Part shown: positions 1 through 64,000 of the stretch, piece after piece | How positions within the stretch are numbered: position 1 is the stretch's first letter | How the letters are laid out: each line of letters starts with the position of its first letter | From: Prevotella pallens ATCC 700821 | GTDB taxonomy: Bacteria; Bacteroidota; Bacteroidia; Bacteroidales; Bacteroidaceae | DNA length: 64,000 nt | NCBI RefSeq assembly: GCF_000220255.1 | Contig: NZ_GL982513.1 | Span: 465,019-529,018 of the forward strand | Direction: 5' to 3' | Made by a program: the position numbers and the translations under genes | The notes under the pieces: model-generated | Database searches by the model: none | The model's input: the letters and a program-made list of their open reading frames with translations, nothing else | What the model was told of the DNA's origin: nothing

Positions 1-16
1 CTATAAATAAATGGTA

Positions 17-53
17 TAAAAAAACGAGAATAGTTAAAAACTATCCTCGTTTT
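17..53 (-). terminator. Intrinsic terminator after tRNA-Asn
   Basis: On the minus strand an 11-bp stem (ACGAGGATAGT with ACTATTCTCGT, one G-T pair, 5-base loop) is followed by a run of T. It lies directly downstream of the tRNA gene, which fits termination of a single-gene tRNA transcript. Confidence 0.8.
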
Positions 54-54
54 G

Positions 55-128
55 CGCTCCAGGATGGGCTTGAACCAACGACCCCCTGATTAACAGTCAG
101 GTGCTCTAACCAACTGAGCTACTGAAGC
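55..128 (-). tRNA. trnN: tRNA-Asn (anticodon GTT)
   Basis: A full cloverleaf can be drawn on the minus strand. The acceptor arms GCTTCAG and CTGGAGC pair over 7 bp with one G-T. The D arm is GCTC/GAGC. The anticodon arm CCTGA-CTGTTAA-TCAGG has anticodon GTT. The T loop TTCAAGC is closed by a stem with one apparent T-T mismatch. The 3' CCA is not encoded. The gene has its own promoter upstream and terminator downstream, so it appears monocistronic. Confidence 0.93.
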
Positions 129-156
129 AGAATTATTATTTCCTCTTAAGCGTGTG

Positions 157-188
157 CAAAAGTACGACGTTTTTTTTTATCTACCAAA
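157..188 (-). promoter_or_regulatory. Bacteroidetes-type promoter of tRNA-Asn
   Basis: On the minus strand TTTG (185-188) is followed after 20 bases by TACTTTTG (157-164). This matches the Bacteroidetes -33/-7 pattern TTTG...TAnnTTTG and lies about 30 bases before the mature tRNA 5' end. Confidence 0.65.
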
Positions 189-459
189 TTTTTCTGCAAA
201 AAAATAATGTTTTTTTTGTGGTTATAATAACAAGTGCCATAAAAGTACATATTTTTACACATTATATATGCAGTTTTGCAAAGTAAGAGAACAAAGAACA
301 AAAAGCTATTTTGCACTCGAAAGCTGAAAATGCTACAAAAAGTATAAACGCAATGTATAAAGCAAACTACCTTATATTGTAACTGTGTGTGAGAAAATAG
401 TGAACAGCGAAAAAAACTTTGTTTGCAAACCAATAATAAAATTAGAAACAGAATTACCA

Positions 460-489
460 TTTGTGTTTAATAAATTATATTTACCTTTG
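460..489 (+). promoter_or_regulatory. Promoter of the secreted LRR gene
   Basis: TTTG at 460-463, 18 bases, then TACCTTTG at 482-489, a good match to the Bacteroidetes promoter. It predicts a leader of about 30 bases before the ATG at 524. The rest of 129-523 is AT-rich with no gene that I can support. Confidence 0.7.
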
Positions 490-523
490 CGAGATAATCG
501 CATAATAATTTAACAAATAATAT

Positions 524-2437
524 ATGAAAACAATTACTAATTTATTTCGTTCGGCTATATTTAGCCGCCTGTTGCTTGTAATTCTATTATTTATTGGAAC
601 AGAAAATGCAGTGGGGCAGACCACAACTGATGTTATTCGGTTAAAAACCGACAAAAACATTGGCGAAGAATTTAATATAGATATTGAAACTGCAAACAAT
701 AGTGCGTTTACTATTGAGGGACTAAACGGAAACGATGAAGATGGATATACGGTAAAATCGCAAACTATTGTGGTAAAAGGTAACATAGAGTCGATGACTT
801 GCTATAAAAATAGCATTGTTCAAATAGATTTATCCGATTGCCACCAACTGAAAAAATTAGATTGTCGTGGCAACAAACTCACTACTTTAGATGTTTCTTC
901 TGTTTATTCGCTGCAATGGTTGGCATGCAACGATAACAATTTGGCTACATTAAATACAGCCAATTTGAAACAACTTTCAGAACTATATTGCCACAACAAC
1001 AAACTAACGAGCTTGCAAGTGGAAACAAACACAGCACTTACACAGTTGTATTGTGCAAACAACTCTATATCTGCGCTAAATGTTAGTAAAAACACAGAAT
1101 TGCACGTTTTAATTTGCCACCAAAACAAACTAAACACAATTGATGTTAGCAACAATGCAGCACTAACACAACTATCGTGTGGCGAAAACAAAATAGAAAA
1201 TCTTGATGTTTCGCACAATAGAGTGCTAAAAACATTGGGTTGCAACAACAATATGCTTAGTAAAATAGATGTAAGCAATAACCCAGAATTAGAGACTTTA
1301 TTTGTCTACGAAAATGAACTTACTGCTTTAGACATTTCGCATAATAGTGCATTGCAACGCTTATCAATGGGAAACAACAAAATATCGGAGCTTAATTTAA
1401 ATGCTAATCCACGAATTACACAGCTGAAATGTAAACAAAACCAATTAACTAATTTAGATTTAAGTAATCTTGAAAAACTATCTATTTTAGATTGTAGCAA
1501 CAACCAACTAAATAGTTTAGACCTTACCAAAAATTCTGCCTTATCGTCATTGCGATGTGCAAACAACAATTTAAATTCTATTGATTTGCAAGCTAACAAA
1601 CAACTTGTAACATTAGATGTTAGTGAGAACAATTTGGCAACACTTAATGTTACAAATAATAGTATTTTGGCAGAACTTTATTGCGCTAAAAATAATCTAA
1701 CTGCAATAAACATAAAAGACAACACTGGTTTACGCATTTTAGACATAGAAAACAATAAAATAAAAACATTGGAAACATTGCCAAACACAATGCTAATGGG
1801 TATTGCATGTAGCAACAATGCTATAGAAACCCTAAACCTTTCTGCCAATGTGCGGTTAAAAGAACTTTATTGCAGAAACAATAAACTTACAAACTTGGAC
1901 CTTACAAAGAATACGAAACTAAAAATGCTTCAGCTCGACCACAATTTGTTAGGCGATATTAGTTGGACCACACTAAATAAACTCTATTCGTTAAGTATTG
2001 TGGGAAATAAATTTTCAGGCGAATTGCTTACTCGTTTACTCGATTCGCTCCCCAAAGCACCAGAAGTTTCGCCCGAAGAACAAGATTCTTTGAAATGGGG
2101 TGTGGTTGATATTAGCGAAAATCCAGGAACATTGAATGCAAATACAATAAAAGCAACCGAAAATGGGTGGAAAGTTATAGCAAATTCTACTACAAAAATT
2201 AATGAAATACAAAATGCTGTAAACAACTATTTATATTATAACAGTTCCGAAACTACTATCTATAAATCGGCATTTGTAGCTAAAATAGTTTTATATTCAA
2301 CAGACGGACGGTGCGTAGAACAATATAAAAATATTCAGGAACGAGTATCGTTACACAACATTCCATCTGGACATTACATTGTTGTAGCCTATAACCAAAG
2401 TGGAAAACAATTGGCAAGTATACATATTGTGCGCTAA
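524..2437 (+). CDS. Secreted leucine-rich-repeat protein with T9SS-like C-terminus
   Basis: This 637-residue protein starts with a basic, hydrophobic signal peptide (about residues 1-32, ending near AVGQ). Residues about 95-490 form a long run of roughly 21-residue leucine-rich repeats of the pattern L..L.C..N.L..LDVS.N. Many carry Cys or a similar small residue where Asn is usual, a cysteine-ladder type known from InlJ-like and Bacteroidetes surface LRR proteins. The last 70 residues (from about VAKIVLYSTDGRC) resemble a type A T9SS sorting domain, which would put the protein on the cell surface or outside the cell. The start is supported by the promoter 40 bases upstream. A terminator lies at 2541, so it is transcribed alone. 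A role in adhesion is a family-level guess; the ligand is unknown. Confidence 0.85.
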   Translation: MKTITNLFRSAIFSRLLLVILLFIGTENAVGQTTTDVIRLKTDKNIGEEFNIDIETANNSAFTIEGLNGNDEDGYTVKSQTIVVKGNIESMTCYKNSIVQIDLSDCHQLKKLDCRGNKLTTLDVSSVYSLQWLACNDNNLATLNTANLKQLSELYCHNNKLTSLQVETNTALTQLYCANNSISALNVSKNTELHVLICHQNKLNTIDVSNNAALTQLSCGENKIENLDVSHNRVLKTLGCNNNMLSKIDVSNNPELETLFVYENELTALDISHNSALQRLSMGNNKISELNLNANPRITQLKCKQNQLTNLDLSNLEKLSILDCSNNQLNSLDLTKNSALSSLRCANNNLNSIDLQANKQLVTLDVSENNLATLNVTNNSILAELYCAKNNLTAINIKDNTGLRILDIENNKIKTLETLPNTMLMGIACSNNAIETLNLSANVRLKELYCRNNKLTNLDLTKNTKLKMLQLDHNLLGDISWTTLNKLYSLSIVGNKFSGELLTRLLDSLPKAPEVSPEEQDSLKWGVVDISENPGTLNANTIKATENGWKVIANSTTKINEIQNAVNNYLYYNSSETTIYKSAFVAKIVLYSTDGRCVEQYKNIQERVSLHNIPSGHYIVVAYNQSGKQLASIHIVR

Positions 2438-2540
2438 TTGTGTTTTCTGGTTATAAAATGTCTTACCTATTTTGGGTAAAACTAACGTAACAGCCTATTC
2501 GAATTTTATGGCTAATTTAGATTTAACGGCTGAATAGAAC

Positions 2541-2579
2541 AAAAAAGCCCTCTCTACCTAAGGTAAAGAGGGCTTTTTT
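2541..2579 (+). terminator. Strong bidirectional terminator
   Basis: AAAAAGCCCTCT and AGAGGGCTTTTT form a GC-rich hairpin with A-run and T-run on its two sides. It can end the LRR transcript from the left and the small minus-strand peptide gene from the right. Confidence 0.85.
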
Positions 2580-2619
2580 AGATATGTTATTTTCTTTGTT
2601 TACCTTCTGAAAAGTTTAT

Positions 2620-2793
2620 TTATGATTTTTCTTCCATATCGTCCCAAATGTTATTTTGCTTTGCATCTCCTCCAGATTGACCTGAGTTAATAGAGCCTGC
2701 ATTACCACTCGCATCTTTTAATAAAGATTCTGTCTTTATACATATTACACTACACTGAGGTTCTTTGTACGACATTCTTTTTATTACTTTCAT
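2620..2793 (-). CDS. 57-residue Gly/Ser-rich peptide of unknown function
   Basis: A short reading frame begins MKVIKRMSYKEP and ends with a glycine-rich stretch (SGQSGGDAKQNN) and an acidic tail IWDDMEEKS. Small proteins of this layout (basic start, an xYxxP segment, Gly/Ser/Asn-rich middle, Trp plus acidic end) are, as I recall, common in Prevotella as uncharacterised proteins; I know of no assigned function. There is no classical signal peptide. The segment ending GQSGG could be read as a double-glycine leader, but only 15 residues would remain after cleavage. A second in-frame ATG lies six codons later. The shared terminator at 2541 lies just after its stop codon. Composition and a complete frame support it being real. 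Confidence 0.6.
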   Translation of the reverse strand: MKVIKRMSYKEPQCSVICIKTESLLKDASGNAGSINSGQSGGDAKQNNIWDDMEEKS

Positions 2794-2887
2794 ATAATCT
2801 ATTTTTATGGATACGTAGTTGTAATATCCTGGTTATCTATTTTGTTTTTGTTTGTTATTCTCGTACTATGTTTATATTACTTTTCCT

Positions 2888-3145
2888 TTACACCTTTTTT
2901 AGTATATATGAAAATATAGCAAAAAAGTCTAATTTAAAGACACTTGCCCAAAAAGAGTTCGTACAAACAATATTGTGGTGATACGAACAGAATGAATAAA
3001 AGTATTTATTATCTGCATTTGCGGAAGTATATAATTTTTTTGAATCCATTATTAAATTTGCTATTGCTCTAAGATTCTTTTCAGAAAGTTCTTTTTTATT
3101 ATCTCCATTAAAAAACATCGAAGCAAAGTAGCATTCTGTATGCAA
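2888..3145 (-). CDS. Doubtful 85-residue hypothetical protein
   Basis: The frame encodes an 85-residue product with a plausible soluble, charged middle (DNKKELSEKNLRAIANLIMDSKKL) split here as DNKKELSEKNLRAI and ANLIMDSKKL, then a Phe-rich end. It has no recognised domain. A weak -7-like box (TAATTTTG, minus, 3217-3224) lies about 70 bases upstream, without a clear -33 box. It could be transcribed together with the 57-residue peptide gene 94 bases downstream. It may also be a gene remnant or chance; I cannot decide from sequence alone. Confidence 0.25.
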   Translation of the reverse strand: MHTECYFASMFFNGDNKKELSEKNLRAIANLIMDSKKLYTSANADNKYFYSFCSYHHNIVCTNSFWASVFKLDFFAIFSYILKKV

Positions 3146-3504
3146 TATATATATAATTGGGTTATATTAAGTTCTCTTTTCTGCCCATATAAATTAATTG
3201 CTTTATTGATTGGGTACAAAATTAACAATATTAATTAAATAGAAAAATTAGAATAATAAAATATCATATAATTCAGTAATAATTGATGTTAATCAAAGAA
3301 AACAATCCGCTATATAGGGAATAGTCAATCTTTACATCTATAGAGAGTTTGCAAATAATTTGGTAATAGAGTGTTTGTAGTTCTTTTGTTGTTATGAAAT
3401 GAATAGCAAATATCAGCTCCACTTATATTATTCTATTGGCTGGAAATTGGCTGTACACGTAATAAATGGAGAAACAATTAAGCCAGTATTCCACAAAGTT
3501 CTGT

Positions 3505-3665
3505 TTTGTTGTTGAGTAGATGGATTGAAATAATAACGAAGGTGTAGCAGACTATAGCAAATGAGAATGGTAAGCAATATGATTGGCATAAATATGAGAG
3601 CTATAAAGAAGTTCCAATATAGTATTAACACATTATGACGATGTTATTGCCAAATGAATTATTTG
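3505..3665. repeat. Degenerate dispersed repeat relic
   Basis: This non-coding stretch shares the exact 13-mer ACGAAGGTGTAGC and scattered similarity over about 75 bases (GCAA, AGAA, TAA, ATTGGC in the same order) with 39425-39500, next to the tandem MITE-like elements. It also has GAGTAGAT and an ATTTGGG-type end like those elements. It looks like an old diverged copy of the same family. The rest of 3146-3824 is AT-rich with no supported gene. Confidence 0.4.
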
Positions 3666-3824
3666 GGCTGAACATTGAAATGTATGATTGAAACGCTATT
3701 TTTTGGCTTCGCAAGACTATATTTCTTTTGTGAACGAAATAAGCTTTTTATAAATGGATATAAAAAAAATAGCAGTTGCTTTTATATTGCAACTGCTATT
3801 TTTAAAAGATTTATTCTGTTTACT

Positions 3825-6800
3825 TTATTCTTTTTCTGACTTATTTTTTAGACGGTTCTCAGCCTTCTTGCCCAATACTAAGTAAGCTACTGGAGATGCA
3901 ATGAAGATAGAAGATAAAGTACCAAAGAATACACCAAGTATCATTGCGAATGCAAAACTACGGATACTATCGCCACCAAGTATAAATATTGACAACAATA
4001 CGATTAATGTTGAGAACGACGTATTAATTGTACGAGTCAATGTTTGATTGATAGAATCGTTGAATAATGTTTGGTAATCTTGCTTTGGATGTAGCTTCAT
4101 ATTCTCGCGGATACGGTCGAATACCACCACTTTATCGTTGATAGAGTAACCAATCACGGTAAGAATAGCACCAATAAATGTCTGGTCTATTTCAAGAGAG
4201 AACCCTATCCAACCATAGCAGACAGAGTAGAAACCTATCACTACTAATGTATCAAGTGCCAACGCAACTACAGAACCTACAGAGAAACCAAGGTTGCGGA
4301 AGCGTGCCAAGATATAAATAAAGATGAATATCAACGCTAAAGCAACACTTCGAATAGCTCCATGTGTGATATCTTTCGCTACTGAAGGACCTACTTTCGA
4401 AGAACTGATAATAGAACCACCCTCACGAATATCTGGATTCTTAAAGCTATCTACATTTGCCTGACTTACGAAACCACCCTTCTTCAATGCATTGTAGAGC
4501 ACTGTTTCTGCATGATCGTCTTCAGCAGGATCGTTAGATTCGATGTTATAGTTGGTAGAAACACGAATGGTGTTACCTTCTGTACCCAATGCAATTACAG
4601 TTGTTGTTGCTGGTTTACCTGCATTTTCGCCAATGGTATTCACGAATGCGTTACCCAAAATCTTACGAACGTCCTCTACATGGACTTTCTTATTAAGGGT
4701 GATGACGTAGTTGCGACCACCAGTAAAGTCGATACTCTTGCTCAAACCTCTTACAAAGAAGATACTTACAAGGAAACCTACAGCAACAATTGCAGAAATT
4801 GTAAATGTTGTCTTGTAAAGACTCATAAACTTAATGTTTACATTCTGCATCAAGTTCTTGCTGATAGAAGTATAGAACTTTTGATTTAACCACTTGTCTT
4901 TCTTCAAACGATTCTCGTAAACAAGACGTGTTAGGAACACAGCTGTGAAGAACGAGCAAACAATACCAATAATCCAAGTTGTAGCGAAACCACGAATAGG
5001 ACCAGTTCCCGTTACAAGAAGAATGATACCAGTAATGAGTGATGTGAAGTTAGAGTCGAAAATAGCAGAGAAAGCATTACTATAACCAGCTTGCAATGCA
5101 TCTTTTATGCCTTTTCCAGCTCGCATTTCTTCTTTTATACGTTCATAAATAAGTACGTTTGCATCGACCGCAGTACCAAGTGTAAGTACGATACCCGCAA
5201 TACCAGGCATAGTAAGTGCCGACTGGAATGATGCCAGAATACCTAATGTGAAGAATAAGTTGGCAAGCAATGCACAGTTAGCTAACATACCAGGAATAAC
5301 ATCGTACATTATAACCATATAGATCATCAAGAGTACGAAAGCAATTGCAAACGACCAAAGACCTTGTTGGATTGATTGTGCACCAAGTGTAGGACCAACA
5401 ACCTCTTCTTGTACAATACGTGCAGGAGCAGGCATACGACCAGACTTTAAAGTATTAGCCAAGTCTTTTGTATCTTCAATGGTGAATGAACCAGAAATTG
5501 ATGATGATCCACCTGTAATTTCTGAATTGATGCGTGGTGCCGTATAAACAAGTCCATCAAGCACAATAGCTACAGCCTTACCAAGATTTGCTTTTGTAAT
5601 AGCAGCCCATTGACGAGCACCATCAGAATTCATTGTCATACTAACTTCTGGACGTCCGTATTGGTCAAACTGGTCTTTAGCATCTGTAATTACATCGCCT
5701 TCTAATGGTGCACGACCATCAGATGTTGTAACTTTAAGCGCATGGAGTTCAAATATATTCTTTTGTTTTAAGCCATCAGCAGGTTTTGCACTCCAACGGA
5801 GACGTAAGTCGCTAGGAAGAACTTGTTGTGCTAATTTGCTATAGATAATCTTATTTACGGCAGCAGTATCACGAACGCTTGCATAACCAACAACACTCAA
5901 TGCGTCGCCAGGGGTAAGTTGCAGAATAGAAAGTAATGGATGTTCCTTTCTTGCGGCAGCCATCTGTGCATTACTACCTATGTTCTCGCCAATATTGTCG
6001 TCTTTTAGCGAAAGTTTAGTTGTGGTTTTCTTTTCTGTAACTTGCTTTTTGTTTGTAGCGTTTGTTACAGAATCTTTAGTTTCAGCCTTTGTTTCACCAT
6101 TTGCCAAACGCTGATCAAGTTGTGTTAAGTAAGGTGCAATCTCTTGATTATTGTATGTTTCCCAAAATTCGAGGTTTGCAGAGCCTTGTAATAACTTACG
6201 CATACGCTCAGGTTCACGTATACCAGGCATTTCCACCATTAGGCGTCCTTCTTGTCCTTCGAGTTTTTGAATGTTTGGTTGAACTACACCAAATTGATCG
6301 ATACGATTACGAACGACATTGTAAGAGTTATCGATAGAAGCAGCAACTTCTTCGCGTAGAGCTTTCTCAACTTCTTTGTCGGAACTTTGTGTACTAACTT
6401 TCCCTTTCAATTGCTGTGTTGCAAATATCTCTGCAAGTTTTCTTCCTGGAGCAATTTTGTGGAAATTGTCGACGAAAAGTGTTATAAAGTCGCTCTGACT
6501 TGTAGCTTCTTGTGCTTTAGCTTCCTTCATTGCTTTTTGGTAAGCTGCATCGGTCTTATGGTCTGCAAGTACATCTACTACATCAGGTACAGAAATCTCG
6601 AGGATAACATTCATACCACCTTTCAAGTCAAGACCCAAACCAATTTGTGTCTCTAAACACTTTTGGTACGGATAAATGCCCAAATACTTTACAGAATCCT
6701 TGTAATCCTGTCGTGCAATAGGGTCTTTAATCTTCGCAGCTTGTCCATCATAGTAGCTTGTTGCTACAGAGAAAGACAAGTAGAAAATGCTTGCGAGCGT

Positions 6801-6842
6801 CAGCAAGACGGCAACACAAATTACTAATCCTTTGTTTTGCAT
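3825..6842 (-). CDS. secDF: Protein translocase subunit SecDF (fusion)
   Basis: This 1005-residue membrane protein joins SecD and SecF in one chain, as is usual in Bacteroidetes. SecDF uses the proton gradient to pull exported proteins through SecYEG at the inner membrane. The N-terminal membrane segment (residues 5-28) is followed by the SecD motif LGLDLKGGMN (69-78) and a large periplasmic domain with a Lys/Thr-rich insert near 250-280. Next comes the SecD membrane core with TLGTAVDANVLIYERI, then the SecF half with SIDFTGGRNYVITL and a membrane core containing IGYSINDKVVVFDRIREN. Length is normal for the fused form. A -7 box (TATCTTTG) lies about 50 bases upstream, giving it its own promoter. 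It is the last gene of a minus-strand group with the EEP and rhomboid genes. Confidence 0.97.
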   Translation of the reverse strand: MQNKGLVICVAVLLTLASIFYLSFSVATSYYDGQAAKIKDPIARQDYKDSVKYLGIYPYQKCLETQIGLGLDLKGGMNVILEISVPDVVDVLADHKTDAAYQKAMKEAKAQEATSQSDFITLFVDNFHKIAPGRKLAEIFATQQLKGKVSTQSSDKEVEKALREEVAASIDNSYNVVRNRIDQFGVVQPNIQKLEGQEGRLMVEMPGIREPERMRKLLQGSANLEFWETYNNQEIAPYLTQLDQRLANGETKAETKDSVTNATNKKQVTEKKTTTKLSLKDDNIGENIGSNAQMAAARKEHPLLSILQLTPGDALSVVGYASVRDTAAVNKIIYSKLAQQVLPSDLRLRWSAKPADGLKQKNIFELHALKVTTSDGRAPLEGDVITDAKDQFDQYGRPEVSMTMNSDGARQWAAITKANLGKAVAIVLDGLVYTAPRINSEITGGSSSISGSFTIEDTKDLANTLKSGRMPAPARIVQEEVVGPTLGAQSIQQGLWSFAIAFVLLMIYMVIMYDVIPGMLANCALLANLFFTLGILASFQSALTMPGIAGIVLTLGTAVDANVLIYERIKEEMRAGKGIKDALQAGYSNAFSAIFDSNFTSLITGIILLVTGTGPIRGFATTWIIGIVCSFFTAVFLTRLVYENRLKKDKWLNQKFYTSISKNLMQNVNIKFMSLYKTTFTISAIVAVGFLVSIFFVRGLSKSIDFTGGRNYVITLNKKVHVEDVRKILGNAFVNTIGENAGKPATTTVIALGTEGNTIRVSTNYNIESNDPAEDDHAETVLYNALKKGGFVSQANVDSFKNPDIREGGSIISSSKVGPSVAKDITHGAIRSVALALIFIFIYILARFRNLGFSVGSVVALALDTLVVIGFYSVCYGWIGFSLEIDQTFIGAILTVIGYSINDKVVVFDRIRENMKLHPKQDYQTLFNDSINQTLTRTINTSFSTLIVLLSIFILGGDSIRSFAFAMILGVFFGTLSSIFIASPVAYLVLGKKAENRLKNKSEKE

Positions 6843-6891
6843 TTTATTTATTTATTTTTAATTATTTCCTTTTCAGGGATAGATAGACGTG

Positions 6892-6899
6892 CAAAGATA
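6892..6899 (-). promoter_or_regulatory. -7 box of secDF
   Basis: TATCTTTG on the minus strand, followed by C, about 50 bases before the secDF start. No clear TTTG -33 box is visible at the expected distance. Confidence 0.5.
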
Positions 6900-6949
6900 G
6901 TTATTTTTTTCACATTTCGGAAAATTTAAGCGCTTTTATTCGCTTCCTT

Positions 6950-8050
6950 TTAATATTTTGGACGATATTTTAGCCATACATATATAGGATAATGATCGGA
7001 AGTAGGTATTTTATCATCAACTTTTGCACCGTATGCTTCAAAGTCGTTTGAGCAAAAAATATTATCTATGCGTACATACATTCCACTTCGATGGTACGAT
7101 ATACCTGGCCCATTCCCACTAGCTATGTAAGCATCTGTTAGTTGCTTCGCAATAGTATTATGGGTGTAACTGATTGGATTATCATTGAAATCACCACATA
7201 GAATTACAGGTATTTTCTTTTTCAAGTATCTCTCAACATAAGTAGCTACGGCTTCTGCTTGTGGTGCTCGTATGATGGCAGCTTCACCAAGTTTATCTAA
7301 AATGCGTTTACTTTCCATCTTCGTGTTTCTTCCTTCAAATGGCGAACGCACCATTTCTTTATATCCTCGCTTATCAGCTTCGCTCAAATGGTTACTCTCA
7401 AAATGGTTGTTGACTACTAATATTTCTTGATTATTATAATTTATAATGTAGGCGTAGCTTATGTTTCCTTCCGATTTATACATTATTCGTTCTTTTTTTA
7501 CGATAGGATAATGGCTCAACAACATCATGTGTTGATGTCCCGGAGCTGGCATACTCACAAAATCGTGATAAGGATAAGCCTTTGCAAGAGTGTTGTAAAT
7601 ATAATCTCGTTGTTTACCATAGGCGTCTGTCTCTTGTAAGCAGACTATATCTGCGTTGCTTTTTATAATGTAATCGACTATAGGATTATAACTCTGTGGT
7701 TCAAAATCCCATAACGAGAACATAAATACATTATAAGATAGTACTTTTATAGACCTTACAGGGGGTTCTTTCTTTATGTTAAGTGGAATGTATTTACGAA
7801 TGGGTGCATAACAAATGATGAGTCCTAATAAAGGTAGCCAAACTCTTTTTGGACGTGCTATCACCCAAAATATAATAAACAGTACATTAATTGCCAACAC
7901 AATAGGAAACCCTAATCCAAAGTTTGCTAACCATGGGTGAGCAATTGGTTGTAGTTTATCTACATTTCCAATAAGGAATAGAAGAATGATTGCAACGATA
8001 TTGGCAACCGAGACAAGTTTATAGACAATGTCTTTAACCTTGTAGAGCAT
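6950..8050 (-). CDS. Endonuclease/exonuclease/phosphatase family membrane protein
   Basis: This 366-residue protein has three predicted hydrophobic segments in its first 100 residues (around 10-27, 43-63 and 70-85). They are followed by an EEP-fold domain from about residue 105. Visible EEP signatures are VLSYNVFMF (catalytic Asn), VCLQETDAYG (catalytic Glu), VVNNHFESNHLS, CGDFNDNPIS (Asp/Asn pair) and TSDHYPIYVWL (terminal Asp-His). The EEP family hydrolyses phosphodiester bonds in nucleic acids, phospholipids or inositol phosphates; the substrate here is unknown. The membrane anchor suggests the catalytic domain works at the inner membrane. It starts 36 bases after the rhomboid gene with no promoter-like box between them, so the two are probably cotranscribed. 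Confidence 0.85.
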   Translation of the reverse strand: MLYKVKDIVYKLVSVANIVAIILLFLIGNVDKLQPIAHPWLANFGLGFPIVLAINVLFIIFWVIARPKRVWLPLLGLIICYAPIRKYIPLNIKKEPPVRSIKVLSYNVFMFSLWDFEPQSYNPIVDYIIKSNADIVCLQETDAYGKQRDYIYNTLAKAYPYHDFVSMPAPGHQHMMLLSHYPIVKKERIMYKSEGNISYAYIINYNNQEILVVNNHFESNHLSEADKRGYKEMVRSPFEGRNTKMESKRILDKLGEAAIIRAPQAEAVATYVERYLKKKIPVILCGDFNDNPISYTHNTIAKQLTDAYIASGNGPGISYHRSGMYVRIDNIFCSNDFEAYGAKVDDKIPTSDHYPIYVWLKYRPKY

Positions 8051-8086
8051 ATCTTTCTAGTAGTTTTCTTCCTTTTTATAGATGTT

Positions 8087-9046
8087 TTACTGTTTGTTAC
8101 TATCAAAAAGTTTCTGCTTTTCGTCTTTTGTTAAGCTATCGTATCCACTTTTTCTTATTTTATCAAGTATACTATCAATTTCTTCTTGTTCCTTTTTCTT
8201 ACGTGCATTGTAGTCCCAATCATTTTCTGTACGTTGTGTTTGCTGTGAAGATGATGTATTTGCTCGATAATTATAATCATTTGTCTGTTGATTATCTCTT
8301 CCAGAACGGTGAGATCTATTCTCCCAATTATGGCGCATATTATCGAAGAATTGATGTCCTTTGTCCATTCCAAAGGTCCCTCCAGAATAAGGGTGTTTAC
8401 GCCAATAACGAATAAGTAAGAATCCAAATAGCATACCTCCGAGATGTGCTAAGTGTGCAACTCCGTCGTTGGTAGTACTCATTGCAGAGAAAAGCTCCAT
8501 GGCAATAGAACCCATAATAATCCATTTTGCTTTCAAAGGAATTGGTATTGGAATAATAAACATACGTTCGTTTGGGAATGTAAGTCCGAATGCTAATAGC
8601 ACACCATATACTGCTCCCGATGCGCCTACGGTTGTCCAAAGGTTTAAATAGTTTTCCATTGGTATTCGTCCCATTTCGGTAGCCAAATATTGGTATCTAT
8701 TTAAGCCTTCTGCCATATAGTTTGCATATTGTGCTAATTCCTGGCATAATCCAGCACCAATACCAGTTATAATATAATAAAGTAAGAACTTCTTTGGTCC
8801 CCACACATTTTCCATCACCATACCAAACATCCACAGCATAAACATATTCATAAGAATGTGCATAAAACTGCCATGCATAAACATATAAGTTATAATTTGC
8901 CAAAGATGGAAATCGTTGGCAAGAAAGAAATGAAGTCCTAAGATGTTGTTAAGATCAATACCCATTCTGCTAAGCATAATACCAGCAATAAAAGCTAATA
9001 TATTAAGAATGAGTAAGTTTTTTGTAACTGTTGGTATATTGCGCAT
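8087..9046 (-). CDS. Rhomboid-family intramembrane serine protease
   Basis: This 319-residue polytopic membrane protein has the rhomboid core: HILMNMFMLWMFG in the second membrane segment, the catalytic serine in GASGAVYG (S143), and the catalytic histidine in AHLAHLGGMLFG (H201). The last 100 residues are hydrophilic and cytoplasmic, rich in Asn/Arg/Ser then Lys/Glu. Rhomboids cut other membrane proteins within or near their membrane segments; the substrate is unknown. It is the first gene of a probable two-gene unit with the EEP protein. A possible minus-strand promoter (TATTTTTG at 9377-9384) lies 330 bases upstream, beyond a structured region. Confidence 0.93.
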   Translation of the reverse strand: MRNIPTVTKNLLILNILAFIAGIMLSRMGIDLNNILGLHFFLANDFHLWQIITYMFMHGSFMHILMNMFMLWMFGMVMENVWGPKKFLLYYIITGIGAGLCQELAQYANYMAEGLNRYQYLATEMGRIPMENYLNLWTTVGASGAVYGVLLAFGLTFPNERMFIIPIPIPLKAKWIIMGSIAMELFSAMSTTNDGVAHLAHLGGMLFGFLLIRYWRKHPYSGGTFGMDKGHQFFDNMRHNWENRSHRSGRDNQQTNDYNYRANTSSSQQTQRTENDWDYNARKKKEQEEIDSILDKIRKSGYDSLTKDEKQKLFDSNKQ

Positions 9047-9466
9047 ATTCTATGTTTTGTTTTTTTCTTATTATTTTAATGTCTTATAGGTGCTAATTAT
9101 AACGGGCGATACTTACTTATGTTGTGCATTGATGCTTCTGTAATGTATATCCTTTTAATTCCTGAGTATATGATTAATTATACTGGTTATTGAAATCTAA
9201 GGAATCTGGGTGAAACAGTAATAAGCACTTCTTCTGTCTGGGTAGTAAATAACTCTATTCACCTCACCCTTATACCTTTCTATGTTATGCGAAGCAAAGC
9301 ATTTACCAATATTTCTGTTTTCGTAAAAGAATGTATCGTAAGTCTTAAACTTCTAATTATTTCCATAAAACACTTGCAAAAATACGAATTTTTCTGCATT
9401 CTTAGCAAGAAATAGCGTAACAACGCTCTTTTTTTAGGCTAAAGTTTAGATTTCTTTGCCTTTTTG
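9047..9466 (-). other. Non-coding region with predicted RNA structure
   Basis: No gene is visible in this gap between the rhomboid gene and the HU promoter. Read on the minus strand, a possible -7 box TATTTTTG (9377-9384) is followed by sequence that folds into nested elements: GGGTGA pairs with TCACCC around a 7-bp stem-loop (GTGAATA/TATTTAC with a G-T pair), and ATTCCT pairs further out with AGGAAT. It may be a long leader of the rhomboid gene or a separate small RNA. I recognise no known riboswitch class in it. Confidence 0.25.
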
Positions 9467-9497
9467 TTTGTTTTATGAAACTAAACAAGTATATTTG
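9467..9497 (+). promoter_or_regulatory. Promoter of the HU gene
   Basis: TTTG (9467-9470), exactly 19 bases, then TATATTTG (9490-9497): a consensus Bacteroidetes promoter. It predicts a leader of about 45 bases before the HU ATG. Confidence 0.8.
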
Positions 9498-9548
9498 CAA
9501 AGACGTTAGAACAGTTTTTATAAAATATTAAACAATAATTCAAAGATT

Positions 9549-9824
9549 ATGAACAAAACAGAATTAATCGAAAGAATCGCAGCTGGAGCGGGCTTAAGCA
9601 AGGCTGACTCAAAAAAAGCATTGGACGCAATGACTGCCGCTATTAAAGATGCACTCGTAGCTGGTGATAAAGTACAGCTCGTGGGCTTTGGTACTTACTC
9701 TGTAACAGAACGCCCTGCACACGAAGGTATTAATCCTTCTACAAAACAGAAAATACAAATCGCTGCTAAGAAAGTTGCTAAATTTAAACCAGGAGCTGAA
9801 CTTGCTGATGCTGTAAATGCATAA
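9549..9824 (+). CDS. hup: HU-family DNA-binding protein
   Basis: This 91-residue protein is a complete HU/IHF-type nucleoid protein that binds and bends DNA as a dimer. It begins MNKTELIERIAAGAGLSKAD (helical body), then KVQLVGFGTYSVTERPAHEG. The DNA-contacting arm contains GINPSTKQKIQIAAKKV, where an INP(S/Q)T-like motif carries the intercalating proline, and the end is AKFKPGAELADAVN. Length is typical. It has its own strong promoter and a terminator 25 bases after the stop, so it forms a monocistronic, probably highly expressed unit. Confidence 0.97.
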   Translation: MNKTELIERIAAGAGLSKADSKKALDAMTAAIKDALVAGDKVQLVGFGTYSVTERPAHEGINPSTKQKIQIAAKKVAKFKPGAELADAVNA

Positions 9825-9848
9825 AGCGAATTGTTAGAAAGATACTAT

Positions 9849-9880
9849 AAAGGCGACTTCTTTTAAAGAGGCCGCCTTTG
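9849..9880 (+). terminator. Terminator of the HU gene
   Basis: AAAGGCG and CGCCTTT form the base of a hairpin with one internal mismatch region, followed by TTTG TTATTG. It lies shortly after the HU stop codon. The remaining gap to pdxT holds nothing I recognise. Confidence 0.7.
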
Positions 9881-9988
9881 TTATTGTTAGTCAATTCAAT
9901 TGCTTATTTGAAGACTAAAAACATCTGTTGAAATTCAAACTGCTATTTCTCAAATTTGTATGAGATAGTTTAAAAAACATTTTTTCTC

Positions 9989-10561
9989 TTATTTCAGCAT
10001 CTTGGCAAATAGTTCGTGAACACGAGTATCTGTCCCTAATTCGGGGTGAAAAGCTGTAACAAGCTGTTTTCCTTGCTGTGCAGCTACAATGTGTCCGTCT
10101 ACTTCGGCAAGCACTTCTACTCCTTCACCCACATTTTCTATGTAAGGTGCTCGTATAAAAGTCATTGGAATGGGGGCTTCTATACCTTTCATTTGTGCAT
10201 TAACAGAAAAGCTTCCCATTTGTCTGCCGTATGCATTACGACAAGTTTTAATATTCATTGTTGCAAAACGTGCATACGAACTCTTTGCATTTTCTACTTC
10301 TTTCGATAGCAATATGAGCCCTGCGCACGTGCCGTAAACAGGCAATCCGCTTTCTATATCTTTCTTTATCGGTTCAAATAAGTTTAGTTCGTGCAGCAAT
10401 TTTAGCATTACTGTGCTTTCTCCACCAGGAATAATCAAACCATCTTTAGGTTTGTTCCAGTCAGCCAACTGGCGCACTTCAAAAGTTTCGTGCCCCAGTT
10501 GCTGCATCATTTTTGCGTGTTCGGCAAATGCTCCTTGCAGAGCTAATATGGCAATTTTCAT
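9989..10561 (-). CDS. pdxT: Pyridoxal 5'-phosphate synthase glutaminase subunit PdxT
   Basis: PdxT releases ammonia from glutamine and passes it to PdxS for synthesis of pyridoxal 5'-phosphate (vitamin B6). The 190-residue protein is a class I glutamine amidotransferase. It shows LQGAFAEH near the start, IIPGGEST (oxyanion region, 44-50), the nucleophile in VYGTCAGL (C79), and the His-Glu of the triad in AFHPELGTD (H172, E174). It begins 11 bases after the pdxS stop, so the two form an operon and would be made together for the PdxS/PdxT complex. Confidence 0.97.
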   Translation of the reverse strand: MKIAILALQGAFAEHAKMMQQLGHETFEVRQLADWNKPKDGLIIPGGESTVMLKLLHELNLFEPIKKDIESGLPVYGTCAGLILLSKEVENAKSSYARFATMNIKTCRNAYGRQMGSFSVNAQMKGIEAPIPMTFIRAPYIENVGEGVEVLAEVDGHIVAAQQGKQLVTAFHPELGTDTRVHELFAKMLK

Positions 10562-10572
10562 ATATTGTTGAA

Positions 10573-11448
10573 TTATTTGCCACGTTCTGCCATTAGAACA
10601 GCTATTTCGTTTTCGTTTATTCCTACCATTGCTTCACCGAGGTCTTCGCTCAATTCTGCAAGCATTTTAGCATCGTTGTAGTTTGTAACAGCTTGTACAA
10701 TGGCACGAGCACGTTTTTCTGGATTGCCAGATTTAAAAATTCCAGAGCCAACAAACACTCCTTCAGCGCCTAATTGCATCATAAGAGCTGCATCAGCAGG
10801 AGTTGCTACACCTCCTGCAGCGAAGTTTACAACTGGAAGTTTGCCGTTATCGTGAACGTATTTCACTAATTCGTATGGTGCACGGAGCTGTTTTGCAGCC
10901 TCGTATAGTTCATCTTCACCAAGCGATGTAAGACGACGCATTTCTGTTTGTATCATACGCATGTGGCGTACTGCCTGAATAATGTCGCCTGTGCCTGGTT
11001 CGCCTTTTGTGCGAATCATTGTTGCTCCTTCGGCAATACGGCGTAATGCTTCGCCAAGGTCTTTAGCGCCACAAACAAAAGGTACATCAAACTTATCTTT
11101 ATCAATATGATAAACATCGTCGGCTGGCGAAAGTACTTCGCTTTCGTCTATATAATCTATTTCAATAGCTTGAAGAATTTGTGCTTCAACAAAATGGCCA
11201 ATACGAACTTTTGCCATTACTGGAATGCTAACTGCCTCTTGAATGCCACGAATCATCTTAGGATCGCTCATACGAGATACACCACCAGCAGCGCGGATAT
11301 CGGCTGGAATACGTTCTAATGCCATTACTGCGCATGCTCCAGCAGCTTCGGCTATACGAGCTTGTTCAGGTGTTGTAACGTCCATAATAACACCGCCTTT
11401 AAGCATTTGTGCTAAATTCCGATTTAGTTCTCTTCTGTTTTCTTTCAT
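10573..11448 (-). CDS. pdxS: Pyridoxal 5'-phosphate synthase lyase subunit PdxS
   Basis: PdxS builds PLP directly from ribose 5-phosphate, glyceraldehyde 3-phosphate and ammonia in the DXP-independent B6 pathway. The 291-residue barrel protein is full length. Visible conserved parts are [20 protein letters not shown], the active-site lysine in [11 protein letters not shown], the phosphate-binding [13 protein letters not shown], and [20 protein letters not shown] with [11 protein letters not shown]. It is the first gene of the pdxST operon and has a good promoter about 60 bases upstream. Confidence 0.98.
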
Positions 11449-11503
11449 AGTTTTATATTTCTTATTATTTGTTTTAAATTCTGTGTATATCTAAATACGC
11501 CAA

Positions 11504-11535
11504 CAAAGTTATATTTTTTTATAGCGTTTGCCAAA
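11504..11535 (-). promoter_or_regulatory. Promoter of pdxST
   Basis: On the minus strand TTTG (11532-11535), 20 bases, then TAACTTTG (11504-11511), about 55 bases before the pdxS ATG. Confidence 0.7.
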
Positions 11536-11766
11536 TGTTCATTCCTTTATAGTAAATAATTATATACGAATAGGAAAAAGAATGCAGAAATGTTATAGTT
11601 ATTATATACATATTGTATATATGTTTTATGACTTTTCCCGACTGTAAAAGACTGCTATTAGATGTAAACGTAAACTCTATTGAAAGCAATAGTAGTGTTT
11701 ATTTATAAATTAAATAGAATGTCTTAGATGCGTAGAAAAGGTGAGTAGATACAGTTACTTTTGTCT

Positions 11767-11886
11767 CAGATATCTGTAACAGTTCTTTCAGATATCTGTA
11801 ACGTTTCTTTCAGACGTCTGTAACGTTTGTTTTAGATATCTGTCAGTTGCGTTGTAGATATCTGGTATTCGCAGCTTATATTTCAT
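11767..11886 (+). repeat. 22-bp phased palindrome array A
   Basis: Five 10-bp palindromes start at 11767, 11789, 11811, 11833 and 11855, always exactly 22 bases apart: CAGATATCTG twice, CAGACGTCTG, then TAGATATCTG twice. The linkers are also alike (TAACGTTTCTTT type). A degraded sixth unit ending TCAT is possible at 11877. The array lies in the gap between the sucD end and the pdxS start, where no gene is visible (11449-12053). Downstream, TATGC then TTATT resembles the tail shared by arrays B and D. Constant period, palindromic core and recurrence at three other places show this is not chance. It is not a CRISPR. Confidence 0.9.
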
Positions 11887-11970
11887 AACAAGCTACAACT
11901 TTATAATCTCCCTATTTCTCAGAACATTACAACCATTCTTTGCTATGCTCTTATTGTGTACGGATTGAAG

Positions 11971-12012
11971 TAAAAACAAAAGGTATGTCCATTATTAAAT
12001 AGACATACCTTC
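11971..12012 (-). terminator. Terminator of sucCD
   Basis: On the minus strand AAGGTATGTC and GACATACCTT form a perfect 10-bp stem with a 12-base loop, followed by TTGTTTTTA. It lies 42 bases after the sucD stop. Confidence 0.85.
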
Positions 12013-12053
12013 GGTTTAATGTTATTATCAAATGAGAATTGAAGCGGTGTTAC

Positions 12054-12926
12054 TTATTTTCCTAACTTCTGTTTTAGTAGTATAGGAATCTCGTGTGTTT
12101 CGCGCGCAACAGGGATACCTGCTGCCTCGAATGCTGCAACTTTTTCTGCGGCAGTACCAGAACTGCTTGAAATGATGGCTCCAGCATGTCCCATTTGTTT
12201 GCCTTTAGGTGCTTCTCTACCAGAAATAAAGGCAACAACAGGTTTTGTAACATATTGTTTAATATATTCTGCAGCACGTTCTTCAGCATCGCCACCTATT
12301 TCTCCAATGATAGCAATACTGTCTGTTTCAGGATCGTTTTGGAACATTTCGAGCAATTCTTGGAAATAGAGACCAACAATTGGGTCGCCACCAACACCGA
12401 TAGCCGATGATTGTCCGAGTCCTTCGGCTGTAAGTGCTGCTACAACCTGATAAGTTAAAGTTCCTGAGCGGCTGATAACGCCTGTATGTCCTTTCTTGAA
12501 AATATTTGTTGGCATAATACCAACCATACTTTCTCCTGGAGATATTAATCCAGGGCAGTTAGGTCCAATAAGCTGTGCACCTTTAATCTGGATATAGCGA
12601 TATGCTTCAACAACATCGAGTGTAGGTACACCTTCAGTAATACATATAATTAGTTTAATACCAGCATCGGCAGCTTCGAGCATTGCATCTTTTGCAAAAG
12701 CAGCAGGAACGAAGATAACTGATGTGTTAGCGTTGGTTGCTTCAACAGCATCGCGAACAGTGTTGAACACCGGAATACCTGCGACCTCTTGTCCAGCCTT
12801 ACCAGGCGATGTGCCACCTACCACGTTAGTACCATATTCTTTCATCTTTGTAGCGTGGAAGCTACCATCGCGACCAGTAATACCTTGTACTATAAGGCGT
12901 GTATCTTTATTAATTAAAATACTCAT
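12054..12926 (-). CDS. sucD: Succinate-CoA ligase, alpha subunit
   Basis: SucD binds CoA and carries the phosphohistidine in the reversible conversion of succinyl-CoA plus phosphate and NDP to succinate and NTP. The 290-residue protein shows the CoA-binding N-terminus ([23 protein letters not shown]), [23 protein letters not shown], and the active-site histidine in [11 protein letters not shown]. Length is standard. It begins 28 bases after the sucC stop and ends at a strong terminator, completing a sucCD operon. The neighbouring korAB genes act on the same intermediate. Confidence 0.98.
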
Positions 12927-12954
12927 TTTTCTTGATGTTTTAAAGTAAAATAAA

Positions 12955-14088
12955 TTATTTACAGAGGTCTACTGCCATGTGTCCTGCCTCGCTCATAGTT
13001 GTAGCAACATGGAACTTTGTACCTTTTAGCAATTCTCTTCCTTCGGCTTCGTTGGTTCCTGTCAGTCTAATAACGATAGGCATATCAGTCTCAATTAGTT
13101 TGAAAGCTTCTATCAAACCTTTTGCCACATCATCGCAACGGGTTATACCACCAAAGATATTAATGAGAACAACTTTCACATGTTTGTCTGAAAGAAGAAG
13201 TTTCATAGCTTCAACTATCTTTGTTGGATTAGAACTTCCACCTATATCAAGGAAGTTAGCAGGATTACCACCATAGAGTTTTATCATATCCATAGTAGCC
13301 ATAGCAAGCCCTGCACCGTTTACCATGCAACCAATCTCTCCTCCAAGGTTTACATAACTGAAGCCTTTGTTTTTTGCCTCTTGTTCTTTTTTCTCTTCTT
13401 CAGTAGGTTCAAAAAGCTCAAACACGTCAGGATGACGGAAAAGCGCATTGTTGTCAAATGTCATCTTTGCGTCTACTGCTGATAGTTTGTCATCTCCAGT
13501 AATAACAAGTGGGTTGATTTCTACTAACGATGCATCTTTCTCTACAAATAATCGATATAGATTTTTAAACAAAGGAACAGCCTGGTTTACATATTTCTTG
13601 TCGTCAAAGAGTTTGAAAGCTATTTCACGAGCTTTGTAATCTTGTAGTCCCACTACAGGGTCTATAGCTATTTTGGCAATCTTCTCAGGTGTCTCTTTTG
13701 CTACAGCTTCAATATCCATACCGCCTTCACGGCTAATCATAAATATAGCAGATTTTGTTTGGCGATCTGGAAGAATACTAACGTAATATTCTGATTTAAT
13801 ATCAACAGCTGCACAAAGAAGGATTCGGTCCACAATGAAGCCTTTTATATCCATACCGAGGATATTGCTAGCGTGTGTACGTATCTCTTCAGCGTTTTTG
13901 CCTAACTTTACACCACCAGCCTTACCACGGCCACCTGTGTGTACTTGTGCTTTAACAACGGCTAATTCTACACCTAAATTTTTGTATGCTTCTACGGCTT
14001 CATCTGGTGTTCGGCAGACTACTCCACGCTCTACAGGAACTCCATAGCTAGCAAAAAACTCTTTTGCTTGATATTCATGAACTTTCAT
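12955..14088 (-). CDS. sucC: Succinate-CoA ligase, beta subunit
   Basis: SucC binds the nucleotide and the succinate side of succinyl-CoA synthetase. The 377-residue protein begins [19 protein letters not shown], with an ATP-grasp domain containing [18 protein letters not shown], and a C-terminal ligase domain with [26 protein letters not shown] and [13 protein letters not shown]. It is slightly shorter than the common 388 residues but complete. A -7-like TACATTTG box sits only two bases before the ATG, with no clear -33 box; whether it is a promoter is uncertain. The 194-base gap to korB holds nothing else recognised. Confidence 0.97.
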
Positions 14089-14282
14089 AGCAAATGTAAT
14101 TAGTTATACTTTTATTTTATTTTTATTATTTTGGGGAGGTATAAAACACTCTATTTTGTTGCAATTGTGTTGAATATGAATTGCAAATAGGGTTATAAGC
14201 ATATATAGTTATGTAAGTAGTAATGCAAAATTCTGTCTAAATGAACAATGTATTAAATACTTCTATAGCTTAACATCTATTT

Positions 14283-15290
14283 TTACTTAACTTCCCAAAT
14301 GTCGTTAGTTTCGAGTAGCTCTGCAAAATTATGGTAAGGCTTCTTTGCTTTTACCTCTTCTATTTGCTCCCAAACAGCATTATCGTAAGTTGGAGCCTCA
14401 ACATCGCGAATTATTCCCAATGCTATTGGAAATCCTTCTTTCGTGTCCATCATAGCTAACTTCAGTTGTAGCGTATCATCTTCGCAGTGGGCATCGTGTA
14501 CAAGTATATTATCTATAGTGTACCCGTCTTCTCCTAACTTAACAATTTTCAAACCGAAGCCTTCCTGAACCAGTCCAAATTCATTGTCTGCACCGAATAC
14601 TAATGGTTTGCCATGCTCTAAATAGATAGCATTTGTTTTGCGTCCTTCTTTATTATATACGGCATCATGACAACCTTCGTTAAAGATAACACAGTTCTGA
14701 AGTATCTCGCAAACTGCAGCACCTTTATGTTGCTGGGCTGCTTTTAGTACAGCAATAGTTCCTTGTGCATCTGTAGCAACAGTACGTGCGAAGAACTTTC
14801 CACGTGCACCAAAGCAAAGCTCAGCAGGACGGAATGGGTCTTCTACTGTACCATAAGGACTTGATTTTGAAACGAAACCACGTGGACTAGTAGGCGAATA
14901 CTGTCCTTTTGTTAAACCATAGATACGGTTATTGAGAAGAATTATGTTAATATCGACGTTTCTTCTCATTGCATGAATGAAATGATTACCACCGATTGCT
15001 AATCCATCGCCATCTCCAGAAACCTGCCATACAGTTAATTTTGGGTTTGCAACCTTTAGTCCTGTTGCTATTGCAGCAGCACGACCATGAATAGTTTGCA
15101 TAGCATAGGTGCTTACATAGTAAGGAAGACGACTTGAGCAACCAATTCCAGAGATTACTGCAGTTTCGTATGGAGGTACTCCTAACTCTGCCATTGCTTT
15201 GTGTAAACTGGATAAAAAGAAATGGTCTCCACAACCAGGGCACCATCTTGGCTGTCCTTTTTTAAAATCTTTATCTGTATATTGACTCAT
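14283..15290 (-). CDS. korB: 2-oxoacid:ferredoxin oxidoreductase, beta subunit
   Basis: The beta subunit binds thiamine diphosphate and one iron-sulfur cluster. With KorA it interconverts 2-oxoglutarate (or a related 2-oxoacid) plus CoA and the acyl-CoA plus CO2, using ferredoxin. I chose the ATG at 15290 (MSQYTDKDFKKGQPRW, 335 residues), preceded by a GAGAGAAAT purine stretch, over a start 51 bases earlier that would overlap the korA end. Visible motifs are WCPGCGDHF, ISGIGCSSRLP, GDGDGLAIGGNH and NRIYGLTKGQYSPTS. It lies 17 bases after korA. Adjacent sucCD favours 2-oxoglutarate as substrate; that is an inference from context. Confidence 0.93.
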   Translation of the reverse strand: MSQYTDKDFKKGQPRWCPGCGDHFFLSSLHKAMAELGVPPYETAVISGIGCSSRLPYYVSTYAMQTIHGRAAAIATGLKVANPKLTVWQVSGDGDGLAIGGNHFIHAMRRNVDINIILLNNRIYGLTKGQYSPTSPRGFVSKSSPYGTVEDPFRPAELCFGARGKFFARTVATDAQGTIAVLKAAQQHKGAAVCEILQNCVIFNEGCHDAVYNKEGRKTNAIYLEHGKPLVFGADNEFGLVQEGFGLKIVKLGEDGYTIDNILVHDAHCEDDTLQLKLAMMDTKEGFPIALGIIRDVEAPTYDNAVWEQIEEVKAKKPYHNFAELLETNDIWEVK

Positions 15291-15307
15291 TTTATTTCTC
15301 TCCTTAA

Positions 15308-17206
15308 TTATTGTAAGATCCTTGAATAGAATGTTCCACACTCATATTTAGGTGCTGGAAGTGTTAATAATCGCTCGAATCCCTGTACAAGCTCTTGCAC
15401 AACAAATGGTTGTCCTTTCACTTGATTATACTGATATGGAGCAAAATTGTTTATACGAATGCGTAGTAAAGCTGCGAGCTGACCAAGGTTTTGTTCCGCA
15501 ACAACAACTTTCTTATAGCGTGATAATACTTCTGGAGTATTCTTTGGTAGTGGGTTTACGTTTCTAAATTGTGCCAATGCTATTTTGTATCCTTTTGCAC
15601 GGAGTTCTTGCATTGCTGAATAGAGGTGTCCATAGGTACTGCCGAAACCAACAATGAGTAAGTCTGCATCGTCTTTGTCGCCCTGAACTTCTAAATCGGG
15701 CACTGGAATGCGAGCAACTTTATCGAATCTTAGTTTATCCATGCGGTTATGATTTTCGGCATCTGTAGAAATAGCACCTGTCTTTCCATCTTTCTCTAAT
15801 CCACCAAGAATATGCTCATATCCTTCCATACCTGGTACAGCCCAATAGCGTACATTGCTATATTCGTCGCGTTTGTAAGGCGTATATTTATAGCGTTGTG
15901 CTTCTGTTGCATAGTGCGGACGTATCTCTGGTAAGTCTTCCATATTTGGTAATTTCCACGCCGATGAGCCATTTGCTATGAAAGCATCTGTCAGTAATAC
16001 GACTGGTGTCATGTGTTCGAGAGCCATTTTGCAGGCTTCAAAAGCTGCACTAAAACAGTCTGTAGGACTTGTTGCAGCTATTACTGGCATTGGGCTTTCT
16101 CCGTTTCTACCATACAGCACTTGCAGTAGGTCGGTTTGTTCGCTCTTTGTTGGTAGACCGGTTGATGGACCTCCTCGTTGTACATCAATAATAACGAGAG
16201 GTAATTCATCAATAACAGCCAGGTTGAGCGCTTCACTCTTCAAACAGATACCTGGGCCTGATGTTGATGTTGCAGCTAAAGCACCTGCGAATGCTGCACC
16301 AATAGATGAGGCTGCCGCTGAGATTTCGTCTTCGCATTGTACAGTAACAACCCCCATAGACTTATGTTTTGCCAGTTCATGAAGGATATCTGTGGCTGGA
16401 GTAATAGGATAAGAACCTAAGAAAAGTGTCAGACCAGCTTTTTCTGCAGCTGCCATTAAGCCGTATGCGGTTGCTTTATTACCTGTGATGTCCATGTATC
16501 GTCCTGGTACCTTCTCTTTTGTTTCAATACGATAGGTGTTAGGCACTGATGCATGAATGTTGTGTCCATAGTCGTAACCAGCAGCAACTACTTTAATATT
16601 GGCTTCTGCAATAGCCAACTTCTTTTTAAATTTGTCTAACAAGAAGTTGTTTACTAGTTCCAAATCGCGATTGAATAGCCAGCAAACTAAACCTAGTGCA
16701 AACATATTGCGGCACTTAAGCATAGATTTATTGTCCATGCCTGTATCGGCAAGACAGTCCTTCACCATCTTTGTAATAGGACAAGCCACTACACGATCTG
16801 GGTCTATACCCATTTCTTTTAGATAATCATCTGTTGAAAATTCTGCTTTCCTTAAGTCGCGTGGACTAAACGAATCGGTGTCAATAATAATTGTTCCTTG
16901 CGGCTTGCAGTTTTTATACTGCGTTTTAAGCGCGGCTGCATTCATTGCCACCAGTACATCGCATTTGTCTCCAGGCGTATAAACTTTACCCGCACCAATT
17001 TGGACTCTGTATCCACTTACTCCATTAAGCGAGCCTTGCGGGGCACGAATGTCAGCAGGATAGTCTGGGAAAGTAGAAATTCCGTTACCTACAGTAGCAG
17101 AAACATTTGAAAAGATGTTTCCAGCTAACTGCATTCCATCACCCGAGTCTCCGGAAAATAACACTACAACGTGTTCAAGCTCCTTCACTTCGATCTGTTC
17201 TTCCAT
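15308..17206 (-). CDS. korA: 2-oxoacid:ferredoxin oxidoreductase, alpha subunit (gamma-alpha fusion)
   Basis: This 632-residue protein fuses an N-terminal gamma domain (VVLFSGDSGDGMQLAGNI, residues about 10-200) to the alpha pyrimidine-binding domain (GLMAAAEKAGLTLFLGSYPITPATD onward, written here as GLMAAAEKAGL then TLFLGSYPITPATD). A C-terminal domain contains LIVGFGSTYGHL and AEQNLGQLAALL. This fused form is usual for Bacteroidetes KorA. With KorB it transfers electrons between a 2-oxoacid and ferredoxin, probably at the 2-oxoglutarate/succinyl-CoA step of an incomplete TCA cycle. The start is set by MEEQIEVKELEHV. No clear promoter box was seen upstream. Confidence 0.94.
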   Translation of the reverse strand: MEEQIEVKELEHVVVLFSGDSGDGMQLAGNIFSNVSATVGNGISTFPDYPADIRAPQGSLNGVSGYRVQIGAGKVYTPGDKCDVLVAMNAAALKTQYKNCKPQGTIIIDTDSFSPRDLRKAEFSTDDYLKEMGIDPDRVVACPITKMVKDCLADTGMDNKSMLKCRNMFALGLVCWLFNRDLELVNNFLLDKFKKKLAIAEANIKVVAAGYDYGHNIHASVPNTYRIETKEKVPGRYMDITGNKATAYGLMAAAEKAGLTLFLGSYPITPATDILHELAKHKSMGVVTVQCEDEISAAASSIGAAFAGALAATSTSGPGICLKSEALNLAVIDELPLVIIDVQRGGPSTGLPTKSEQTDLLQVLYGRNGESPMPVIAATSPTDCFSAAFEACKMALEHMTPVVLLTDAFIANGSSAWKLPNMEDLPEIRPHYATEAQRYKYTPYKRDEYSNVRYWAVPGMEGYEHILGGLEKDGKTGAISTDAENHNRMDKLRFDKVARIPVPDLEVQGDKDDADLLIVGFGSTYGHLYSAMQELRAKGYKIALAQFRNVNPLPKNTPEVLSRYKKVVVAEQNLGQLAALLRIRINNFAPYQYNQVKGQPFVVQELVQGFERLLTLPAPKYECGTFYSRILQ

Positions 17207-17722
17207 AGAATCTTCTCTTTGTTTTAGTTATGGTTAGATTTCGGTGTAAAGGTCTATATAATAATTGAATTAACAAAATATTTTCTGATAAAAAAACGAA
17301 CGAAAAATAGTATGTCGGGAAGTAGAAATTCACATTATGCTTAGTGTTTTTATATTAATACTTTTATTATAACATAAAAAACAACGTTATAGGTGCATAA
17401 CGTTCTTAATATGATTGATTTATGTCAATTTTATAAGTTGCATTTTTTTTGTTTATAAGTCAAGAATTTTATAAAATTCGAAGATAATGGCACTTATAGT
17501 CTTCTAATAATGCAAACAGGATAAATATAGAGGAAAAGATTTTTTTGATTATTCTGTCTTAGTCAATTGACTTTGAAATAGTATTTTTTAGAGTGAAAAG
17601 TTATTGTAGACTCTGTAGAAATTAGGTGAGAAAAGTATAATCTGTGTTTATTGCTTATTTACCTATTAGGTAGAGTATATAAAATATGTAATAAAACTTA
17701 GTAAAATGTAGCTCTTTTGTTT

Positions 17723-17883
17723 CAGTCGTCTCCTACGTTCGTTTCAGACATCTGTCAGCATCGTTTCAGATATCTGTCAGTATCAAATTAGACGTCATTA
17801 CAATTTAGAGCCTTTATGTTCTTATATTATAATAGCTGAGCGATATGTATTTAGCTGAAGATTATGCCTTTCCTTATTCTGCA
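17723..17883 (+). repeat. 22-bp phased palindrome array B with tail
   Basis: Units start at 17723 (CAGTCGTCTC, degraded), 17745 (CAGACATCTG), 17767 (CAGATATCTG) and 17789 (TAGACGTCAT, degraded), each exactly 22 bases apart. A tail follows: TATTTAGCTG at +59 from the last unit, then ATTATGC, then TTATTCTGCA at +85. Array D has the same tail words at the same distances. The array lies in the 1-kb gap between korA and the LRR gene at 18221, in which I support no protein gene. Confidence 0.88.
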
Positions 17884-18078
17884 ATATTTTGCTTTAGGTA
17901 TTATTATAAGCTTCTGTTTTTCAATATTCTATTCCCTATGTGGTTGTATGTGGCTGGAATCTATTACAACAATCTTCTTTTCTACGCAGCCTTCTTTTTG
18001 TTTAAATGGTTCATTGTATACCAATACCTTGATATTTTAGCATCTTTTTTCGTGTACATTGTTTTTTGAGATGTTTAG

Positions 18079-18167
18079 TATATATGTACAAACAAACTGT
18101 CTACAGCTTTCTTCCAATGTAGTTGGTTATTCATTGAGAGAGTGTGTAGACAGTCTGTATATATATT
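18079..18167. other. Long-range inverted repeat downstream of LRR gene
   Basis: ACTGTCTACA (18096-18105) and TGTAGACAGT (18145-18154) are perfect inverted repeats. Alternating TATATA-type sequence with TGTACA/TGTATA extends both arms imperfectly. It lies about 55 bases after the LRR stop codon on the minus strand. It may be a terminator or structured 3' end, but it has no clear T-run. Confidence 0.4.
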
Positions 18168-18220
18168 AATAATGTATATAGCGTTTACTCAATAAAGTCT
18201 CTATAAATAGATGTCTTTTA

Positions 18221-20155
18221 TTAGCATCTTATTTTTATAACAGTATCGTTTTGCTTTATTATAATAAGGTGTCCTGTAGATAATGATATTTCTGCATTGC
18301 CATTAGCGTCGGTCATACCAGTATAGAGCATTTTTCCCAATACATCGTAAATCTGGTAATCTGTTTCGGGTTGCAATCCCATTATAACTATATTACCATT
18401 GTGTTTCACCACTTTCACAGCTTCTGTTTGTACATTCCGAATGCCATTATCTATATCGAATATGGCAGCAAGCACTCCATATTGCTGTATTTTAAATGTA
18501 TTGGCTGTAATATCTTCACCATTAAGCATTATTTTAACCAGTTTATAGCCCTTTATTGGAGAGGTCTCTATTTTTACCTCTTTACCTTTTTCTATAGGTG
18601 TCCATTCTGGAATGTCTTTGCCATCAACCAATGTTTTAAACGAGCCTTGTGGGTTGTCTTCGAAGCGTAGCCGTACAGTGTTACACCCAGTACCATTGCC
18701 ATCAACATTAGTAGTCCAGTTCTTTCCTTCTAACAGTGCATTATCGCAAGTAGACGAACCTGTATTACCTTTTATTTGTAGAGAGGCCTCGTCTTCCTTT
18801 TGCGCTTTTTGCAATGTAAATAGAATGTCGTTAATAGCACAAGCATCGAGTTGATTGTTGTCTAAGTCGAGCTTACGAAGCAGAGTATTCTTTGAAAGGT
18901 CTATGTGTGTGAGTTGATTACCCGACAAGTCAAGAAACTTTAGCTTAGGAAACTTTGTTACATCTATTTCTTTCATACCACAACTCTCCATATCAATCCA
19001 CTTTAGAGCAGGCTTATTGCTTAAGTCAGGAAAAGTTGTATAGTTGTTGTTTCCTGCTGTTAAGTTCTCAAGTTTTGGGTTATTGCTGAGGTCCAATTCT
19101 GTTAAACCCATACCAGCACACGCCAACACTTCGAGGCTATGATTTTGTTTGGTATCTAATGTCCCCACATTATTATAACTACCGTAGAACTCTTTTAGAC
19201 TTTTAAGTTTGCTAAGGTCGATGGTAGTCAAACGATTGTCGGTGATGGCAAGTTCGCGCAGTTTAGGAAGTTGAGACAAATCTAGCTCTGTAATCTTGTT
19301 CATCATAAGGTCGAGCACCTCCAAATTATCGTTCTTCCCTAACTCACAAGTTACTAATTTACCAGCTTGTGCCTTGAAAGCAATTACATCTGCATATACT
19401 TTAATAACATCGTTAGGCTCCACTTCCAACTGAATAGAATTTGTTACATTCTTATTCAGCGTGTAATCGTTCTTTTGCCCCTTATGCTCTATTTGAATAC
19501 TCTGGTTATCATTAACACCTTGTAGTTCTAAATACAAATACATAGGTTTCGGTTCGTCATCTTCATCGTATTCAATCTTCGCACTCGGATCTACCTTTAA
19601 GGTGAAGTTTGGCTTATCCATAGGCGTTTCTGCTCCAGGTTCAGGGTCTCCGTTCTTTACACAATAAACCATCGCTTTCCAACCAGGCATAGTTGTTGCG
19701 GCGTAGCAAGCAACCGACAGACCGCCATCTGTAGCAGTAGAACTTATTCTAATAGGTAACTTTTCAGGATTTTCCTTAATTATTTTAAGAGGATCTTGCT
19801 TCGCCCAACCCCACAAGTAGTCTCCGCTATCCTCGTCTCTTTCGCACGAAAGCTCGATTAAACCGTTGTAAATGCGCAGCTCGTCGCCTTGTCCAAATTC
19901 TACATTCTCGAATATAACCGTGATATGTGAATCCGAATTCTTCGGTCTTAATCGTTGGAGCGTGTAAGCATAGTTGCCTCGCATACCCTTTTCTGGTCCG
20001 CCGTAGTCGTAAAACTCCATTGGCTTTCCTTGTTCAATCTCCTTTTCAAACCATGGTCCTTCACTTCCAGGTTGGAATATCCAGCCTGCACTTTGTCCGA
20101 ATGTAGTTAGTATCCCTATCATTAAGAATACAAAAGATAAATAGATTTTCTTCAT
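18221..20155 (-). CDS. Secreted LRR protein with CUB-like N-terminal domain
   Basis: This 644-residue protein has a signal peptide (about 1-20, ending FGQ). The N-terminal region (about 25-160) looks CUB-like: MEFYDYGGPEKGMRGNY, then HITVIFENVEF.QGDELRIYNG. A middle region binds or folds around a beta-rich stretch, followed by LRRs (about 280-450: LDLSQLPKLRELAITDN and similar). A beta-sandwich near 500-570 and a C-terminal segment (VKVVKHNGNIVIMGL...YDVLGKMLYTG) resemble a T9SS type A sorting domain. It is therefore probably a surface or secreted protein. It has its own promoter 90 bases upstream. It shares the cysteine-poor LRR style less closely with the gene at 524. The function is unknown; adhesion is a family-level guess. 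Confidence 0.82.
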   Translation of the reverse strand: MKKIYLSFVFLMIGILTTFGQSAGWIFQPGSEGPWFEKEIEQGKPMEFYDYGGPEKGMRGNYAYTLQRLRPKNSDSHITVIFENVEFGQGDELRIYNGLIELSCERDEDSGDYLWGWAKQDPLKIIKENPEKLPIRISSTATDGGLSVACYAATTMPGWKAMVYCVKNGDPEPGAETPMDKPNFTLKVDPSAKIEYDEDDEPKPMYLYLELQGVNDNQSIQIEHKGQKNDYTLNKNVTNSIQLEVEPNDVIKVYADVIAFKAQAGKLVTCELGKNDNLEVLDLMMNKITELDLSQLPKLRELAITDNRLTTIDLSKLKSLKEFYGSYNNVGTLDTKQNHSLEVLACAGMGLTELDLSNNPKLENLTAGNNNYTTFPDLSNKPALKWIDMESCGMKEIDVTKFPKLKFLDLSGNQLTHIDLSKNTLLRKLDLDNNQLDACAINDILFTLQKAQKEDEASLQIKGNTGSSTCDNALLEGKNWTTNVDGNGTGCNTVRLRFEDNPQGSFKTLVDGKDIPEWTPIEKGKEVKIETSPIKGYKLVKIMLNGEDITANTFKIQQYGVLAAIFDIDNGIRNVQTEAVKVVKHNGNIVIMGLQPETDYQIYDVLGKMLYTGMTDANGNAEISLSTGHLIIIKQNDTVIKIRC

Positions 20156-20240
20156 ACTTGTAATGCTTTAGTTTGTTTAATTATAACTATTGATATTTCA
20201 TATTGTTTGTTTGCATACTTAAAAGTATAGCAGAATATTG

Positions 20241-20272
20241 CAAATGTACTGATTATTATACAGACATGCAAA
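20241..20272 (-). promoter_or_regulatory. Promoter of the CUB-like/LRR gene
   Basis: On the minus strand TTTG (20269-20272), 20 bases, then TACATTTG (20241-20248). It predicts a leader of roughly 80 bases. The rest of 20156-20528 shows no gene. Confidence 0.65.
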
Positions 20273-20528
20273 AATAATGGTGCTTTTATTGTAATTGTGC
20301 GAATAACCGTTGTTGGTCTATTAGTGTTTTGAAAGTTTGTTTCCCCTTATATAATTAGGTGGAAACAGTTTAGGTAAAACCTTCTAATATCCATTATGAT
20401 ATAAGCCAAATGTTGTTATTTCTTCTTCTACGAGCTATCATCTTCGCTATAGATAATTAATATTGCGAATTAATATGCTTGAACATATTCAGTCAATATT
20501 AATAGTCTTTGTTAGTACGCTTTTAAAA

Positions 20529-20559
20529 CTTGCAATTCGAATAAAAAGCACTACCTTTG
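20529..20559 (+). promoter_or_regulatory. Promoter of dusB, very close to the start codon
   Basis: CTTG (20529-20532), 19 bases, then TACCTTTG (20552-20559). The dusB ATG begins at 20564, only four bases after the box, so the transcript would have almost no leader. Confidence 0.7.
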
Positions 20560-20563
20560 CAGT

Positions 20564-21535
20564 ATGAAAATAGGAACGATAGATTTTGGTGAACGTCCTT
20601 TGTTTTTGGCACCAATGGAAGATGTAACCGATATAGGCTTTCGTAAGATGTGTAAACGCTTTGGCGCTGCAATGGTCTATACAGAGTTTGTGTCGGCAGA
20701 TGCCATTATACGCAGTATAAAATCAACACTCAATAAGATTGTTATCGATGAAGATGAGCGCCCGGTGGGTATTCAAATATACGGGAAAGATGTAGATTCG
20801 ATGGTTGAGGCAGCTAAAATCGTAGAGCGTGTAAACCCCGATGTAATCGACATAAATTTCGGTTGCCCAGTAAAGAAAGTAGCAAATAAAGGAGCAGGTT
20901 CTGGTATGTTGAGGAATATACCACTGTTGTTAGAGATAACACGCGAAGTTGTGAAGGCTGTACATACACCTGTTACAGTGAAAACACGTTTAGGGTGGGA
21001 CGATAACAACCTTGTTATAACAGAATTAGCCGAACAACTTCAAGACTGTGGCATACAGGCACTGACTATACATGGTCGTACCCGCGCACAAATGTATACA
21101 GGAGAAGCCGATTGGACACTTATTGGTGAAGTGAAAAACAACCCTCGTATACACATACCAATTATAGGAAATGGCGATGTAACCAGTGTTTCTGACGCCC
21201 AAGAACGGTTTAATCGTTATGGAGTAGATGCCATAATGATAGGCAGGGCTACTTTTGGCTGTCCGTGGCTGTTTAGTGAAACAGCTGAGGTGGGCATAAA
21301 CCAACTTACTTTGGACGATAAAATTGATGTGTTAGAGGAGATGTTGCGTATTAATGTAGATAAAATAGACGAGTATAGAGGTATACTACATACTCGCCGA
21401 CATCTTGCAGCGTCGCCCATTTTTAAAGGTGTTCCCGACTTCAAACAAATGCGTATTGCAATGCTTAAAGCAAACAAAATGGACGAACTCATCGGTATAT
21501 TAGAGATTTGTAGAGAACGTCTGAGAAACAGCTAA
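20564..21535 (+). CDS. dusB: tRNA-dihydrouridine synthase
   Basis: Dus enzymes reduce uridine to dihydrouridine in the D loop of tRNA using FMN and NADPH. The 323-residue protein has the Dus barrel: FLAPMEDVTDIGFRKM near the start, GIQIYGKD, DINFGCPVKKV with the catalytic cysteine C101, VKTRLGWDD, LTIHGRTRAQMY, IIGNGDV and MIGRATFGCPW. The catalytic cysteine and FMN-site residues are all present. The group is DusB-like by length and motif spelling. The start MKIGTIDFGERP is the only sensible one and lies right after the promoter. ruvB follows 126 bases downstream with its own promoter. Confidence 0.93.
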   Translation: MKIGTIDFGERPLFLAPMEDVTDIGFRKMCKRFGAAMVYTEFVSADAIIRSIKSTLNKIVIDEDERPVGIQIYGKDVDSMVEAAKIVERVNPDVIDINFGCPVKKVANKGAGSGMLRNIPLLLEITREVVKAVHTPVTVKTRLGWDDNNLVITELAEQLQDCGIQALTIHGRTRAQMYTGEADWTLIGEVKNNPRIHIPIIGNGDVTSVSDAQERFNRYGVDAIMIGRATFGCPWLFSETAEVGINQLTLDDKIDVLEEMLRINVDKIDEYRGILHTRRHLAASPIFKGVPDFKQMRIAMLKANKMDELIGILEICRERLRNS

Positions 21536-21583
21536 AATATATATAGCTCCGAAAAACAACTACTGTTTTATTTCTGAATCAAA

Positions 21584-21613
21584 GTTGTTTCTCGTTTTTA
21601 ATGGCTATCTTTG
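21584..21613 (+). promoter_or_regulatory. Promoter of ruvB; decides its start
   Basis: GTTG (21584-21587), 18 bases, then TATCTTTG (21606-21613). An upstream in-frame ATG at 21611 overlaps this box, so it cannot be on the transcript and the ATG at 21662 is preferred. Confidence 0.65.
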
Positions 21614-21661
21614 CAAAAAATAAGTCTATTTATTTGTAATAAAGACAGACATAAAGAAAGT

Positions 21662-22696
21662 ATGAATGAAGATTTCGATATAAGAGAGGAACGAATAACG
21701 ACAGCCGAAAAGGAGTTTGAAAACGCCTTGCGACCACCAAAGTTCGATGACTTTAGTGGACAAAATAAGGTGGTAGAGAACCTCCACGTGTTTGTTGAAG
21801 CTGCCAAATACCGTGGCGAACCACTTGACCACACGTTGCTTCACGGCCCTCCCGGACTGGGGAAAACCACGTTGAGCAACATTATTGCTAATGAGCTGGG
21901 AGTGGGTTTTAAAATTACTTCGGGACCAGTTCTTGATAAACCTGGCGATTTGGCTGGTATTCTTACATCTCTTGAGCCTAACGATGTGTTGTTTATTGAT
22001 GAAATTCACCGTCTTTCGCCCGTTGTAGAAGAATATCTTTACTCTGCAATGGAGGATTACAGAATTGATATAATGATAGACAAAGGTCCATCGGCACGCT
22101 CCATTCAGATAGATTTAAATCCGTTTACACTTGTGGGAGCAACAACCCGCAGTGGACTACTTACAGCGCCTTTGCGAGCTCGTTTTGGCATTAATTTGCA
22201 CTTAGAGTATTACGACCCTGATACCTTGAGCCGCATTATAAAGCGTTCTGCACGTTTGCTGAAAGTACCAATTGATGACGATGCTGCAATAGAAATAGCT
22301 CGCCGTTCGCGTGGCACGCCTCGTATTTGTAATGCTCTGTTGCGTCGTGTGCGTGATTTCGCACAGGTAAAAGGTAATGGAACTATCGATCATACGATAG
22401 CAAAATCATCGTTGCAATCGTTGAATATCGATAAATATGGTCTCGATGAGATAGACAACAAGATACTTCTTACCATTATTGATAAGTTTCGCGGAGGTCC
22501 TGTTGGTGTTTCTACTATAGCAACTGCAATAGGCGAAGATGCTGGTACATTAGAAGAAGTCTACGAACCCTATCTAATTATGGAAGGTTTTATTAAACGA
22601 ACACCACGTGGACGTATGGCAACAGAGCTGGCTTACGAGCATCTTGGTAAGTCGCTACGTGGCTCTACGGTAAGCGAACCATCACTATTTGAATAA
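21662..22696 (+). CDS. ruvB: Holliday junction branch migration helicase RuvB
   Basis: RuvB is the hexameric AAA+ motor that, with RuvA, drives branch migration of Holliday junctions during recombination repair. The 344-residue product starts [12 protein letters not shown]. It contains [12 protein letters not shown], Walker [10 protein letters not shown], Walker [11 protein letters not shown], sensor [18 protein letters not shown], the arginine-finger region [18 protein letters not shown], and the C-terminal winged helix [18 protein letters not shown] with RTPRGR. Length is normal. The start was chosen because the earlier ATG lies inside the promoter. It ends at a strong terminator. Confidence 0.97.
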
Positions 22697-22698
22697 TG

Positions 22699-22735
22699 AA
22701 AGCCCAGCACATAAATACTGTGTCTGGGCTTTTAG
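22699..22735 (+). terminator. Terminator of ruvB
   Basis: AAAGCCCAG and CTGGGCTTT form a perfect 9-bp stem followed by TTAGTTT, immediately after the ruvB stop codon. Confidence 0.85.
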
Positions 22736-22862
22736 TTTATTGGGCGATAGCTAAGAAAAAATAAAATAGTGTATAAAAAACTGTTTTCACTGCCACAAAA
22801 ATGCAACAAATTACGTCTATACCAATACAAACATATTAGAAACTTTTTAAAAGAATACGATT

Positions 22863-23336
22863 ATGAGAACAATTCTTATTTCATTTGCCCTTCTTGTGGT
22901 AAGTATGGTGTGTAAAGCACAGGATATAAATAGCATTTTCGATAAGTTTAAACATCGCGATAACGTAGTTTTCGTTGATGTCCCAAAGGAGTTAATATCG
23001 CTTGGATTAAAGAGCTCAGGAAATAAAGAAAGTGAAAAGTGGGCAAAAAAGATAGACCATCTGCGTATACTTACTCTCGAAGATGCTAATCGTTCTACTA
23101 AACGAGACTTTAAGAAAATGATAGAAACATTCAGCTGGAAAGACTATAATGATATTGTAAAGGTGAATGATAATGGAGAAAAGGTGCGAATAATGACTCA
23201 GGGAACAGATGAACTTATTAAACGTCTCATAATTTGCTCTTTCGATAAAGAAGATTGTGTTCTGGTTGTAATAGATGGAAGTATCTTGCCAAAAGATATA
23301 GATGGAATAGTAAACGATACTACTATAGGAAAGTGA
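22863..23336 (+). CDS. DUF4252-type exported protein (first of three)
   Basis: This 157-residue protein has a signal peptide (about 1-19, ending KAQ). Its body fits the DUF4252 pattern: an early FDKFKHRDNVVFVDVPKEL segment, an ISLGL segment, a DHLRILTL strand and a final basic/hydrophobic strand ending in DGSILPKDIDGI. The family is common in Bacteroidetes beside ECF sigma factors; its biochemical function is unknown. It starts a five-gene operon with 10 bases to the next gene. The location is likely periplasm or lipid-free secretion; there is no lipobox cysteine after the signal peptide. Confidence 0.8.
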   Translation: MRTILISFALLVVSMVCKAQDINSIFDKFKHRDNVVFVDVPKELISLGLKSSGNKESEKWAKKIDHLRILTLEDANRSTKRDFKKMIETFSWKDYNDIVKVNDNGEKVRIMTQGTDELIKRLIICSFDKEDCVLVVIDGSILPKDIDGIVNDTTIGK

Positions 23337-23346
23337 AAGTAAGGTT

Positions 23347-23838
23347 ATGAAACGACTGCTTGTTATCTTTTTTCTTATCATCAATTGTTGTGTGCTCAAC
23401 GTAACTGCGCATACCGATGATGATGTAAATAGTTTGATGACAACTTTTAAGACCGTAAAGAATGCCGATTATCACCATATTGGGAGTTTGTTGTTTACAC
23501 TTGCAAAGGTGGCAGTAAAAGGTGAGGATAGTTCTGGTTACGATGCTCTGAACTATATTAGTTCTATTAAAGTATTAGATTTGAGCAACTGTTCCGACAA
23601 TGTGAAAAATAAGTTTTGGACTCGTGCAAAGCGTATAAACGATAATAGGTATCAGGAACTTGTAAGACAAAGTACAAAGGACGGTTTTACCGATATATTG
23701 GTACGAATGAAGGGTAGCGTAGTACGCGAACTTATAATTGTCTCTGCTGGTTCTAATGATGGCACTCTTGTTATGATAAGAGGTAAGATACCGTTAGATA
23801 AACTTAGCGATGTTATCGATAGCCAACACAAGAAGTAG
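23347..23838 (+). CDS. DUF4252-like exported protein (second of three)
   Basis: This 163-residue protein has a signal peptide (about 1-22, ending VTA). The body is weakly related to the first protein: YISSIKVLDLSNC corresponds to the DHLRILTL region, and VRELIIVSAGSNDGTLVMIRGKIPLDKL to the last two strands. I place it with DUF4252 with moderate confidence. It sits 10 bases after the first gene and 32 bases before the sigma factor gene, within the same operon. Confidence 0.65.
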   Translation: MKRLLVIFFLIINCCVLNVTAHTDDDVNSLMTTFKTVKNADYHHIGSLLFTLAKVAVKGEDSSGYDALNYISSIKVLDLSNCSDNVKNKFWTRAKRINDNRYQELVRQSTKDGFTDILVRMKGSVVRELIIVSAGSNDGTLVMIRGKIPLDKLSDVIDSQHKK

Positions 23839-23870
23839 ACAAGATAAACTCTCTCACGAAATAGTTATAA

Positions 23871-24374
23871 ATGGAAGCCTCGCAGTTCAAAGCAATCTTC
23901 TTGCCATGTCATCGCAAACTTTATGTGGTGGCATGGCATCTTACTAGAAATAAACAGGCTGCCGAAGACTTGATACAAGAAACCTTTCTGCGTTTGTGGA
24001 CACGTCGCCATCTACTTACAGATATAGAAAATCCAGAGGCGTATAGCATTATGACGCTACGTAGGATATTCTACGATGTGAAACGCATAAAGCACATTGA
24101 GGAAACCGAAAACGATGTAAGTGCAATGCAATATAGTGGGGAAACCAACGATCTGAACGATTGCATAGAAGCCAAAGACCAATGGCAACGTATAAGAGCT
24201 ATGATACTCGCACTGCCCGATCCACAAGGAAGGGTGATGCTTATGCGCGATGTGGAGGGACGAACATACGAAGAAATAAGTGCCGAAACTGGACTCACGG
24301 AGGTTAATTTACGTTCTGTTTTGAGTAGGGCTCGAAAAAAGATAAGAGAAAAGATAAAGAATATAAAGCGATGA
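23871..24374 (+). CDS. ECF-type RNA polymerase sigma-70 factor
   Basis: This 167-residue protein is an extracytoplasmic-function sigma factor. It has region 2 (HRKLYVVAWHLTRNKQAAEDLIQETFLRLW, written here as HRKLYVVAWHLTRN then KQAAEDLIQETFLRLW) and region 4 (LALPDPQGRVMLMRDV..RTYEEISAETGLTEVNLRSVLSRARKKIREKI, likewise a helix-turn-helix). It directs RNA polymerase to a set of promoters when released from its anti-sigma factor. The next gene overlaps it by four bases (ATGA), typical of a sigma/anti-sigma pair. Target promoters are probably the DUF4252 genes around it. Confidence 0.93.
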   Translation: MEASQFKAIFLPCHRKLYVVAWHLTRNKQAAEDLIQETFLRLWTRRHLLTDIENPEAYSIMTLRRIFYDVKRIKHIEETENDVSAMQYSGETNDLNDCIEAKDQWQRIRAMILALPDPQGRVMLMRDVEGRTYEEISAETGLTEVNLRSVLSRARKKIREKIKNIKR

Positions 24375-24865
24375 TAGATAAGAAGGAAACAAAGAAATTA
24401 TTAGAACGGTTTTACTGTGGATTAACCGATGAAACCGAAGAAAAACATCTTGCGGAGTACTTCTGTAGTAATGAAGTAGACGAGGAATTGCGCGAGGATG
24501 CCAAAATATTTCTTGCGCTGCAACAAAACATTGCCATCGAAGTTCCATTTGATTTAGAACACAAAATAGAACGACAAATAAACCAATGGAATATGGTAGA
24601 GCTTACGGCACGTAAAGAGATACGCAAGAGTGGTTTACGTTGGGTGGTAGGCATAGCTGCTAGTATATTGCTGTTACTGGGAGTAGGTATTTTTATCGAT
24701 GAAACTGGGGAAAAACAGTTGTCGGACATAGAAAGAATGGATACATTTGATAACCCCGAAGATGCATACGCTACAGCAAACAAAGCACTCACAAAGTTCT
24801 CCGTATCGCTCAACAAAGGACTGGAAGCAATCAATAACGTAACAAAACAATCAACAGACAGATAA
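24371..24865 (+). CDS. Probable membrane anti-sigma factor
   Basis: This 164-residue protein starts at an ATGA overlap with the sigma gene. It has an N-terminal cytoplasmic helical part (KKLLERFYCGLTDETEEKHL), one membrane segment (about 88-106, RWVVGIAASILLLLGVGIF) and a short periplasmic tail. Position and topology fit an anti-sigma factor that holds the ECF sigma at the membrane. A zinc-binding HxxxCxxC motif is not seen, so it is not the classical zinc-anti-sigma type. The assignment is mainly from context. Confidence 0.7.
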   Translation: MIDKKETKKLLERFYCGLTDETEEKHLAEYFCSNEVDEELREDAKIFLALQQNIAIEVPFDLEHKIERQINQWNMVELTARKEIRKSGLRWVVGIAASILLLLGVGIFIDETGEKQLSDIERMDTFDNPEDAYATANKALTKFSVSLNKGLEAINNVTKQSTDR

Positions 24866-24866
24866 A

Positions 24867-25316
24867 ATGAAGAAGATATTACTAATTTTACTATTCAGCT
24901 TCGCATTTAATTTTGTTTTTGCACAGCAAGCATTCTTCGACAGGTATAACGATAAGGAAGGTGTATCGACTATTTATATTTCGGCGACAATGTTGAAAAT
25001 GATGGGGAACGTACAAGCAGGCAATAAAGATATAACGCGCATTGCAAAGCGGTTAGACCATATTCAGGTGTTGCATTGCGAACGTCCGTCGCTCGTTAAC
25101 AGTATAAGAAATGCAGCTTTCGCTTATTATAAGCAAGCCAAATATATTGTTGTAATGAAAACGAAGAACAATGGTGATGATGTTACAATTTACGAAAAGA
25201 AATACAAGAACGGTAAAAACGAATATGTACTGCTGACAGTAGAACGTGGCGAGTTTACTATTGTAAACCTGTTAGGTCGTGTCTCGTTAGAAGAAATTCA
25301 AGCTATTGCGAAGTGA
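24867..25316 (+). CDS. DUF4252-type exported protein (third of three)
   Basis: This 149-residue protein has a signal peptide (about 1-19, ending FAQ) and a DUF4252-like body: FFDRYNDKEGVSTIYISATML, KRLDHIQVLHCE, and ending YVLLTVERGEFTIVNLLGRVSLEEIQAI (shown in parts: YVLLTVERGEF and VNLLGRVSLEEI). It starts one base after the anti-sigma stop codon and closes the operon. The gene pair that flanks the sigma/anti-sigma genes with the same family on both sides suggests the proteins are its output. The role is unknown. Confidence 0.8.
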   Translation: MKKILLILLFSFAFNFVFAQQAFFDRYNDKEGVSTIYISATMLKMMGNVQAGNKDITRIAKRLDHIQVLHCERPSLVNSIRNAAFAYYKQAKYIVVMKTKNNGDDVTIYEKKYKNGKNEYVLLTVERGEFTIVNLLGRVSLEEIQAIAK

Positions 25317-25383
25317 TTCGTTTTCATTTTATTTCACAACTTTAAGGTCTTTCTAATTTATCAGTTTGTATTTTACAAAAAAA

Positions 25384-25481
25384 CAGATATCTGTCCCGAA
25401 TGTGATAGACATCTAAAACGAACGCGACAGACATCTAAAACGAACGTGACAGATATCTAAAACATACGTGATAGACGTCTA
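25384..25481 (-). repeat. 22-bp phased palindrome array C (inverted)
   Basis: Five palindromes start at 25384, 25406, 25428, 25450 and 25472, exactly 22 bases apart: CAGATATCTG, TAGACATCTA, CAGACATCTA, CAGATATCTA, TAGACGTCTA. The linkers match those of arrays A, B and D only when read on the minus strand (GTCACGTTCGTTT type). The array lies between two genes that converge on it (the third DUF4252 gene and the ATPase gene). A tail like that of B and D is not visible. No other feature was found in 25317-25606. Confidence 0.9.
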
Positions 25482-25606
25482 AAAAGAAAGTAGCATTTTA
25501 TAGCCACTCCTTTGAGGTGCTAATAAGGCTGTGATTATACCGATGAAACCGTCCATATATTCATATTAGAGTGTAGTCCATTTCTCTATTTTACTCAAGT
25601 AAACTC

Positions 25607-28312
25607 TTACGATTTCTTTTTAGCAGTAAGCCATCTGAAAATTTCGCCAAGTAGCAGTACCCCCGAAGAAGTTACAATAATAATTGACCAATCAATAAGT
25701 TTTAATGGCGTTACATTAAACATCTGGCCACCTAATTCTACAATGAGAACTTGTCCAATGAGAATCATTAGCACAATAAGTCCAAAACCACGACACTCTT
25801 TAAAATGAAAAGCACTTTGGTTTGTTGCAAAAGCACGAGCATTAAACATATTCCAGAACTGCAACATTACAAACATGGTGAAGAAGAGACTTAACTCGTA
25901 AGGAGTAAGTTCTTTATGATTACTGAGTTTGAAATGCAATAAATCGGTCATTTGTGTAATATCCGAATATTCTAAAATATATAGGAAACCTAATAGAGAA
26001 AGAAAGAAAATTCCACCCAACGCAATAATACGTGTCCACATATTGCGTGTTATAATAAATGCGTTACGATTGCGTGGTGGGTTGTTCATAACCTGTTGTG
26101 ATGGTGGCAAAGATGCCAGTGCCATTGCTGCAAAAGTATCCATAATAAGGTTTACCCACAACATTTGAGTAACTGTAAGCGGACTATGGGTGCCCATGAA
26201 TGCACCAGCCAAAACAATGAGACAGGCTACAACATTTACAGTAAGTTGAAAAAGAATGAAACGCTGAATGTTTCGGTATAAGCTGCGTCCCCACATTACG
26301 GCACGACCAATAGAAAGGAAAGAATTGTCTATAATAGTAATGTCAGAAGCCTCTTTAGCAACACTTGTTCCGTCGCCCATAGATAATCCAACATGAGCAG
26401 CTTTTAATGCAGGAGCATCGTTCGTACCGTCGCCCGTAACAGCTACAATCTGATTGAGTGATTGCAAACTCTCTACCAAGCGTTTTTTGTCCATTGGTTT
26501 TGCACGTGCTATAATTTTTAGGTCGAACACACGCTGTCTCAGCTCTTCATCTGTAAGCGCCTCGAATTCTGGTCCAGTGATAATGTTTTTGTCGGTATCA
26601 TTAGATGTCCACAATCCCACTTGTTTTGCTATTTCTTTTGCAGTGCCAGGCGTATCGCCAGTTACAATCTTTACACTGATTCCTGCATCAATACATTCTT
26701 TAACAGCAGCAGGAACTTCCTTGCGTACTGGGTCTGAGATGGCAACAATACCTAAGAAACAACAATTTACGGCAATGTCCGTTTCGCCATTTATTATTTT
26801 AGGAATAACGCCAGGTGCCAACTTAACAGATGTAGTTTGTGGTAGTTCAAGATAAGCAAATCCTAAGGTGCGCATAGCCTGACTTTGCCATGTTTGCAGT
26901 TGTGTAAAAATTTCGGGCCACGACCTGTTATCAGCCAGCGATGTGCAATATTGTTTAATAATATCGGTTGCACCTTTTATATATAAGATAGTTTTATTAG
27001 GGAGTAGGGTAGATCGAACCAGTGTAGCCATATACTTTCGGTCGGTAGAGAATGGAAGTTCGTCTACAATTTCAATATCATCGCGTATTTGCTGATAATC
27101 ATATCCCTGATCGCGAAGCCACAAAAGTAAGGCTCCTTCAGTAGGGTTGCCCAAAGCAACAGGTTTTTCAGGATTGGAAAGGTCGAGCGATGCAGTAGAA
27201 TTAACGGCAATGCCTTCTTTTAATAAGGCGTCGATAGTAACATCATCTCTATTGGCTTGCAAAGCGTAAACACGCATTTGATTTTGCGTGAGCGTACCAG
27301 TCTTATCGGTGCATATTACAGTTGTAGCCCCCATCGTTTCACATGCGTGTAACTTTCTTACAAGATTACTTGTTTGAAGCATTCTACGCATAGAGTAAGC
27401 CAAACTCAATGTAACCGCCATTGGTAGCCCTTCAGGAACAGCAACCACAATGAGTGTTACACAAATCATAATACTATCTAAGAGATACTGAATGAAATGT
27501 ACCCAAGTAAAAGAATATTCGTTAAAGAACATTAGTACACGACCTGCCAAAATTAATACACCCAAAGCATAGCTTGCCCATGTAATGAGTGTTCCAAGTT
27601 TGTTTAATTGCTCTGTTAGAGGAGTTTTAACACTATTGTCTATCTGTGCAGCAGTGAATACTTTACCATTTTCGGTAGCATCGCCTACAGCCGTAACACG
27701 AAAAATTCCATGACCTTCCATTACTTTCGTACCGCGCAAAACAAAATTAGAGGGGAAGGTTGCGTTGCTATCAAATTCTTCGTGCTTAGTGCTCTTTCTG
27801 CAAATAGGTTCACCAGTCAGCGAAGACTCATCTACACTTAATGCAACAGCTTTGAGAAGTTCTCCATCAGCAGGAATATTTTCTCCAGTATTGAGTAGAA
27901 CGATATCGCCTACAACAATTTCTCGCTTAGGAACATTTGTTGTATTGCCATTTCTCATTACTTCTACAAGTTCGTCGTCGTCTACTTTATTGAGTATGGA
28001 GAAAGCTTTATTAGCCCTTTCTTCGAAAAAGAAAGCTAATCCGGTTGCAAGTAAGATAGCAATGAAAATGCCTACAGGCTCAAAAAACACCTGTGTCCCT
28101 TCGTTAAGACCAAAATATTCGTAACATGATATACCAACAGAGAAAACGCCCGCAATAAGAAGAATGACAATAAGAGGGTCGTTAAATTTCGCAATAAATT
28201 TTTTCCATATAGGAGTCTGTATTGGTGGAGTTAATACATTATCTCCGAATTTAGCTCTGTTTTCCTTAACCTCTTGTTCGCTCAGTCCTGAATAATGTTG
28301 TTTGTGTTCCAT
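25607..28312 (-). CDS. Calcium-translocating P-type ATPase (PMCA-like)
   Basis: This P2-type ATPase pumps cations, probably Ca2+, across the inner membrane. I chose the ATG at 28312 (MEHKQHYSGLSEQEV, 901 residues): the upstream in-frame extension would run through the promoter. It shows the cation ATPase N-terminal domain, actuator TGE (SLTGEP), PEGLP in membrane segment 4, the phosphorylation site ICTDKTGTLT (D336), the KGA nucleotide motif, and the hinge TGDGTNDAPALK. The C-terminal membrane domain has NLIMDTFAAMALA. The sequence NLIMDT and PEGLP fits PMCA-type calcium pumps. Metal specificity is inferred from family resemblance. Confidence 0.92.
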   Translation of the reverse strand: MEHKQHYSGLSEQEVKENRAKFGDNVLTPPIQTPIWKKFIAKFNDPLIVILLIAGVFSVGISCYEYFGLNEGTQVFFEPVGIFIAILLATGLAFFFEERANKAFSILNKVDDDELVEVMRNGNTTNVPKREIVVGDIVLLNTGENIPADGELLKAVALSVDESSLTGEPICRKSTKHEEFDSNATFPSNFVLRGTKVMEGHGIFRVTAVGDATENGKVFTAAQIDNSVKTPLTEQLNKLGTLITWASYALGVLILAGRVLMFFNEYSFTWVHFIQYLLDSIMICVTLIVVAVPEGLPMAVTLSLAYSMRRMLQTSNLVRKLHACETMGATTVICTDKTGTLTQNQMRVYALQANRDDVTIDALLKEGIAVNSTASLDLSNPEKPVALGNPTEGALLLWLRDQGYDYQQIRDDIEIVDELPFSTDRKYMATLVRSTLLPNKTILYIKGATDIIKQYCTSLADNRSWPEIFTQLQTWQSQAMRTLGFAYLELPQTTSVKLAPGVIPKIINGETDIAVNCCFLGIVAISDPVRKEVPAAVKECIDAGISVKIVTGDTPGTAKEIAKQVGLWTSNDTDKNIITGPEFEALTDEELRQRVFDLKIIARAKPMDKKRLVESLQSLNQIVAVTGDGTNDAPALKAAHVGLSMGDGTSVAKEASDITIIDNSFLSIGRAVMWGRSLYRNIQRFILFQLTVNVVACLIVLAGAFMGTHSPLTVTQMLWVNLIMDTFAAMALASLPPSQQVMNNPPRNRNAFIITRNMWTRIIALGGIFFLSLLGFLYILEYSDITQMTDLLHFKLSNHKELTPYELSLFFTMFVMLQFWNMFNARAFATNQSAFHFKECRGFGLIVLMILIGQVLIVELGGQMFNVTPLKLIDWSIIIVTSSGVLLLGEIFRWLTAKKKS

Positions 28313-28332
28313 AAAAAATATCCAATGAGTTG

Positions 28333-28340
28333 CAAAGGTA
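28333..28340 (-). promoter_or_regulatory. -7 box of the P-type ATPase gene
   Basis: TACCTTTG on the minus strand, about 21 bases before the chosen ATG at 28312. It excludes the longer reading frame start at 28483. Confidence 0.55.
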
Positions 28341-28411
28341 ATTAATTTATAATGAATACTATTCTGGTTTTGATAAGAAAGTACTTTGATATAAAGAAAA
28401 GTTATAAAATA

Positions 28412-28443
28412 TTTGGTAGTCAGTATATTTATTGCTAACTTTG
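28412..28443 (+). promoter_or_regulatory. Promoter of rimP-nusA-infB
   Basis: TTTG (28412-28415), 20 bases, then TAACTTTG (28436-28443). It predicts a leader of about 140 bases before the rimP ATG. Confidence 0.75.
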
Positions 28444-28456
28444 CACCGTTCAGAGG

Positions 28457-28488
28457 AATGAGGAGCTTTAAAGAGTTCCTCATTTTTC
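28457..28488 (+). terminator. Terminator-like hairpin in the rimP leader (possible attenuator)
   Basis: AATGAGGAGCT (28457-28467) pairs with AGTTCCTCATT (28474-28484, one G-T pair) around a 6-base loop, followed by TTTC in a T-rich stretch. It lies between the promoter and the rimP start, so it would act on the transcript of the operon's own genes. The operon encodes NusA, which affects termination at such hairpins. Confidence 0.6.
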
Positions 28489-28587
28489 ATATCTTTTAGT
28501 GAGATAGATTGTTTGTTTTTCAAAATCTATTTTAAGATTAAGATATGGTTTTAGAACCAGTGGACAACAAAGACACTTTAGACGTAT

Positions 28588-29055
28588 ATGATAGATAAAA
28601 ACATTGTAAGACGGCTTGTAGACGAATGGTTGGAAGGTAAAGAATACTTTCTAGTTGATATTCAGATAAGTCCTGATAGTAAAGTTGTAGTTGAAATAGA
28701 CCACGCTGATGGTGTATGGATAGAAGATTGCGTAGAGTTAAGTAAGTTTATAGAAGAAAATCTCTCACGTGATGAAGAAGATTACGAACTTGAAGTAGGC
28801 TCAGCTGGATTAGGGCAACCCTTCAAAGTACCACAACAATACATAAACTTTATAGGAAAAGAAGTTGAAGTGTTAGACCACGATGGGCGTAAAGTGAGTG
28901 GGATTTTAAAAAGTGTTGATGGAAATAAATTTGTTGTTTCGGTCAATGAGAAAGTACACGTGGAAGGTAAGAAACGTCCTGTAAAGATGGATGTAGACCA
29001 TGAGTACGATATGAATGAAGTAAAATACACAAAATATCTAATTAGTTTCAAGTAG
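28588..29055 (+). CDS. rimP: Ribosome maturation factor RimP
   Basis: RimP helps assemble the 30S ribosomal subunit. This 155-residue protein has the expected two parts: an N-terminal alpha/beta domain (EYFLVDIQISPDSKVVVEID, with CVELSKFIEENLSRDEEDYELEVGSAGLGQP shown in part as CVELSKFIEEN and LEVGSAGLGQP) and a C-terminal Sm-like barrel (IGKEVEVLDHDGRKVSGIL). The RimP family signature SPGxxxP is here SAGLGQP, a usual Bacteroidetes variant as far as I recall. It leads the conserved rimP-nusA-infB order with four bases to nusA. Confidence 0.94.
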   Translation: MIDKNIVRRLVDEWLEGKEYFLVDIQISPDSKVVVEIDHADGVWIEDCVELSKFIEENLSRDEEDYELEVGSAGLGQPFKVPQQYINFIGKEVEVLDHDGRKVSGILKSVDGNKFVVSVNEKVHVEGKKRPVKMDVDHEYDMNEVKYTKYLISFK

Positions 29056-29059
29056 AACT

Positions 29060-30322
29060 ATGGCAGCAAGAAAAGAAGAAGAACGTCCGAATATGATTGA
29101 GACCTTCAAAGAATTTAAGGATACGAAGAGCATCGATCGTACTACATTAGTAAGCGTTTTGGAAGAGAGCTTCCGTAACGTAATTGCTAAGAAATATGGA
29201 TCAGACGAAAACTTTGATGTTATTGTAAACCCAGATAAAGGAGATTTAGAAATATATCGAAACCGTGTTGTTGTGGCAGACGGTGAGGTGCAAGACGAGA
29301 ATAAAGAAATTAGTTTGACTGACGCGCAGAAAATAGAACCAGACTACGAAGTTGGGGAAGATGTTTCCGAACCCGTGAACTTTGCTAAGTTTGGTCGTCG
29401 GGCAATTCTAAACCTTCGTCAAACATTAGCTTCGAAAGTATTAGAGTTAGAGCACGACTCTTTATACAATAAATACAAAGACCGCGTTGGACAAATAATT
29501 TCGGGAGAAGTATATCAGGTTTGGAAGCGAGAGGTGTTACTTGTAGATGAGGAGAATAATGAGCTAATTCTTCCTAAAGGTGAACAAATTCCGCGCGACC
29601 AATATCGTAAGGGCGAAACTATACGTGCTGTGATTTTGCGCGTTGATAACGATAATAATAATCCGAAAATAATCCTTTCGCGTACCGCACCAACTTTCTT
29701 GGAACGTTTGCTCGAAGCAGAAGTTCCAGAAATAGAAGATGGATTGATTAGTATAAAAGGTATAGCACGTATGCCTGGTGAACGCGCAAAAATAGCTGTA
29801 GAAAGCTACGATGACCGTATTGATCCTGTTGGAGCTTGCGTAGGTGTACGTGGTAGTCGTGTTCATGGCATTGTGCGTGAACTTTGCAACGAGAACATTG
29901 ATGTTATAAATTGGACAGCTAATACAAAACTATTTGTACAACGTGCTTTGTCTCCTGCTAAGGTAAGTAGCCTTACTATCGATGAAGAAGAGAAAAAGGC
30001 TGAAGTGTTCTTACAGCCTGAAGAGGTTAGCTTAGCAATCGGACGTAGTGGTATGAATATAAAGTTAGCGAGTATGCTGACAGGTTATACTATTGATGTA
30101 TTCCGTGAACTCGATGAACAAACAGCAGAAGAAGATATCTACCTAGATGAGTTCTCAGATGAAATAGATAAATGGGTAATTGATGCTATAAAGTCTATAG
30201 GTCTTGATACGGCTCGTCAGGTATTGAATGCTCCTCGTGAAATGCTGATTGAAAAGGCAGACCTCGAAGAAGAGACTGTTGATAACATTTTGAATATCCT
30301 CAGAGCGGAGTTTGAAAGTTAG
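29060..30322 (+). CDS. nusA: Transcription termination/antitermination factor NusA
   Basis: NusA binds RNA polymerase and RNA hairpins and controls pausing, termination and antitermination. The 420-residue protein has the N-terminal polymerase-binding domain (about 1-130), the S1 domain (RVGQIISGEVYQVWKREVLL), KH1 and KH2 (PGERAKIAVESYD, GVRGSRVHGIVREL, EEVSLAIGRSGMNIKLAS). The C-terminus has one short helical region. Domain content and length are typical for Bacteroidetes. It lies second in the operon and is followed by a terminator-like hairpin before infB. Confidence 0.97.
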   Translation: MAARKEEERPNMIETFKEFKDTKSIDRTTLVSVLEESFRNVIAKKYGSDENFDVIVNPDKGDLEIYRNRVVVADGEVQDENKEISLTDAQKIEPDYEVGEDVSEPVNFAKFGRRAILNLRQTLASKVLELEHDSLYNKYKDRVGQIISGEVYQVWKREVLLVDEENNELILPKGEQIPRDQYRKGETIRAVILRVDNDNNNPKIILSRTAPTFLERLLEAEVPEIEDGLISIKGIARMPGERAKIAVESYDDRIDPVGACVGVRGSRVHGIVRELCNENIDVINWTANTKLFVQRALSPAKVSSLTIDEEEKKAEVFLQPEEVSLAIGRSGMNIKLASMLTGYTIDVFRELDEQTAEEDIYLDEFSDEIDKWVIDAIKSIGLDTARQVLNAPREMLIEKADLEEETVDNILNILRAEFES

Positions 30323-30331
30323 GTGTCTGCG

Positions 30332-30386
30332 AACAGATACAATGATAAACGTCTTTTTATAAAACTATTGTAGTATCTGTTTTTTA
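30332..30386 (+). terminator. Terminator-like hairpin between nusA and infB
   Basis: AACAGATAC (30332-30340) and GTATCTGTT (30373-30381) form a perfect 9-bp stem around a long loop, followed by a T-run (TTTTTT). No separate promoter box for infB is seen in the 113-base gap, so this hairpin would have to be read through for infB expression. Confidence 0.55.
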
Positions 30387-30435
30387 GTTCGAGAGCAAAA
30401 ACATAACACCACATTCAAAAAAGAAAGAAATATTA

Positions 30436-33324
30436 ATGAGCATCAGATTAAACAAAGCAATTCGAGAACTAAATATAGGACTCCAAACGGCAGTGGAGTT
30501 CTTGGAAAAGAGACCAGAACTGGGAGAAGTGAAAGGAGATCAAAACTTCAAACTTAGCGATGAACAATTTAAAGCGCTTGAAAAGGAGTTTAAACCCGAT
30601 CAGGTTGTAAAGAATGATGCTGCTAAAATCTTCCAAAAGAAGCAGAAAGATAAAGTACGCACGAAGAAAGCATTTGAACCAAAGAAGGAAACAGTTACGA
30701 AACAAGAACTTCCAAAAATTAAGACTCTTGGAAAAATAGATCTTGAACAGTTGAATAAACCTACGGCAAAAGTGCCTGTTGCTTCGAAGGAAAAGAAAGA
30801 TAGAAAGAACGATGCAGGAATTAATAAACAACAGACGACAGTCGGAAAGAAGACAGAGTCGAATGCATCTAAAGAGGAAAAAGTTGTTGAGGTGAAAGCT
30901 GCCGTACAAGAGAAGGTCGAAGAAATTCGAACACTAGCAACTGCAAAGGAAAGCTCAGAGAAAGCTGAAAATACGCAGAAGGCCGATATATCTACATCGG
31001 AAACCTTAAAGAAGGAACCTATGGTTGAAAAAGAAAAGAACGAGACGAAGATTGAAAAAGAAATTACAGCTGAAGATAATGGCATATTCCAAACATCAAA
31101 TGAGAAGAAAATGCTAAATCAGCCGAAGGTAAATATCTTAGGTAAAATAGACCTTAGTAGTATAAACCAAAGCACACGCCCAAAGAAAAAGACGAAAGAG
31201 GAACGCAGAAAAGAGCGTGAAGATAAGTCTGTGCAAAATGCACAGGGCAAGAAGAAGCGTGTCCGTATAAATAAGGAACGCGTAGATATAAATGCTGCTG
31301 CAAATCAACAACAAGGTGGTAAGCGTAGTGGAAAAAAGAATACTAACGACAATAATAACAATAGCAAAAATGCTACTGGTGGAAAGAAAAGGCATAACCG
31401 TAGTCAGAAACCATTAGAGGTTGATGATGAAGCTGTAGCACGCCAGGTAAAAGAAACACTTGCACGTCTCACAAGTAAGAGTCAAAATAAGAAAGGTGCT
31501 AAATATCGTAAAGAGAAGCGCGAGGCTGTTCAAGAACGATTGAGCGCAGAGGCTAAGGCAGAACGCAAGGAAAGTAAGATACTGAAACTTACAGAGTTTG
31601 TTACTGTTTCAGAGTTGGCTACTATGATGAATTTACCTGTAACGCAGGTTATCTCAACTTTGATGTCTGTAGGTATTATGGTGTCAATAAATCAGCGTCT
31701 TGATGCCGAGACAATTAATTTGGTAGCTGATGAATTTGGATTTAAGACAGAATATGTAAGTGCTGAAGTGCAAGAAGCTATTAGCGAAGACGTGGACGAA
31801 GAAACCGACCTTGTAAGCCGTGCGCCTATTGTAACAGTGATGGGACACGTAGACCATGGTAAAACTTCGTTGCTCGACCATATTCGAAATACCAATGTAA
31901 TTGCTGGCGAAGCTGGTGGTATTACACAGCATATTGGTGCTTATAGTGTAACGTTAAAGAATGGTCGTAAAGTAACATTCCTTGATACTCCTGGACACGA
32001 AGCATTTACAGCTATGCGTGCTCGTGGTACTCAGGTAACAGATATTGCTATCATTATTATTGCTGCTGATGACTCTGTTATGCCTACAACTAAGGAAGCA
32101 ATTGCACATGCCCAAGCAGCAGGCGTACCAATGGTATTTGCCATTAACAAGATTGATAAACCTGGTGCAAATCCAGATAAAATACGTGAAGACTTATCGC
32201 AAATGAACCTCCTTGTAGAAGAGTGGGGTGGAAAGTATCAATGTCAGGAAATAAGTGCAAAGAAAGGTTTAGGCGTTGCAGACTTGCTTGATAAGGTCTT
32301 ACTCGAAGCTGATATGCTTGATTTGAAAGCTAATCCTAATCGCAATGCAACTGGAACAGTAATAGAATCTTCATTGGATAAAGGACGTGGTTATGTCAGC
32401 ACAGTACTTGTTTCTAATGGTACATTGAAGATAGGCGATAATATTATTGCAGGAACTTCATGGGGTCGTATTAAGGCAATGTTCAACGAACGTAATCAGC
32501 GTGTAGAAAAGGCTGGTCCTGCCGAACCAGTTATTATACTAGGATTGAATGGTGCACCAACTGCTGGCGATACTTTCCATATTATGGAAACAGAGCAAGA
32601 GGCACGCGATATTGCCAATAAACGTGAACAGTTACAGCGTGAACAAGGTTTGCGTACTCAGACACGTTTGACCTTGTCAGATATATCTCATCGAATAGCT
32701 CGTGGTGAGTTCCATGAAATGAATATTATAGTAAAGGGCGATACCGATGGTTCTATCGAAGCACTTTCAGATTCATTTATCAAACTGTCTACTGAAAAAG
32801 TAAAAGTAAATGTAATTAGCAAGGCTGTCGGACAGATTTCTGAAAATGATGTGATGCTCGCTGCCGCTTCCGATGCCGTAATTGTTGGCTTCCAAGTACG
32901 CCCTTCTGCAGATGCTCGTAAATTGGCAGAGCGTGATGGAGTAGAAATTAATACCTATTCGGTTATTTACGATGCGATTGACGATGTAACTTCAGCGATG
33001 GTTGGAATGCTTGATAAGGTAAAGAAGGAAATAGTTACTGGTCAGGTAGAAGTACAACAAGTGTTCAAAATATCTAAGGTCGGAACTGTGGCTGGTTGTG
33101 TAGTTACAGAAGGTAAAGTTCACAGTAAAGACAAAGGACGTGTTATTCGCGATGGTATTGTTGTTCATACTGCAGCTATAAGCGCTTTGAAGCGTTATAA
33201 AGACGATGTAAAAGAAGTTGTAACAGGATTGGAATGTGGTATTTCTCTTGTTAATTACAACGACCTCCAAGCTGGTGATATGATAGAAACATTCACAGAA
33301 ATAGAGGTAGAACAAAAACTTTAA
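30436..33324 (+). CDS. infB: Translation initiation factor IF-2
   Basis: IF-2 is the GTPase that brings initiator tRNA to the ribosome. The 962-residue protein has a long, Lys/Glu-rich, poorly conserved N-terminal region (about 60-370) usual for Bacteroidetes IF-2. The GTPase domain follows with G1 [10 protein letters not shown]3 [10 protein letters not shown]4 NKID and SAKKGLGV. The C-terminal domains II-IV include [12 protein letters not shown] and [17 protein letters not shown]. It is third in the rimP-nusA-infB operon and ends at a strong terminator. Confidence 0.98.
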
Positions 33325-33335
33325 GACTGATGTGC

Positions 33336-33383
33336 CAAGCCGCCTCTCATTTCCAAAGGAAAAGTGAGGCGGCTTGATTTTTG
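33336..33383 (+). terminator. Terminator of rimP-nusA-infB
   Basis: CAAGCCGCCTC (33336-33346) and GAGGCGGCTTG (33366-33376) form a perfect 11-bp stem followed by ATTTTTGG. Confidence 0.9.
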
Positions 33384-33521
33384 GTAACAAATGTGATATG
33401 TAAGAGTATCGGCACAATTTTTGTTTGTCGTATACTATATATATAAGGTGGCGTAAGAATAATAGAATGTCTTGTTTGTTGTCTTCTATTGTTTCGCCCC
33501 GTCTAAAAAGGTAAAAAGTAA

Positions 33522-34967
33522 ATGTCAGAAAATAAAAGTAATGAGTATGTAAGGAAGGTCGCCGAGCAGAAATATGAGTTTGGCTTCACTACCGATGTAC
33601 ATACGGATATAATCCCGAAAGGCTTAAACGAAGATGTCGTTAGGCTTATTTCGAAGAAGAAAGGGGAACCAGATTGGCTCCTCGATTTTCGTTTAAAAGC
33701 GTTTCATCATTGGCAGACAATGGAAATGCCAAAATGGCCGCATTTAAACTTGCCAGAGATAGACTATCAGGCAATTTCATACTATGCCGATCCATTAGCA
33801 AAGAAACCTAAGAATAAAGAGATAGATCCAGAGTTGGAAAAGACTTTCGACAAATTAGGTATTCCGCTTGAAGAGCGTTTGGCATTGAGTGGTGTTGCTG
33901 TAGATGCTATTATGGATTCAGTGTCGGTGAAAACAACATTCAAAAAGCAGCTGGCTGAAAAAGGAATAATCTTTTGTTCGATAGGTGAAGCTGTGAAGGA
34001 ACACCCCGAATTAGTTCGCCAATATTTAGGAACAGTTGTTCCCTACAAAGATAACTTTACCGCAGCTCTCAACTCTGCAGTGTTCAGCGATGGCTCTTTT
34101 GTATATATTCCGAAAGGTGTTCGTTGTCCGATGGAATTAAGTTCCTATTTCCGTATCAATGCAATGAATACGGGACAGTTTGAACGAACATTGATTATTG
34201 CCGACGACGATTCGTATGTAAGCTATCTTGAAGGTTGCACGGCTCCAATGCGAGATGAAAATCAACTTCATGCAGCTATAGTCGAAATAGTAGTATTGGC
34301 AAATGCAGAAGTGAAGTATTCAACGGTTCAAAACTGGTATCCAGGCGATGAGAATGGAAAAGGTGGCGTGTTGAATCTTGTAACTAAACGAGGCGACTTG
34401 CGTGGCAAGAATTCTAAACTATCTTGGACACAGGTAGAAACAGGTTCGGCTATTACGTGGAAATATCCATCTTGTATTTTGCGTGGCGATAATTCGCAAG
34501 CAGAATTTTATTCAGTAGCCGTTACCAACAATTATCAGGAAGCTGACACAGGCACTAAAATGATACATTTGGGTAAGAACACAAAGAGCACCATCATTTC
34601 AAAAGGTATTTCGGCAGGCAAAAGTCAGAATTCTTATCGTGGATTGGTGCGTGTTGCGCCCAATGCCGATAATGCCCGAAATTATAGCTCTTGCGATTCG
34701 TTACTCTTAGGTTCAACCTGCGGTGCACACACTTTCCCTTATATGGACGTACATAACGATTCGGCAATTGTAGAACACGAAGCTACAACATCGAAAATTA
34801 GCGAAGACCAATTGTTCTATTGTAATCAGCGAGGCATTCCTATGGAAGATGCTATTGGATTAATAGTCAATGGATACGCAAAAGATGTATTGAACAAACT
34901 TCCTATGGAGTTCGCCGTTGAGGCACAGAAACTTCTTTCAGTTACGCTGGAAGGTACTGTGGGATAG
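33522..34967 (+). CDS. sufB: Fe-S cluster assembly protein SufB
   Basis: SufB is the scaffold protein on which iron-sulfur clusters are built, in the SufBCD complex. The 481-residue protein shows [52 protein letters not shown] and the C-terminal [16 protein letters not shown] with [11 protein letters not shown]. Length is standard. It opens the suf operon; no clear promoter box was recognised upstream in the 197-base gap. Confidence 0.97.
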
Positions 34968-35045
34968 ATACAAATTACTATGAGGTCGCAAAGAAGTGTT
35001 TATATGCAACCAGCGAAAGGTTTACCAATACAAAGATACAAATGT

Positions 35046-35420
35046 ATGCGGAAAATAGCTCTATTAATAGCGTTGTTGCTAACATTCTCTGTCTCTATAG
35101 CTCAAGGGTGGCAACCTAAAAGTTGGCAGAAGTACGTTATAGAACAGAAAGTTAAAAACGATACACTATGCAATTCAGGCTCAATTCTTATACGTGAAAG
35201 AATGGTAGAACCTAAAATAAATTCACGAGCTTTCTATTGTGGTCAGTTTTATGTTCCCGACCCTCCAAGTCTGTTCGCAGAACAGGAAAAAGCTCTTGAA
35301 AGAGCACGTTGGGAAGACAGAGATTATACTTTCGGACAAGCAATGGGAGACCTCTTTTTAGATTTCGTAGGAGATATCTTTGCAGGAGCATTAGATAATT
35401 TATTATTTAAGAAACGATAA
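35046..35420 (+). CDS. Small exported protein inside the suf operon, function unknown
   Basis: I chose the ATG at 35046 (MRKIALLIALLLTFSVSIAQG, shown as MRKIALLIALL plus TFSVSIAQG). This gives a 124-residue precursor with a clean signal peptide; an in-frame ATG 66 bases earlier would add a poor, basic leader. The mature part has no recognised domain. It contains two cysteines (CNSG, FYCGQFY), a PDPPSLFAEQEKALERA region and a hydrophobic, acidic end (FLDFVGDIFAGALDNLL). It lies between sufB and sufC with 78 bases before (from the chosen start) and 12 bases after, so it is transcribed with them. Why an exported protein sits in this operon is unclear. Confidence 0.65.
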   Translation: MRKIALLIALLLTFSVSIAQGWQPKSWQKYVIEQKVKNDTLCNSGSILIRERMVEPKINSRAFYCGQFYVPDPPSLFAEQEKALERARWEDRDYTFGQAMGDLFLDFVGDIFAGALDNLLFKKR

Positions 35421-35432
35421 TACAAAAACAAC

Positions 35433-36185
35433 ATGTTAGAAGTAAGAAATCTGCATGCTACTATTGCAGATAAAGAAATATTGAAAGGTATAGACCTTAC
35501 TGTTAAAGATGGCGAAATACATGCCATTATGGGACCAAATGGTTCTGGAAAATCAACTCTTAGTGCAGTACTTACAGGTAATCCGTTGTACACCGTAACC
35601 GATGGTTCGGCTGTGTTCAATGGTAAAGACCTCTTAGAAATGGGACCAGACGAACGTGCTAACGAGGGCATTTTTCTTTCGTTCCAATATCCTGTAGAGA
35701 TACCAGGCGTAAGTATGACTAACTTTATGAAGGCTGCTGTAAATGCAAAACGCAAATATCAAGGTTTAGAACCTTTGAAAGCAGCTGATTTTATGAAGTT
35801 GATGCGTGAAAAGCGTGACCTCGTAGGGTTAGATTCAAAACTTTCGCATCGGTCTGTAAACGAAGGATTTTCAGGTGGTGAAAAGAAACGCAATGAAATC
35901 TTCCAAATGGCAATGTTACAGCCAAAGCTCAGCATCTTAGATGAAACCGACTCTGGACTTGATGTTGATGCTATGCGCATTGTTGCTGAAGGAGTAAATA
36001 AAATGCACACTGCTGAAACTTCTACCATCGTTATCACCCACTACGATAGACTTCTGGATATGATAAAACCAAGCGTAGTACATATTCTTTATAAAGGACG
36101 TATCGTAAAAACTGGTGGTCCAGAACTTGCACGTGAAATAGAAAAACGTGGCTACGACTGGATAAAAGCAGAAGTAGATAAATAG
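35433..36185 (+). CDS. sufC: Fe-S cluster assembly ATPase SufC
   Basis: SufC is the ABC-type ATPase of the SufBCD complex. The 250-residue protein has Walker A GPNGSGKST, the ABC signature GFSGGEKKRNEIFQM and the Walker B/D-loop spelling LSILDETDSGLDVDAM that is characteristic of SufC. It has no membrane segments. It starts 12 bases after the small exported protein and 11 bases before sufD. Confidence 0.98.
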   Translation: MLEVRNLHATIADKEILKGIDLTVKDGEIHAIMGPNGSGKSTLSAVLTGNPLYTVTDGSAVFNGKDLLEMGPDERANEGIFLSFQYPVEIPGVSMTNFMKAAVNAKRKYQGLEPLKAADFMKLMREKRDLVGLDSKLSHRSVNEGFSGGEKKRNEIFQMAMLQPKLSILDETDSGLDVDAMRIVAEGVNKMHTAETSTIVITHYDRLLDMIKPSVVHILYKGRIVKTGGPELAREIEKRGYDWIKAEVDK

Positions 36186-36196
36186 AAAGACTAAAC

Positions 36197-37540
36197 ATGC
36201 AAAGCGAAAAACAATATATAGACTTATACAACGAGACACAAGGAATGATAAAACAACATTCCTGCGATGTCTTAAATAAGGTGCGCGATAAGGCTTTCGA
36301 AGATTTTAAAAGACAAGGCTTTCCTACGAAAAAGATGGAACGCTACAAATATACAGATATCTCAAAGCTTTTTGCGCCCGATTATGGATTGAATTTGCAA
36401 CGATTGAAAATGCCCATCAATCCATACGAAGAGTTTAAGTGCGACGTTCCAGATCTTAATACTTCACTCTATTTTGTTGTGAACGATCAGTTCTACACCG
36501 ACCAATTGCCTAAACCGCAGCTCAACGATGGTATTGTAGTAGACAGCTTCTTAAATGCACTTAAAACACATAGTGAAATCATAACCAAGCATTATGCTAA
36601 ACTTGCCGATACAGCGAAAGATGCTCTTACAGCTTTCAATACAATGTTAGCGCAAGATGGTTTGTTTGTTTATGTACCGAAAGATGTAAAAGCCGACCGC
36701 ACAATACAAGTTATTAACATACTTCGTTCTGATGTAAACTTAATGCTCAATCGCCGTATACTCATCGTGCTCGAAGATGGTGCAGAACTCTCAATGTTAT
36801 TTTGCGACGACTCTGCCGACGATCGTAAGTTTCTTGCTACACAAGTAATCGAAGCGTATGTTGGCAACAATGCAAAGTTAGAGTTGAACTGTCTGGAAGA
36901 AACACACCTAAAGAATGTACGTATCTCAAATGTTTACATCGACCAGCAAAAAAATAGTCGTGTGTCGCATAATATTATTACACTTCACAACGGTGTAACA
37001 CGCAACAAGCTCGACCTTACTTTCAGCGGCGAAGGTAGCGAATGTTTCCTGAATGGTTGTGTTGTTGCCGACAAACATCAACACGTTGATAACAATACCG
37101 TTATTAATCACTCGGTAGGAAATTGTACAAGTAATCAGCTCTATAAATACGTTCTCGACGACCACGCAGTGGGTGCTTTTGCCGGACTTGTATATGTAGC
37201 AAAAGATGCACAGAAAACACTTTCGCACGAAGTAAACCAAAATTTGTGCGCCTCTTCTACCGCTCACATGTACACTCAGCCTATGCTCGAAATCTATGCA
37301 GACGATGTTCAGTGTAATCATGGTTCAACGGTTGGTCAGCTTAACAATGCTGCTCTTTTCTATATGCAGCAGCGTGGTATAGATAAGAGAGAAGCCAAAC
37401 TCCTTCTTGAGTTTGCTTTCGTTAACGAAGTAATCGATAAAATGGAACTTGTTCCTCTTCGCGACCGTCTCCACCACTTGGTAGAAAAACGTTTCCGTGG
37501 CGAACTCGATAAGTGTCGTGGTTGCCAACTGTGCAAATAA
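36197..37540 (+). CDS. sufD: Fe-S cluster assembly protein SufD
   Basis: SufD pairs with SufB in the scaffold complex. The 447-residue protein has an N-terminal helical part (FPTKKMERYKYTDI) and a beta-helix core. It contains DGLFVYVPKDVKADR, HNIITLHNGVTRNKLDL and ends with EIYADDVQCNHGSTVGQLNNAALFYMQQRGIDKREAK (here in parts: DDVQCNHGSTVGQL and FYMQQRGIDKREAK). The CNHG motif is the usual SufD mark. It lies 11 bases after sufC and 15 bases before sufS. Two Cys near the C-terminus (CRGCQLC) add a small metal-like motif. Confidence 0.96.
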   Translation: MQSEKQYIDLYNETQGMIKQHSCDVLNKVRDKAFEDFKRQGFPTKKMERYKYTDISKLFAPDYGLNLQRLKMPINPYEEFKCDVPDLNTSLYFVVNDQFYTDQLPKPQLNDGIVVDSFLNALKTHSEIITKHYAKLADTAKDALTAFNTMLAQDGLFVYVPKDVKADRTIQVINILRSDVNLMLNRRILIVLEDGAELSMLFCDDSADDRKFLATQVIEAYVGNNAKLELNCLEETHLKNVRISNVYIDQQKNSRVSHNIITLHNGVTRNKLDLTFSGEGSECFLNGCVVADKHQHVDNNTVINHSVGNCTSNQLYKYVLDDHAVGAFAGLVYVAKDAQKTLSHEVNQNLCASSTAHMYTQPMLEIYADDVQCNHGSTVGQLNNAALFYMQQRGIDKREAKLLLEFAFVNEVIDKMELVPLRDRLHHLVEKRFRGELDKCRGCQLCK

Positions 37541-37555
37541 AACGAAGTAAGGCTT

Positions 37556-38782
37556 ATGTATGATATATTTAAGGTGCGTACCGATTTCCCTATACTTTCA
37601 CGCACTGTTTATGGAAAACCGTTAGTTTATCTCGACAATGCAGCTACCACACAGAAACCTCTCTGTGTGTTAGATGCTATGCGCAACGAATATCTTAACG
37701 TAAATGCGAATGTGCATCGTGGTATTCATTGGCTTTCTCAACAAGCTACCGACTTACACGAAGCGGCACGCGAAACGGTGCGAAAGTTCATCAATGCCCG
37801 TTCTACAAACGAAATAGTATTTACTCGGGGTACAACCGAAAGTCTTAATCTTGTTGCTTCTTCGTTCTGTGAAGAATTTATGCACGAAGGCGACGAGGTG
37901 ATTGTATCTAATGTAGAACACCATTCTAACATCGTTCCTTGGCAAATACTTGCCCAACGTCGTGGCATTGTGCTGAAAGTAATTCCTATCACCGATGAAG
38001 GTATGTTTGATATGGAGGCTTTCCAACAGCTCATTACCAACCGAACAAAACTCGTTAGTGTAGCACACGTTAGCAATGTAATGGGAACAATTAATCCTGT
38101 TCGTGAAATAATTAGTATTGCCCACGCCCATAATGTTCCTGTAATGATAGATGGCGCACAGAGCGTTCCTCATTTTGCAATAGACGTGCAAGAGTTGGAT
38201 TGCGATTTCTTAGCTTTCAGCGGACATAAAGTCTATGGACCTACTGGCATTGGTGTTCTTTATGGAAAAGAAGACTGGTTAGACAAACTTCCTCCATATC
38301 AGGGGGGTGGCGAAATGATAGAACATGTTAGTTTTAGCGGAACTACCTTCGAACGTCCTCCTTTGAAGTTTGAAGCAGGTACACCCGACTATGTTGCAAC
38401 ACACGGCTTGGCTACCGCTATCGACTATGTTTCTGCATTAGGAATGGATAACATTCAGCGGCACGAGCAAATGCTAACCGATTATGCAATACAGCAAATG
38501 CGTACAATACCAGATATTCGTTTCTTTGGTGTGCCTAATATAAATGTAGCCAATCACGATGCTGTTATTAGCTTTCTTGTTGGCAACATACACCCTATGG
38601 ATTTAGGAACGCTTCTCGACCAACTCGGAATAGCTGTTCGCACAGGACATCACTGTGCGCAACCTCTTATGGAACGCTTTGATATTTCTGGTACAGTTCG
38701 TGCTTCTTTCGCACTCTACAATACGAAAGAAGAGGTTGATTTGCTTGTGGCTGGTATTAAAAGAGTAATAAAAATGTTTTAG
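37556..38782 (+). CDS. sufS: Cysteine desulfurase SufS
   Basis: SufS takes sulfur from cysteine and supplies it to the SufBCD scaffold. The 408-residue PLP enzyme shows YLDNAATTQKP, VEHHSNIVPWQ, VMIDGAQS, the PLP lysine in SGHKVYGPTGIG (K225) and the active-site cysteine in RTGHHCAQP (C367). Length and class II (SufS-type) motifs fit. It is the last gene of sufB-x-C-D-S. A terminator lies 155 bases after the stop. No sufE gene is in this window. Confidence 0.98.
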   Translation: MYDIFKVRTDFPILSRTVYGKPLVYLDNAATTQKPLCVLDAMRNEYLNVNANVHRGIHWLSQQATDLHEAARETVRKFINARSTNEIVFTRGTTESLNLVASSFCEEFMHEGDEVIVSNVEHHSNIVPWQILAQRRGIVLKVIPITDEGMFDMEAFQQLITNRTKLVSVAHVSNVMGTINPVREIISIAHAHNVPVMIDGAQSVPHFAIDVQELDCDFLAFSGHKVYGPTGIGVLYGKEDWLDKLPPYQGGGEMIEHVSFSGTTFERPPLKFEAGTPDYVATHGLATAIDYVSALGMDNIQRHEQMLTDYAIQQMRTIPDIRFFGVPNINVANHDAVISFLVGNIHPMDLGTLLDQLGIAVRTGHHCAQPLMERFDISGTVRASFALYNTKEEVDLLVAGIKRVIKMF

Positions 38783-38936
38783 CAAACAGTTCTTAAATAT
38801 TTCTTATAGAGGGTGTTGCTTGATACAGAATTACGAACTAATGTTTAATATTCGCTGAAGTTATAAAGCTAAGATTACTTCAAATTCGCTATAAGATATT
38901 CCTTTAAGAAACAATTGTTGTTATTTGAAATTTGCA

Positions 38937-38976
38937 AAAGAGAGCCGTTTTTACCAGCTAAAAACGGCTCTCTTTG
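38937..38976 (+). terminator. Terminator after sufS
   Basis: GAGAGCCGTTTTTA and TAAAAACGGCTCTC form a long perfect stem with a 5-base loop, followed by TTTGTTTG. It is 155 bases from the sufS stop. Confidence 0.8.
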
Positions 38977-39004
38977 TTTGTAGAATGTATATATTCTGTT
39001 TTAT

Positions 39005-39197
39005 CCCAAATAGGTAATTAGAGCCTAAACATATTTTGTTTTATTATCGAGTAGATTGTCTGTCTTTGCAATGCAGGCGTAGCGGGCTACGTCAAGTTAC
39101 AAAGGCAGACAAGATGCCGATAAGAAAATAAACGATGTTAGGAAACAATCCATAGTAATAAGAACTATACATATTGTGGTCTAATTACGTATTTGGG
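39005..39197. mobile_element. 193-bp MITE-like element, copy 1
   Basis: The element starts CCCAAATAGGTAATTAGA and ends TCTAATTACGTATTTGGG: 18-bp inverted ends (one mismatch). Internal sequence folds: GTCTGTCTTTG with CAAAGGCAGAC, around a CGTAGC/GCTACG stem. It has no coding capacity. A TTTAT pentamer (39000-39004) precedes it. Copy 2 follows after TTTAA (39198-39202). Confidence 0.8.
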
Positions 39198-39202
39198 TTT
39201 AA

Positions 39203-39395
39203 CCCAAATACGTAATTAGAGCCTAAACATATTTTGTTTTATTATCGAGTAGATTGTCTGTCTTTGCAATGCAGGCGTAGCGGGCTACGTCAAGTTACAA
39301 AGGCAGACAAGATGCCGATAAGAAAATAAATGATGTTAGGAAACAATCCATAATAATAATAACTATTCATATTGTGTTCTAATTACGCATTTGGG
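39203..39395. mobile_element. 193-bp MITE-like element, copy 2
   Basis: Same length and near-identical sequence as copy 1 at a 198-bp offset, starting CCCAAATACGTAATTAGA and ending TCTAATTACGCATTTGGG. TTTAT (39396-39400) follows it and equals the pentamer before copy 1, as a target-site duplication would. The tandem state suggests insertion into the duplicated target or unequal crossing-over. A diverged partial third copy may follow at 39405-39500. Confidence 0.8.
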
Positions 39396-39590
39396 TTTAT
39401 TTTATGGCAGATTTATTTGGTTCTTAACGAAGGTGTAGCCAATAACGGCAAGTTAGAAAGATAACCAGAATTGGCTTACAAGAATATAAAAGATGATGGG
39501 AAGATGTAATAGTATAAACCAACGTTTGATACTGTTATGGTATAATGATTTATTAGAGATAGAACACCGCAAATAGTTATAAAAATCAGT

Positions 39591-39773
39591 CAGACGTTAG
39601 TTCCTTTTTTCTCAGATATCTGTAACGCTTGTTTCAGATATCTATCCCGTTCGTCTCAGATATCTGAAAGTTTCGTTTTAGACATCATAAAAAGCAACAA
39701 CATTTGTGATTCTATATTTTAGCACCTAAAAAACGTTTATTTAGCTGTATATTATGCAATGCGTTATTCTGCA
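39591..39773 (+). repeat. 22-bp phased palindrome array D with tail
   Basis: Units start at 39591 (CAGACGTTAG, degraded), 39613 (CAGATATCTG), 39635 (CAGATATCTA), 39657 (CAGATATCTG) and 39679 (TAGACATCAT, degraded), each 22 bases apart. Tail words TATTTAGCTG (+59 from the last unit), ATTATGC and TTATTCTGCA (+85) match array B exactly in spacing. It lies in the gap between sufS and the beta-barrel gene (38783-40341), where no gene is supported. Confidence 0.9.
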
Positions 39774-40187
39774 CTGTTTTTATTTGTATGTTGTTGTAAA
39801 CAGCTTTATAACAACGTGTTGTTAGGTGTTTTGTGGTGTAAAAGCGAAATTCTTTACACTCAATTTATTTTATAAAGTCTCTCCACTTTTCGTCATTTCT
39901 CTCCAATCCGTCAGTTCTATCAGTAGACTTCATAGTCTTTATAACCTGCATAACGCATTATGCGCTTATTGTATAGAAAGTGGCTCTACAACAAAACAGA
40001 AACAGGCTATGACTATTGACTGCCTAAATTTATCATTCCTTCATATCAGTTACCAATACATATTATAGACCTGCTGGTATATAAATAATACTATACGATG
40101 TGGGCAAAACAACAAACGATGATATTAAGATTTAAGGATTGGTTTATTATGAATAAAAGTTAAATTTATATCAATGTAACACTAATG

Positions 40188-40217
40188 TTTGTTTGTCCAT
40201 TTTTTTTCTTATATTTG
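40188..40217 (+). promoter_or_regulatory. Promoter of the beta-barrel/exporter locus
   Basis: TTTG (40188-40191), 18 bases, then TATATTTG (40210-40217), about 120 bases before the ATG at 40342. The leader includes a short AGCTT/AAGCT inverted repeat of unknown meaning. Confidence 0.65.
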
Positions 40218-40341
40218 CAGCCTGTAGATAGCATAATACTTTATATTGTATAATGTGATTATAGCATCTATTGTATAAGTTTTAACCTATGCGGAGCTTT
40301 CTAAGCTTCTTTTAACACCTTTAAAAAACCGAATTGGAATT

Positions 40342-43146
40342 ATGAGAAATATCTGTATTAAAAAGTATGTTGGCTATATTTATGTAGCATTACTGTTTTT
40401 TGCTTTACCAATTCAAGCGAACGATTATAAGCATTCTGTTCAAGGGTCTGTTGTTGATAACATGACAGGCATGGGCGTTACAGCCAAAATAACCTTAATG
40501 ACTGCCGACAGTGTTGTTATTGATACGATAACGGCACAAATAGAAGAGATGCCTTACGATATTGGTTATCACAAGGCTTATTATGAATTTAAAGATGCTG
40601 TAACGTCGAAAGGAAAATACATTGTTAAGGCTGAGAAAGAGGGTTACGACGTTTGTTATATGAATTGCGAATTGCGAAGCACTCGTGAAGACTATATTGG
40701 GGTGAAGCAAATACGTATGACAAAGATTGTAGAACACGAACTGAAGGGAGTTACTGTGGTTGCTTCAAAAGTAAAAATGGTAATGAAAGGCGACACCATA
40801 GTCTACAATGCCGATGCCTTTAACTTAGCTGAAGGCAATATGCTTGATGCCTTAATAGCTCGATTGCCAGGCGCAAAGTTGGAAAAAGACGGAAGAATTT
40901 ATGTGAATGGAAGGTTCATTCAGAGCCTTTTGGTAAATGGGCAGGAATTCTTTGCAGGTAATCCAAAGTTGGCTTTAGAGAACCTTCCTGCCTATACAGT
41001 TAATAAAATAAAGGTATATAATAAAGCAGGAATAAAGTCGAGACTGATGGAACGTAATATGGGAGATAATACCTACGTGATGGACGTTAGACTAAAACGA
41101 GAATATGCAACGGGCTATATGGGCGATTTGGAAGCTGGCGGTGGCACACAGAAGCGTTATAAGCTACGTGGTTTTGCTATGAAGTTCTCCGATAAAGAAC
41201 GTATGGGAGCTTTCTTCAATATCAATAATCTGAACGATAATCAACGTGCCGAACTCACTGGAGAATGGGAACCGCAAGAAGTGGGCAACGGTTTGCTTAC
41301 AGTAAAGAACGCAGGTGTATCGTATGTACGTTTCTTGAATAATGAAAGATCGTGGGTCTCAACCGGAAACACTTGGCAACATATCAGTACAGACAACGAG
41401 TCTATTACACATACGCAAACTTATTTGCCTGAAGGAAACTTATTCTTACACAATCATAGCAAACAACTGAATAGTTCGGATAAGTGGGAAAGCATAAACC
41501 GTCTTTCTATTGATAAGACTAATTACTCTACATCTAACTCTCTTAGTATTTCCTATCTGCGCAATAATGGGTTTGGAAGTACGAACAGCGCCACTGCAAA
41601 TGAAACAACAAAGCTGAATGCTTTGCTATCGAGAAATAGTTTTGAGTCAAGCGATTTCAACTTTGACTTCTCGACAGACAATTATGTTAAGTACATCACA
41701 GACTTGATACGAGGAGACTTTTCTGTAAGTTACAATCGTAATAAGCAAAAGCAGTTTATGCTGAATAACATTCAATATTTTCAAGGAGGACAGCCCAACG
41801 ACCTTCGTAACAATTACTTTGATATGCCCAATCAGAAGCTGAAGCTATCTGCTGGTGTGGGCTATGATATAAATATACGTAAGACAACGTTTGCTCCAAG
41901 TTATTCTTATACCTATACTTACAACAAGGCAAGTAATTTGCTTTACCGTCTTGACTGGCTTGCAGGAAGAGATATTAATCAGTTTAATGTCTTGCCTTCT
42001 GCTTCAAATGTACTTCTTTCTGTATTGGATAATAACAATAGCTATCGCTTCAATGAGTATCGAAACGAACACAGGTTTAATTTTAAATATTTTAATCGTA
42101 AGATTAAAGTATTAAATAGCTTTGTTTCACTAAACCTTCCGCTACGTTTATTAAATGCCAATTTCTATTATTATGGTATTAGTGAGCAACGTTTTTCTCG
42201 CCGCAAACTGTTCTTTGAACCGAACATAGAATTATACCATTGGGACGAAAATGTATCGTGGGTGTTTACTGCACGTATGAATTCAGACTTTCCAACTCTG
42301 CTTGCCACAGCAGATTATCGCAACGACAGCGACCCTCTGAACATTCGATTGGGTAATAAAAACTTACGCAACCTGCATCATTATGATGTAGAAGCCAATG
42401 TTACCTTTAATGGAGAAAAGGAACAAACAATTAGTTTATCTGCCAATTATCACCGAACAGACAACCAAGTGGCATACGCGCTCATCTTCGATAATGCTAC
42501 AGGAATTTCAACAATATATCCTACCAGTGTGAATGGCAATTGGAATACAAAGTTTGAAGTAGAGTTTAAACGTGCATTAGATAAAGCGAACAAAATCTTG
42601 TTCAGTAACAATTTCTCTACGAATTATAACCACAGTGTAGATATGGCTTCAATAGCAGGAAGCACTGAAAGCCAACGAAGCATTGTAAATAACTGGGAGT
42701 TTGGCGATGAACTGAAGGTTAATTATCGTCTGAACGACAACTATGAATTTACATTCCATACGGGTGGAAAATACTATTTTATAAATAGTGCGCGTATAGG
42801 CTTTGAGAATATCAAGGCATCTGACTACAACATAGGGCTGAATGCACAAATTGTATTGCCTTGGGAGTTGCAATTGACCACCGATATGACAATGTTTGCA
42901 AGGCGAGGCTATCAGCAATCTGAGATGAATACTACAGATTGGATTTGGAATATTCAGTTGGCACGTACCTTCTTAAAAGGACATCTTACCGCTAAACTAC
43001 AAGGGTTTGACCTGCTGCAACAGCTGTCAAACATCCGCTACATAATTAATTCGCAAGGACGTACAGAATCTTGGAATAATAGTATACCTCGCTATGTAAT
43101 GTTTTCTCTTGTATGGAAGTTCAACATTAATCCCAAAAAGAATTAA
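40342..43146 (+). CDS. Outer-membrane beta-barrel protein, TonB-receptor-like
   Basis: This 934-residue protein has a signal peptide (about 1-26). A regulatory carboxypeptidase-like domain follows (HSVQGSVVDNMTGMGVTAKI, about 30-120), then a plug-like domain (NMLDALIARLPGAKLEKDGRIYVNG, shown here as NMLDALIARLPG and KDGRIYVNG, with NKIKVYNKAG). The remainder (about 270-934) is a beta-barrel rich in alternating aromatic strands and ends RYVMFSLVWKFNINPKKN. The architecture fits the outer-membrane beta-barrel (OMP_b-brl_3) group found beside peptide exporters and regulators in Bacteroidetes. The substrate is unknown. It is followed after 90 bases by the C39 exporter, and the two may form one export or uptake locus. 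Confidence 0.85.
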   Translation: MRNICIKKYVGYIYVALLFFALPIQANDYKHSVQGSVVDNMTGMGVTAKITLMTADSVVIDTITAQIEEMPYDIGYHKAYYEFKDAVTSKGKYIVKAEKEGYDVCYMNCELRSTREDYIGVKQIRMTKIVEHELKGVTVVASKVKMVMKGDTIVYNADAFNLAEGNMLDALIARLPGAKLEKDGRIYVNGRFIQSLLVNGQEFFAGNPKLALENLPAYTVNKIKVYNKAGIKSRLMERNMGDNTYVMDVRLKREYATGYMGDLEAGGGTQKRYKLRGFAMKFSDKERMGAFFNINNLNDNQRAELTGEWEPQEVGNGLLTVKNAGVSYVRFLNNERSWVSTGNTWQHISTDNESITHTQTYLPEGNLFLHNHSKQLNSSDKWESINRLSIDKTNYSTSNSLSISYLRNNGFGSTNSATANETTKLNALLSRNSFESSDFNFDFSTDNYVKYITDLIRGDFSVSYNRNKQKQFMLNNIQYFQGGQPNDLRNNYFDMPNQKLKLSAGVGYDINIRKTTFAPSYSYTYTYNKASNLLYRLDWLAGRDINQFNVLPSASNVLLSVLDNNNSYRFNEYRNEHRFNFKYFNRKIKVLNSFVSLNLPLRLLNANFYYYGISEQRFSRRKLFFEPNIELYHWDENVSWVFTARMNSDFPTLLATADYRNDSDPLNIRLGNKNLRNLHHYDVEANVTFNGEKEQTISLSANYHRTDNQVAYALIFDNATGISTIYPTSVNGNWNTKFEVEFKRALDKANKILFSNNFSTNYNHSVDMASIAGSTESQRSIVNNWEFGDELKVNYRLNDNYEFTFHTGGKYYFINSARIGFENIKASDYNIGLNAQIVLPWELQLTTDMTMFARRGYQQSEMNTTDWIWNIQLARTFLKGHLTAKLQGFDLLQQLSNIRYIINSQGRTESWNNSIPRYVMFSLVWKFNINPKKN

Positions 43147-43236
43147 TTAATTTTTTCCTAAAAGATGAATGTGTTGATTGATGTAAATAATAACAAAAGA
43201 TAAGTAAAATATTCTCTTTCACTCATTATTGAAGTT

Positions 43237-45435
43237 ATGTTAAACTCATTTCCTTTTTTAAAGCAACGTGATTCAATGCACTGTGGAATTACTTGTTTAC
43301 AAATGATATGTAGGTATTTTGGAAAAGACCATATCTCTATATATCTGAGGAAACGAAGCTTTTGTACAAATGAAGGAATCTCACTATTTGCTATTACTCA
43401 GATAGCAAATGAAATAGGACTTAAGTCTCTTTCTTTGAAGACTTCTATAGGTGCATTAGAAAATTCAAAATTACCTTGTATTCTTCATTGGAATCAAAAA
43501 CACTTTGTGGTGTTATACAAGGTTAAGAATAATAAAATGTTCTATGTCGCAGACCCTGCTAAAGGTCTTTTAAAATATAGCCTTGAGGATTTAAAAAAGC
43601 ATTGGATTAGTATAAATTCTGAAGGTACAGAAGAAGGAATTGCGATGTTTTTAGAACCAACTCCTGAATTTTATAAGATAACAACTAATGACAAACACGA
43701 AAGTGAAAGGTCATTTAAATTTCTCTTTGGTTACATAAAAAAATATCGTAAATATTTTGGACAGATTGTTTTAGGGCTACTTGCTGGAAGCTTATTACAG
43801 CTTATTTTTCCTTTTCTTACCCAAGCGATTGTGGATGTGGGTATAAAAAAGCAAAATATAGGTTTTATTTGGTTGATATTATTAGGACAATTGGTGTTGA
43901 CGATAAGCAGTACGGCTATCAACTTTATACGTAGTTGGTTGCTGCTTCATATATCAATGCGCATTAATATTTCATTATTGAGCGACTTCTTTATTAAACT
44001 CTTGAAACTACCGATGTCGTTTTTCGATACAAAGTTGATAGGTGATTTAATGCAACGTATGGGAGACCATGGTCGCGTGAATGATTTTCTAATGCACCAA
44101 ACGCTCAGCATTGTCTTCTCGTTCTTTACATTTATAGTGTTTAGTATCGTACTATTATTTTATAATTGGGTGATATTTTCTATTTTTGTTTTGGGAGGTC
44201 TGTTCTATGGTGGTTGGCTTGTTCTCTTTCTTAGACGAAGAGAAGCACTTAATTATGAACTTTTTGAACAGCAAGCTATAAACAGCAACAAAACTTACGA
44301 ATTTATTACTTCTATGCAAGAAATAAAACTTCAGAATTGTGAACAACGCCGTCGTTGGGAATGGGAAGATATTCAAGCAGATCTTTTTGGTGTACAGATG
44401 AAATCACTGAAACTTCAGCAAACACAAGAAGCTGGTAGTGTATTTATTAACGAACTCAAAAATATAGTCATAACAGTTGTTGCTGCTACAGCTGTAATAC
44501 ATGGACAACTTACTTTGGGTATGATGCTTGCTGTTCAATACATTATTGGTCAGCTCAATTCTCCTGTTGAACAACTGATGGGATTCTTTTATAATGTACA
44601 AGATGTAAAAATTAGCCTTGAACGTATAAATGAAATTCATCGCATGGATGATGAAAATGGAAAGAATGGTTTGAAAGAGGCTGTAAAAGAAGATAACAAA
44701 GGAATTGATTTAGAAGAAATTATTTTTAAATACGATCACTATGCTCCAAAAAATATTATCGACAATGTTAAACTTAGTATTCCTAAGGGAAAAGTAACCG
44801 CCATTGTTGGAGCATCGGGTAGCGGAAAAACAACATTGATAAAATTAATGTTGGGTTATTATCCTGTCTTGAATGGACGAATTTCTATTGGTGAAACCGA
44901 TATAAATACATTAAATAAAAAATGGTGGCGTAGTCAGTGTGGCGTAGTAATGCAAGATGGTGTTATTTTTTCAGAATCAATTGAACGCAATATTGCTGTT
45001 GATGATAATGAAATTGATAAAGGACGATTGGAAAAAGCAGCTGAGATAGCTTGTATAAAGGAATATGTTATGGGGCTACCTTTAAAGTATAATACCAAGA
45101 TAGGACGTGATGGAATTGGCTTGAGTCAAGGACAAAAGCAACGAGTCTTGATAGCAAGAGCTGTATATAAAAACCCTGATTACATATTTTTTGATGAGGC
45201 TACCAATTCGCTTGATGCTAACAATGAACGTATGATAGTAGAAAACCTTAATGATTTTTATAAAGGTAAAACTGTAATTATTGTGGCACACCGACTTAGT
45301 ACGGTTAAGAATGCTGACCAAATAGTGGTTTTAGATAAAGGAAGAGTTATGGAAGTTGGAAATCATGAACAACTTACTAAGAAGCGTGGTGCATACTACA
45401 ATCTTGTGAAAAACCAATTGGAGTTGGGTTCTTAA
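43237..45435 (+). CDS. Peptidase C39-containing ABC exporter (bacteriocin-type)
   Basis: This 732-residue protein joins a C39 cysteine peptidase, a six-helix membrane domain and an ATPase. The peptidase part has Q10, catalytic C16 in DSMHCGITC, H89 (WNQKHFVVL) and D106 (YVADPAKG). Membrane segments lie about 165-450. The nucleotide domain has Walker A GASGSGKTT (about 523), signature LSQGQKQRVLIARA and Walker B YIFFDEATNSLD, with the H-loop in VAHRLS. Such exporters cut leader peptides after a double-glycine and export the mature peptide. The substrate is not in an obvious adjacent gene. It is followed 11 bases later by a stub of an adaptor gene. Confidence 0.94.
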   Translation: MLNSFPFLKQRDSMHCGITCLQMICRYFGKDHISIYLRKRSFCTNEGISLFAITQIANEIGLKSLSLKTSIGALENSKLPCILHWNQKHFVVLYKVKNNKMFYVADPAKGLLKYSLEDLKKHWISINSEGTEEGIAMFLEPTPEFYKITTNDKHESERSFKFLFGYIKKYRKYFGQIVLGLLAGSLLQLIFPFLTQAIVDVGIKKQNIGFIWLILLGQLVLTISSTAINFIRSWLLLHISMRINISLLSDFFIKLLKLPMSFFDTKLIGDLMQRMGDHGRVNDFLMHQTLSIVFSFFTFIVFSIVLLFYNWVIFSIFVLGGLFYGGWLVLFLRRREALNYELFEQQAINSNKTYEFITSMQEIKLQNCEQRRRWEWEDIQADLFGVQMKSLKLQQTQEAGSVFINELKNIVITVVAATAVIHGQLTLGMMLAVQYIIGQLNSPVEQLMGFFYNVQDVKISLERINEIHRMDDENGKNGLKEAVKEDNKGIDLEEIIFKYDHYAPKNIIDNVKLSIPKGKVTAIVGASGSGKTTLIKLMLGYYPVLNGRISIGETDINTLNKKWWRSQCGVVMQDGVIFSESIERNIAVDDNEIDKGRLEKAAEIACIKEYVMGLPLKYNTKIGRDGIGLSQGQKQRVLIARAVYKNPDYIFFDEATNSLDANNERMIVENLNDFYKGKTVIIVAHRLSTVKNADQIVVLDKGRVMEVGNHEQLTKKRGAYYNLVKNQLELGS

Positions 45436-45446
45436 TAAAAAAGATT

Positions 45447-45614
45447 ATGGCAGATGATAAAATAGATTATCGAAGTGAGAAAATTCGTAATATAATAAAC
45501 GAACCTCCTTCAAAAATTATTTGTTATGGAATAACGATAATTAGTATTGTGCTTTCGGTACTTATAGCTCTTGTTTATTTAATAATAAGAAATACTTCAT
45601 ACATTGTCATTTAA
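45447..45614 (+). pseudogene. N-terminal stub of an HlyD-type membrane fusion protein
   Basis: This 55-residue frame begins MADDKIDYRSEKIRNIINEP and continues into one membrane segment (CYGITIISIVLSVLIALVYL, ending SYIVI). The pattern of a basic RSE-type start, a Pro-Pro motif and a single membrane helix is that of the start of HlyD adaptors that partner C39 exporters in Bacteroidetes. A full adaptor is about 400 residues; here the periplasmic part is absent and the following 300 bases show no continuing frame. It starts 11 bases after the exporter stop codon, so it was or is cotranscribed. It could instead be a small accessory membrane protein. Confidence 0.6.
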
Positions 45615-45779
45615 AGACGAGGTCAATGTTATATAGTATCGAATTTGGAAATAAAAAATGAGGGATAAATCTAATTTCGAAGGTTGTATATTTCGTTGTG
45701 GTTTATATTTCCTATTGAATATTTAATATATCCCTCCGAATCTTCAATAAAAACAATAATATAACTTGTTGAATTTATT

Positions 45780-45910
45780 GTTATTAGAAGGCAGTAATTA
45801 CAAACCTCAAAAATTATAATAATAAATTTTTATTTTATAATTATAATTTCAAAATTTATAATTAAATTTTTCGTGTTTTATAATAATAAAATTTTCGAAC
45901 TACTTTTTAG
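45780..45910. other. Extremely AT-rich patch
   Basis: This stretch is almost only A and T, with repeated AATTATAAT, TTTTATAAT and AATTTTT words. It lies between the adaptor stub and the 181-bp element, in a gap (45615-46116) without any coding frame. It looks like decayed sequence, or a region that melts easily. Confidence 0.5.
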
Positions 45911-45934
45911 TAAGAAACTCACGTTATATAAAAG

Positions 45935-46115
45935 GAGGGTGTGTCAAAATGCAAATTAATAACTTGACAACTTTCAATCTATAAGTAGGGCTCTTCTAAA
46001 GGCAAAGAAAAGACCATTTCTTTACTCAAAATCGAGTACAGAAATGGTCATTTTTTATTGGATTGTTTCAAACTGTAAGATTATCAAAATGGTATTTGCA
46101 TTTTGACACACCCTC
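45935..46115. mobile_element. 181-bp MITE-like element with 22-bp perfect inverted ends
   Basis: The ends are exact inverted repeats of 22 bases: the left end begins GAGGGTGTGTCAAAATG (45935-45956) and the right end closes with CATTTTGACACACCCTC (46094-46115). Inside is a hairpin: GACCATTTCT (46012-46021) pairs with AGAAATGGTC (46040-46049), with TACTC/GAGTA inside, followed by ATTTTTT, so it can work as a terminator. It encodes nothing. No flanking duplication could be seen. It sits one base from the stop codon of the next gene. Confidence 0.8.
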
Positions 46116-46116
46116 T

Positions 46117-46545
46117 TCATAAAAACATAATTGCTAATATTGCAACGGTACACATTACCAATTGCATAATCTTAAGATAATTGAAAAGCCATGTCTGCTT
46201 TTTATTTATCTTCTCATCGTAATTCTCTGGCAGCTGAACCCCATTTTTTAATGCTAGTTTCTTCATAAGAGAAAGTGTATAAGGGAATACGGTTGTTAGC
46301 ACAAGTATCATTAGATTGGACAAACTGATGATTATTATAGTACCTGTACTCATAATGTAAAGCTCCCTATTGTCCATTGTAGGGAAGCAATTACCCATAA
46401 CAGAGGTAAGGACAGCCAGAATACATGCGCCTACAGTCCATTTAAGATAAAGAAATAACAACTTCTTGCCTTGATATTTCTTATAAGTTTTTATAGATAA
46501 AAAGTAATGTATAAAGAATAAGATAATAAGCAAAATAATTTTCAT
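46117..46545 (-). CDS. Small membrane protein of unknown function
   Basis: I start this at 46545 (MKIILLIILFFIHYF, 142 residues), because the upstream in-frame ATG at 46647 lies within the promoter. The protein has about four membrane segments (roughly 1-17, 35-55, 65-90, 120-142) and a Lys/Asn-rich loop near 100-115 (NGVQLPENYDEKINKKQ). No known domain is recognised. Its stop codon lies one base from the MITE-like element, so the natural 3' end may have been changed by the insertion. The promoter gives a leader of about 90 bases. Confidence 0.6.
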   Translation of the reverse strand: MKIILLIILFFIHYFLSIKTYKKYQGKKLLFLYLKWTVGACILAVLTSVMGNCFPTMDNRELYIMSTGTIIIISLSNLMILVLTTVFPYTLSLMKKLALKNGVQLPENYDEKINKKQTWLFNYLKIMQLVMCTVAILAIMFL

Positions 46546-46644
46546 TTGTTCTGTCCTTTTTATTGTTGTTGTTAAACTTCCTGTCTTGTCAGACTTAGAA
46601 AAGACATTTGTTTTTAATAATTGACGATAATCTATAAACCTTTG

Positions 46645-46652
46645 CAAAGGTA
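46645..46652 (-). promoter_or_regulatory. -7 box of the small membrane protein gene
   Basis: TACCTTTG on the minus strand, followed by C. It rules out the in-frame ATG at 46647, which overlaps it. Confidence 0.55.
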
Positions 46653-46720
46653 AATATTAATATTTACTTGAATAGTTTTTTAGTATCTTTTTACTTCCTC
46701 ATTATTGCAGCTTCATTGAT

Positions 46721-46757
46721 AAAAAGGATTGTACACACACAATGTGCAATCCTTTTT
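46721..46757. terminator. Bidirectional terminator between divergent genes
   Basis: AAAAAGGATTGTAC and GTGCAATCCTTTTT form a 13-14-bp stem (one G-T pair) around ACACACAAT. It is symmetrical, with A-run and T-run on the two sides. It stands upstream of both divergent genes and so does not follow any gene seen here. Confidence 0.7.
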
Positions 46758-46904
46758 AGTGTAACCTTGCATTAATTTTATGTTTTTATAACCAGTATGT
46801 TTCAGCACAGTTATTCGTATGTGCAACGTTGCTGTATAGGTAGAGTAGTAAATGCCACTTATCATAATTTTTTATTACTTCTTCTCTCTGTTAGTAAAAT
46901 ATGC

Positions 46905-46912
46905 TATCTTTG
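46905..46912 (+). promoter_or_regulatory. -7 box of rnhB
   Basis: TATCTTTG, about 33 bases before the rnhB ATG at 46946. An in-frame ATG at 46901 lies upstream of it and is therefore not used. Confidence 0.55.
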
Positions 46913-46945
46913 CGCACAAATAAAAAGTTTAGTTATATAATATAT

Positions 46946-47554
46946 ATGCTGAAGAGTGCTTATTATACAGATAAGGTAGAAGCAGGTTGTGATGAGGCTG
47001 GACGTGGCTGTTTGGCTGGTAGCGTTTATGCAGCTGCAGTAATTCTTCCACCAAACTATGAGAACGAATTGTTGAACGATTCTAAACAATTGTCTGAGAG
47101 AAAACGCTATTTGTTACGTTCTATAATAGAGAACGATGCAGTTGCATGGGCAGTTGGAGTGGTAACAGCAGAAGAGATAGATAAGATAAATATTCTCAAT
47201 GCCAGTATTCTAGCTATGCACCGTGCATTAGATGCGCTTAAGGTTCAACCAGAAGCAATTATTGTAGATGGTAACCGTTTTAAACCTTATAACGATGTGC
47301 CATATACAACTATAGTGAAAGGCGATGGCAAATATCTATCAATTGCTGCAGCCTCTATTCTTGCAAAAACTTATCGTGATGATTATATGAAGACCATCGC
47401 TGAAGAATATCCGCAATACGATTGGAAATCGAATAAAGGATATCCAACTAATAAACATCGTGCCGCAATAAAAAAATATGGCATTTCGCCTTATCATCGA
47501 AAATCATTTACGTTGCTTCCTCCTGAAGAACTAAGTATCGATTTTAAAATATAA
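46946..47554 (+). CDS. rnhB: Ribonuclease HII
   Basis: RNase HII removes RNA from RNA-DNA hybrids and single ribonucleotides from DNA. The 202-residue protein starts MLKSAYYTDKVEAGCDEAGR with the catalytic Asp/Glu pair (D16, E17). It continues with LLNDSKQLSERKR, VGVVTAEEIDKINILNASILAMHRAL, IVDGNRF, IVKGDGKYLSIAAASILAKTYRD and GYPTNKHRAAIKKYG. All catalytic acidic residues expected for the family are visible. Length is normal. The WYL regulator follows after 12 bases, probably in the same transcript. Confidence 0.96.
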   Translation: MLKSAYYTDKVEAGCDEAGRGCLAGSVYAAAVILPPNYENELLNDSKQLSERKRYLLRSIIENDAVAWAVGVVTAEEIDKINILNASILAMHRALDALKVQPEAIIVDGNRFKPYNDVPYTTIVKGDGKYLSIAAASILAKTYRDDYMKTIAEEYPQYDWKSNKGYPTNKHRAAIKKYGISPYHRKSFTLLPPEELSIDFKI

Positions 47555-47566
47555 TCTTTAAACCTT

Positions 47567-48469
47567 ATGCGTTATTCTAAATTAGAAAACGAACTTCAGC
47601 TTATTATGTTACTTGCCGATTCTGTAGGTTATACAGCCATTGAGTTGAGCAAACTAATGAATATATCTCGTCGTCAAATCTACTATTTGCTTGATTTTAT
47701 TAAGTCGGCAGGCTTTATTCTTTTTAAAAAAGATAATAAGTTTCATATAGATAGACGTTCTCTCTTCTTTACCAAATTATCGCAAACACTACAGTTTACC
47801 GACGACGAGCTACACACCATATATAATATATTGCTTATGGCAGATAATAGCAGCGATATGGTAAGCCAATTGCGAGCAAAGCTAGATCGCACTTATAACT
47901 TCTCGGAAAGTGTAAACTCTACTACATGGAAAAATCATATTAATAAGGTGAAGATTATAACTAATGCCATTAAAAATAAAAAGATGCTTCGTTTTGTAGA
48001 TTATTCTAGTCCACACAGTCATTCTGTAACAAATCGTGTAGTAGAACCGTTTCTCCTTATGAATAACAATCAAGATGTACGTTGCCATGAAATAGAAACA
48101 AGAACAAACAAAACTTTTCGTCTTAACAGAATACAGCATATAGAAACACTGAATACACAATGGATATACGAATGCTATCACCGACAAGTGTTTACAGATA
48201 TTTTTATGTTTAGTAGCGAAACACATTATAACGTTAAATTGCGACTTGGTCAGCTTGCTTATAATATATTTGTAGAGGAATATCCGCATGGAGCGAAATA
48301 TCTCTCACCAATTAGCGAACAAGATTGGTTGCTCAATATAGAAGTTTGCGACTTTAGAGGGCTCGGACGATTTGTACTTGGCTTATATTTGGATATAGAT
48401 ATCCTGGAAAACGATGCTTTTAAAGCCTACATACAAAAAATGCTAAAAGCATATTCTATGAAGAAGTGA
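47567..48469 (+). CDS. WYL-domain transcriptional regulator
   Basis: This 300-residue protein has an N-terminal winged helix (LQLIMLLADSVGYTAIELSKLMNISRRQIYYLLDFIKSAGF, shown in parts: VGYTAIELSKLMNISRRQIY) and a WYL domain from about residue 140 (KMLRFVDYSSPHSHSVTNRVVEPFLLM, as KMLRFVDYSSP and RVVEPFLLM). The C-terminal part has a typical WYL C-terminal extension (VKLRLGQLAYNIFVEEYP). WYL proteins are regulators that may sense ligands such as nucleic acid or nucleotides. Target genes are unknown. It follows rnhB by 12 bases. Confidence 0.85.
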   Translation: MRYSKLENELQLIMLLADSVGYTAIELSKLMNISRRQIYYLLDFIKSAGFILFKKDNKFHIDRRSLFFTKLSQTLQFTDDELHTIYNILLMADNSSDMVSQLRAKLDRTYNFSESVNSTTWKNHINKVKIITNAIKNKKMLRFVDYSSPHSHSVTNRVVEPFLLMNNNQDVRCHEIETRTNKTFRLNRIQHIETLNTQWIYECYHRQVFTDIFMFSSETHYNVKLRLGQLAYNIFVEEYPHGAKYLSPISEQDWLLNIEVCDFRGLGRFVLGLYLDIDILENDAFKAYIQKMLKAYSMKK

Positions 48470-48654
48470 GACAACTTCTACTCTTATTTATGGCATACAC
48501 TTTTTTGATAATATATCTTTATTTCTACTTCATAAACACTACAAGCTTAACACCTTAACGACCAACATAACACGCATTTCTGCTCATCTTTTGTAGGGGT
48601 TTAATTTATTTAGAGTTAATAAAAGTGAAAAAGATAGTTGCTTTATTAATTTTA

Positions 48655-48686
48655 TTTGTTCTATTAAATGCTATACACTATCTTTG
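48655..48686 (+). promoter_or_regulatory. Promoter of the SusC/SusD pair
   Basis: TTTG (48655-48658), 20 bases, then TATCTTTG (48679-48686), 120 bases before the SusC ATG. Nothing else is recognised in 48470-48806. Confidence 0.7.
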
Positions 48687-48806
48687 CATTTACGTTAAAA
48701 GATGAAAACACTTTCGGTTTTAACTAAGCTATGAGAAGTTGGGACAAAACTCCCAAGCAAAATGAAACAATAACTGTTAATAATTAAATTTAAAAGTGAG
48801 AGATTT

Positions 48807-51800
48807 ATGAAAAAAAGACTAACAATGTTTCTCGCCTGCCTTTTCTTAAGTTTAGGAATGGCTATGGCACAGACACATGTTACGGGTGTTGTTATCTCGG
48901 CAGAAGATAATCAGCCTGTAATTGGAGCTTTTGTTAAGGTACTCGGTACTTCAGATGGAACTCAAACAGACGTTGATGGTAAGTTTGAGTTAAATGTACC
49001 TGCTGGTGCTATGCTCGAGTTTTCATACGTAGGTATGAATCCTAAGAAAGTAAAGGCAACTGCAAATATGCATGTAGTGCTTGAATCAGATAGCAAGACT
49101 ATGCAAGAAGTTGTTGTTGTTGGTTACGGTTCTGCCAAAAAGATTGGTTCAATCACAGGTAGTATCACAACTGTAAATGCCGACAAATTAAAGAATGCTC
49201 CTTCTTCTTCTGCGCTCGATGCTTTGCAAGGTCAGGTTGCAGGTTTGAACGTTCTTTCATCTTCAGGTGAAGCTGGAGATAATGCCGTATCTATGAATAT
49301 TCATGGTCACGGTTCTATCGGCGCTAGCTCTACTCCATTGTACGTAATCGATGGTATTCCATCTTCTTCACGTGCTATTATGGCAATGAACCCTAACGAT
49401 ATTAAGAATATCTCTGTATTGAAAGACGCATCTGCTACATCTATCTACGGTTCACGTGCTGCTAATGGTGTAATCTACGTTACTACAAAGAACGGTTCTT
49501 TCAACCAAAAGGCGCACATCACATTCCGCTCACAATTTGGTATCTCTACACCTGCTGATAAGAGACTATACCATAATATGATGAGCTCTTCTGAATTAAG
49601 AAGCTTCTGGAATAAGATAGGTATTACTGATGAAAAGATTAATAAGCAATACAGCTGGACAGATGATAATGGTGTTGAACATCTTTATGATGCTGATACA
49701 AGATGGTACAACCACATGATGCAATTCAACAACCCACAAACTCAAAACGACTTGAGCATTGAGGGCGGTGGTGAACGTGTATCTTATATGGTTGGTGCTG
49801 GTCAATTCCATCAAAGAGGTGCTGCTTATGGTAACTATTTCAATCGTTACAACTTCCGTTCAAATATCGTTGCACGTCCTAAGGACTGGTTGCGTATGGG
49901 TATGAATATTGCTTTCTCATACGACGAGAGACAACGTAACTCAAACTTTGGTAACTCTGGCAAGAACGCTGCTTACTTGATGGGTGGTCTTAGCTTCCTT
50001 ATTAACCCTATGTATCCTGCTATCGACCCAGCTACTGGTAAAGATTATGCAAAGAAATACCCTGGAACTAACTTAACAAATCCAAAGTACGATATGGAAA
50101 ATGGTCCAGACGTTTACGAACGCTACGGTATTCTTGGAAACGCATTCTTCGAATTAGAACCTATTAAAGATTTGAAGATTAAGTCTCGCTTGGGTACAGA
50201 TATGTACTTCATACGTGATAATTGGATGACTAAGGCTTCTTACGAATTTGCTTCTCAGGGTTCAAGAGGTAAGAGTTTTAATTATGGTTTCACAAATACC
50301 ATCACCAATACAATTGAATACTCATTCAATATTAACGATGACCACCACTTCACAATATTGGGTGGACAAGAAGGTCTTAAGACAAGCTACGATTACTTCT
50401 ATGCACAGTCTTCAGGTCAGATTGACGATCACTTGATGCTTCTCCAAAATGGTAAGAAAGAATCTTATACATTAGGAGAAGAAGCTACTGATATGCGCTC
50501 TCTCTCATTCTTTGGACGTCTTGATTATGACTTCAGCAATCGTTATTTTATCGATTTCACTCTTCGTAACGACGCAAACTCTCGCTTTGGTAAAGATAAC
50601 AAGAATGCTACATTCTGGGCTGCAGGTTTCCTCTGGAAAGTTAAGAACGAGGCATTTATGAATCAGTATAAGTGGATTGATAACTTGGATTTCAAGGTGT
50701 CTTACGGTACACAAGGTAACTCTGAAATTGGCGATTACGCTGCTCTTGGTTTGATTGGTGCTACAACAAACTATGATACAAATGCTGCTTGGATTTATAC
50801 ACATCCTTCTAACCCTGGATTAACATGGGAAAAGCAAAGTATGTTCTCACTAACTTTAGATGGTAGATTGTTCAGCAAGTTAGACTTCGAATTGATGTAT
50901 TACATCCGTAAAACTACTAATATGTTGATGGACGTACCTTATCCATACACTAGTGGTTATGGCTCACTTATGCGTAACGTAGGTGCAATGCAAAATACTG
51001 GTATTGATGTTAAGTTGGGTTACGATATTCTTCGTGGTCGCGACTATTATCTTCGTGCTGGTATTAACTTCAACTACAACAATGAAAAGGTTACTGAACT
51101 ATTCCAAGGTCGTCACCGTTGGGAGCTAGCTAATGCTAAAACAGCTTATGTAGTTGGTAAACCTGTTATGTTCTACTTGCCACTTTGGGCTGGTGTAAAT
51201 CCTGCTGATGGTTCTCCACAGTGGTATCTCCCAGGTAGCGATGTTGATGTAACAACAAAAGATAAGTCTCGCGTAACTTCTAACTATGATGAAGCTGCAT
51301 TGACACAGAGTTCTGGTCAGCGTGTTAATCCTCCATTCAATGGTGGTTTCAACATCAGTGCAGGGTGGAAGGGACTTACGCTTTCTGCAGACTTCTCTGT
51401 AGTTCTTGGTAAGTATCTTGTAAACAACGATATGTACTTCTACGCTAACTACGGTTTCGCTCGCACTCAATTCAACCAACACAAGATGGTTAATGACTTC
51501 TGGCGTGCTGATAATACAAATGCTAAGTTCCCAGATTGGAGCAAGGGCTATACAATGCAGTTCGACTCACACTTGTTGGAAAATGCTTCTTTCATGCGTT
51601 TGAAGAACTTACAGATTGGATACCAATTGCCTAAATCTTTACTTGCATGGCAACATGTAGTAGAAGGTCTTAAGTTTACATTTACTGGACGTAACCTATT
51701 CACCGTTACAAAATATACCGGTTTAGATCCTGAAGTAGCAGGTAACCTTACATACGGTAAGCTTGGTAACACTAAACAAATACTCTTCGGTGTTGAAGTT

Positions 51801-51809
51801 ACATTCTAA
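48807..51809 (+). CDS. SusC-like TonB-dependent outer-membrane transporter
   Basis: SusC-like proteins form the outer-membrane pore that imports glycans or peptides, with SusD as lid. This 1000-residue protein has a signal peptide (1-21, MAMAQ), a carboxypeptidase-like regulatory domain (VTGVVISAEDNQPVIGAFV, 24-100), a TonB box-like VVVVGYGSA, and a plug domain with PLYVIDGIPSS and the SusC mark NISVLKDASATSIYGSRAA. The rest is a beta-barrel with a last strand ending VEVTF. It has its own promoter and is followed 37 bases later by susD. No glycosidase or other degradative gene lies nearby, so the substrate cannot be inferred. Confidence 0.96.
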   Translation: MKKRLTMFLACLFLSLGMAMAQTHVTGVVISAEDNQPVIGAFVKVLGTSDGTQTDVDGKFELNVPAGAMLEFSYVGMNPKKVKATANMHVVLESDSKTMQEVVVVGYGSAKKIGSITGSITTVNADKLKNAPSSSALDALQGQVAGLNVLSSSGEAGDNAVSMNIHGHGSIGASSTPLYVIDGIPSSSRAIMAMNPNDIKNISVLKDASATSIYGSRAANGVIYVTTKNGSFNQKAHITFRSQFGISTPADKRLYHNMMSSSELRSFWNKIGITDEKINKQYSWTDDNGVEHLYDADTRWYNHMMQFNNPQTQNDLSIEGGGERVSYMVGAGQFHQRGAAYGNYFNRYNFRSNIVARPKDWLRMGMNIAFSYDERQRNSNFGNSGKNAAYLMGGLSFLINPMYPAIDPATGKDYAKKYPGTNLTNPKYDMENGPDVYERYGILGNAFFELEPIKDLKIKSRLGTDMYFIRDNWMTKASYEFASQGSRGKSFNYGFTNTITNTIEYSFNINDDHHFTILGGQEGLKTSYDYFYAQSSGQIDDHLMLLQNGKKESYTLGEEATDMRSLSFFGRLDYDFSNRYFIDFTLRNDANSRFGKDNKNATFWAAGFLWKVKNEAFMNQYKWIDNLDFKVSYGTQGNSEIGDYAALGLIGATTNYDTNAAWIYTHPSNPGLTWEKQSMFSLTLDGRLFSKLDFELMYYIRKTTNMLMDVPYPYTSGYGSLMRNVGAMQNTGIDVKLGYDILRGRDYYLRAGINFNYNNEKVTELFQGRHRWELANAKTAYVVGKPVMFYLPLWAGVNPADGSPQWYLPGSDVDVTTKDKSRVTSNYDEAALTQSSGQRVNPPFNGGFNISAGWKGLTLSADFSVVLGKYLVNNDMYFYANYGFARTQFNQHKMVNDFWRADNTNAKFPDWSKGYTMQFDSHLLENASFMRLKNLQIGYQLPKSLLAWQHVVEGLKFTFTGRNLFTVTKYTGLDPEVAGNLTYGKLGNTKQILFGVEVTF

Positions 51810-51846
51810 TTTATAGTTCATAATTGAATTAATAAGAGAAACGGAT

Positions 51847-53400
51847 ATGAAAAAATACAATAAATTTTTGCTCATTGCAGGATTTGGCGCATTGTCGTTG
51901 ACATCATGTAACTTAGATCTTGAGCCAAATAATTATATAAAAGGAGAAACCACAGAGAATCTCCTCACTACAAAGAATGTTGATTACTATTTGAATGGTA
52001 TTAATGCATCTTATCGTGCATCATTCTATGGCGATCTCATTTATCCTGCTGAAGTAATGTGCGATGGCTTCAATGCAACCAATATTTATGGTAATAACTA
52101 TGGTGCTATTCACCGTTCCGATGCAGACTTTACAGCATCAAACCAAAATACCATCGAAACTTGGGGACAACATTATGGCTCGCTTAAGAACTTCAATATC
52201 TTTATAAACCAGATTGAAAGATTCTTACAAGACTATAGCTCTGATGCAAATGCTGTAGCAAAAGGGAAACTTTATGACGGATATGCTCACTTCTATCGTG
52301 CTAATGCATATCTCGAATTAGTTCGCCACTTTGCAAAGGCATACGACCCTGCAACTGCTGCTACAGATGAAGCTGTTCCATTGGTATTAGAAAATGATAT
52401 CGAAGCAAAACCTGCTCGTGCAACTGTTAAGGCTGTCTACGACCAAATTAAAGCTGACCTTGATATTGCTGCTGCAGAAATTGCAACAAAGAGAGTTGAC
52501 CCTATGTTAGGAGTTACTACTGCAAACTTCAAGATGACCCCAACAGTTTCAGGTGTAGATGCTCTTTACGCACGTTACTATCTTGATATTCAAGATTATG
52601 CTAAGGCTGCTGAGTACTCTAAGAAGGTTATAGATAACCCTGAGTTCGCATTGGCAAGCACTCAAGATGCATTTGAAGCTGAATACACTTACGATAAGGG
52701 TACTGAAGCTATTATGCAATTGGCTGGTAATATCCAAGAAAATGGTGCTAGTACAAATTATATGTTTACTCGTACAGAGTTCAACCAAGGATTTGTTTTG
52801 TCATGGAACCCTAAGGGATATTATTATCAACCATATTACCTTCCTTCACAGAAGTTAATCTCTCTCTACACAGCAGGTGATTTACGCTTCCAGAATTGGT
52901 TCAATGAAAGAGCTATCCTTTATATAGGTGGTGCAACTGTAGGAAATGCTTATCTATTCACACGTTATATGGGTAATCCTGAACTTACAACATCAGTTCC
53001 TAATAGCCGTCATTTGGTTAAACCATTCTTATTACCAGAAATGTATCTAATCAATGCAGAAGCTAATGCTAAGGCTGGTAAAACAACAGATGCTGTAACT
53101 ATCTTGAATCAACTTCAAAATGCTCGTGGTGCTCAAACAACAGGTGCAAGTATTGACGAGATTGGTGACGAATGGTTCCGTGAAATGGTTGGTGAAGGAC
53201 AACGTTTCTTATTCTTAAAGCGTAATCACATGGGCTTCAATGGTCGTCCTGCTCAACCAAAGGCTGCTGATAAGTTAGTTGTCACAGGTGAAAACTTCAC
53301 AGACAAGGTTCTTCCTGCAGACTCTAAGTTCTTTGCATGGCCAATTCCAGCACGTGAAATAAAAGTGAATTCAAACCTTACACAAAATCCAGGTTACTAA
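51847..53400 (+). CDS. SusD-like nutrient-binding lipoprotein
   Basis: This 517-residue protein is the partner of the SusC-like transporter. It is a lipoprotein with the lipobox LSLTSC (acylated C21). The SusD fold shows as TPR-like helices, with ALYARYYLDIQDYAKAAEYSKKV (in parts: ALYARYYLDIQDYAKA), PEMYLINAEANAKAGK (the RagB/SusD mark), and the ending FAWPIPAREIKVNSNLTQNPGY (as WPIPAREIKVNSNL). It is expected on the outside of the outer membrane. It ends at a strong terminator, completing a two-gene unit. Confidence 0.95.
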   Translation: MKKYNKFLLIAGFGALSLTSCNLDLEPNNYIKGETTENLLTTKNVDYYLNGINASYRASFYGDLIYPAEVMCDGFNATNIYGNNYGAIHRSDADFTASNQNTIETWGQHYGSLKNFNIFINQIERFLQDYSSDANAVAKGKLYDGYAHFYRANAYLELVRHFAKAYDPATAATDEAVPLVLENDIEAKPARATVKAVYDQIKADLDIAAAEIATKRVDPMLGVTTANFKMTPTVSGVDALYARYYLDIQDYAKAAEYSKKVIDNPEFALASTQDAFEAEYTYDKGTEAIMQLAGNIQENGASTNYMFTRTEFNQGFVLSWNPKGYYYQPYYLPSQKLISLYTAGDLRFQNWFNERAILYIGGATVGNAYLFTRYMGNPELTTSVPNSRHLVKPFLLPEMYLINAEANAKAGKTTDAVTILNQLQNARGAQTTGASIDEIGDEWFREMVGEGQRFLFLKRNHMGFNGRPAQPKAADKLVVTGENFTDKVLPADSKFFAWPIPAREIKVNSNLTQNPGY

Positions 53401-53420
53401 TTCACATTTGAATAAATAAT

Positions 53421-53457
53421 AAAAAGACTCGTAAGCGAAAGTTTGCGAGTCTTTTTT
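53421..53457 (+). terminator. Terminator of SusC/SusD
   Basis: AAAAAGACTCG and CGAGTCTTTTT form a long stem, closing with a T-run, just after the SusD stop codon. Confidence 0.85.
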
Positions 53458-53689
53458 ATACTTGTATCTTTCTTCTTGTTCTTCTTGAATTATTGCTATT
53501 TGCGTTTAAATAATATCTTCATTATAAAAATATTCAATTTACTAACACGAAAATAAGAGATGCCAGAAATAAGGGAGTAAACAAAAGTACAGTCTTAAGA
53601 AAAAGTAGAGAGAACTTACACTCTTTTTTAGACACTACCATTCATTATTTTTGTATAAAGCAAAAAGGGGATATGAATATGATAATATT

Positions 53690-53720
53690 ATGGTCTAATT
53701 ATCAATTTGAGTTTTAAATG
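53690..53720. repeat. Possible relic of a MITE-like end
   Basis: ATTATGGTCTAATTATCAAT (53696 onward) followed by TTGAGTTTTA resembles the right end of the 193-bp elements (ATTGTGGTCTAATTACGTAT then TTGGGTTT). No matching left end was found. The surrounding 53458-53809 shows no gene. Confidence 0.3.
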
Positions 53721-53809
53721 AAATCTGTAACTATACTAACTAATTGTATTTCATATTCCACCTTGTACAAAAACATAGAGGAAAGGTTGTAATGTTTAAG
53801 TTTAATATG

Positions 53810-53817
53810 TATCTTTG
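53810..53817 (+). promoter_or_regulatory. -7 box of the adhesin-like gene
   Basis: TATCTTTG about 49 bases before the ATG at 53866, with only a weak GTTG in the -33 position. Confidence 0.5.
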
Positions 53818-53865
53818 TACAATATTATACAAATTTGTTAATAAAGGAACCATATTTTAGTTATT

Positions 53866-56800
53866 ATGAAACAATCAATTTTTATCAGACGAAAACCAGT
53901 TTGGCTATTAATTACCTTATTTAGTGTGATAGCAAATGTAAATGTGTGTGCGCAAGAATTAGATTTCAGTAAATTAGACGATGCTCAGCCACAAGAAACT
54001 TTATTGCAAGTAGAAAAATATAAAGAGGCTTTAGGTACAACGTGGCAAAACATTTCCAGCGTTAAGAATGGAGTTTATTGGAATGTGCCTTATTCTAATC
54101 AAGAATTTAGTCTTAACATTTTATACACGCAGATACGCAAGCTAAAAGAAAACTTTAAATCTTATTTAGTTTCTCCTTCATTAAGTTTACGCGATATTGC
54201 TGGGAAACAATTAAATTTCGAATGGAAAACAGGAACCATTAAGGGTGATATAAAACTTTCAGTTCTTCTTATTAACAAGAGTGGTGAAACTATAGCTACG
54301 CTGGGTAATGTAATTCCTGTGTCTTCTAATTCTGATTACGAAAATTACTCTGTTGATATTCCAATTGCTGTGAAAGAAAAAGGAATAGGTTTCGTTGCTT
54401 TTTATGTAGAAGGCAATAAAGATAATTATACTGCTTTTAAGCTTAAAAATGTTACTACCAACGAAAAGAGCGATCCTATAAATATAACTGTAGACCCTGC
54501 AGAGCTTAATTTTGGTTCTATAGTTTTAAATAAAACTTCAGAAGAAAAGTCTGCACTCATTACAGTTACCAATTTTAAGGGCGAGAAAATAATACCAGTA
54601 TTAGATGGTCAAGATAGTAACGACTTTATAGTTAGAACCGAAACAAACGAAGCACTTTCTTCAACGGGTGGTAAATTGTTTGTAAAGTTTCAGCCAAAAA
54701 CAAAAGGCGATAAGGTAGCAACTATAACAATTACGTTAGCCGATAAAGTTGCTGTTATTTCATTAAAAGGTAAAGGTGTTGAAACCGAAAAGGAAGATAA
54801 ACCTGAAAAGGAATTGTTAGAAAATCAGTTCTTTTGGGATTTCAATTCCGATAATACTCCTAAGAATTGGGAAATAAAAGGCGAACACATATTTAAACGA
54901 GAGAAGCGCGATAGCTACCATTCCGATACTGGCTTTGGAGTGGGTATTAAGACAAAAAACGAAAAAGGTTTCTTAAAACAAACAATAGATTTAGCTAAAA
55001 ACAACGTAACAGTAGGCGATGAAATAGAATGTCAAATACATTATACTACAATTTCATCACCTAATAATAAAGGTCCTTTACGTCTTGCATTCCGTTGGCT
55101 TAACGATAATGGCAATGTAGTTCAAAGTAACGAAGATGCTTTTATAAACAATCCGAAAGTATTTTTTGGGAAAATGAAATCGTGGGGAACATTAACTTTC
55201 CGCACCATTTGTCCAGACGGAGCAACAAAGTTAGAATTTGCCATTGAAGTACAAGAAAATAGCGAAGTAAGTTTAGACGATTTTAGTGCCAATCGTCTTC
55301 CGGCTTCAAAAGCTAAAGCAACTCCACTTATAGCAATTCTTCCACAAGTACAAACAATTTATGGTGAAGTAGGAGAGACTGCAATATATGATATTGCTAT
55401 TCAAACAATGCATATTAGTCAAGTCCAGAAACCAAATTTCAGTGGTGGCGACAAATATACTTTGGCAAGCAATATGATGAAACTTAATATAGACGAGATA
55501 GACAAAAACCAGTCTATAGGTGCACAACTTATTGTTACTCCAACAAAGAAAGGGGCTTTTAAAGATGCTGATTCTTTTAAATTAAGTTTCTCTGGTGCCG
55601 ACGATACACACAATGGCAGCCTTATGCTTATTGCTTATTTCATGGAAAAAGGCAAAAAGCCTTCTGTTAAGTTGTCTGCATCGACACCTATAAAAGAAAT
55701 GAAAGCAGAACCAGGTAAAACTGTTACGCAAAATTTAGAATTCGATGTAAACGATATTATTACCGATGTTAAAATAGCAATCGACCATGCCCCACAAGTA
55801 ACCTGTTTCAAGAGCAACACCAATATATTTATGTATAACAAGAGCAAGGGAACACTCTATGCAGAGCCAAAACTCCGTATAGATTTCCGTCCACTTACTG
55901 TAGGTACATATCAAGCTACATTAGTTGTCTCAACAATTTTGGGCGACACTGTACGTTACAACTTAAAAGGTATTTGCGAAGAAGAAACAACAGGGGCAAA
56001 AGTAGAAAACTTTACTGCCAATAATATAGAAGAACGTTTTAAGAACGAACCAGAATGGAACAACTTTGGAAAATACGACCTTGGATATTGGAAGATAGAA
56101 GGCAAATGGAATAGCGCAAGCAATATTACGCTTAATAAAAGTGGTATACTTTATTTCGACAATGTTTTTGTTAATGGAGTGAACAAGATAAAAGTAAATC
56201 CAACAACAGCAACAACTTCTCTACGTGCAGAATATTCTATAGATGGTGGTGGACATTGGTTGCTTATAAATAACAATGGAATGGCAAATACTTCCAACGA
56301 ATTTATACTAAATAATCATCGTCCCACCCTTATTCGTTTTGTAAATGTAGCCGAAACCGATATAAATATAAATAGTGTGCAATTTTATGAAAACGAAAGT
56401 ACGCAGCGCGAAACATTTATCGACATTACCAAAGCTATGATGCCTAATGCCGATTCTAAACCATTATTGTTGCTTAACGAACGTTTTAACAATATGCGCC
56501 ACCGACAAATATTAAGCATTCCGGGTTGGCAAAACTTAATTATACGTGGCGATCGCCCATTCTGGACGTGGAAACAGCGAGAAAATAATCTTATTGATGG
56601 TAAAATCCAAAGCGAAGGAGCATACATTACTTTCTGGAAAACAGGAATTGTAGACCATAACCCATACGAATCGTGGCTTGTTTCGCCAACACTTTCCTAC
56701 AAACAAGCAGCAAGTAAAATACTTACTTTCAGTCTTCGTTTTAATGGTTTAAGTAAAGACGAACAACGCGAAGAACTTTTCCAAGCCTACATTATTACCG

Positions 56801-57567
56801 AAAAAAATGGAGTTCTTAAAGAACAAGTTCTCGATATTGACAAGTATAAGCCAACTGGTATAGAAATAGACAACGAAACATGGTTGAACTATCGCATAGA
56901 CCTTTCAAAACTTACCGATGTTAATATCGACGACAATTTCCATCTTGCATTCTCATTCTACAGTAAAGAAGGTGGCACCTATTCTGGCTTAAATTGGATG
57001 ATAGATAATGTTTCGTTTGGTCGAACCGACTTGCCAGAAATCACTGTCGATAAGCAGTTCCTTTATGTTCCATATAAGATGAAACAGAAAACAGATCCTG
57101 TTGTGTTTAAAGTAACAACCACAAACAACCCATCTGATAATGTAAGCATAATGTTATCGCCTTCAAAAATGAAGAAAAATTTCCAATTGCTTACACCAGA
57201 ATTAGCTCCGGAAGGCGGCGATGCATCGTTTATTTTCTATAGCGAAGACAATAAAAAATATGCAGCAGCATTCATTGTTCAAGTTCCTGGTGCCGAAACC
57301 GTAATTGTGAAAGCACTTGCCGACCTTTATACAGGTATTAATAGTGCAGAAACACCCAACAAAACAGAAACTCCCTATATTGTTGATAAAAACATTTGCT
57401 TGTCTAATAAATACCAGAGTTATAAAATCTATTCAACAACAGGACAACTTCTGCAGCAAGGAGGCTACGAATCTAATATTAGTATAGCCAACTTACAGCA
57501 TAGCATTATTATTTTAAAACTATTTGATGGCAACGAAACTAAAACTTATAAGTTGCACAACAAATAA
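53866..57567 (+). CDS. Large secreted adhesin-like protein with T9SS-like C-terminus
   Basis: This 1233-residue protein has a signal peptide (about 1-29, ending VCAQ). The first domain (about 30-200) has SYLVSPSLSLRDIAGKQLNFEW, a cleaved-adhesin/choice-of-anchor-J pattern (shown as YLVSPSLSL and LNFEW). An Ig-like domain follows (INITVDPAELNFGSIVLNKTSEE, about 205-310). The same adhesin-type pattern recurs near the end (ESWLVSPTLSYKQAASKILTFS and WMIDNVSFG). The last 65 residues (YKIYSTTGQLLQQGGYESN...) resemble a T9SS type A sorting domain. It is therefore likely a surface protein for adhesion or host contact; the ligand is unknown. It is monocistronic, with a promoter upstream and a strong terminator downstream. 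Confidence 0.85.
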   Translation: MKQSIFIRRKPVWLLITLFSVIANVNVCAQELDFSKLDDAQPQETLLQVEKYKEALGTTWQNISSVKNGVYWNVPYSNQEFSLNILYTQIRKLKENFKSYLVSPSLSLRDIAGKQLNFEWKTGTIKGDIKLSVLLINKSGETIATLGNVIPVSSNSDYENYSVDIPIAVKEKGIGFVAFYVEGNKDNYTAFKLKNVTTNEKSDPINITVDPAELNFGSIVLNKTSEEKSALITVTNFKGEKIIPVLDGQDSNDFIVRTETNEALSSTGGKLFVKFQPKTKGDKVATITITLADKVAVISLKGKGVETEKEDKPEKELLENQFFWDFNSDNTPKNWEIKGEHIFKREKRDSYHSDTGFGVGIKTKNEKGFLKQTIDLAKNNVTVGDEIECQIHYTTISSPNNKGPLRLAFRWLNDNGNVVQSNEDAFINNPKVFFGKMKSWGTLTFRTICPDGATKLEFAIEVQENSEVSLDDFSANRLPASKAKATPLIAILPQVQTIYGEVGETAIYDIAIQTMHISQVQKPNFSGGDKYTLASNMMKLNIDEIDKNQSIGAQLIVTPTKKGAFKDADSFKLSFSGADDTHNGSLMLIAYFMEKGKKPSVKLSASTPIKEMKAEPGKTVTQNLEFDVNDIITDVKIAIDHAPQVTCFKSNTNIFMYNKSKGTLYAEPKLRIDFRPLTVGTYQATLVVSTILGDTVRYNLKGICEEETTGAKVENFTANNIEERFKNEPEWNNFGKYDLGYWKIEGKWNSASNITLNKSGILYFDNVFVNGVNKIKVNPTTATTSLRAEYSIDGGGHWLLINNNGMANTSNEFILNNHRPTLIRFVNVAETDININSVQFYENESTQRETFIDITKAMMPNADSKPLLLLNERFNNMRHRQILSIPGWQNLIIRGDRPFWTWKQRENNLIDGKIQSEGAYITFWKTGIVDHNPYESWLVSPTLSYKQAASKILTFSLRFNGLSKDEQREELFQAYIITEKNGVLKEQVLDIDKYKPTGIEIDNETWLNYRIDLSKLTDVNIDDNFHLAFSFYSKEGGTYSGLNWMIDNVSFGRTDLPEITVDKQFLYVPYKMKQKTDPVVFKVTTTNNPSDNVSIMLSPSKMKKNFQLLTPELAPEGGDASFIFYSEDNKKYAAAFIVQVPGAETVIVKALADLYTGINSAETPNKTETPYIVDKNICLSNKYQSYKIYSTTGQLLQQGGYESNISIANLQHSIIILKLFDGNETKTYKLHNK

Positions 57568-57582
57568 ACATCAATAAAAATC

Positions 57583-57627
57583 AACTGGTTATTAGGGTTA
57601 TTCAAACTCTAATAACCAGTTTTTTTA
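57583..57627 (+). terminator. Terminator of the adhesin-like gene
   Basis: AACTGGTTATTAG (57583-57595) and CTAATAACCAGTT (57609-57621) form a perfect 13-bp stem followed by TTTTTT. Confidence 0.9.
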
Positions 57628-57667
57628 TCACAAAGTTTCTTTCTCAACAATGTATATTTGCTAAGTT

Positions 57668-57952
57668 TCAAGGTTTTTTCGATATTCTGTATCCAATAGT
57701 CAGCATAACATAGCTTGGAATGTTGTTGTAAAACGTTTCTTCTCTTCCTTGTCCATTCACAATGTATTTCACGGTTTGTTTATCTATAATGGTACTGTCT
57801 TCATCCATCAAAATCACAGACACATTTTTTATGCCTCCGTTTGTAAATGCATCTCTCACATATCCCTGCAGCAAAATGGTTCGTTCTTGTGCTTTTGCCC
57901 CTATGCATATAAAGAGCAGAAGCAATAATAGTTGTTGTGGTTTGATAAGCAT
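57668..57952 (-). pseudogene. Internal-deletion remnant of an outer-membrane beta-barrel protein
   Basis: The 94-residue product starts MLIKPQQLLLLLLFICIG with a signal peptide. It is followed by a regulatory carboxypeptidase-like beginning (LLQGYVRDAFTNGGIKNVSV ... DSTIIDKQT). It then jumps to KYIVNGQGREETFYNNIPSYVMLTIGYRISKKP, shown here as KYIVNGQGREETFYNN and PSYVMLTIGYRIS. That end matches the C-terminal strand of the protein at 40342 (YIINSQGRTESWNNSIPRYVMF). The two ends of a roughly 900-residue barrel protein have thus been joined in frame, with the whole middle gone. A longer upstream start (58141) is possible but adds no signal-like sequence. I treat it as a broken gene; a stable small product cannot be ruled out. 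Confidence 0.75.
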
Positions 57953-57955
57953 AGG

Positions 57956-58887
57956 TATATTGTTCTTAGTTTTTATTATTATTTGTGAAGAAGTTATTTT
58001 CTTACGGATAGATAAAATAATTTTATCTTGTTGTTTATTCGTAAAGGCAAGAATTACATACTCCCCTTTCATTTCATTGTTGGTCCAATTATTTGGGCAG
58101 ATCGTAATAATATGCTTTTTTCTAATATTCTCTATATGCAAATTTATGAATATTATTCTAAAAAGTTATCTCTTTTCTTTGTTTTTAATAAATATCAACT
58201 ATTAACCGTCGTGTTTTTATACTTACTTTATTACTAAAGTATATTTAGACTCCCATTCTAAAACTTTATTTAACTTTGCTTATTCTTTTAGTAGTTCACC
58301 ATTTGTAGCGTCTATTTGTATAGAGAAAATAGCTAAAAATGGAGTTTGCAAATTGTTAGTTGTCAGATAATTATATGGAGGGTGGAATTTATAATAAGAA
58401 ATTATTTTTTTATATTATAAAATCGTTGTTTTTATATTACAAAAAAATAATTTTCCATATAAAATTAGGCACATATAACCAATGGTTTTGGACAACTCTT
58501 TTTGAATATTGCCGACTGTACAATAATTCAAGTGGAAAGCCACAACAAATTATATAGAAAAGAAAGACATAGAAAGTTTTTCTATAATAAAGTATAGCTT
58601 TAATAAATTATTTAATTAGATATAAACACTGAACGGTGTTGTTGAAATTAAAGCATTTACTTTGTTAATAGTTTAATTTCCAGTTGTCTTTTGTATTCTT
58701 ATTGATATTTTAATAGCCTTTTAGCATAGTCGTAGTTCGTATGTTTTTGTAATAAAGTTAATCAATCAGCTCAAAATATTCCGAGTGTATAATGGCGTTT
58801 AGAGTTAAATAGTTCTCTCTCAAAAGGTTTTTAAAGAAATAAATCTAAAAAAAGCAAGAATAAAGTCTTGTTTTTAAAAATTATAGC
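57956..58887. other. Long AT-rich gap without supported gene
   Basis: Between the barrel remnant and the next promoter I find only short, low-complexity frames and no RNA gene. A weak minus-strand -7-like box (TAAATTTG, 58139-58146) may have driven the parent of the remnant. Confidence 0.5.
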
Positions 58888-58895
58888 TATCTTTG
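58888..58895 (+). promoter_or_regulatory. -7 box of the three-gene secreted operon
   Basis: TATCTTTG followed by C, about 140 bases before the ATG at 59036, with a weak CTTG upstream. It is the only good box in front of the three-gene run. Confidence 0.5.
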
Positions 58896-59035
58896 CAAAC
58901 GAACCTAAAGAAGTGTTTAGCGAAGCAATTCTTTATATGTAGGTGGTTTTTATTTGTGCGAACATTTAGAACTATCAATTAGACTGAAGAAAAAAAAGTA
59001 AACTAGATATAATAATAACTATAATTTAACAACGT

Positions 59036-60634
59036 ATGAAGAAAGTCTACTATTCTTTTGTCTTAGTGTTAATGACACTAATGTCAATGAATGTGCTGGC
59101 TGATACACCTATTAAGTTAGATGTAGATGATGCCAGTAGAATTAGAGTGAAAGTTAATTATTCGCCCATTGAAAATATAAAAAATGGTGTGAACGAATTA
59201 ACCGTGCCACAATATGGTTCAGTTCAAATAGAAGCTAAAGATGGTTCGTATTTAACACGAGTTTATAAAACTAACAAAGATGGAGAGGCAGTAGCACAAT
59301 CTATTTCCAATCTAACTTCGTGTAACATTTATTTAACAGATGCAGATAAAAACCTAAAATTTACGGTAAAATCGGGAGTTTTAGCCGATGCACGCACAGC
59401 ATCGTGCACAGTAAAAGTAGACGATGCTACAAAAGTTAAATTAGAACGTTATGAATCGCACACAGTTGTGAGCCTACAAAATGGCGATAACACAGTGAAG
59501 TATATTCCTAATGTGGAGAAAACCTTAATAATAGGCAATGCAAACTATGGCGATGCTCCACTTTATAAAGTAACACTCGATGGTACAGAAGTAGAAAGTT
59601 CAGGCAATCAGTTTTTTGTAACACCGAAAGAAAATAGTGTAATATCAATTGTAGCAAACTATCCTGATGTAGATTGTGGTGTGAAATTTAATTTCTCAAG
59701 CAACGATGTGAAAGGTATTCTTGCCAAAGTAACAGTGAATGGCGAAGAAGTAACCAACTATAACGATGCAAATTTCACGGTTAAGGCAGGAACAAAGTTA
59801 GCACTAACTTTCGATAAAACGAACTACGCTTTAGAGTCGTTTAAAGTGAACAATGTGGAAACAAGTGTTTACGGAACGTTTGAATATCTTGTGAAAAATG
59901 CAACAACCTTCGATATTAAAGCACGCAAATATGCAACAATAAAGGCAACACTGAATGTTGATAAGGCAGAAAATATTACAGTTTATCACGGTAGTAGCTA
60001 TAATAATAAGGTGATAGCCATAAAAGATGGCGAAAACACTATTGAACTGAACGAAGTTAGCAGTATGATTCAGGTAAAGCCCAATAGTGGTTGCAAAATA
60101 GAGAGCCTTAAAGTAGATGGAAATGTGAAGACCGCTGGTGGCGATGGCATTTACGAAATAAATCTTGCAGAAGGAATGAAGATAGAAATTACGACATCTG
60201 CCATTGTACGCGACCAAAAAGCAATTGTATATATAGACGATATAAGTCTTGCTAATTATGGTTTTAATTTTTATCGTTCCGACCATTCAACAGTTCCTAT
60301 GCAAAGTGGCGAAAACACATTGATGTTTTCTGCCGACGATAATGTATTTATGTTCGGAGCATACGGTAACGACCTTAGTAAAATGTTAGTAGAACTAAAT
60401 GGCGAGAAAGTAAAACCAGCTTACGAAGGCGGAACCAGTTACGAAGTAAAATTAAAAAATGGCGATCGTTTAGAAATTAGGCTTAGTGGTCCTAATGGAA
60501 TTGACGAAATAGAATTGCAATCAACAAATAAAAACACAGTGGTTTATCGTATTGACGGTACACGTGTAAAAAGTGCAACATTGTCTCCAGGAGTGTATAT
60601 TATTAATGGAAAGAAAACTATAATAAACAAGTAA
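59036..60634 (+). CDS. Secreted protein of unknown function with T9SS-like C-terminus
   Basis: This 532-residue protein has a signal peptide (about 1-22, ending VLA). The mature part consists of several repeated beta-rich modules of about 75 residues. Each holds a V/K-rich strand pair and a phrase like LENGDNTVKYIPN, KDGENTIELNEV or QSGENTLMFSADD. The last 50 residues (NTVVYRIDGTRVKSATLSPGVYIIN) resemble a T9SS type A sorting domain, shown as YRIDGTRVKSATLSPGVYI. No enzyme motif is seen. Its TAA stop overlaps the next ATG by one base (TAATG), so it is translationally coupled to the protease gene. A role as structural or binding partner is possible but unproven. Confidence 0.75.
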   Translation: MKKVYYSFVLVLMTLMSMNVLADTPIKLDVDDASRIRVKVNYSPIENIKNGVNELTVPQYGSVQIEAKDGSYLTRVYKTNKDGEAVAQSISNLTSCNIYLTDADKNLKFTVKSGVLADARTASCTVKVDDATKVKLERYESHTVVSLQNGDNTVKYIPNVEKTLIIGNANYGDAPLYKVTLDGTEVESSGNQFFVTPKENSVISIVANYPDVDCGVKFNFSSNDVKGILAKVTVNGEEVTNYNDANFTVKAGTKLALTFDKTNYALESFKVNNVETSVYGTFEYLVKNATTFDIKARKYATIKATLNVDKAENITVYHGSSYNNKVIAIKDGENTIELNEVSSMIQVKPNSGCKIESLKVDGNVKTAGGDGIYEINLAEGMKIEITTSAIVRDQKAIVYIDDISLANYGFNFYRSDHSTVPMQSGENTLMFSADDNVFMFGAYGNDLSKMLVELNGEKVKPAYEGGTSYEVKLKNGDRLEIRLSGPNGIDEIELQSTNKNTVVYRIDGTRVKSATLSPGVYIINGKKTIINK

Positions 60635-63006
60635 TGAGAAAATTTACATTCACTATTCTATGTTTAGGTTTGGCTTGTTCTGCATTTGGTCAATCTAAAC
60701 TCGACTTACAAAGTCGTATGATGTTATTGCAAATGCGCAATACATCAATACCGACTTACAATAGTCGTACACGTTCTTTCGAACGTCCGAAAGTAATTCA
60801 GCCAAATGTAATGGCAATGATAGAATTTACTGGCAATAATGCCCTTAGCGAACTGGAAGCACAAGGCGTAAAAGTGCTAAGAGTGCGTGGTAATATTGCA
60901 ATAGTAATGGTTTCTACAGCCGATGTAGAGCGTATTTCAGATATGAGATGTGTGCATCGTATGGAATTATCGCGCCCAGTTTATCAGAAAATGGACATTG
61001 TTCGCCAGGTAACAGGCATAGATAAAATACATAAAGGCGTAGATTTGCCACAAGCATATACAGGAAAAGGCGTAGTAACAGGTATTGTTGATGGTGGTAT
61101 AGACCCTAATCATATAAACTTTTTAAAGCCAGATGGTACAACACGTTTTGGTTATTTAAGTAAGATTACAGCAACCACCACCACTCAACAAGGATATCTT
61201 TACCAAAATTATTATCCTCGTGCAGTGCTCGACACAATGAAACAACGTGATGATACGTATGCTATAGAAGATTTTGCAACCGATAGTTATACAAATTTCC
61301 ACGGAACACATACAACCGGTATAATGGCAGGCGGTTATAAAGGAAATATTACGGTAGCAAAAACCGACGATCAAGATATTTCTTATAAAGTAACCGAAGC
61401 AAATCCATATTATGGCGGTGCAACCGAATCGGAAATAGTAGCTTCGTGTGGCGATTTACGCGATCAATATATTGCTTTTGGTGTAGACGATATTATTAAC
61501 TATGCAAAACTTTCAGGTCCGAAAGCAAAACCTTGTGTAATAAATCTCTCATTAGGTAGCAATATTGGTGCACACGATTCAACAAGTGTAATGAATCGTT
61601 TCCTTGCTCTTTGTGGTAAAGAAGCAATTATTTGTGTTGCAGCAGGAAATGAAGCCGACCATCCAGTAGCATTAACTGCAAAGTTTAATAATGCCGACGA
61701 AACAGTTCAAACATTTATTCGTCCAACAATGGAAGGCGAATATAAAGCATCAAACAAGTCTTATTACAATCTTCGTAACGGACAAATTTGTGCTTATAGC
61801 AATAATGCTGATGAATTTGAATTGCAAATAGTAGTTACCAACGGTACACGTAACAATAAAGTAGCTGCTCGTATTCCTGTAGATCATAATACAAATGGAC
61901 AACCAATAATTTACTCTTCAGGTGGCGATTATGCAATTTCAGGTTCAGTTGTAAATCAAACATTTGCCAAAGCTTTTAATGGATATGTAAGTGCAGCATC
62001 TATTAAAGATCCAGAAACTGGACGTTATTATGTGCTTGCTGAATTTTTAACAAGCGACAATCAAACTACCAATAAAGATGGCAATTATAAATTAGGTCTT
62101 ATAATAAAGAGTAAAAAGGCTGGACAACGTGTAGATGTTTATGGCGATGCACAGTTAGTTTACTTCGACGATTATGATCAACCAGGTTGGGTAAAAGGTT
62201 CTCGCAATGGTTCAATAAGCGATATGGCTTGTGCTGCAAATGTAATAAGTGTTGGTAGTTATAATGTACGAAACCATTGGCCATCATTAGATGGATATGT
62301 TTATGGCTATAATAAGAAAGGACAAGGCAACGATTTTCCAGCTGGTGAAGTATCTCGCTTCTCTTCTTATGGAACATTAGCCGATGGTAGAAATCTTCCA
62401 GACATTTGTGCCCCTGGTGCATCTGTTATTTCTTCTGTAAACACATATTGTGTAACAAATCCTGACATGGGTTATACACCAGCTGCGTTGCAAGCAGAAC
62501 TAAAAAAAGATAAGAAGACTTATTATTGGCATCAATCTCTTGGAACTTCAATGGCAACACCAGTAGTTGCTGGCGCAATTGCATTATGGTTAGAGGCAAA
62601 TCCTTCTTTAACTTATAAAGATGTAGTGCGTATAATAAAAGAAACAGCTGTAAAAGACGATTTTGTAAAGAACACTGGCGACCCAGTACAATGGGGAGCA
62701 GGAAAGTTTGATGCATACGCTGGTTTAAAACAAGTATTGAAAGAAAAGGCTGCAAATGGTATTCAAGGAATAAAAGCAAACGAAAAAGAAACACCAATAT
62801 TAACAATGACTGGTACACGTTCGTTTACAGTGTTCCTTGCAAATGCAAAACAGCTAAATGTACGTGCTTATACACTCTCTGGACAATTAGTGCATACAAA
62901 TATTGCACAAGGAAATGAAACAAATATAGATGCTTCTGCATGGGAAAAAGGTGTATATCTTATTCAAGTAAACGGAAGTTCTGCACAACGAATTATTATC
63001 TATTAA
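60634..63006 (+). CDS. Subtilisin-like serine protease (S8) with T9SS-like C-terminus
   Basis: This 790-residue protein has a signal peptide (about 1-20, ending FGQ), an N-terminal propeptide-like region (up to about 140), and the S8 catalytic triad: D153 in GIVDGGIDPNH, H223 in NFHGTHTTG and S639 in GTSMATPVVAG. The oxyanion Asn lies in CVAAGNEAD. A long insertion lies between His and Ser, as in Bacteroidetes surface subtilases. The end (FTVFLANAKQLNVRAYTLSGQLV...GVYLIQVNG) resembles a T9SS type A domain. It should act outside the cell on proteins. It is coupled to the gene before it, and the LRR gene follows four bases later. Confidence 0.94.
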   Translation: MRKFTFTILCLGLACSAFGQSKLDLQSRMMLLQMRNTSIPTYNSRTRSFERPKVIQPNVMAMIEFTGNNALSELEAQGVKVLRVRGNIAIVMVSTADVERISDMRCVHRMELSRPVYQKMDIVRQVTGIDKIHKGVDLPQAYTGKGVVTGIVDGGIDPNHINFLKPDGTTRFGYLSKITATTTTQQGYLYQNYYPRAVLDTMKQRDDTYAIEDFATDSYTNFHGTHTTGIMAGGYKGNITVAKTDDQDISYKVTEANPYYGGATESEIVASCGDLRDQYIAFGVDDIINYAKLSGPKAKPCVINLSLGSNIGAHDSTSVMNRFLALCGKEAIICVAAGNEADHPVALTAKFNNADETVQTFIRPTMEGEYKASNKSYYNLRNGQICAYSNNADEFELQIVVTNGTRNNKVAARIPVDHNTNGQPIIYSSGGDYAISGSVVNQTFAKAFNGYVSAASIKDPETGRYYVLAEFLTSDNQTTNKDGNYKLGLIIKSKKAGQRVDVYGDAQLVYFDDYDQPGWVKGSRNGSISDMACAANVISVGSYNVRNHWPSLDGYVYGYNKKGQGNDFPAGEVSRFSSYGTLADGRNLPDICAPGASVISSVNTYCVTNPDMGYTPAALQAELKKDKKTYYWHQSLGTSMATPVVAGAIALWLEANPSLTYKDVVRIIKETAVKDDFVKNTGDPVQWGAGKFDAYAGLKQVLKEKAANGIQGIKANEKETPILTMTGTRSFTVFLANAKQLNVRAYTLSGQLVHTNIAQGNETNIDASAWEKGVYLIQVNGSSAQRIIIY

Positions 63007-63010
63007 AAAT

Positions 63011-64000
63011 ATGAAGAAAAAAAGAAATTTTCTCTCGTCGGTATTATTAATACTGATGACGATGATTTTGAATTCTCTCGGTGCACATGCGCAAAGTGAG
63101 GAACCAATCATCAGTTTTCATACAAATGTATATGAAAAAGCTAAAGGTACAGGCGTAACGCCAAGTGTATCATTTGTTCTTGGAGCTGCAAACGAAAAAC
63201 AAGTTGTTAATATCGATTGTGGTAACGGTGAGGAAGAATTCGATGTAGATGTTGCTCAAATTGGCGAAAATCAATCTATAAAAGGTTCTCTTTATATAGG
63301 ACAAGTTTCTAAAGATGGTTGGGTGAAAATTTATGGCGACCCAACAAAACTCTACTATTTTAATGCTTCTGGTAATGAAATTGACGAAATTAAGTTCAGC
63401 AATAAGTTAGGACTTCGTGTTCTTAATCTCGAACATAATGTATTAACTTCGCTCAATATCGACGATTTAAAGGGATTGCAGGTTATATATTTACAAGATA
63501 ATCCATTTGCGAAAGCTACTCCTTTAATGATTGGCTCTTTACCTAATCTTTTGGTATTAGAAATTCCACAATGTGGTCATATCTCGCCAAACTTTACTCT
63601 TCGCAATTTCCCTGTACTTCGTTCGTTCGATGCTTATCATTCTCTTACTTTAACAAGCGTAGACCCTACAGCTTGCCCATTATTGCAACGTTTGAGTCTT
63701 GATATGACGAATGTTTCTTCGGTAGATCTTTCTAAAAATCCAGATTTACAAGTGTTGAACGTTAGCGATTCGCGCATTAGTTCGCTCGATCTTAGTCATA
63801 ATCCAAAGATAAGAGAACTTTATATCTCTCATACTTCTGGAACTGTGAACACCGATATTAAGTTCGAAACTATAGATGTAACGCATTGTCCAGAGCTTTA
63901 CTATTTCTTCTGTGGTGGTAACAAGTTTAAAACTCTAGATTTAAGTAAGAACCCTAAACTCTTTACTTTCTCTTGCGACGATAACTTGTTGCGTTCTCTT
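63011..64000 (+). CDS. Secreted LRR protein, incomplete at window end
   Basis: The frame starts four bases after the protease stop codon and stays open to the end of the window (330 codons, no stop). It has a signal peptide (MKKKRNFLSSVLLILMTM, ending AHAQ) and a domain of about 100 residues. LRRs of the style LKIDD..GLQVIYLQDN, VDLSKNPDLQVLNVSDS and LDLSHNPKIRELYIS follow, some with Cys in the ladder position (CPELYYFFCGGN). It resembles the LRR proteins at 524 and 18221. It likely belongs to the operon with the protease; the C-terminus is beyond the window. Confidence 0.85.
   Translation, partial: MKKKRNFLSSVLLILMTMILNSLGAHAQSEEPIISFHTNVYEKAKGTGVTPSVSFVLGAANEKQVVNIDCGNGEEEFDVDVAQIGENQSIKGSLYIGQVSKDGWVKIYGDPTKLYYFNASGNEIDEIKFSNKLGLRVLNLEHNVLTSLNIDDLKGLQVIYLQDNPFAKATPLMIGSLPNLLVLEIPQCGHISPNFTLRNFPVLRSFDAYHSLTLTSVDPTACPLLQRLSLDMTNVSSVDLSKNPDLQVLNVSDSRISSLDLSHNPKIRELYISHTSGTVNTDIKFETIDVTHCPELYYFFCGGNKFKTLDLSKNPKLFTFSCDDNLLRSL

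Follow-up and report, generated by a model that had tools for sequence, protein, structure and literature searches.

What are the short palindromes that recur at a constant step of 22 bp between genes of Prevotella pallens ATCC 700821, and are they remnants of a mobile element or sites kept for a present function? The stretch of DNA analysed here (the window, 64,000 nucleotides) corresponds to C1:465019-529018 of a host genome (G000) of 3.13 Mb in 40 contigs. The original prediction placed four arrays in it, at 11767, 17723, 25384 and 39591, and all four are present with 22-bp steps. For the first one, array A, the starts of the five units were also given correctly (CAGATATCTG at 11767 and 11789, CAGACGTCTG at 11811, TAGATATCTG at 11833 and 11855), but not all of these are the 10-bp palindromes described: the symmetric core comprises 8 bp and the TAGATATCTG units are imperfect at 10. 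Similarly, of the four or five units announced for each array five are indeed found at 25384, but the outer units at 17723 and 39591 are degenerate. The core AGAYRTCT occurs 19 times in the window compared with 3.57 expected, and the maximum in 100 shuffles was 8.

Anatomy of a dispersed element

Only the arrays had been seen before. They form the core of a larger MITE-like element that is dispersed over the genome and also has a leader, a tail and terminal inverted repeats: once the arrays were oriented by their linker GTCACGTTCGTYTC, a conserved leader and a conserved tail emerged. The 22-bp unit of the array is AGATATCTGTCACGTTCGTYTC; as a rule three AGAYRTCT dyads in the 22-bp register are perfect, and a terminal AGAYRTCA closes the series. 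The leader extends over about 113 bp between the end TTCAGTAGAAAATAG and the first unit, the tail over about 236 bp past the last perfect unit. The whole element measures roughly 370-480 bp, the best end matches being 372-481 bp apart in 40 copies displayed, many of them with one poor end. Terminal inverted repeats of the GGYTCARTAGAAAAKAG type are present and imperfect. With up to 4 mismatches in 15 positions the left end is recognized in 28 of 75 copies and the right end in 26 of 75 (3 of 75 and 6 of 75, respectively, in a shifted null stretch), and most of these copies no longer keep both ends. By eye, no target-site duplication was seen in the 40 copies displayed; as the copies are old, such duplications may have been lost.

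Element B (17611..17989, plus strand, about 379 bp) is the best preserved one in the window. Its ends CTCTGTAGAAATTAGGTG (left) and CTTCTTTTCTACGCAG (right) are imperfect terminal inverted repeats with 3 and 4 mismatches in 15, respectively, and its array (17723..17797, plus strand) consists of a degenerate unit, AGACATCT, AGATATCT and the terminal AGACGTCA. In elements A and D leader and tail are partly kept. The five 22-bp units of array A with their AGAYRTCT core (11767..11864, plus strand) are followed by a degenerate terminal unit ATATTTCA at 11878-11885 and preceded by a diverged copy of the leader (11633..11766, plus strand; profile match 11578-11797, E 1.1e-25). The decayed tail of element A (11865..12053, plus strand) corresponds to a tail-profile match at 11813-12097 (E 1.2e-22) that extends into the end of sucD. 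Array D (39591..39687, plus strand) starts with the degenerate AGACGTTA, continues with three perfect units at 39614, 39636 and 39658 and ends with the terminal AGACATCA at 39680. Profile support for its leader is confined to the 3' part (39556..39590, plus strand; match 39556-39643, E 8.2e-22), with decayed sequence further upstream, and its tail covers 39688..39933 (plus strand; match 39614-39933, E 8.1e-57). Array C (25384..25481, minus strand) comprises five units in reversed linker orientation, and its flanks are so strongly decayed that little is kept besides the array.

Further repeats are found in the same window. A 198-bp repeat at 39000-39399 is present in two head-to-tail copies (96% matches) and has an internal inverted repeat GTCTGTCTTTG...CAAAGGCAGAC; similar sequence occurs in the tails of two other element loci (L006 and L023), so this is probably another dispersed family. 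Tandem repeats with other AT-rich units are located at 45435-45484 (period 22) and 58388-58445 (period 21).

Copy number and genomic context

In the whole host genome the pattern AGAYRTCT-N14-AGAYRTCT gives 332 pairs compared with 4 for the reversed control. Pairs of AGATATCT exactly 22 bp apart amount to 274, and with any spacing from 12 to 42 bp the number is again 274 (control 4) in a count that possibly takes one match per start; among the matches listed all lie at 22 bp. Dividing the 332 pair hits by 2.35 per array (176 perfect pairs in 75 arrays) leads to an estimate of about 140 arrays. The 75 arrays were collected via the pair pattern (36, i.e., 32 loci and the four of the window) or via a motif of the tail (39), and unit conservation in this set is biased because 36 of them were picked by the pair pattern itself. 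The number of perfect units is narrow but not fixed, ranging from two to five (three in 49 of 75 arrays, four in 15, five in 8 and two in 3).

Not a single one of the 75 arrays lies inside a predicted ORF of at least 90 aa. With respect to flanking genes (uncurated long-ORF calls) 38 sites are codirectional, 28 convergent and 9 divergent. Since convergent and divergent gaps are expected to be equal in number genome-wide, the ratio of 28 to 9 (p.0026) suggests either promoter avoidance or a preference for gene ends. Such an excess at convergent genes, which is seen in the near relatives as well, would also suit a transcribed chain of hairpins, whose units would pair with their neighbours in the RNA and serve to terminate transcription or to stabilise 3' ends. 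Against this stands the orientation of the codirectional arrays, 18 of them on the same and 20 on the opposite strand to their neighbours, i.e., there is no strand preference.

Along the chromosome arrays are somewhat denser at 1.8-2.1 Mb, the dnaA match being located at C1:1833296, and contig C2 is slightly poor in tail motifs (8 of 58, p.049), but array positions in the host genome follow no clean pattern relative to dnaA. One tail motif is found about 560 bp upstream of the dnaA match (G000:C1:1832720-1834660, L123). Downstream of sucD an array of period 21-23 was present within 900 bp in 7 of 30 species, with units that are all different and only 2 copies in two of them; as 7 of 30 is about the background density, no conserved position below sucD is claimed.

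Short, dispersed, intergenic and palindromic sequences are also typical of REP/REPIN elements mobilised by a RAYT (Y1) transposase. The Y1_Tnp domain (PF01797) was found in none of five genomes (the own one and four near relatives), whereas it is present in 5 of 14 control genomes. Barring an unrecognised RAYT, this contradicts a REP/RAYT origin, and we regard such an origin as extremely improbable.

Conservation of dyads and spacing

The tail motif TTAGAYRTCAYANNANA has 58 matches in the genome (control 0). Forty loci (L109-L148, on C1 from about 1.10 Mb onward and on C2) were chosen by this motif alone, and the other 18 matches fall in the part already sampled through arrays. Two of the 40 loci are without array. 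Counted upstream from the tail, unit −1 is perfect in 38 of 40 loci, unit −2 in 37, unit −3 in 38 and unit −4 in 7; only unit −1 is biased by selection because 38 loci were kept on at most 2 mismatches in that unit. Mean column identity decreases from.922 in the palindromes (units −1 and −2) to.757 in the linkers and.639 in the tail. Internal indels are found in 2 of 38 arrays compared with 20 of 38 tail stretches of equal length (66 bp; Fisher p 7e-6). Pairwise identity of the tails has a median of.645 and a maximum of.786, the lowest values representing failed alignments, and there are no young pairs. Simple decay at the rate of the tail gives about 2e-5 for the 24 conserved sites. Unconstrained decay would not leave perfect dyads and rare indels beside tails of such age, and thus the palindromes and their spacing appear to be constrained in place.

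The strongest rival explanation is an ordinary MITE with a minisatellite, in which the palindromes serve mobilisation only, for example as internal sites for transposase or host factors, and have no present function in place. The dyads would then look conserved via gene conversion, which could indeed account for such a pattern, or because old lineages were active until late. Terminal inverted repeats are in line with this reading. The tails speak against it, since not even the most similar pair is young and yet three dyads are each perfect in 37-38 of 40 loci, and so do the value obtained for simple decay and the target-site duplications not seen by eye in the AGATATCT family. All in all we consider this explanation possible but rather unlikely.

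Covariation within the units

The 75 arrays contain 253 perfect units among 370. Their central base pair is TA in 219, CG in 21, CA in 8 and TG in 5 units, so that 240 are symmetric compared with 204.0 in shuffles, a number reached by none of 5000. With one unit per array 71 of 75 are symmetric compared with 60.7. Units with CG occur in 14 of 75 arrays, as a single one in 9, and are usually found next to TA units. Hence the central bases change jointly from TA to CG and the units stay symmetric, as a dimer that reads both half-sites would enforce. The statistic counts units rather than independent events; it is conditional on AGAYRTCT and therefore free of the array-selection bias. Mutation at CpG could be partly responsible for the symmetric TA/CG pair.

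Neighbouring units are slightly alike (322 of 352 compared with 315.7, reached by 2.85% of shuffles), but this excess is weak beside the strong covariation within the unit. The chain of hairpins, already offered as an alternative by the original prediction, thus fits less well than the dimer, because covariation is mainly found within units and strand preference is absent. Moreover, an 8-bp palindrome without loop cannot fold alone, RNA hairpins should tolerate indels in the linkers, and Rfam gives no match at the arrays (at gathering scores the window contains just one match, a tRNA at 55-128). We judge transcribed hairpins to be improbable.

Other dyads in the same register

Among 398 sampled genomes of the genus, SucD is most similar in G017 (99%), G084 (98%), G377 (97%) and G163 (96%). 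It had been considered that such arrays might be equally common in unrelated genomes, but AGATATCT pairs were found in none of 99 other genomes. Pairs of AGAYRTCT occur in 10 of 200 genomes of the genus including the own one, the other nine containing at most 3 each, and they are absent from G017, G084 and G163 (three of the four nearest genomes compared). Arrays of other sequence with 22-bp steps are abundant in three of the four near relatives, G163 being poorer.

Pairs of TTTTRCNNNGCAAAA reach 205 strand-hits in G084, 131 in G017, 56 in G377, 6 in the own genome and 0 in G163 (control 0), with symmetric places counted twice. Inspection of 14 copies by eye shows dyads at successive 22-bp steps in the TTTTGCnnnGCAAAA (TTTTGC) family of G084, G017 and G377, all within a conserved region some 190 bp long. 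Its outer linkers mostly switch jointly between GCGGCTS/SAGCCGC and SCGTAGG/CCTACGS, like a nested inverted repeat (G084/G017, L179-L185). A 23-bp GYAACGGAGTTACG family is found in G017 only (19 strand-hits).

A further family has the dyad TACRYGTA, with 109 pairs in G084, 102 in G017, 60 in the own genome and 0 in both G377 and G163 (controls 0-5). These are elements of about 90 bp (G084, L260-L279), usually with four dyads at 22 bp: among 20 copies fetched from G084 four units stand in register in 19 and five in one, and all four are perfect in 13 copies. They are flanked by AAATTAYT...ARTAATTT with unrelated DNA beyond, and 8 of them are convergent, 8 codirectional and 4 divergent. The centres of the units are mostly asymmetric (AC 38, GT 34, AT 3), and AAATATTT palindromes lie midway between many dyads, in an 11-bp half-register. 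No description of this family was found in the open-access literature searched.

These families bear on two of the alternatives. For pairing in RNA, a favourable point is that the outer linkers of the TTTTGC family are by eye largely complementary and change in concert, GCGGCTS going with SAGCCGC and SCGTAGG with CCTACGS (at least one copy, on L182, is a misfit); the centres of TACRYGTA units are not favourable, as they are Watson-Crick in 4 of 17 outer and 3 of 15 inner pairs, without excess over chance. A register common to families with unrelated dyads could also indicate an element of DNA shape or supercoiling (phased bends, gyrase or HU sites) in which the 22 bp or their 11-bp half outweigh any specific dimer, and TTTT/AAAA tracts of the PINSR-like (TTTTGC) family as well as the AAATATTT centres of the TACRYGTA family are spaced about 11 bp apart by eye. 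However, the bases of AGAYRTCT are conserved exactly and covary as pairs, which is sequence-specific behaviour, and clear A-tracts are missing from AGATATCT units, so that we hold this idea to be quite improbable, a little more so than the hairpins. In related species the register is occupied by other dyads, and this suggests that the geometry of a platform persists and the recognised sequence turns over.

Distribution in Prevotella and other Bacteroidota

Tandem repeats in noncoding DNA were surveyed with TRF (score at least 50) in stretches picked by position or by a sucD or dnaA match; some of the sucD regions were not new to the analysis, and 2 of the 19 near arrays and 3 of the 20 far ones were already known from them. 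A period of 21-23 was found for 6 of 8 TRF arrays in the own window (which holds the finding, so that this sample is not independent). The four near relatives (28.2 kb of noncoding DNA) contributed 22 arrays, 19 of them with this period, and 20 far Prevotella (56.9 kb) contributed 35, of which 20 had it (11 of 20 genomes). Outside the genus the corresponding numbers are 2 of 7 for 20 other Bacteroidales (34.6 kb), 1 of 1 for 20 other Bacteroidota (36.6 kb) and zero for Escherichia coli (3.6 kb noncoding). The density is 39 arrays per 85.1 kb in Prevotella compared with 3 per 71.2 kb in other Bacteroidota (p 7e-8; 34 and 3, p 1e-6, if the five previously seen are subtracted), and far Prevotella alone differ from other Bacteroidales with 17 per 56.9 kb and 2 per 34.6 kb (p.016). 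The share of this period among noncoding tandem arrays is not significantly different (39 of 57 in Prevotella, 3 of 8 in other Bacteroidota, p.12). Within the sampled stretches, repeats of this period are thus common in noncoding DNA of Prevotella and scarce in that of other Bacteroidota.

A shuffle test for dyads on TRF consensus units was positive (p<=.05) for 9 of 19 arrays of near Prevotella (chi2 99.8, 38 df), several of which are copies of one family. It was not positive for far Prevotella (3 of 20; chi2 51.3, 40 df), nor for the three arrays from outside the genus (0 of 3) or for the own window (0 of 6), where the test with its 7-bp arms is ill adapted to a palindrome of 8 bp. Beyond the near relatives there is therefore no support for a dyad in each 22-bp unit. 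In these relatives, arrays per kb amount to 1.36 in convergent (8),.45 in codirectional (10) and 0 in divergent gaps (18 of 19 placed); the values of.44,.26 and.34 in far Prevotella (5 convergent, 8 codirectional and 6 divergent; 19 of 20 placed) reveal no clear bias.

Three AGAYRTCT units at 22 bp are present in at least 47 stretches of the genome contigs searched. Among the matches listed 21 of 47 belong to one Bacteroides MAG, 'Candidatus Bacteroides intestinavium', so that the absence of the arrays from other genomes holds for AGATATCT pairs, but AGAYRTCT triplets are not unique to the host. Other listed matches are from Porphyromonas, Parabacteroides, Paraprevotella and unnamed Bacteroidales and have unrelated linkers, and several from outside Bacteroidota look by eye like plain short repeats. 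A phage origin was rejected, as the two matches in viral contigs (L040, L041) belong to another repeat, in which AGATGTCT/AGACGTCT recur at intervals of about 11 bp. The 21 loci of the Bacteroides MAG include seven elements of 172-211 bp with both ends and a terminal inverted repeat ACCCGTTGGCGGAATTA, in which AGATATC units are 22 bp apart (with an extra one at 35 bp in L085) and identical bases flank some copies (ATTATAA, TAAATAT). This MITE looks young and its terminal inverted repeats comprise 17 bp (L064, L073, L074, L077, L082, L085, L089). Such an array can consequently ride on a clean MITE, which is a point for the reading as a mere mobile element and equally for the dimer reading preferred below.

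Published relatives

That no named repeat has this form holds only in part, since PINSR of P. intermedia and BrickBuilt of Porphyromonas gingivalis are named relatives in kind. In the searchable part of the open-access PMC literature no description of the family or of the shared 22-bp register was found, and where compared its sequence matches neither of the two. PINSR is described as a 188-bp intergenic repeat with 177-184 copies per genome in P. intermedia that also occurs in P. nigrescens and was detected by PCR in P. falsenii and P. disiens; it is clade-restricted and probably non-coding, no function has been assigned to it, and according to the authors it has no terminal inverted repeats (PMC4755523). 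The TTTTGC family is very probably PINSR, to judge from length, copy number and clade, which agree. With this family as stand-in, PINSR and the AGATATCT element are both intergenic, dispersed, clade-restricted and probably non-coding, but their sequences are unrelated without visible likeness, and the strand-hits of the PINSR-like family number 6 in the own genome compared with 205 in G084. Furthermore, the AGATATCT element has imperfect terminal inverted repeats, which PINSR reportedly lacks, and the 22-bp register of the dyads in the PINSR-like family is our present reading and is not mentioned in the portions of the PINSR paper at hand (PMC4755523).

BrickBuilt, as far as the available text tells, consists of leader, tandem units and tail with inverted-repeat ends, is always intergenic and is restricted to P. 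gingivalis and P. gulae; its unit of 23 nt is AGAYCATARTATCCTCTCRTRTG, its terminal inverted repeat is of the GAGACCTTTGCA type, ATCC 33277 contains 19 copies, and the number of units varies widely, from 1 to 22.8 (PMC4596501). The string 'palindrom' does not occur in the main text (PMC4596501). The leader-repeats-tail plan, the inverted-repeat ends and the intergenic position are shared with the AGATATCT element, and this resemblance again favours an ordinary MITE; the stem-loops predicted for BrickBuilt repeats in the text available favour hairpins. As far as that text shows, the two elements differ in the unit (23 nt compared with the 22 bp of the array) and in their ends. Looking further afield, pneumococcus has BOX elements (boxA-boxBn-boxC) at about a hundred intergenic places, which have the modular leader, repeats and tail in common with the AGATATCT element, but their middle unit comprises 45 bp and they are not known to have a 22-bp dyad register. 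Iterons and the end repeats of Tn7 and Mu are protein sites at steps of about 22 bp, i.e., two turns, like the arrays; unlike these they are not known to be palindromic or to occur in 100 or more dispersed chromosomal intergenic copies.

A putative platform for dimeric proteins

The copies themselves show that the element is dispersed, that it is built of leader, array and tail with imperfect terminal inverted repeats, that its dyads and their spacing are better conserved than the rest of it, and that covariation occurs within the unit. Our preferred reading, which we put forward tentatively and with somewhat less than even confidence, takes the MITE-like element to be old, dispersed and non-coding and sees its functional core in the arrays, each dyad being bound by a putative dimeric protein. 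According to this model a sequence-specific dimer would occupy each of the three to five dyads at the estimated 140 intergenic sites, and the step of about two turns would set the dimers on one face of the DNA and permit cooperative assembly. Mobile elements would have spread the platform and selection would keep it, its probable target being the binding itself, at intergenic places biased towards convergent gene ends. The original proposal of one dimer per unit on one helix face is, on sequence grounds, compatible with the covariation within units, the rarity of indels and the constant step of 22 bp, and the recurrence of this step with other dyads is a further point in its favour. Points that weaken the reading are the possible part played by gene conversion, the dyad test that was positive for near Prevotella alone, the lack of a convergent bias in far Prevotella, the slight likeness of neighbouring units and the mostly asymmetric centres in the TACRYGTA family.

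A broader and more speculative view, which we consider rather doubtful, is that Prevotella possesses intergenic platforms defined by their geometry, i.e., a strict 22-bp register of three to five dyads, and that the clades swap the dyad itself (AGAYRTCT, TTTTGCnnnGCAAAA, TACRYGTA and others). Fast-evolving DNA-binding proteins would co-evolve with these dyads and serve either to organise the chromosome or to insulate the ends of genes. Repeats dispersed between genes are commonly regarded as decaying mobile debris. Here, dyads and spacing outlast the decay of the element in nearly every copy tested, and unrelated families of sister species share the register. One member of this repeat class is already published from P. 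intermedia, where its function was not given. The preferred reading makes a testable prediction for the class, namely that one protein should bind along one face of the DNA and that its binding should depend on the 22-bp step.
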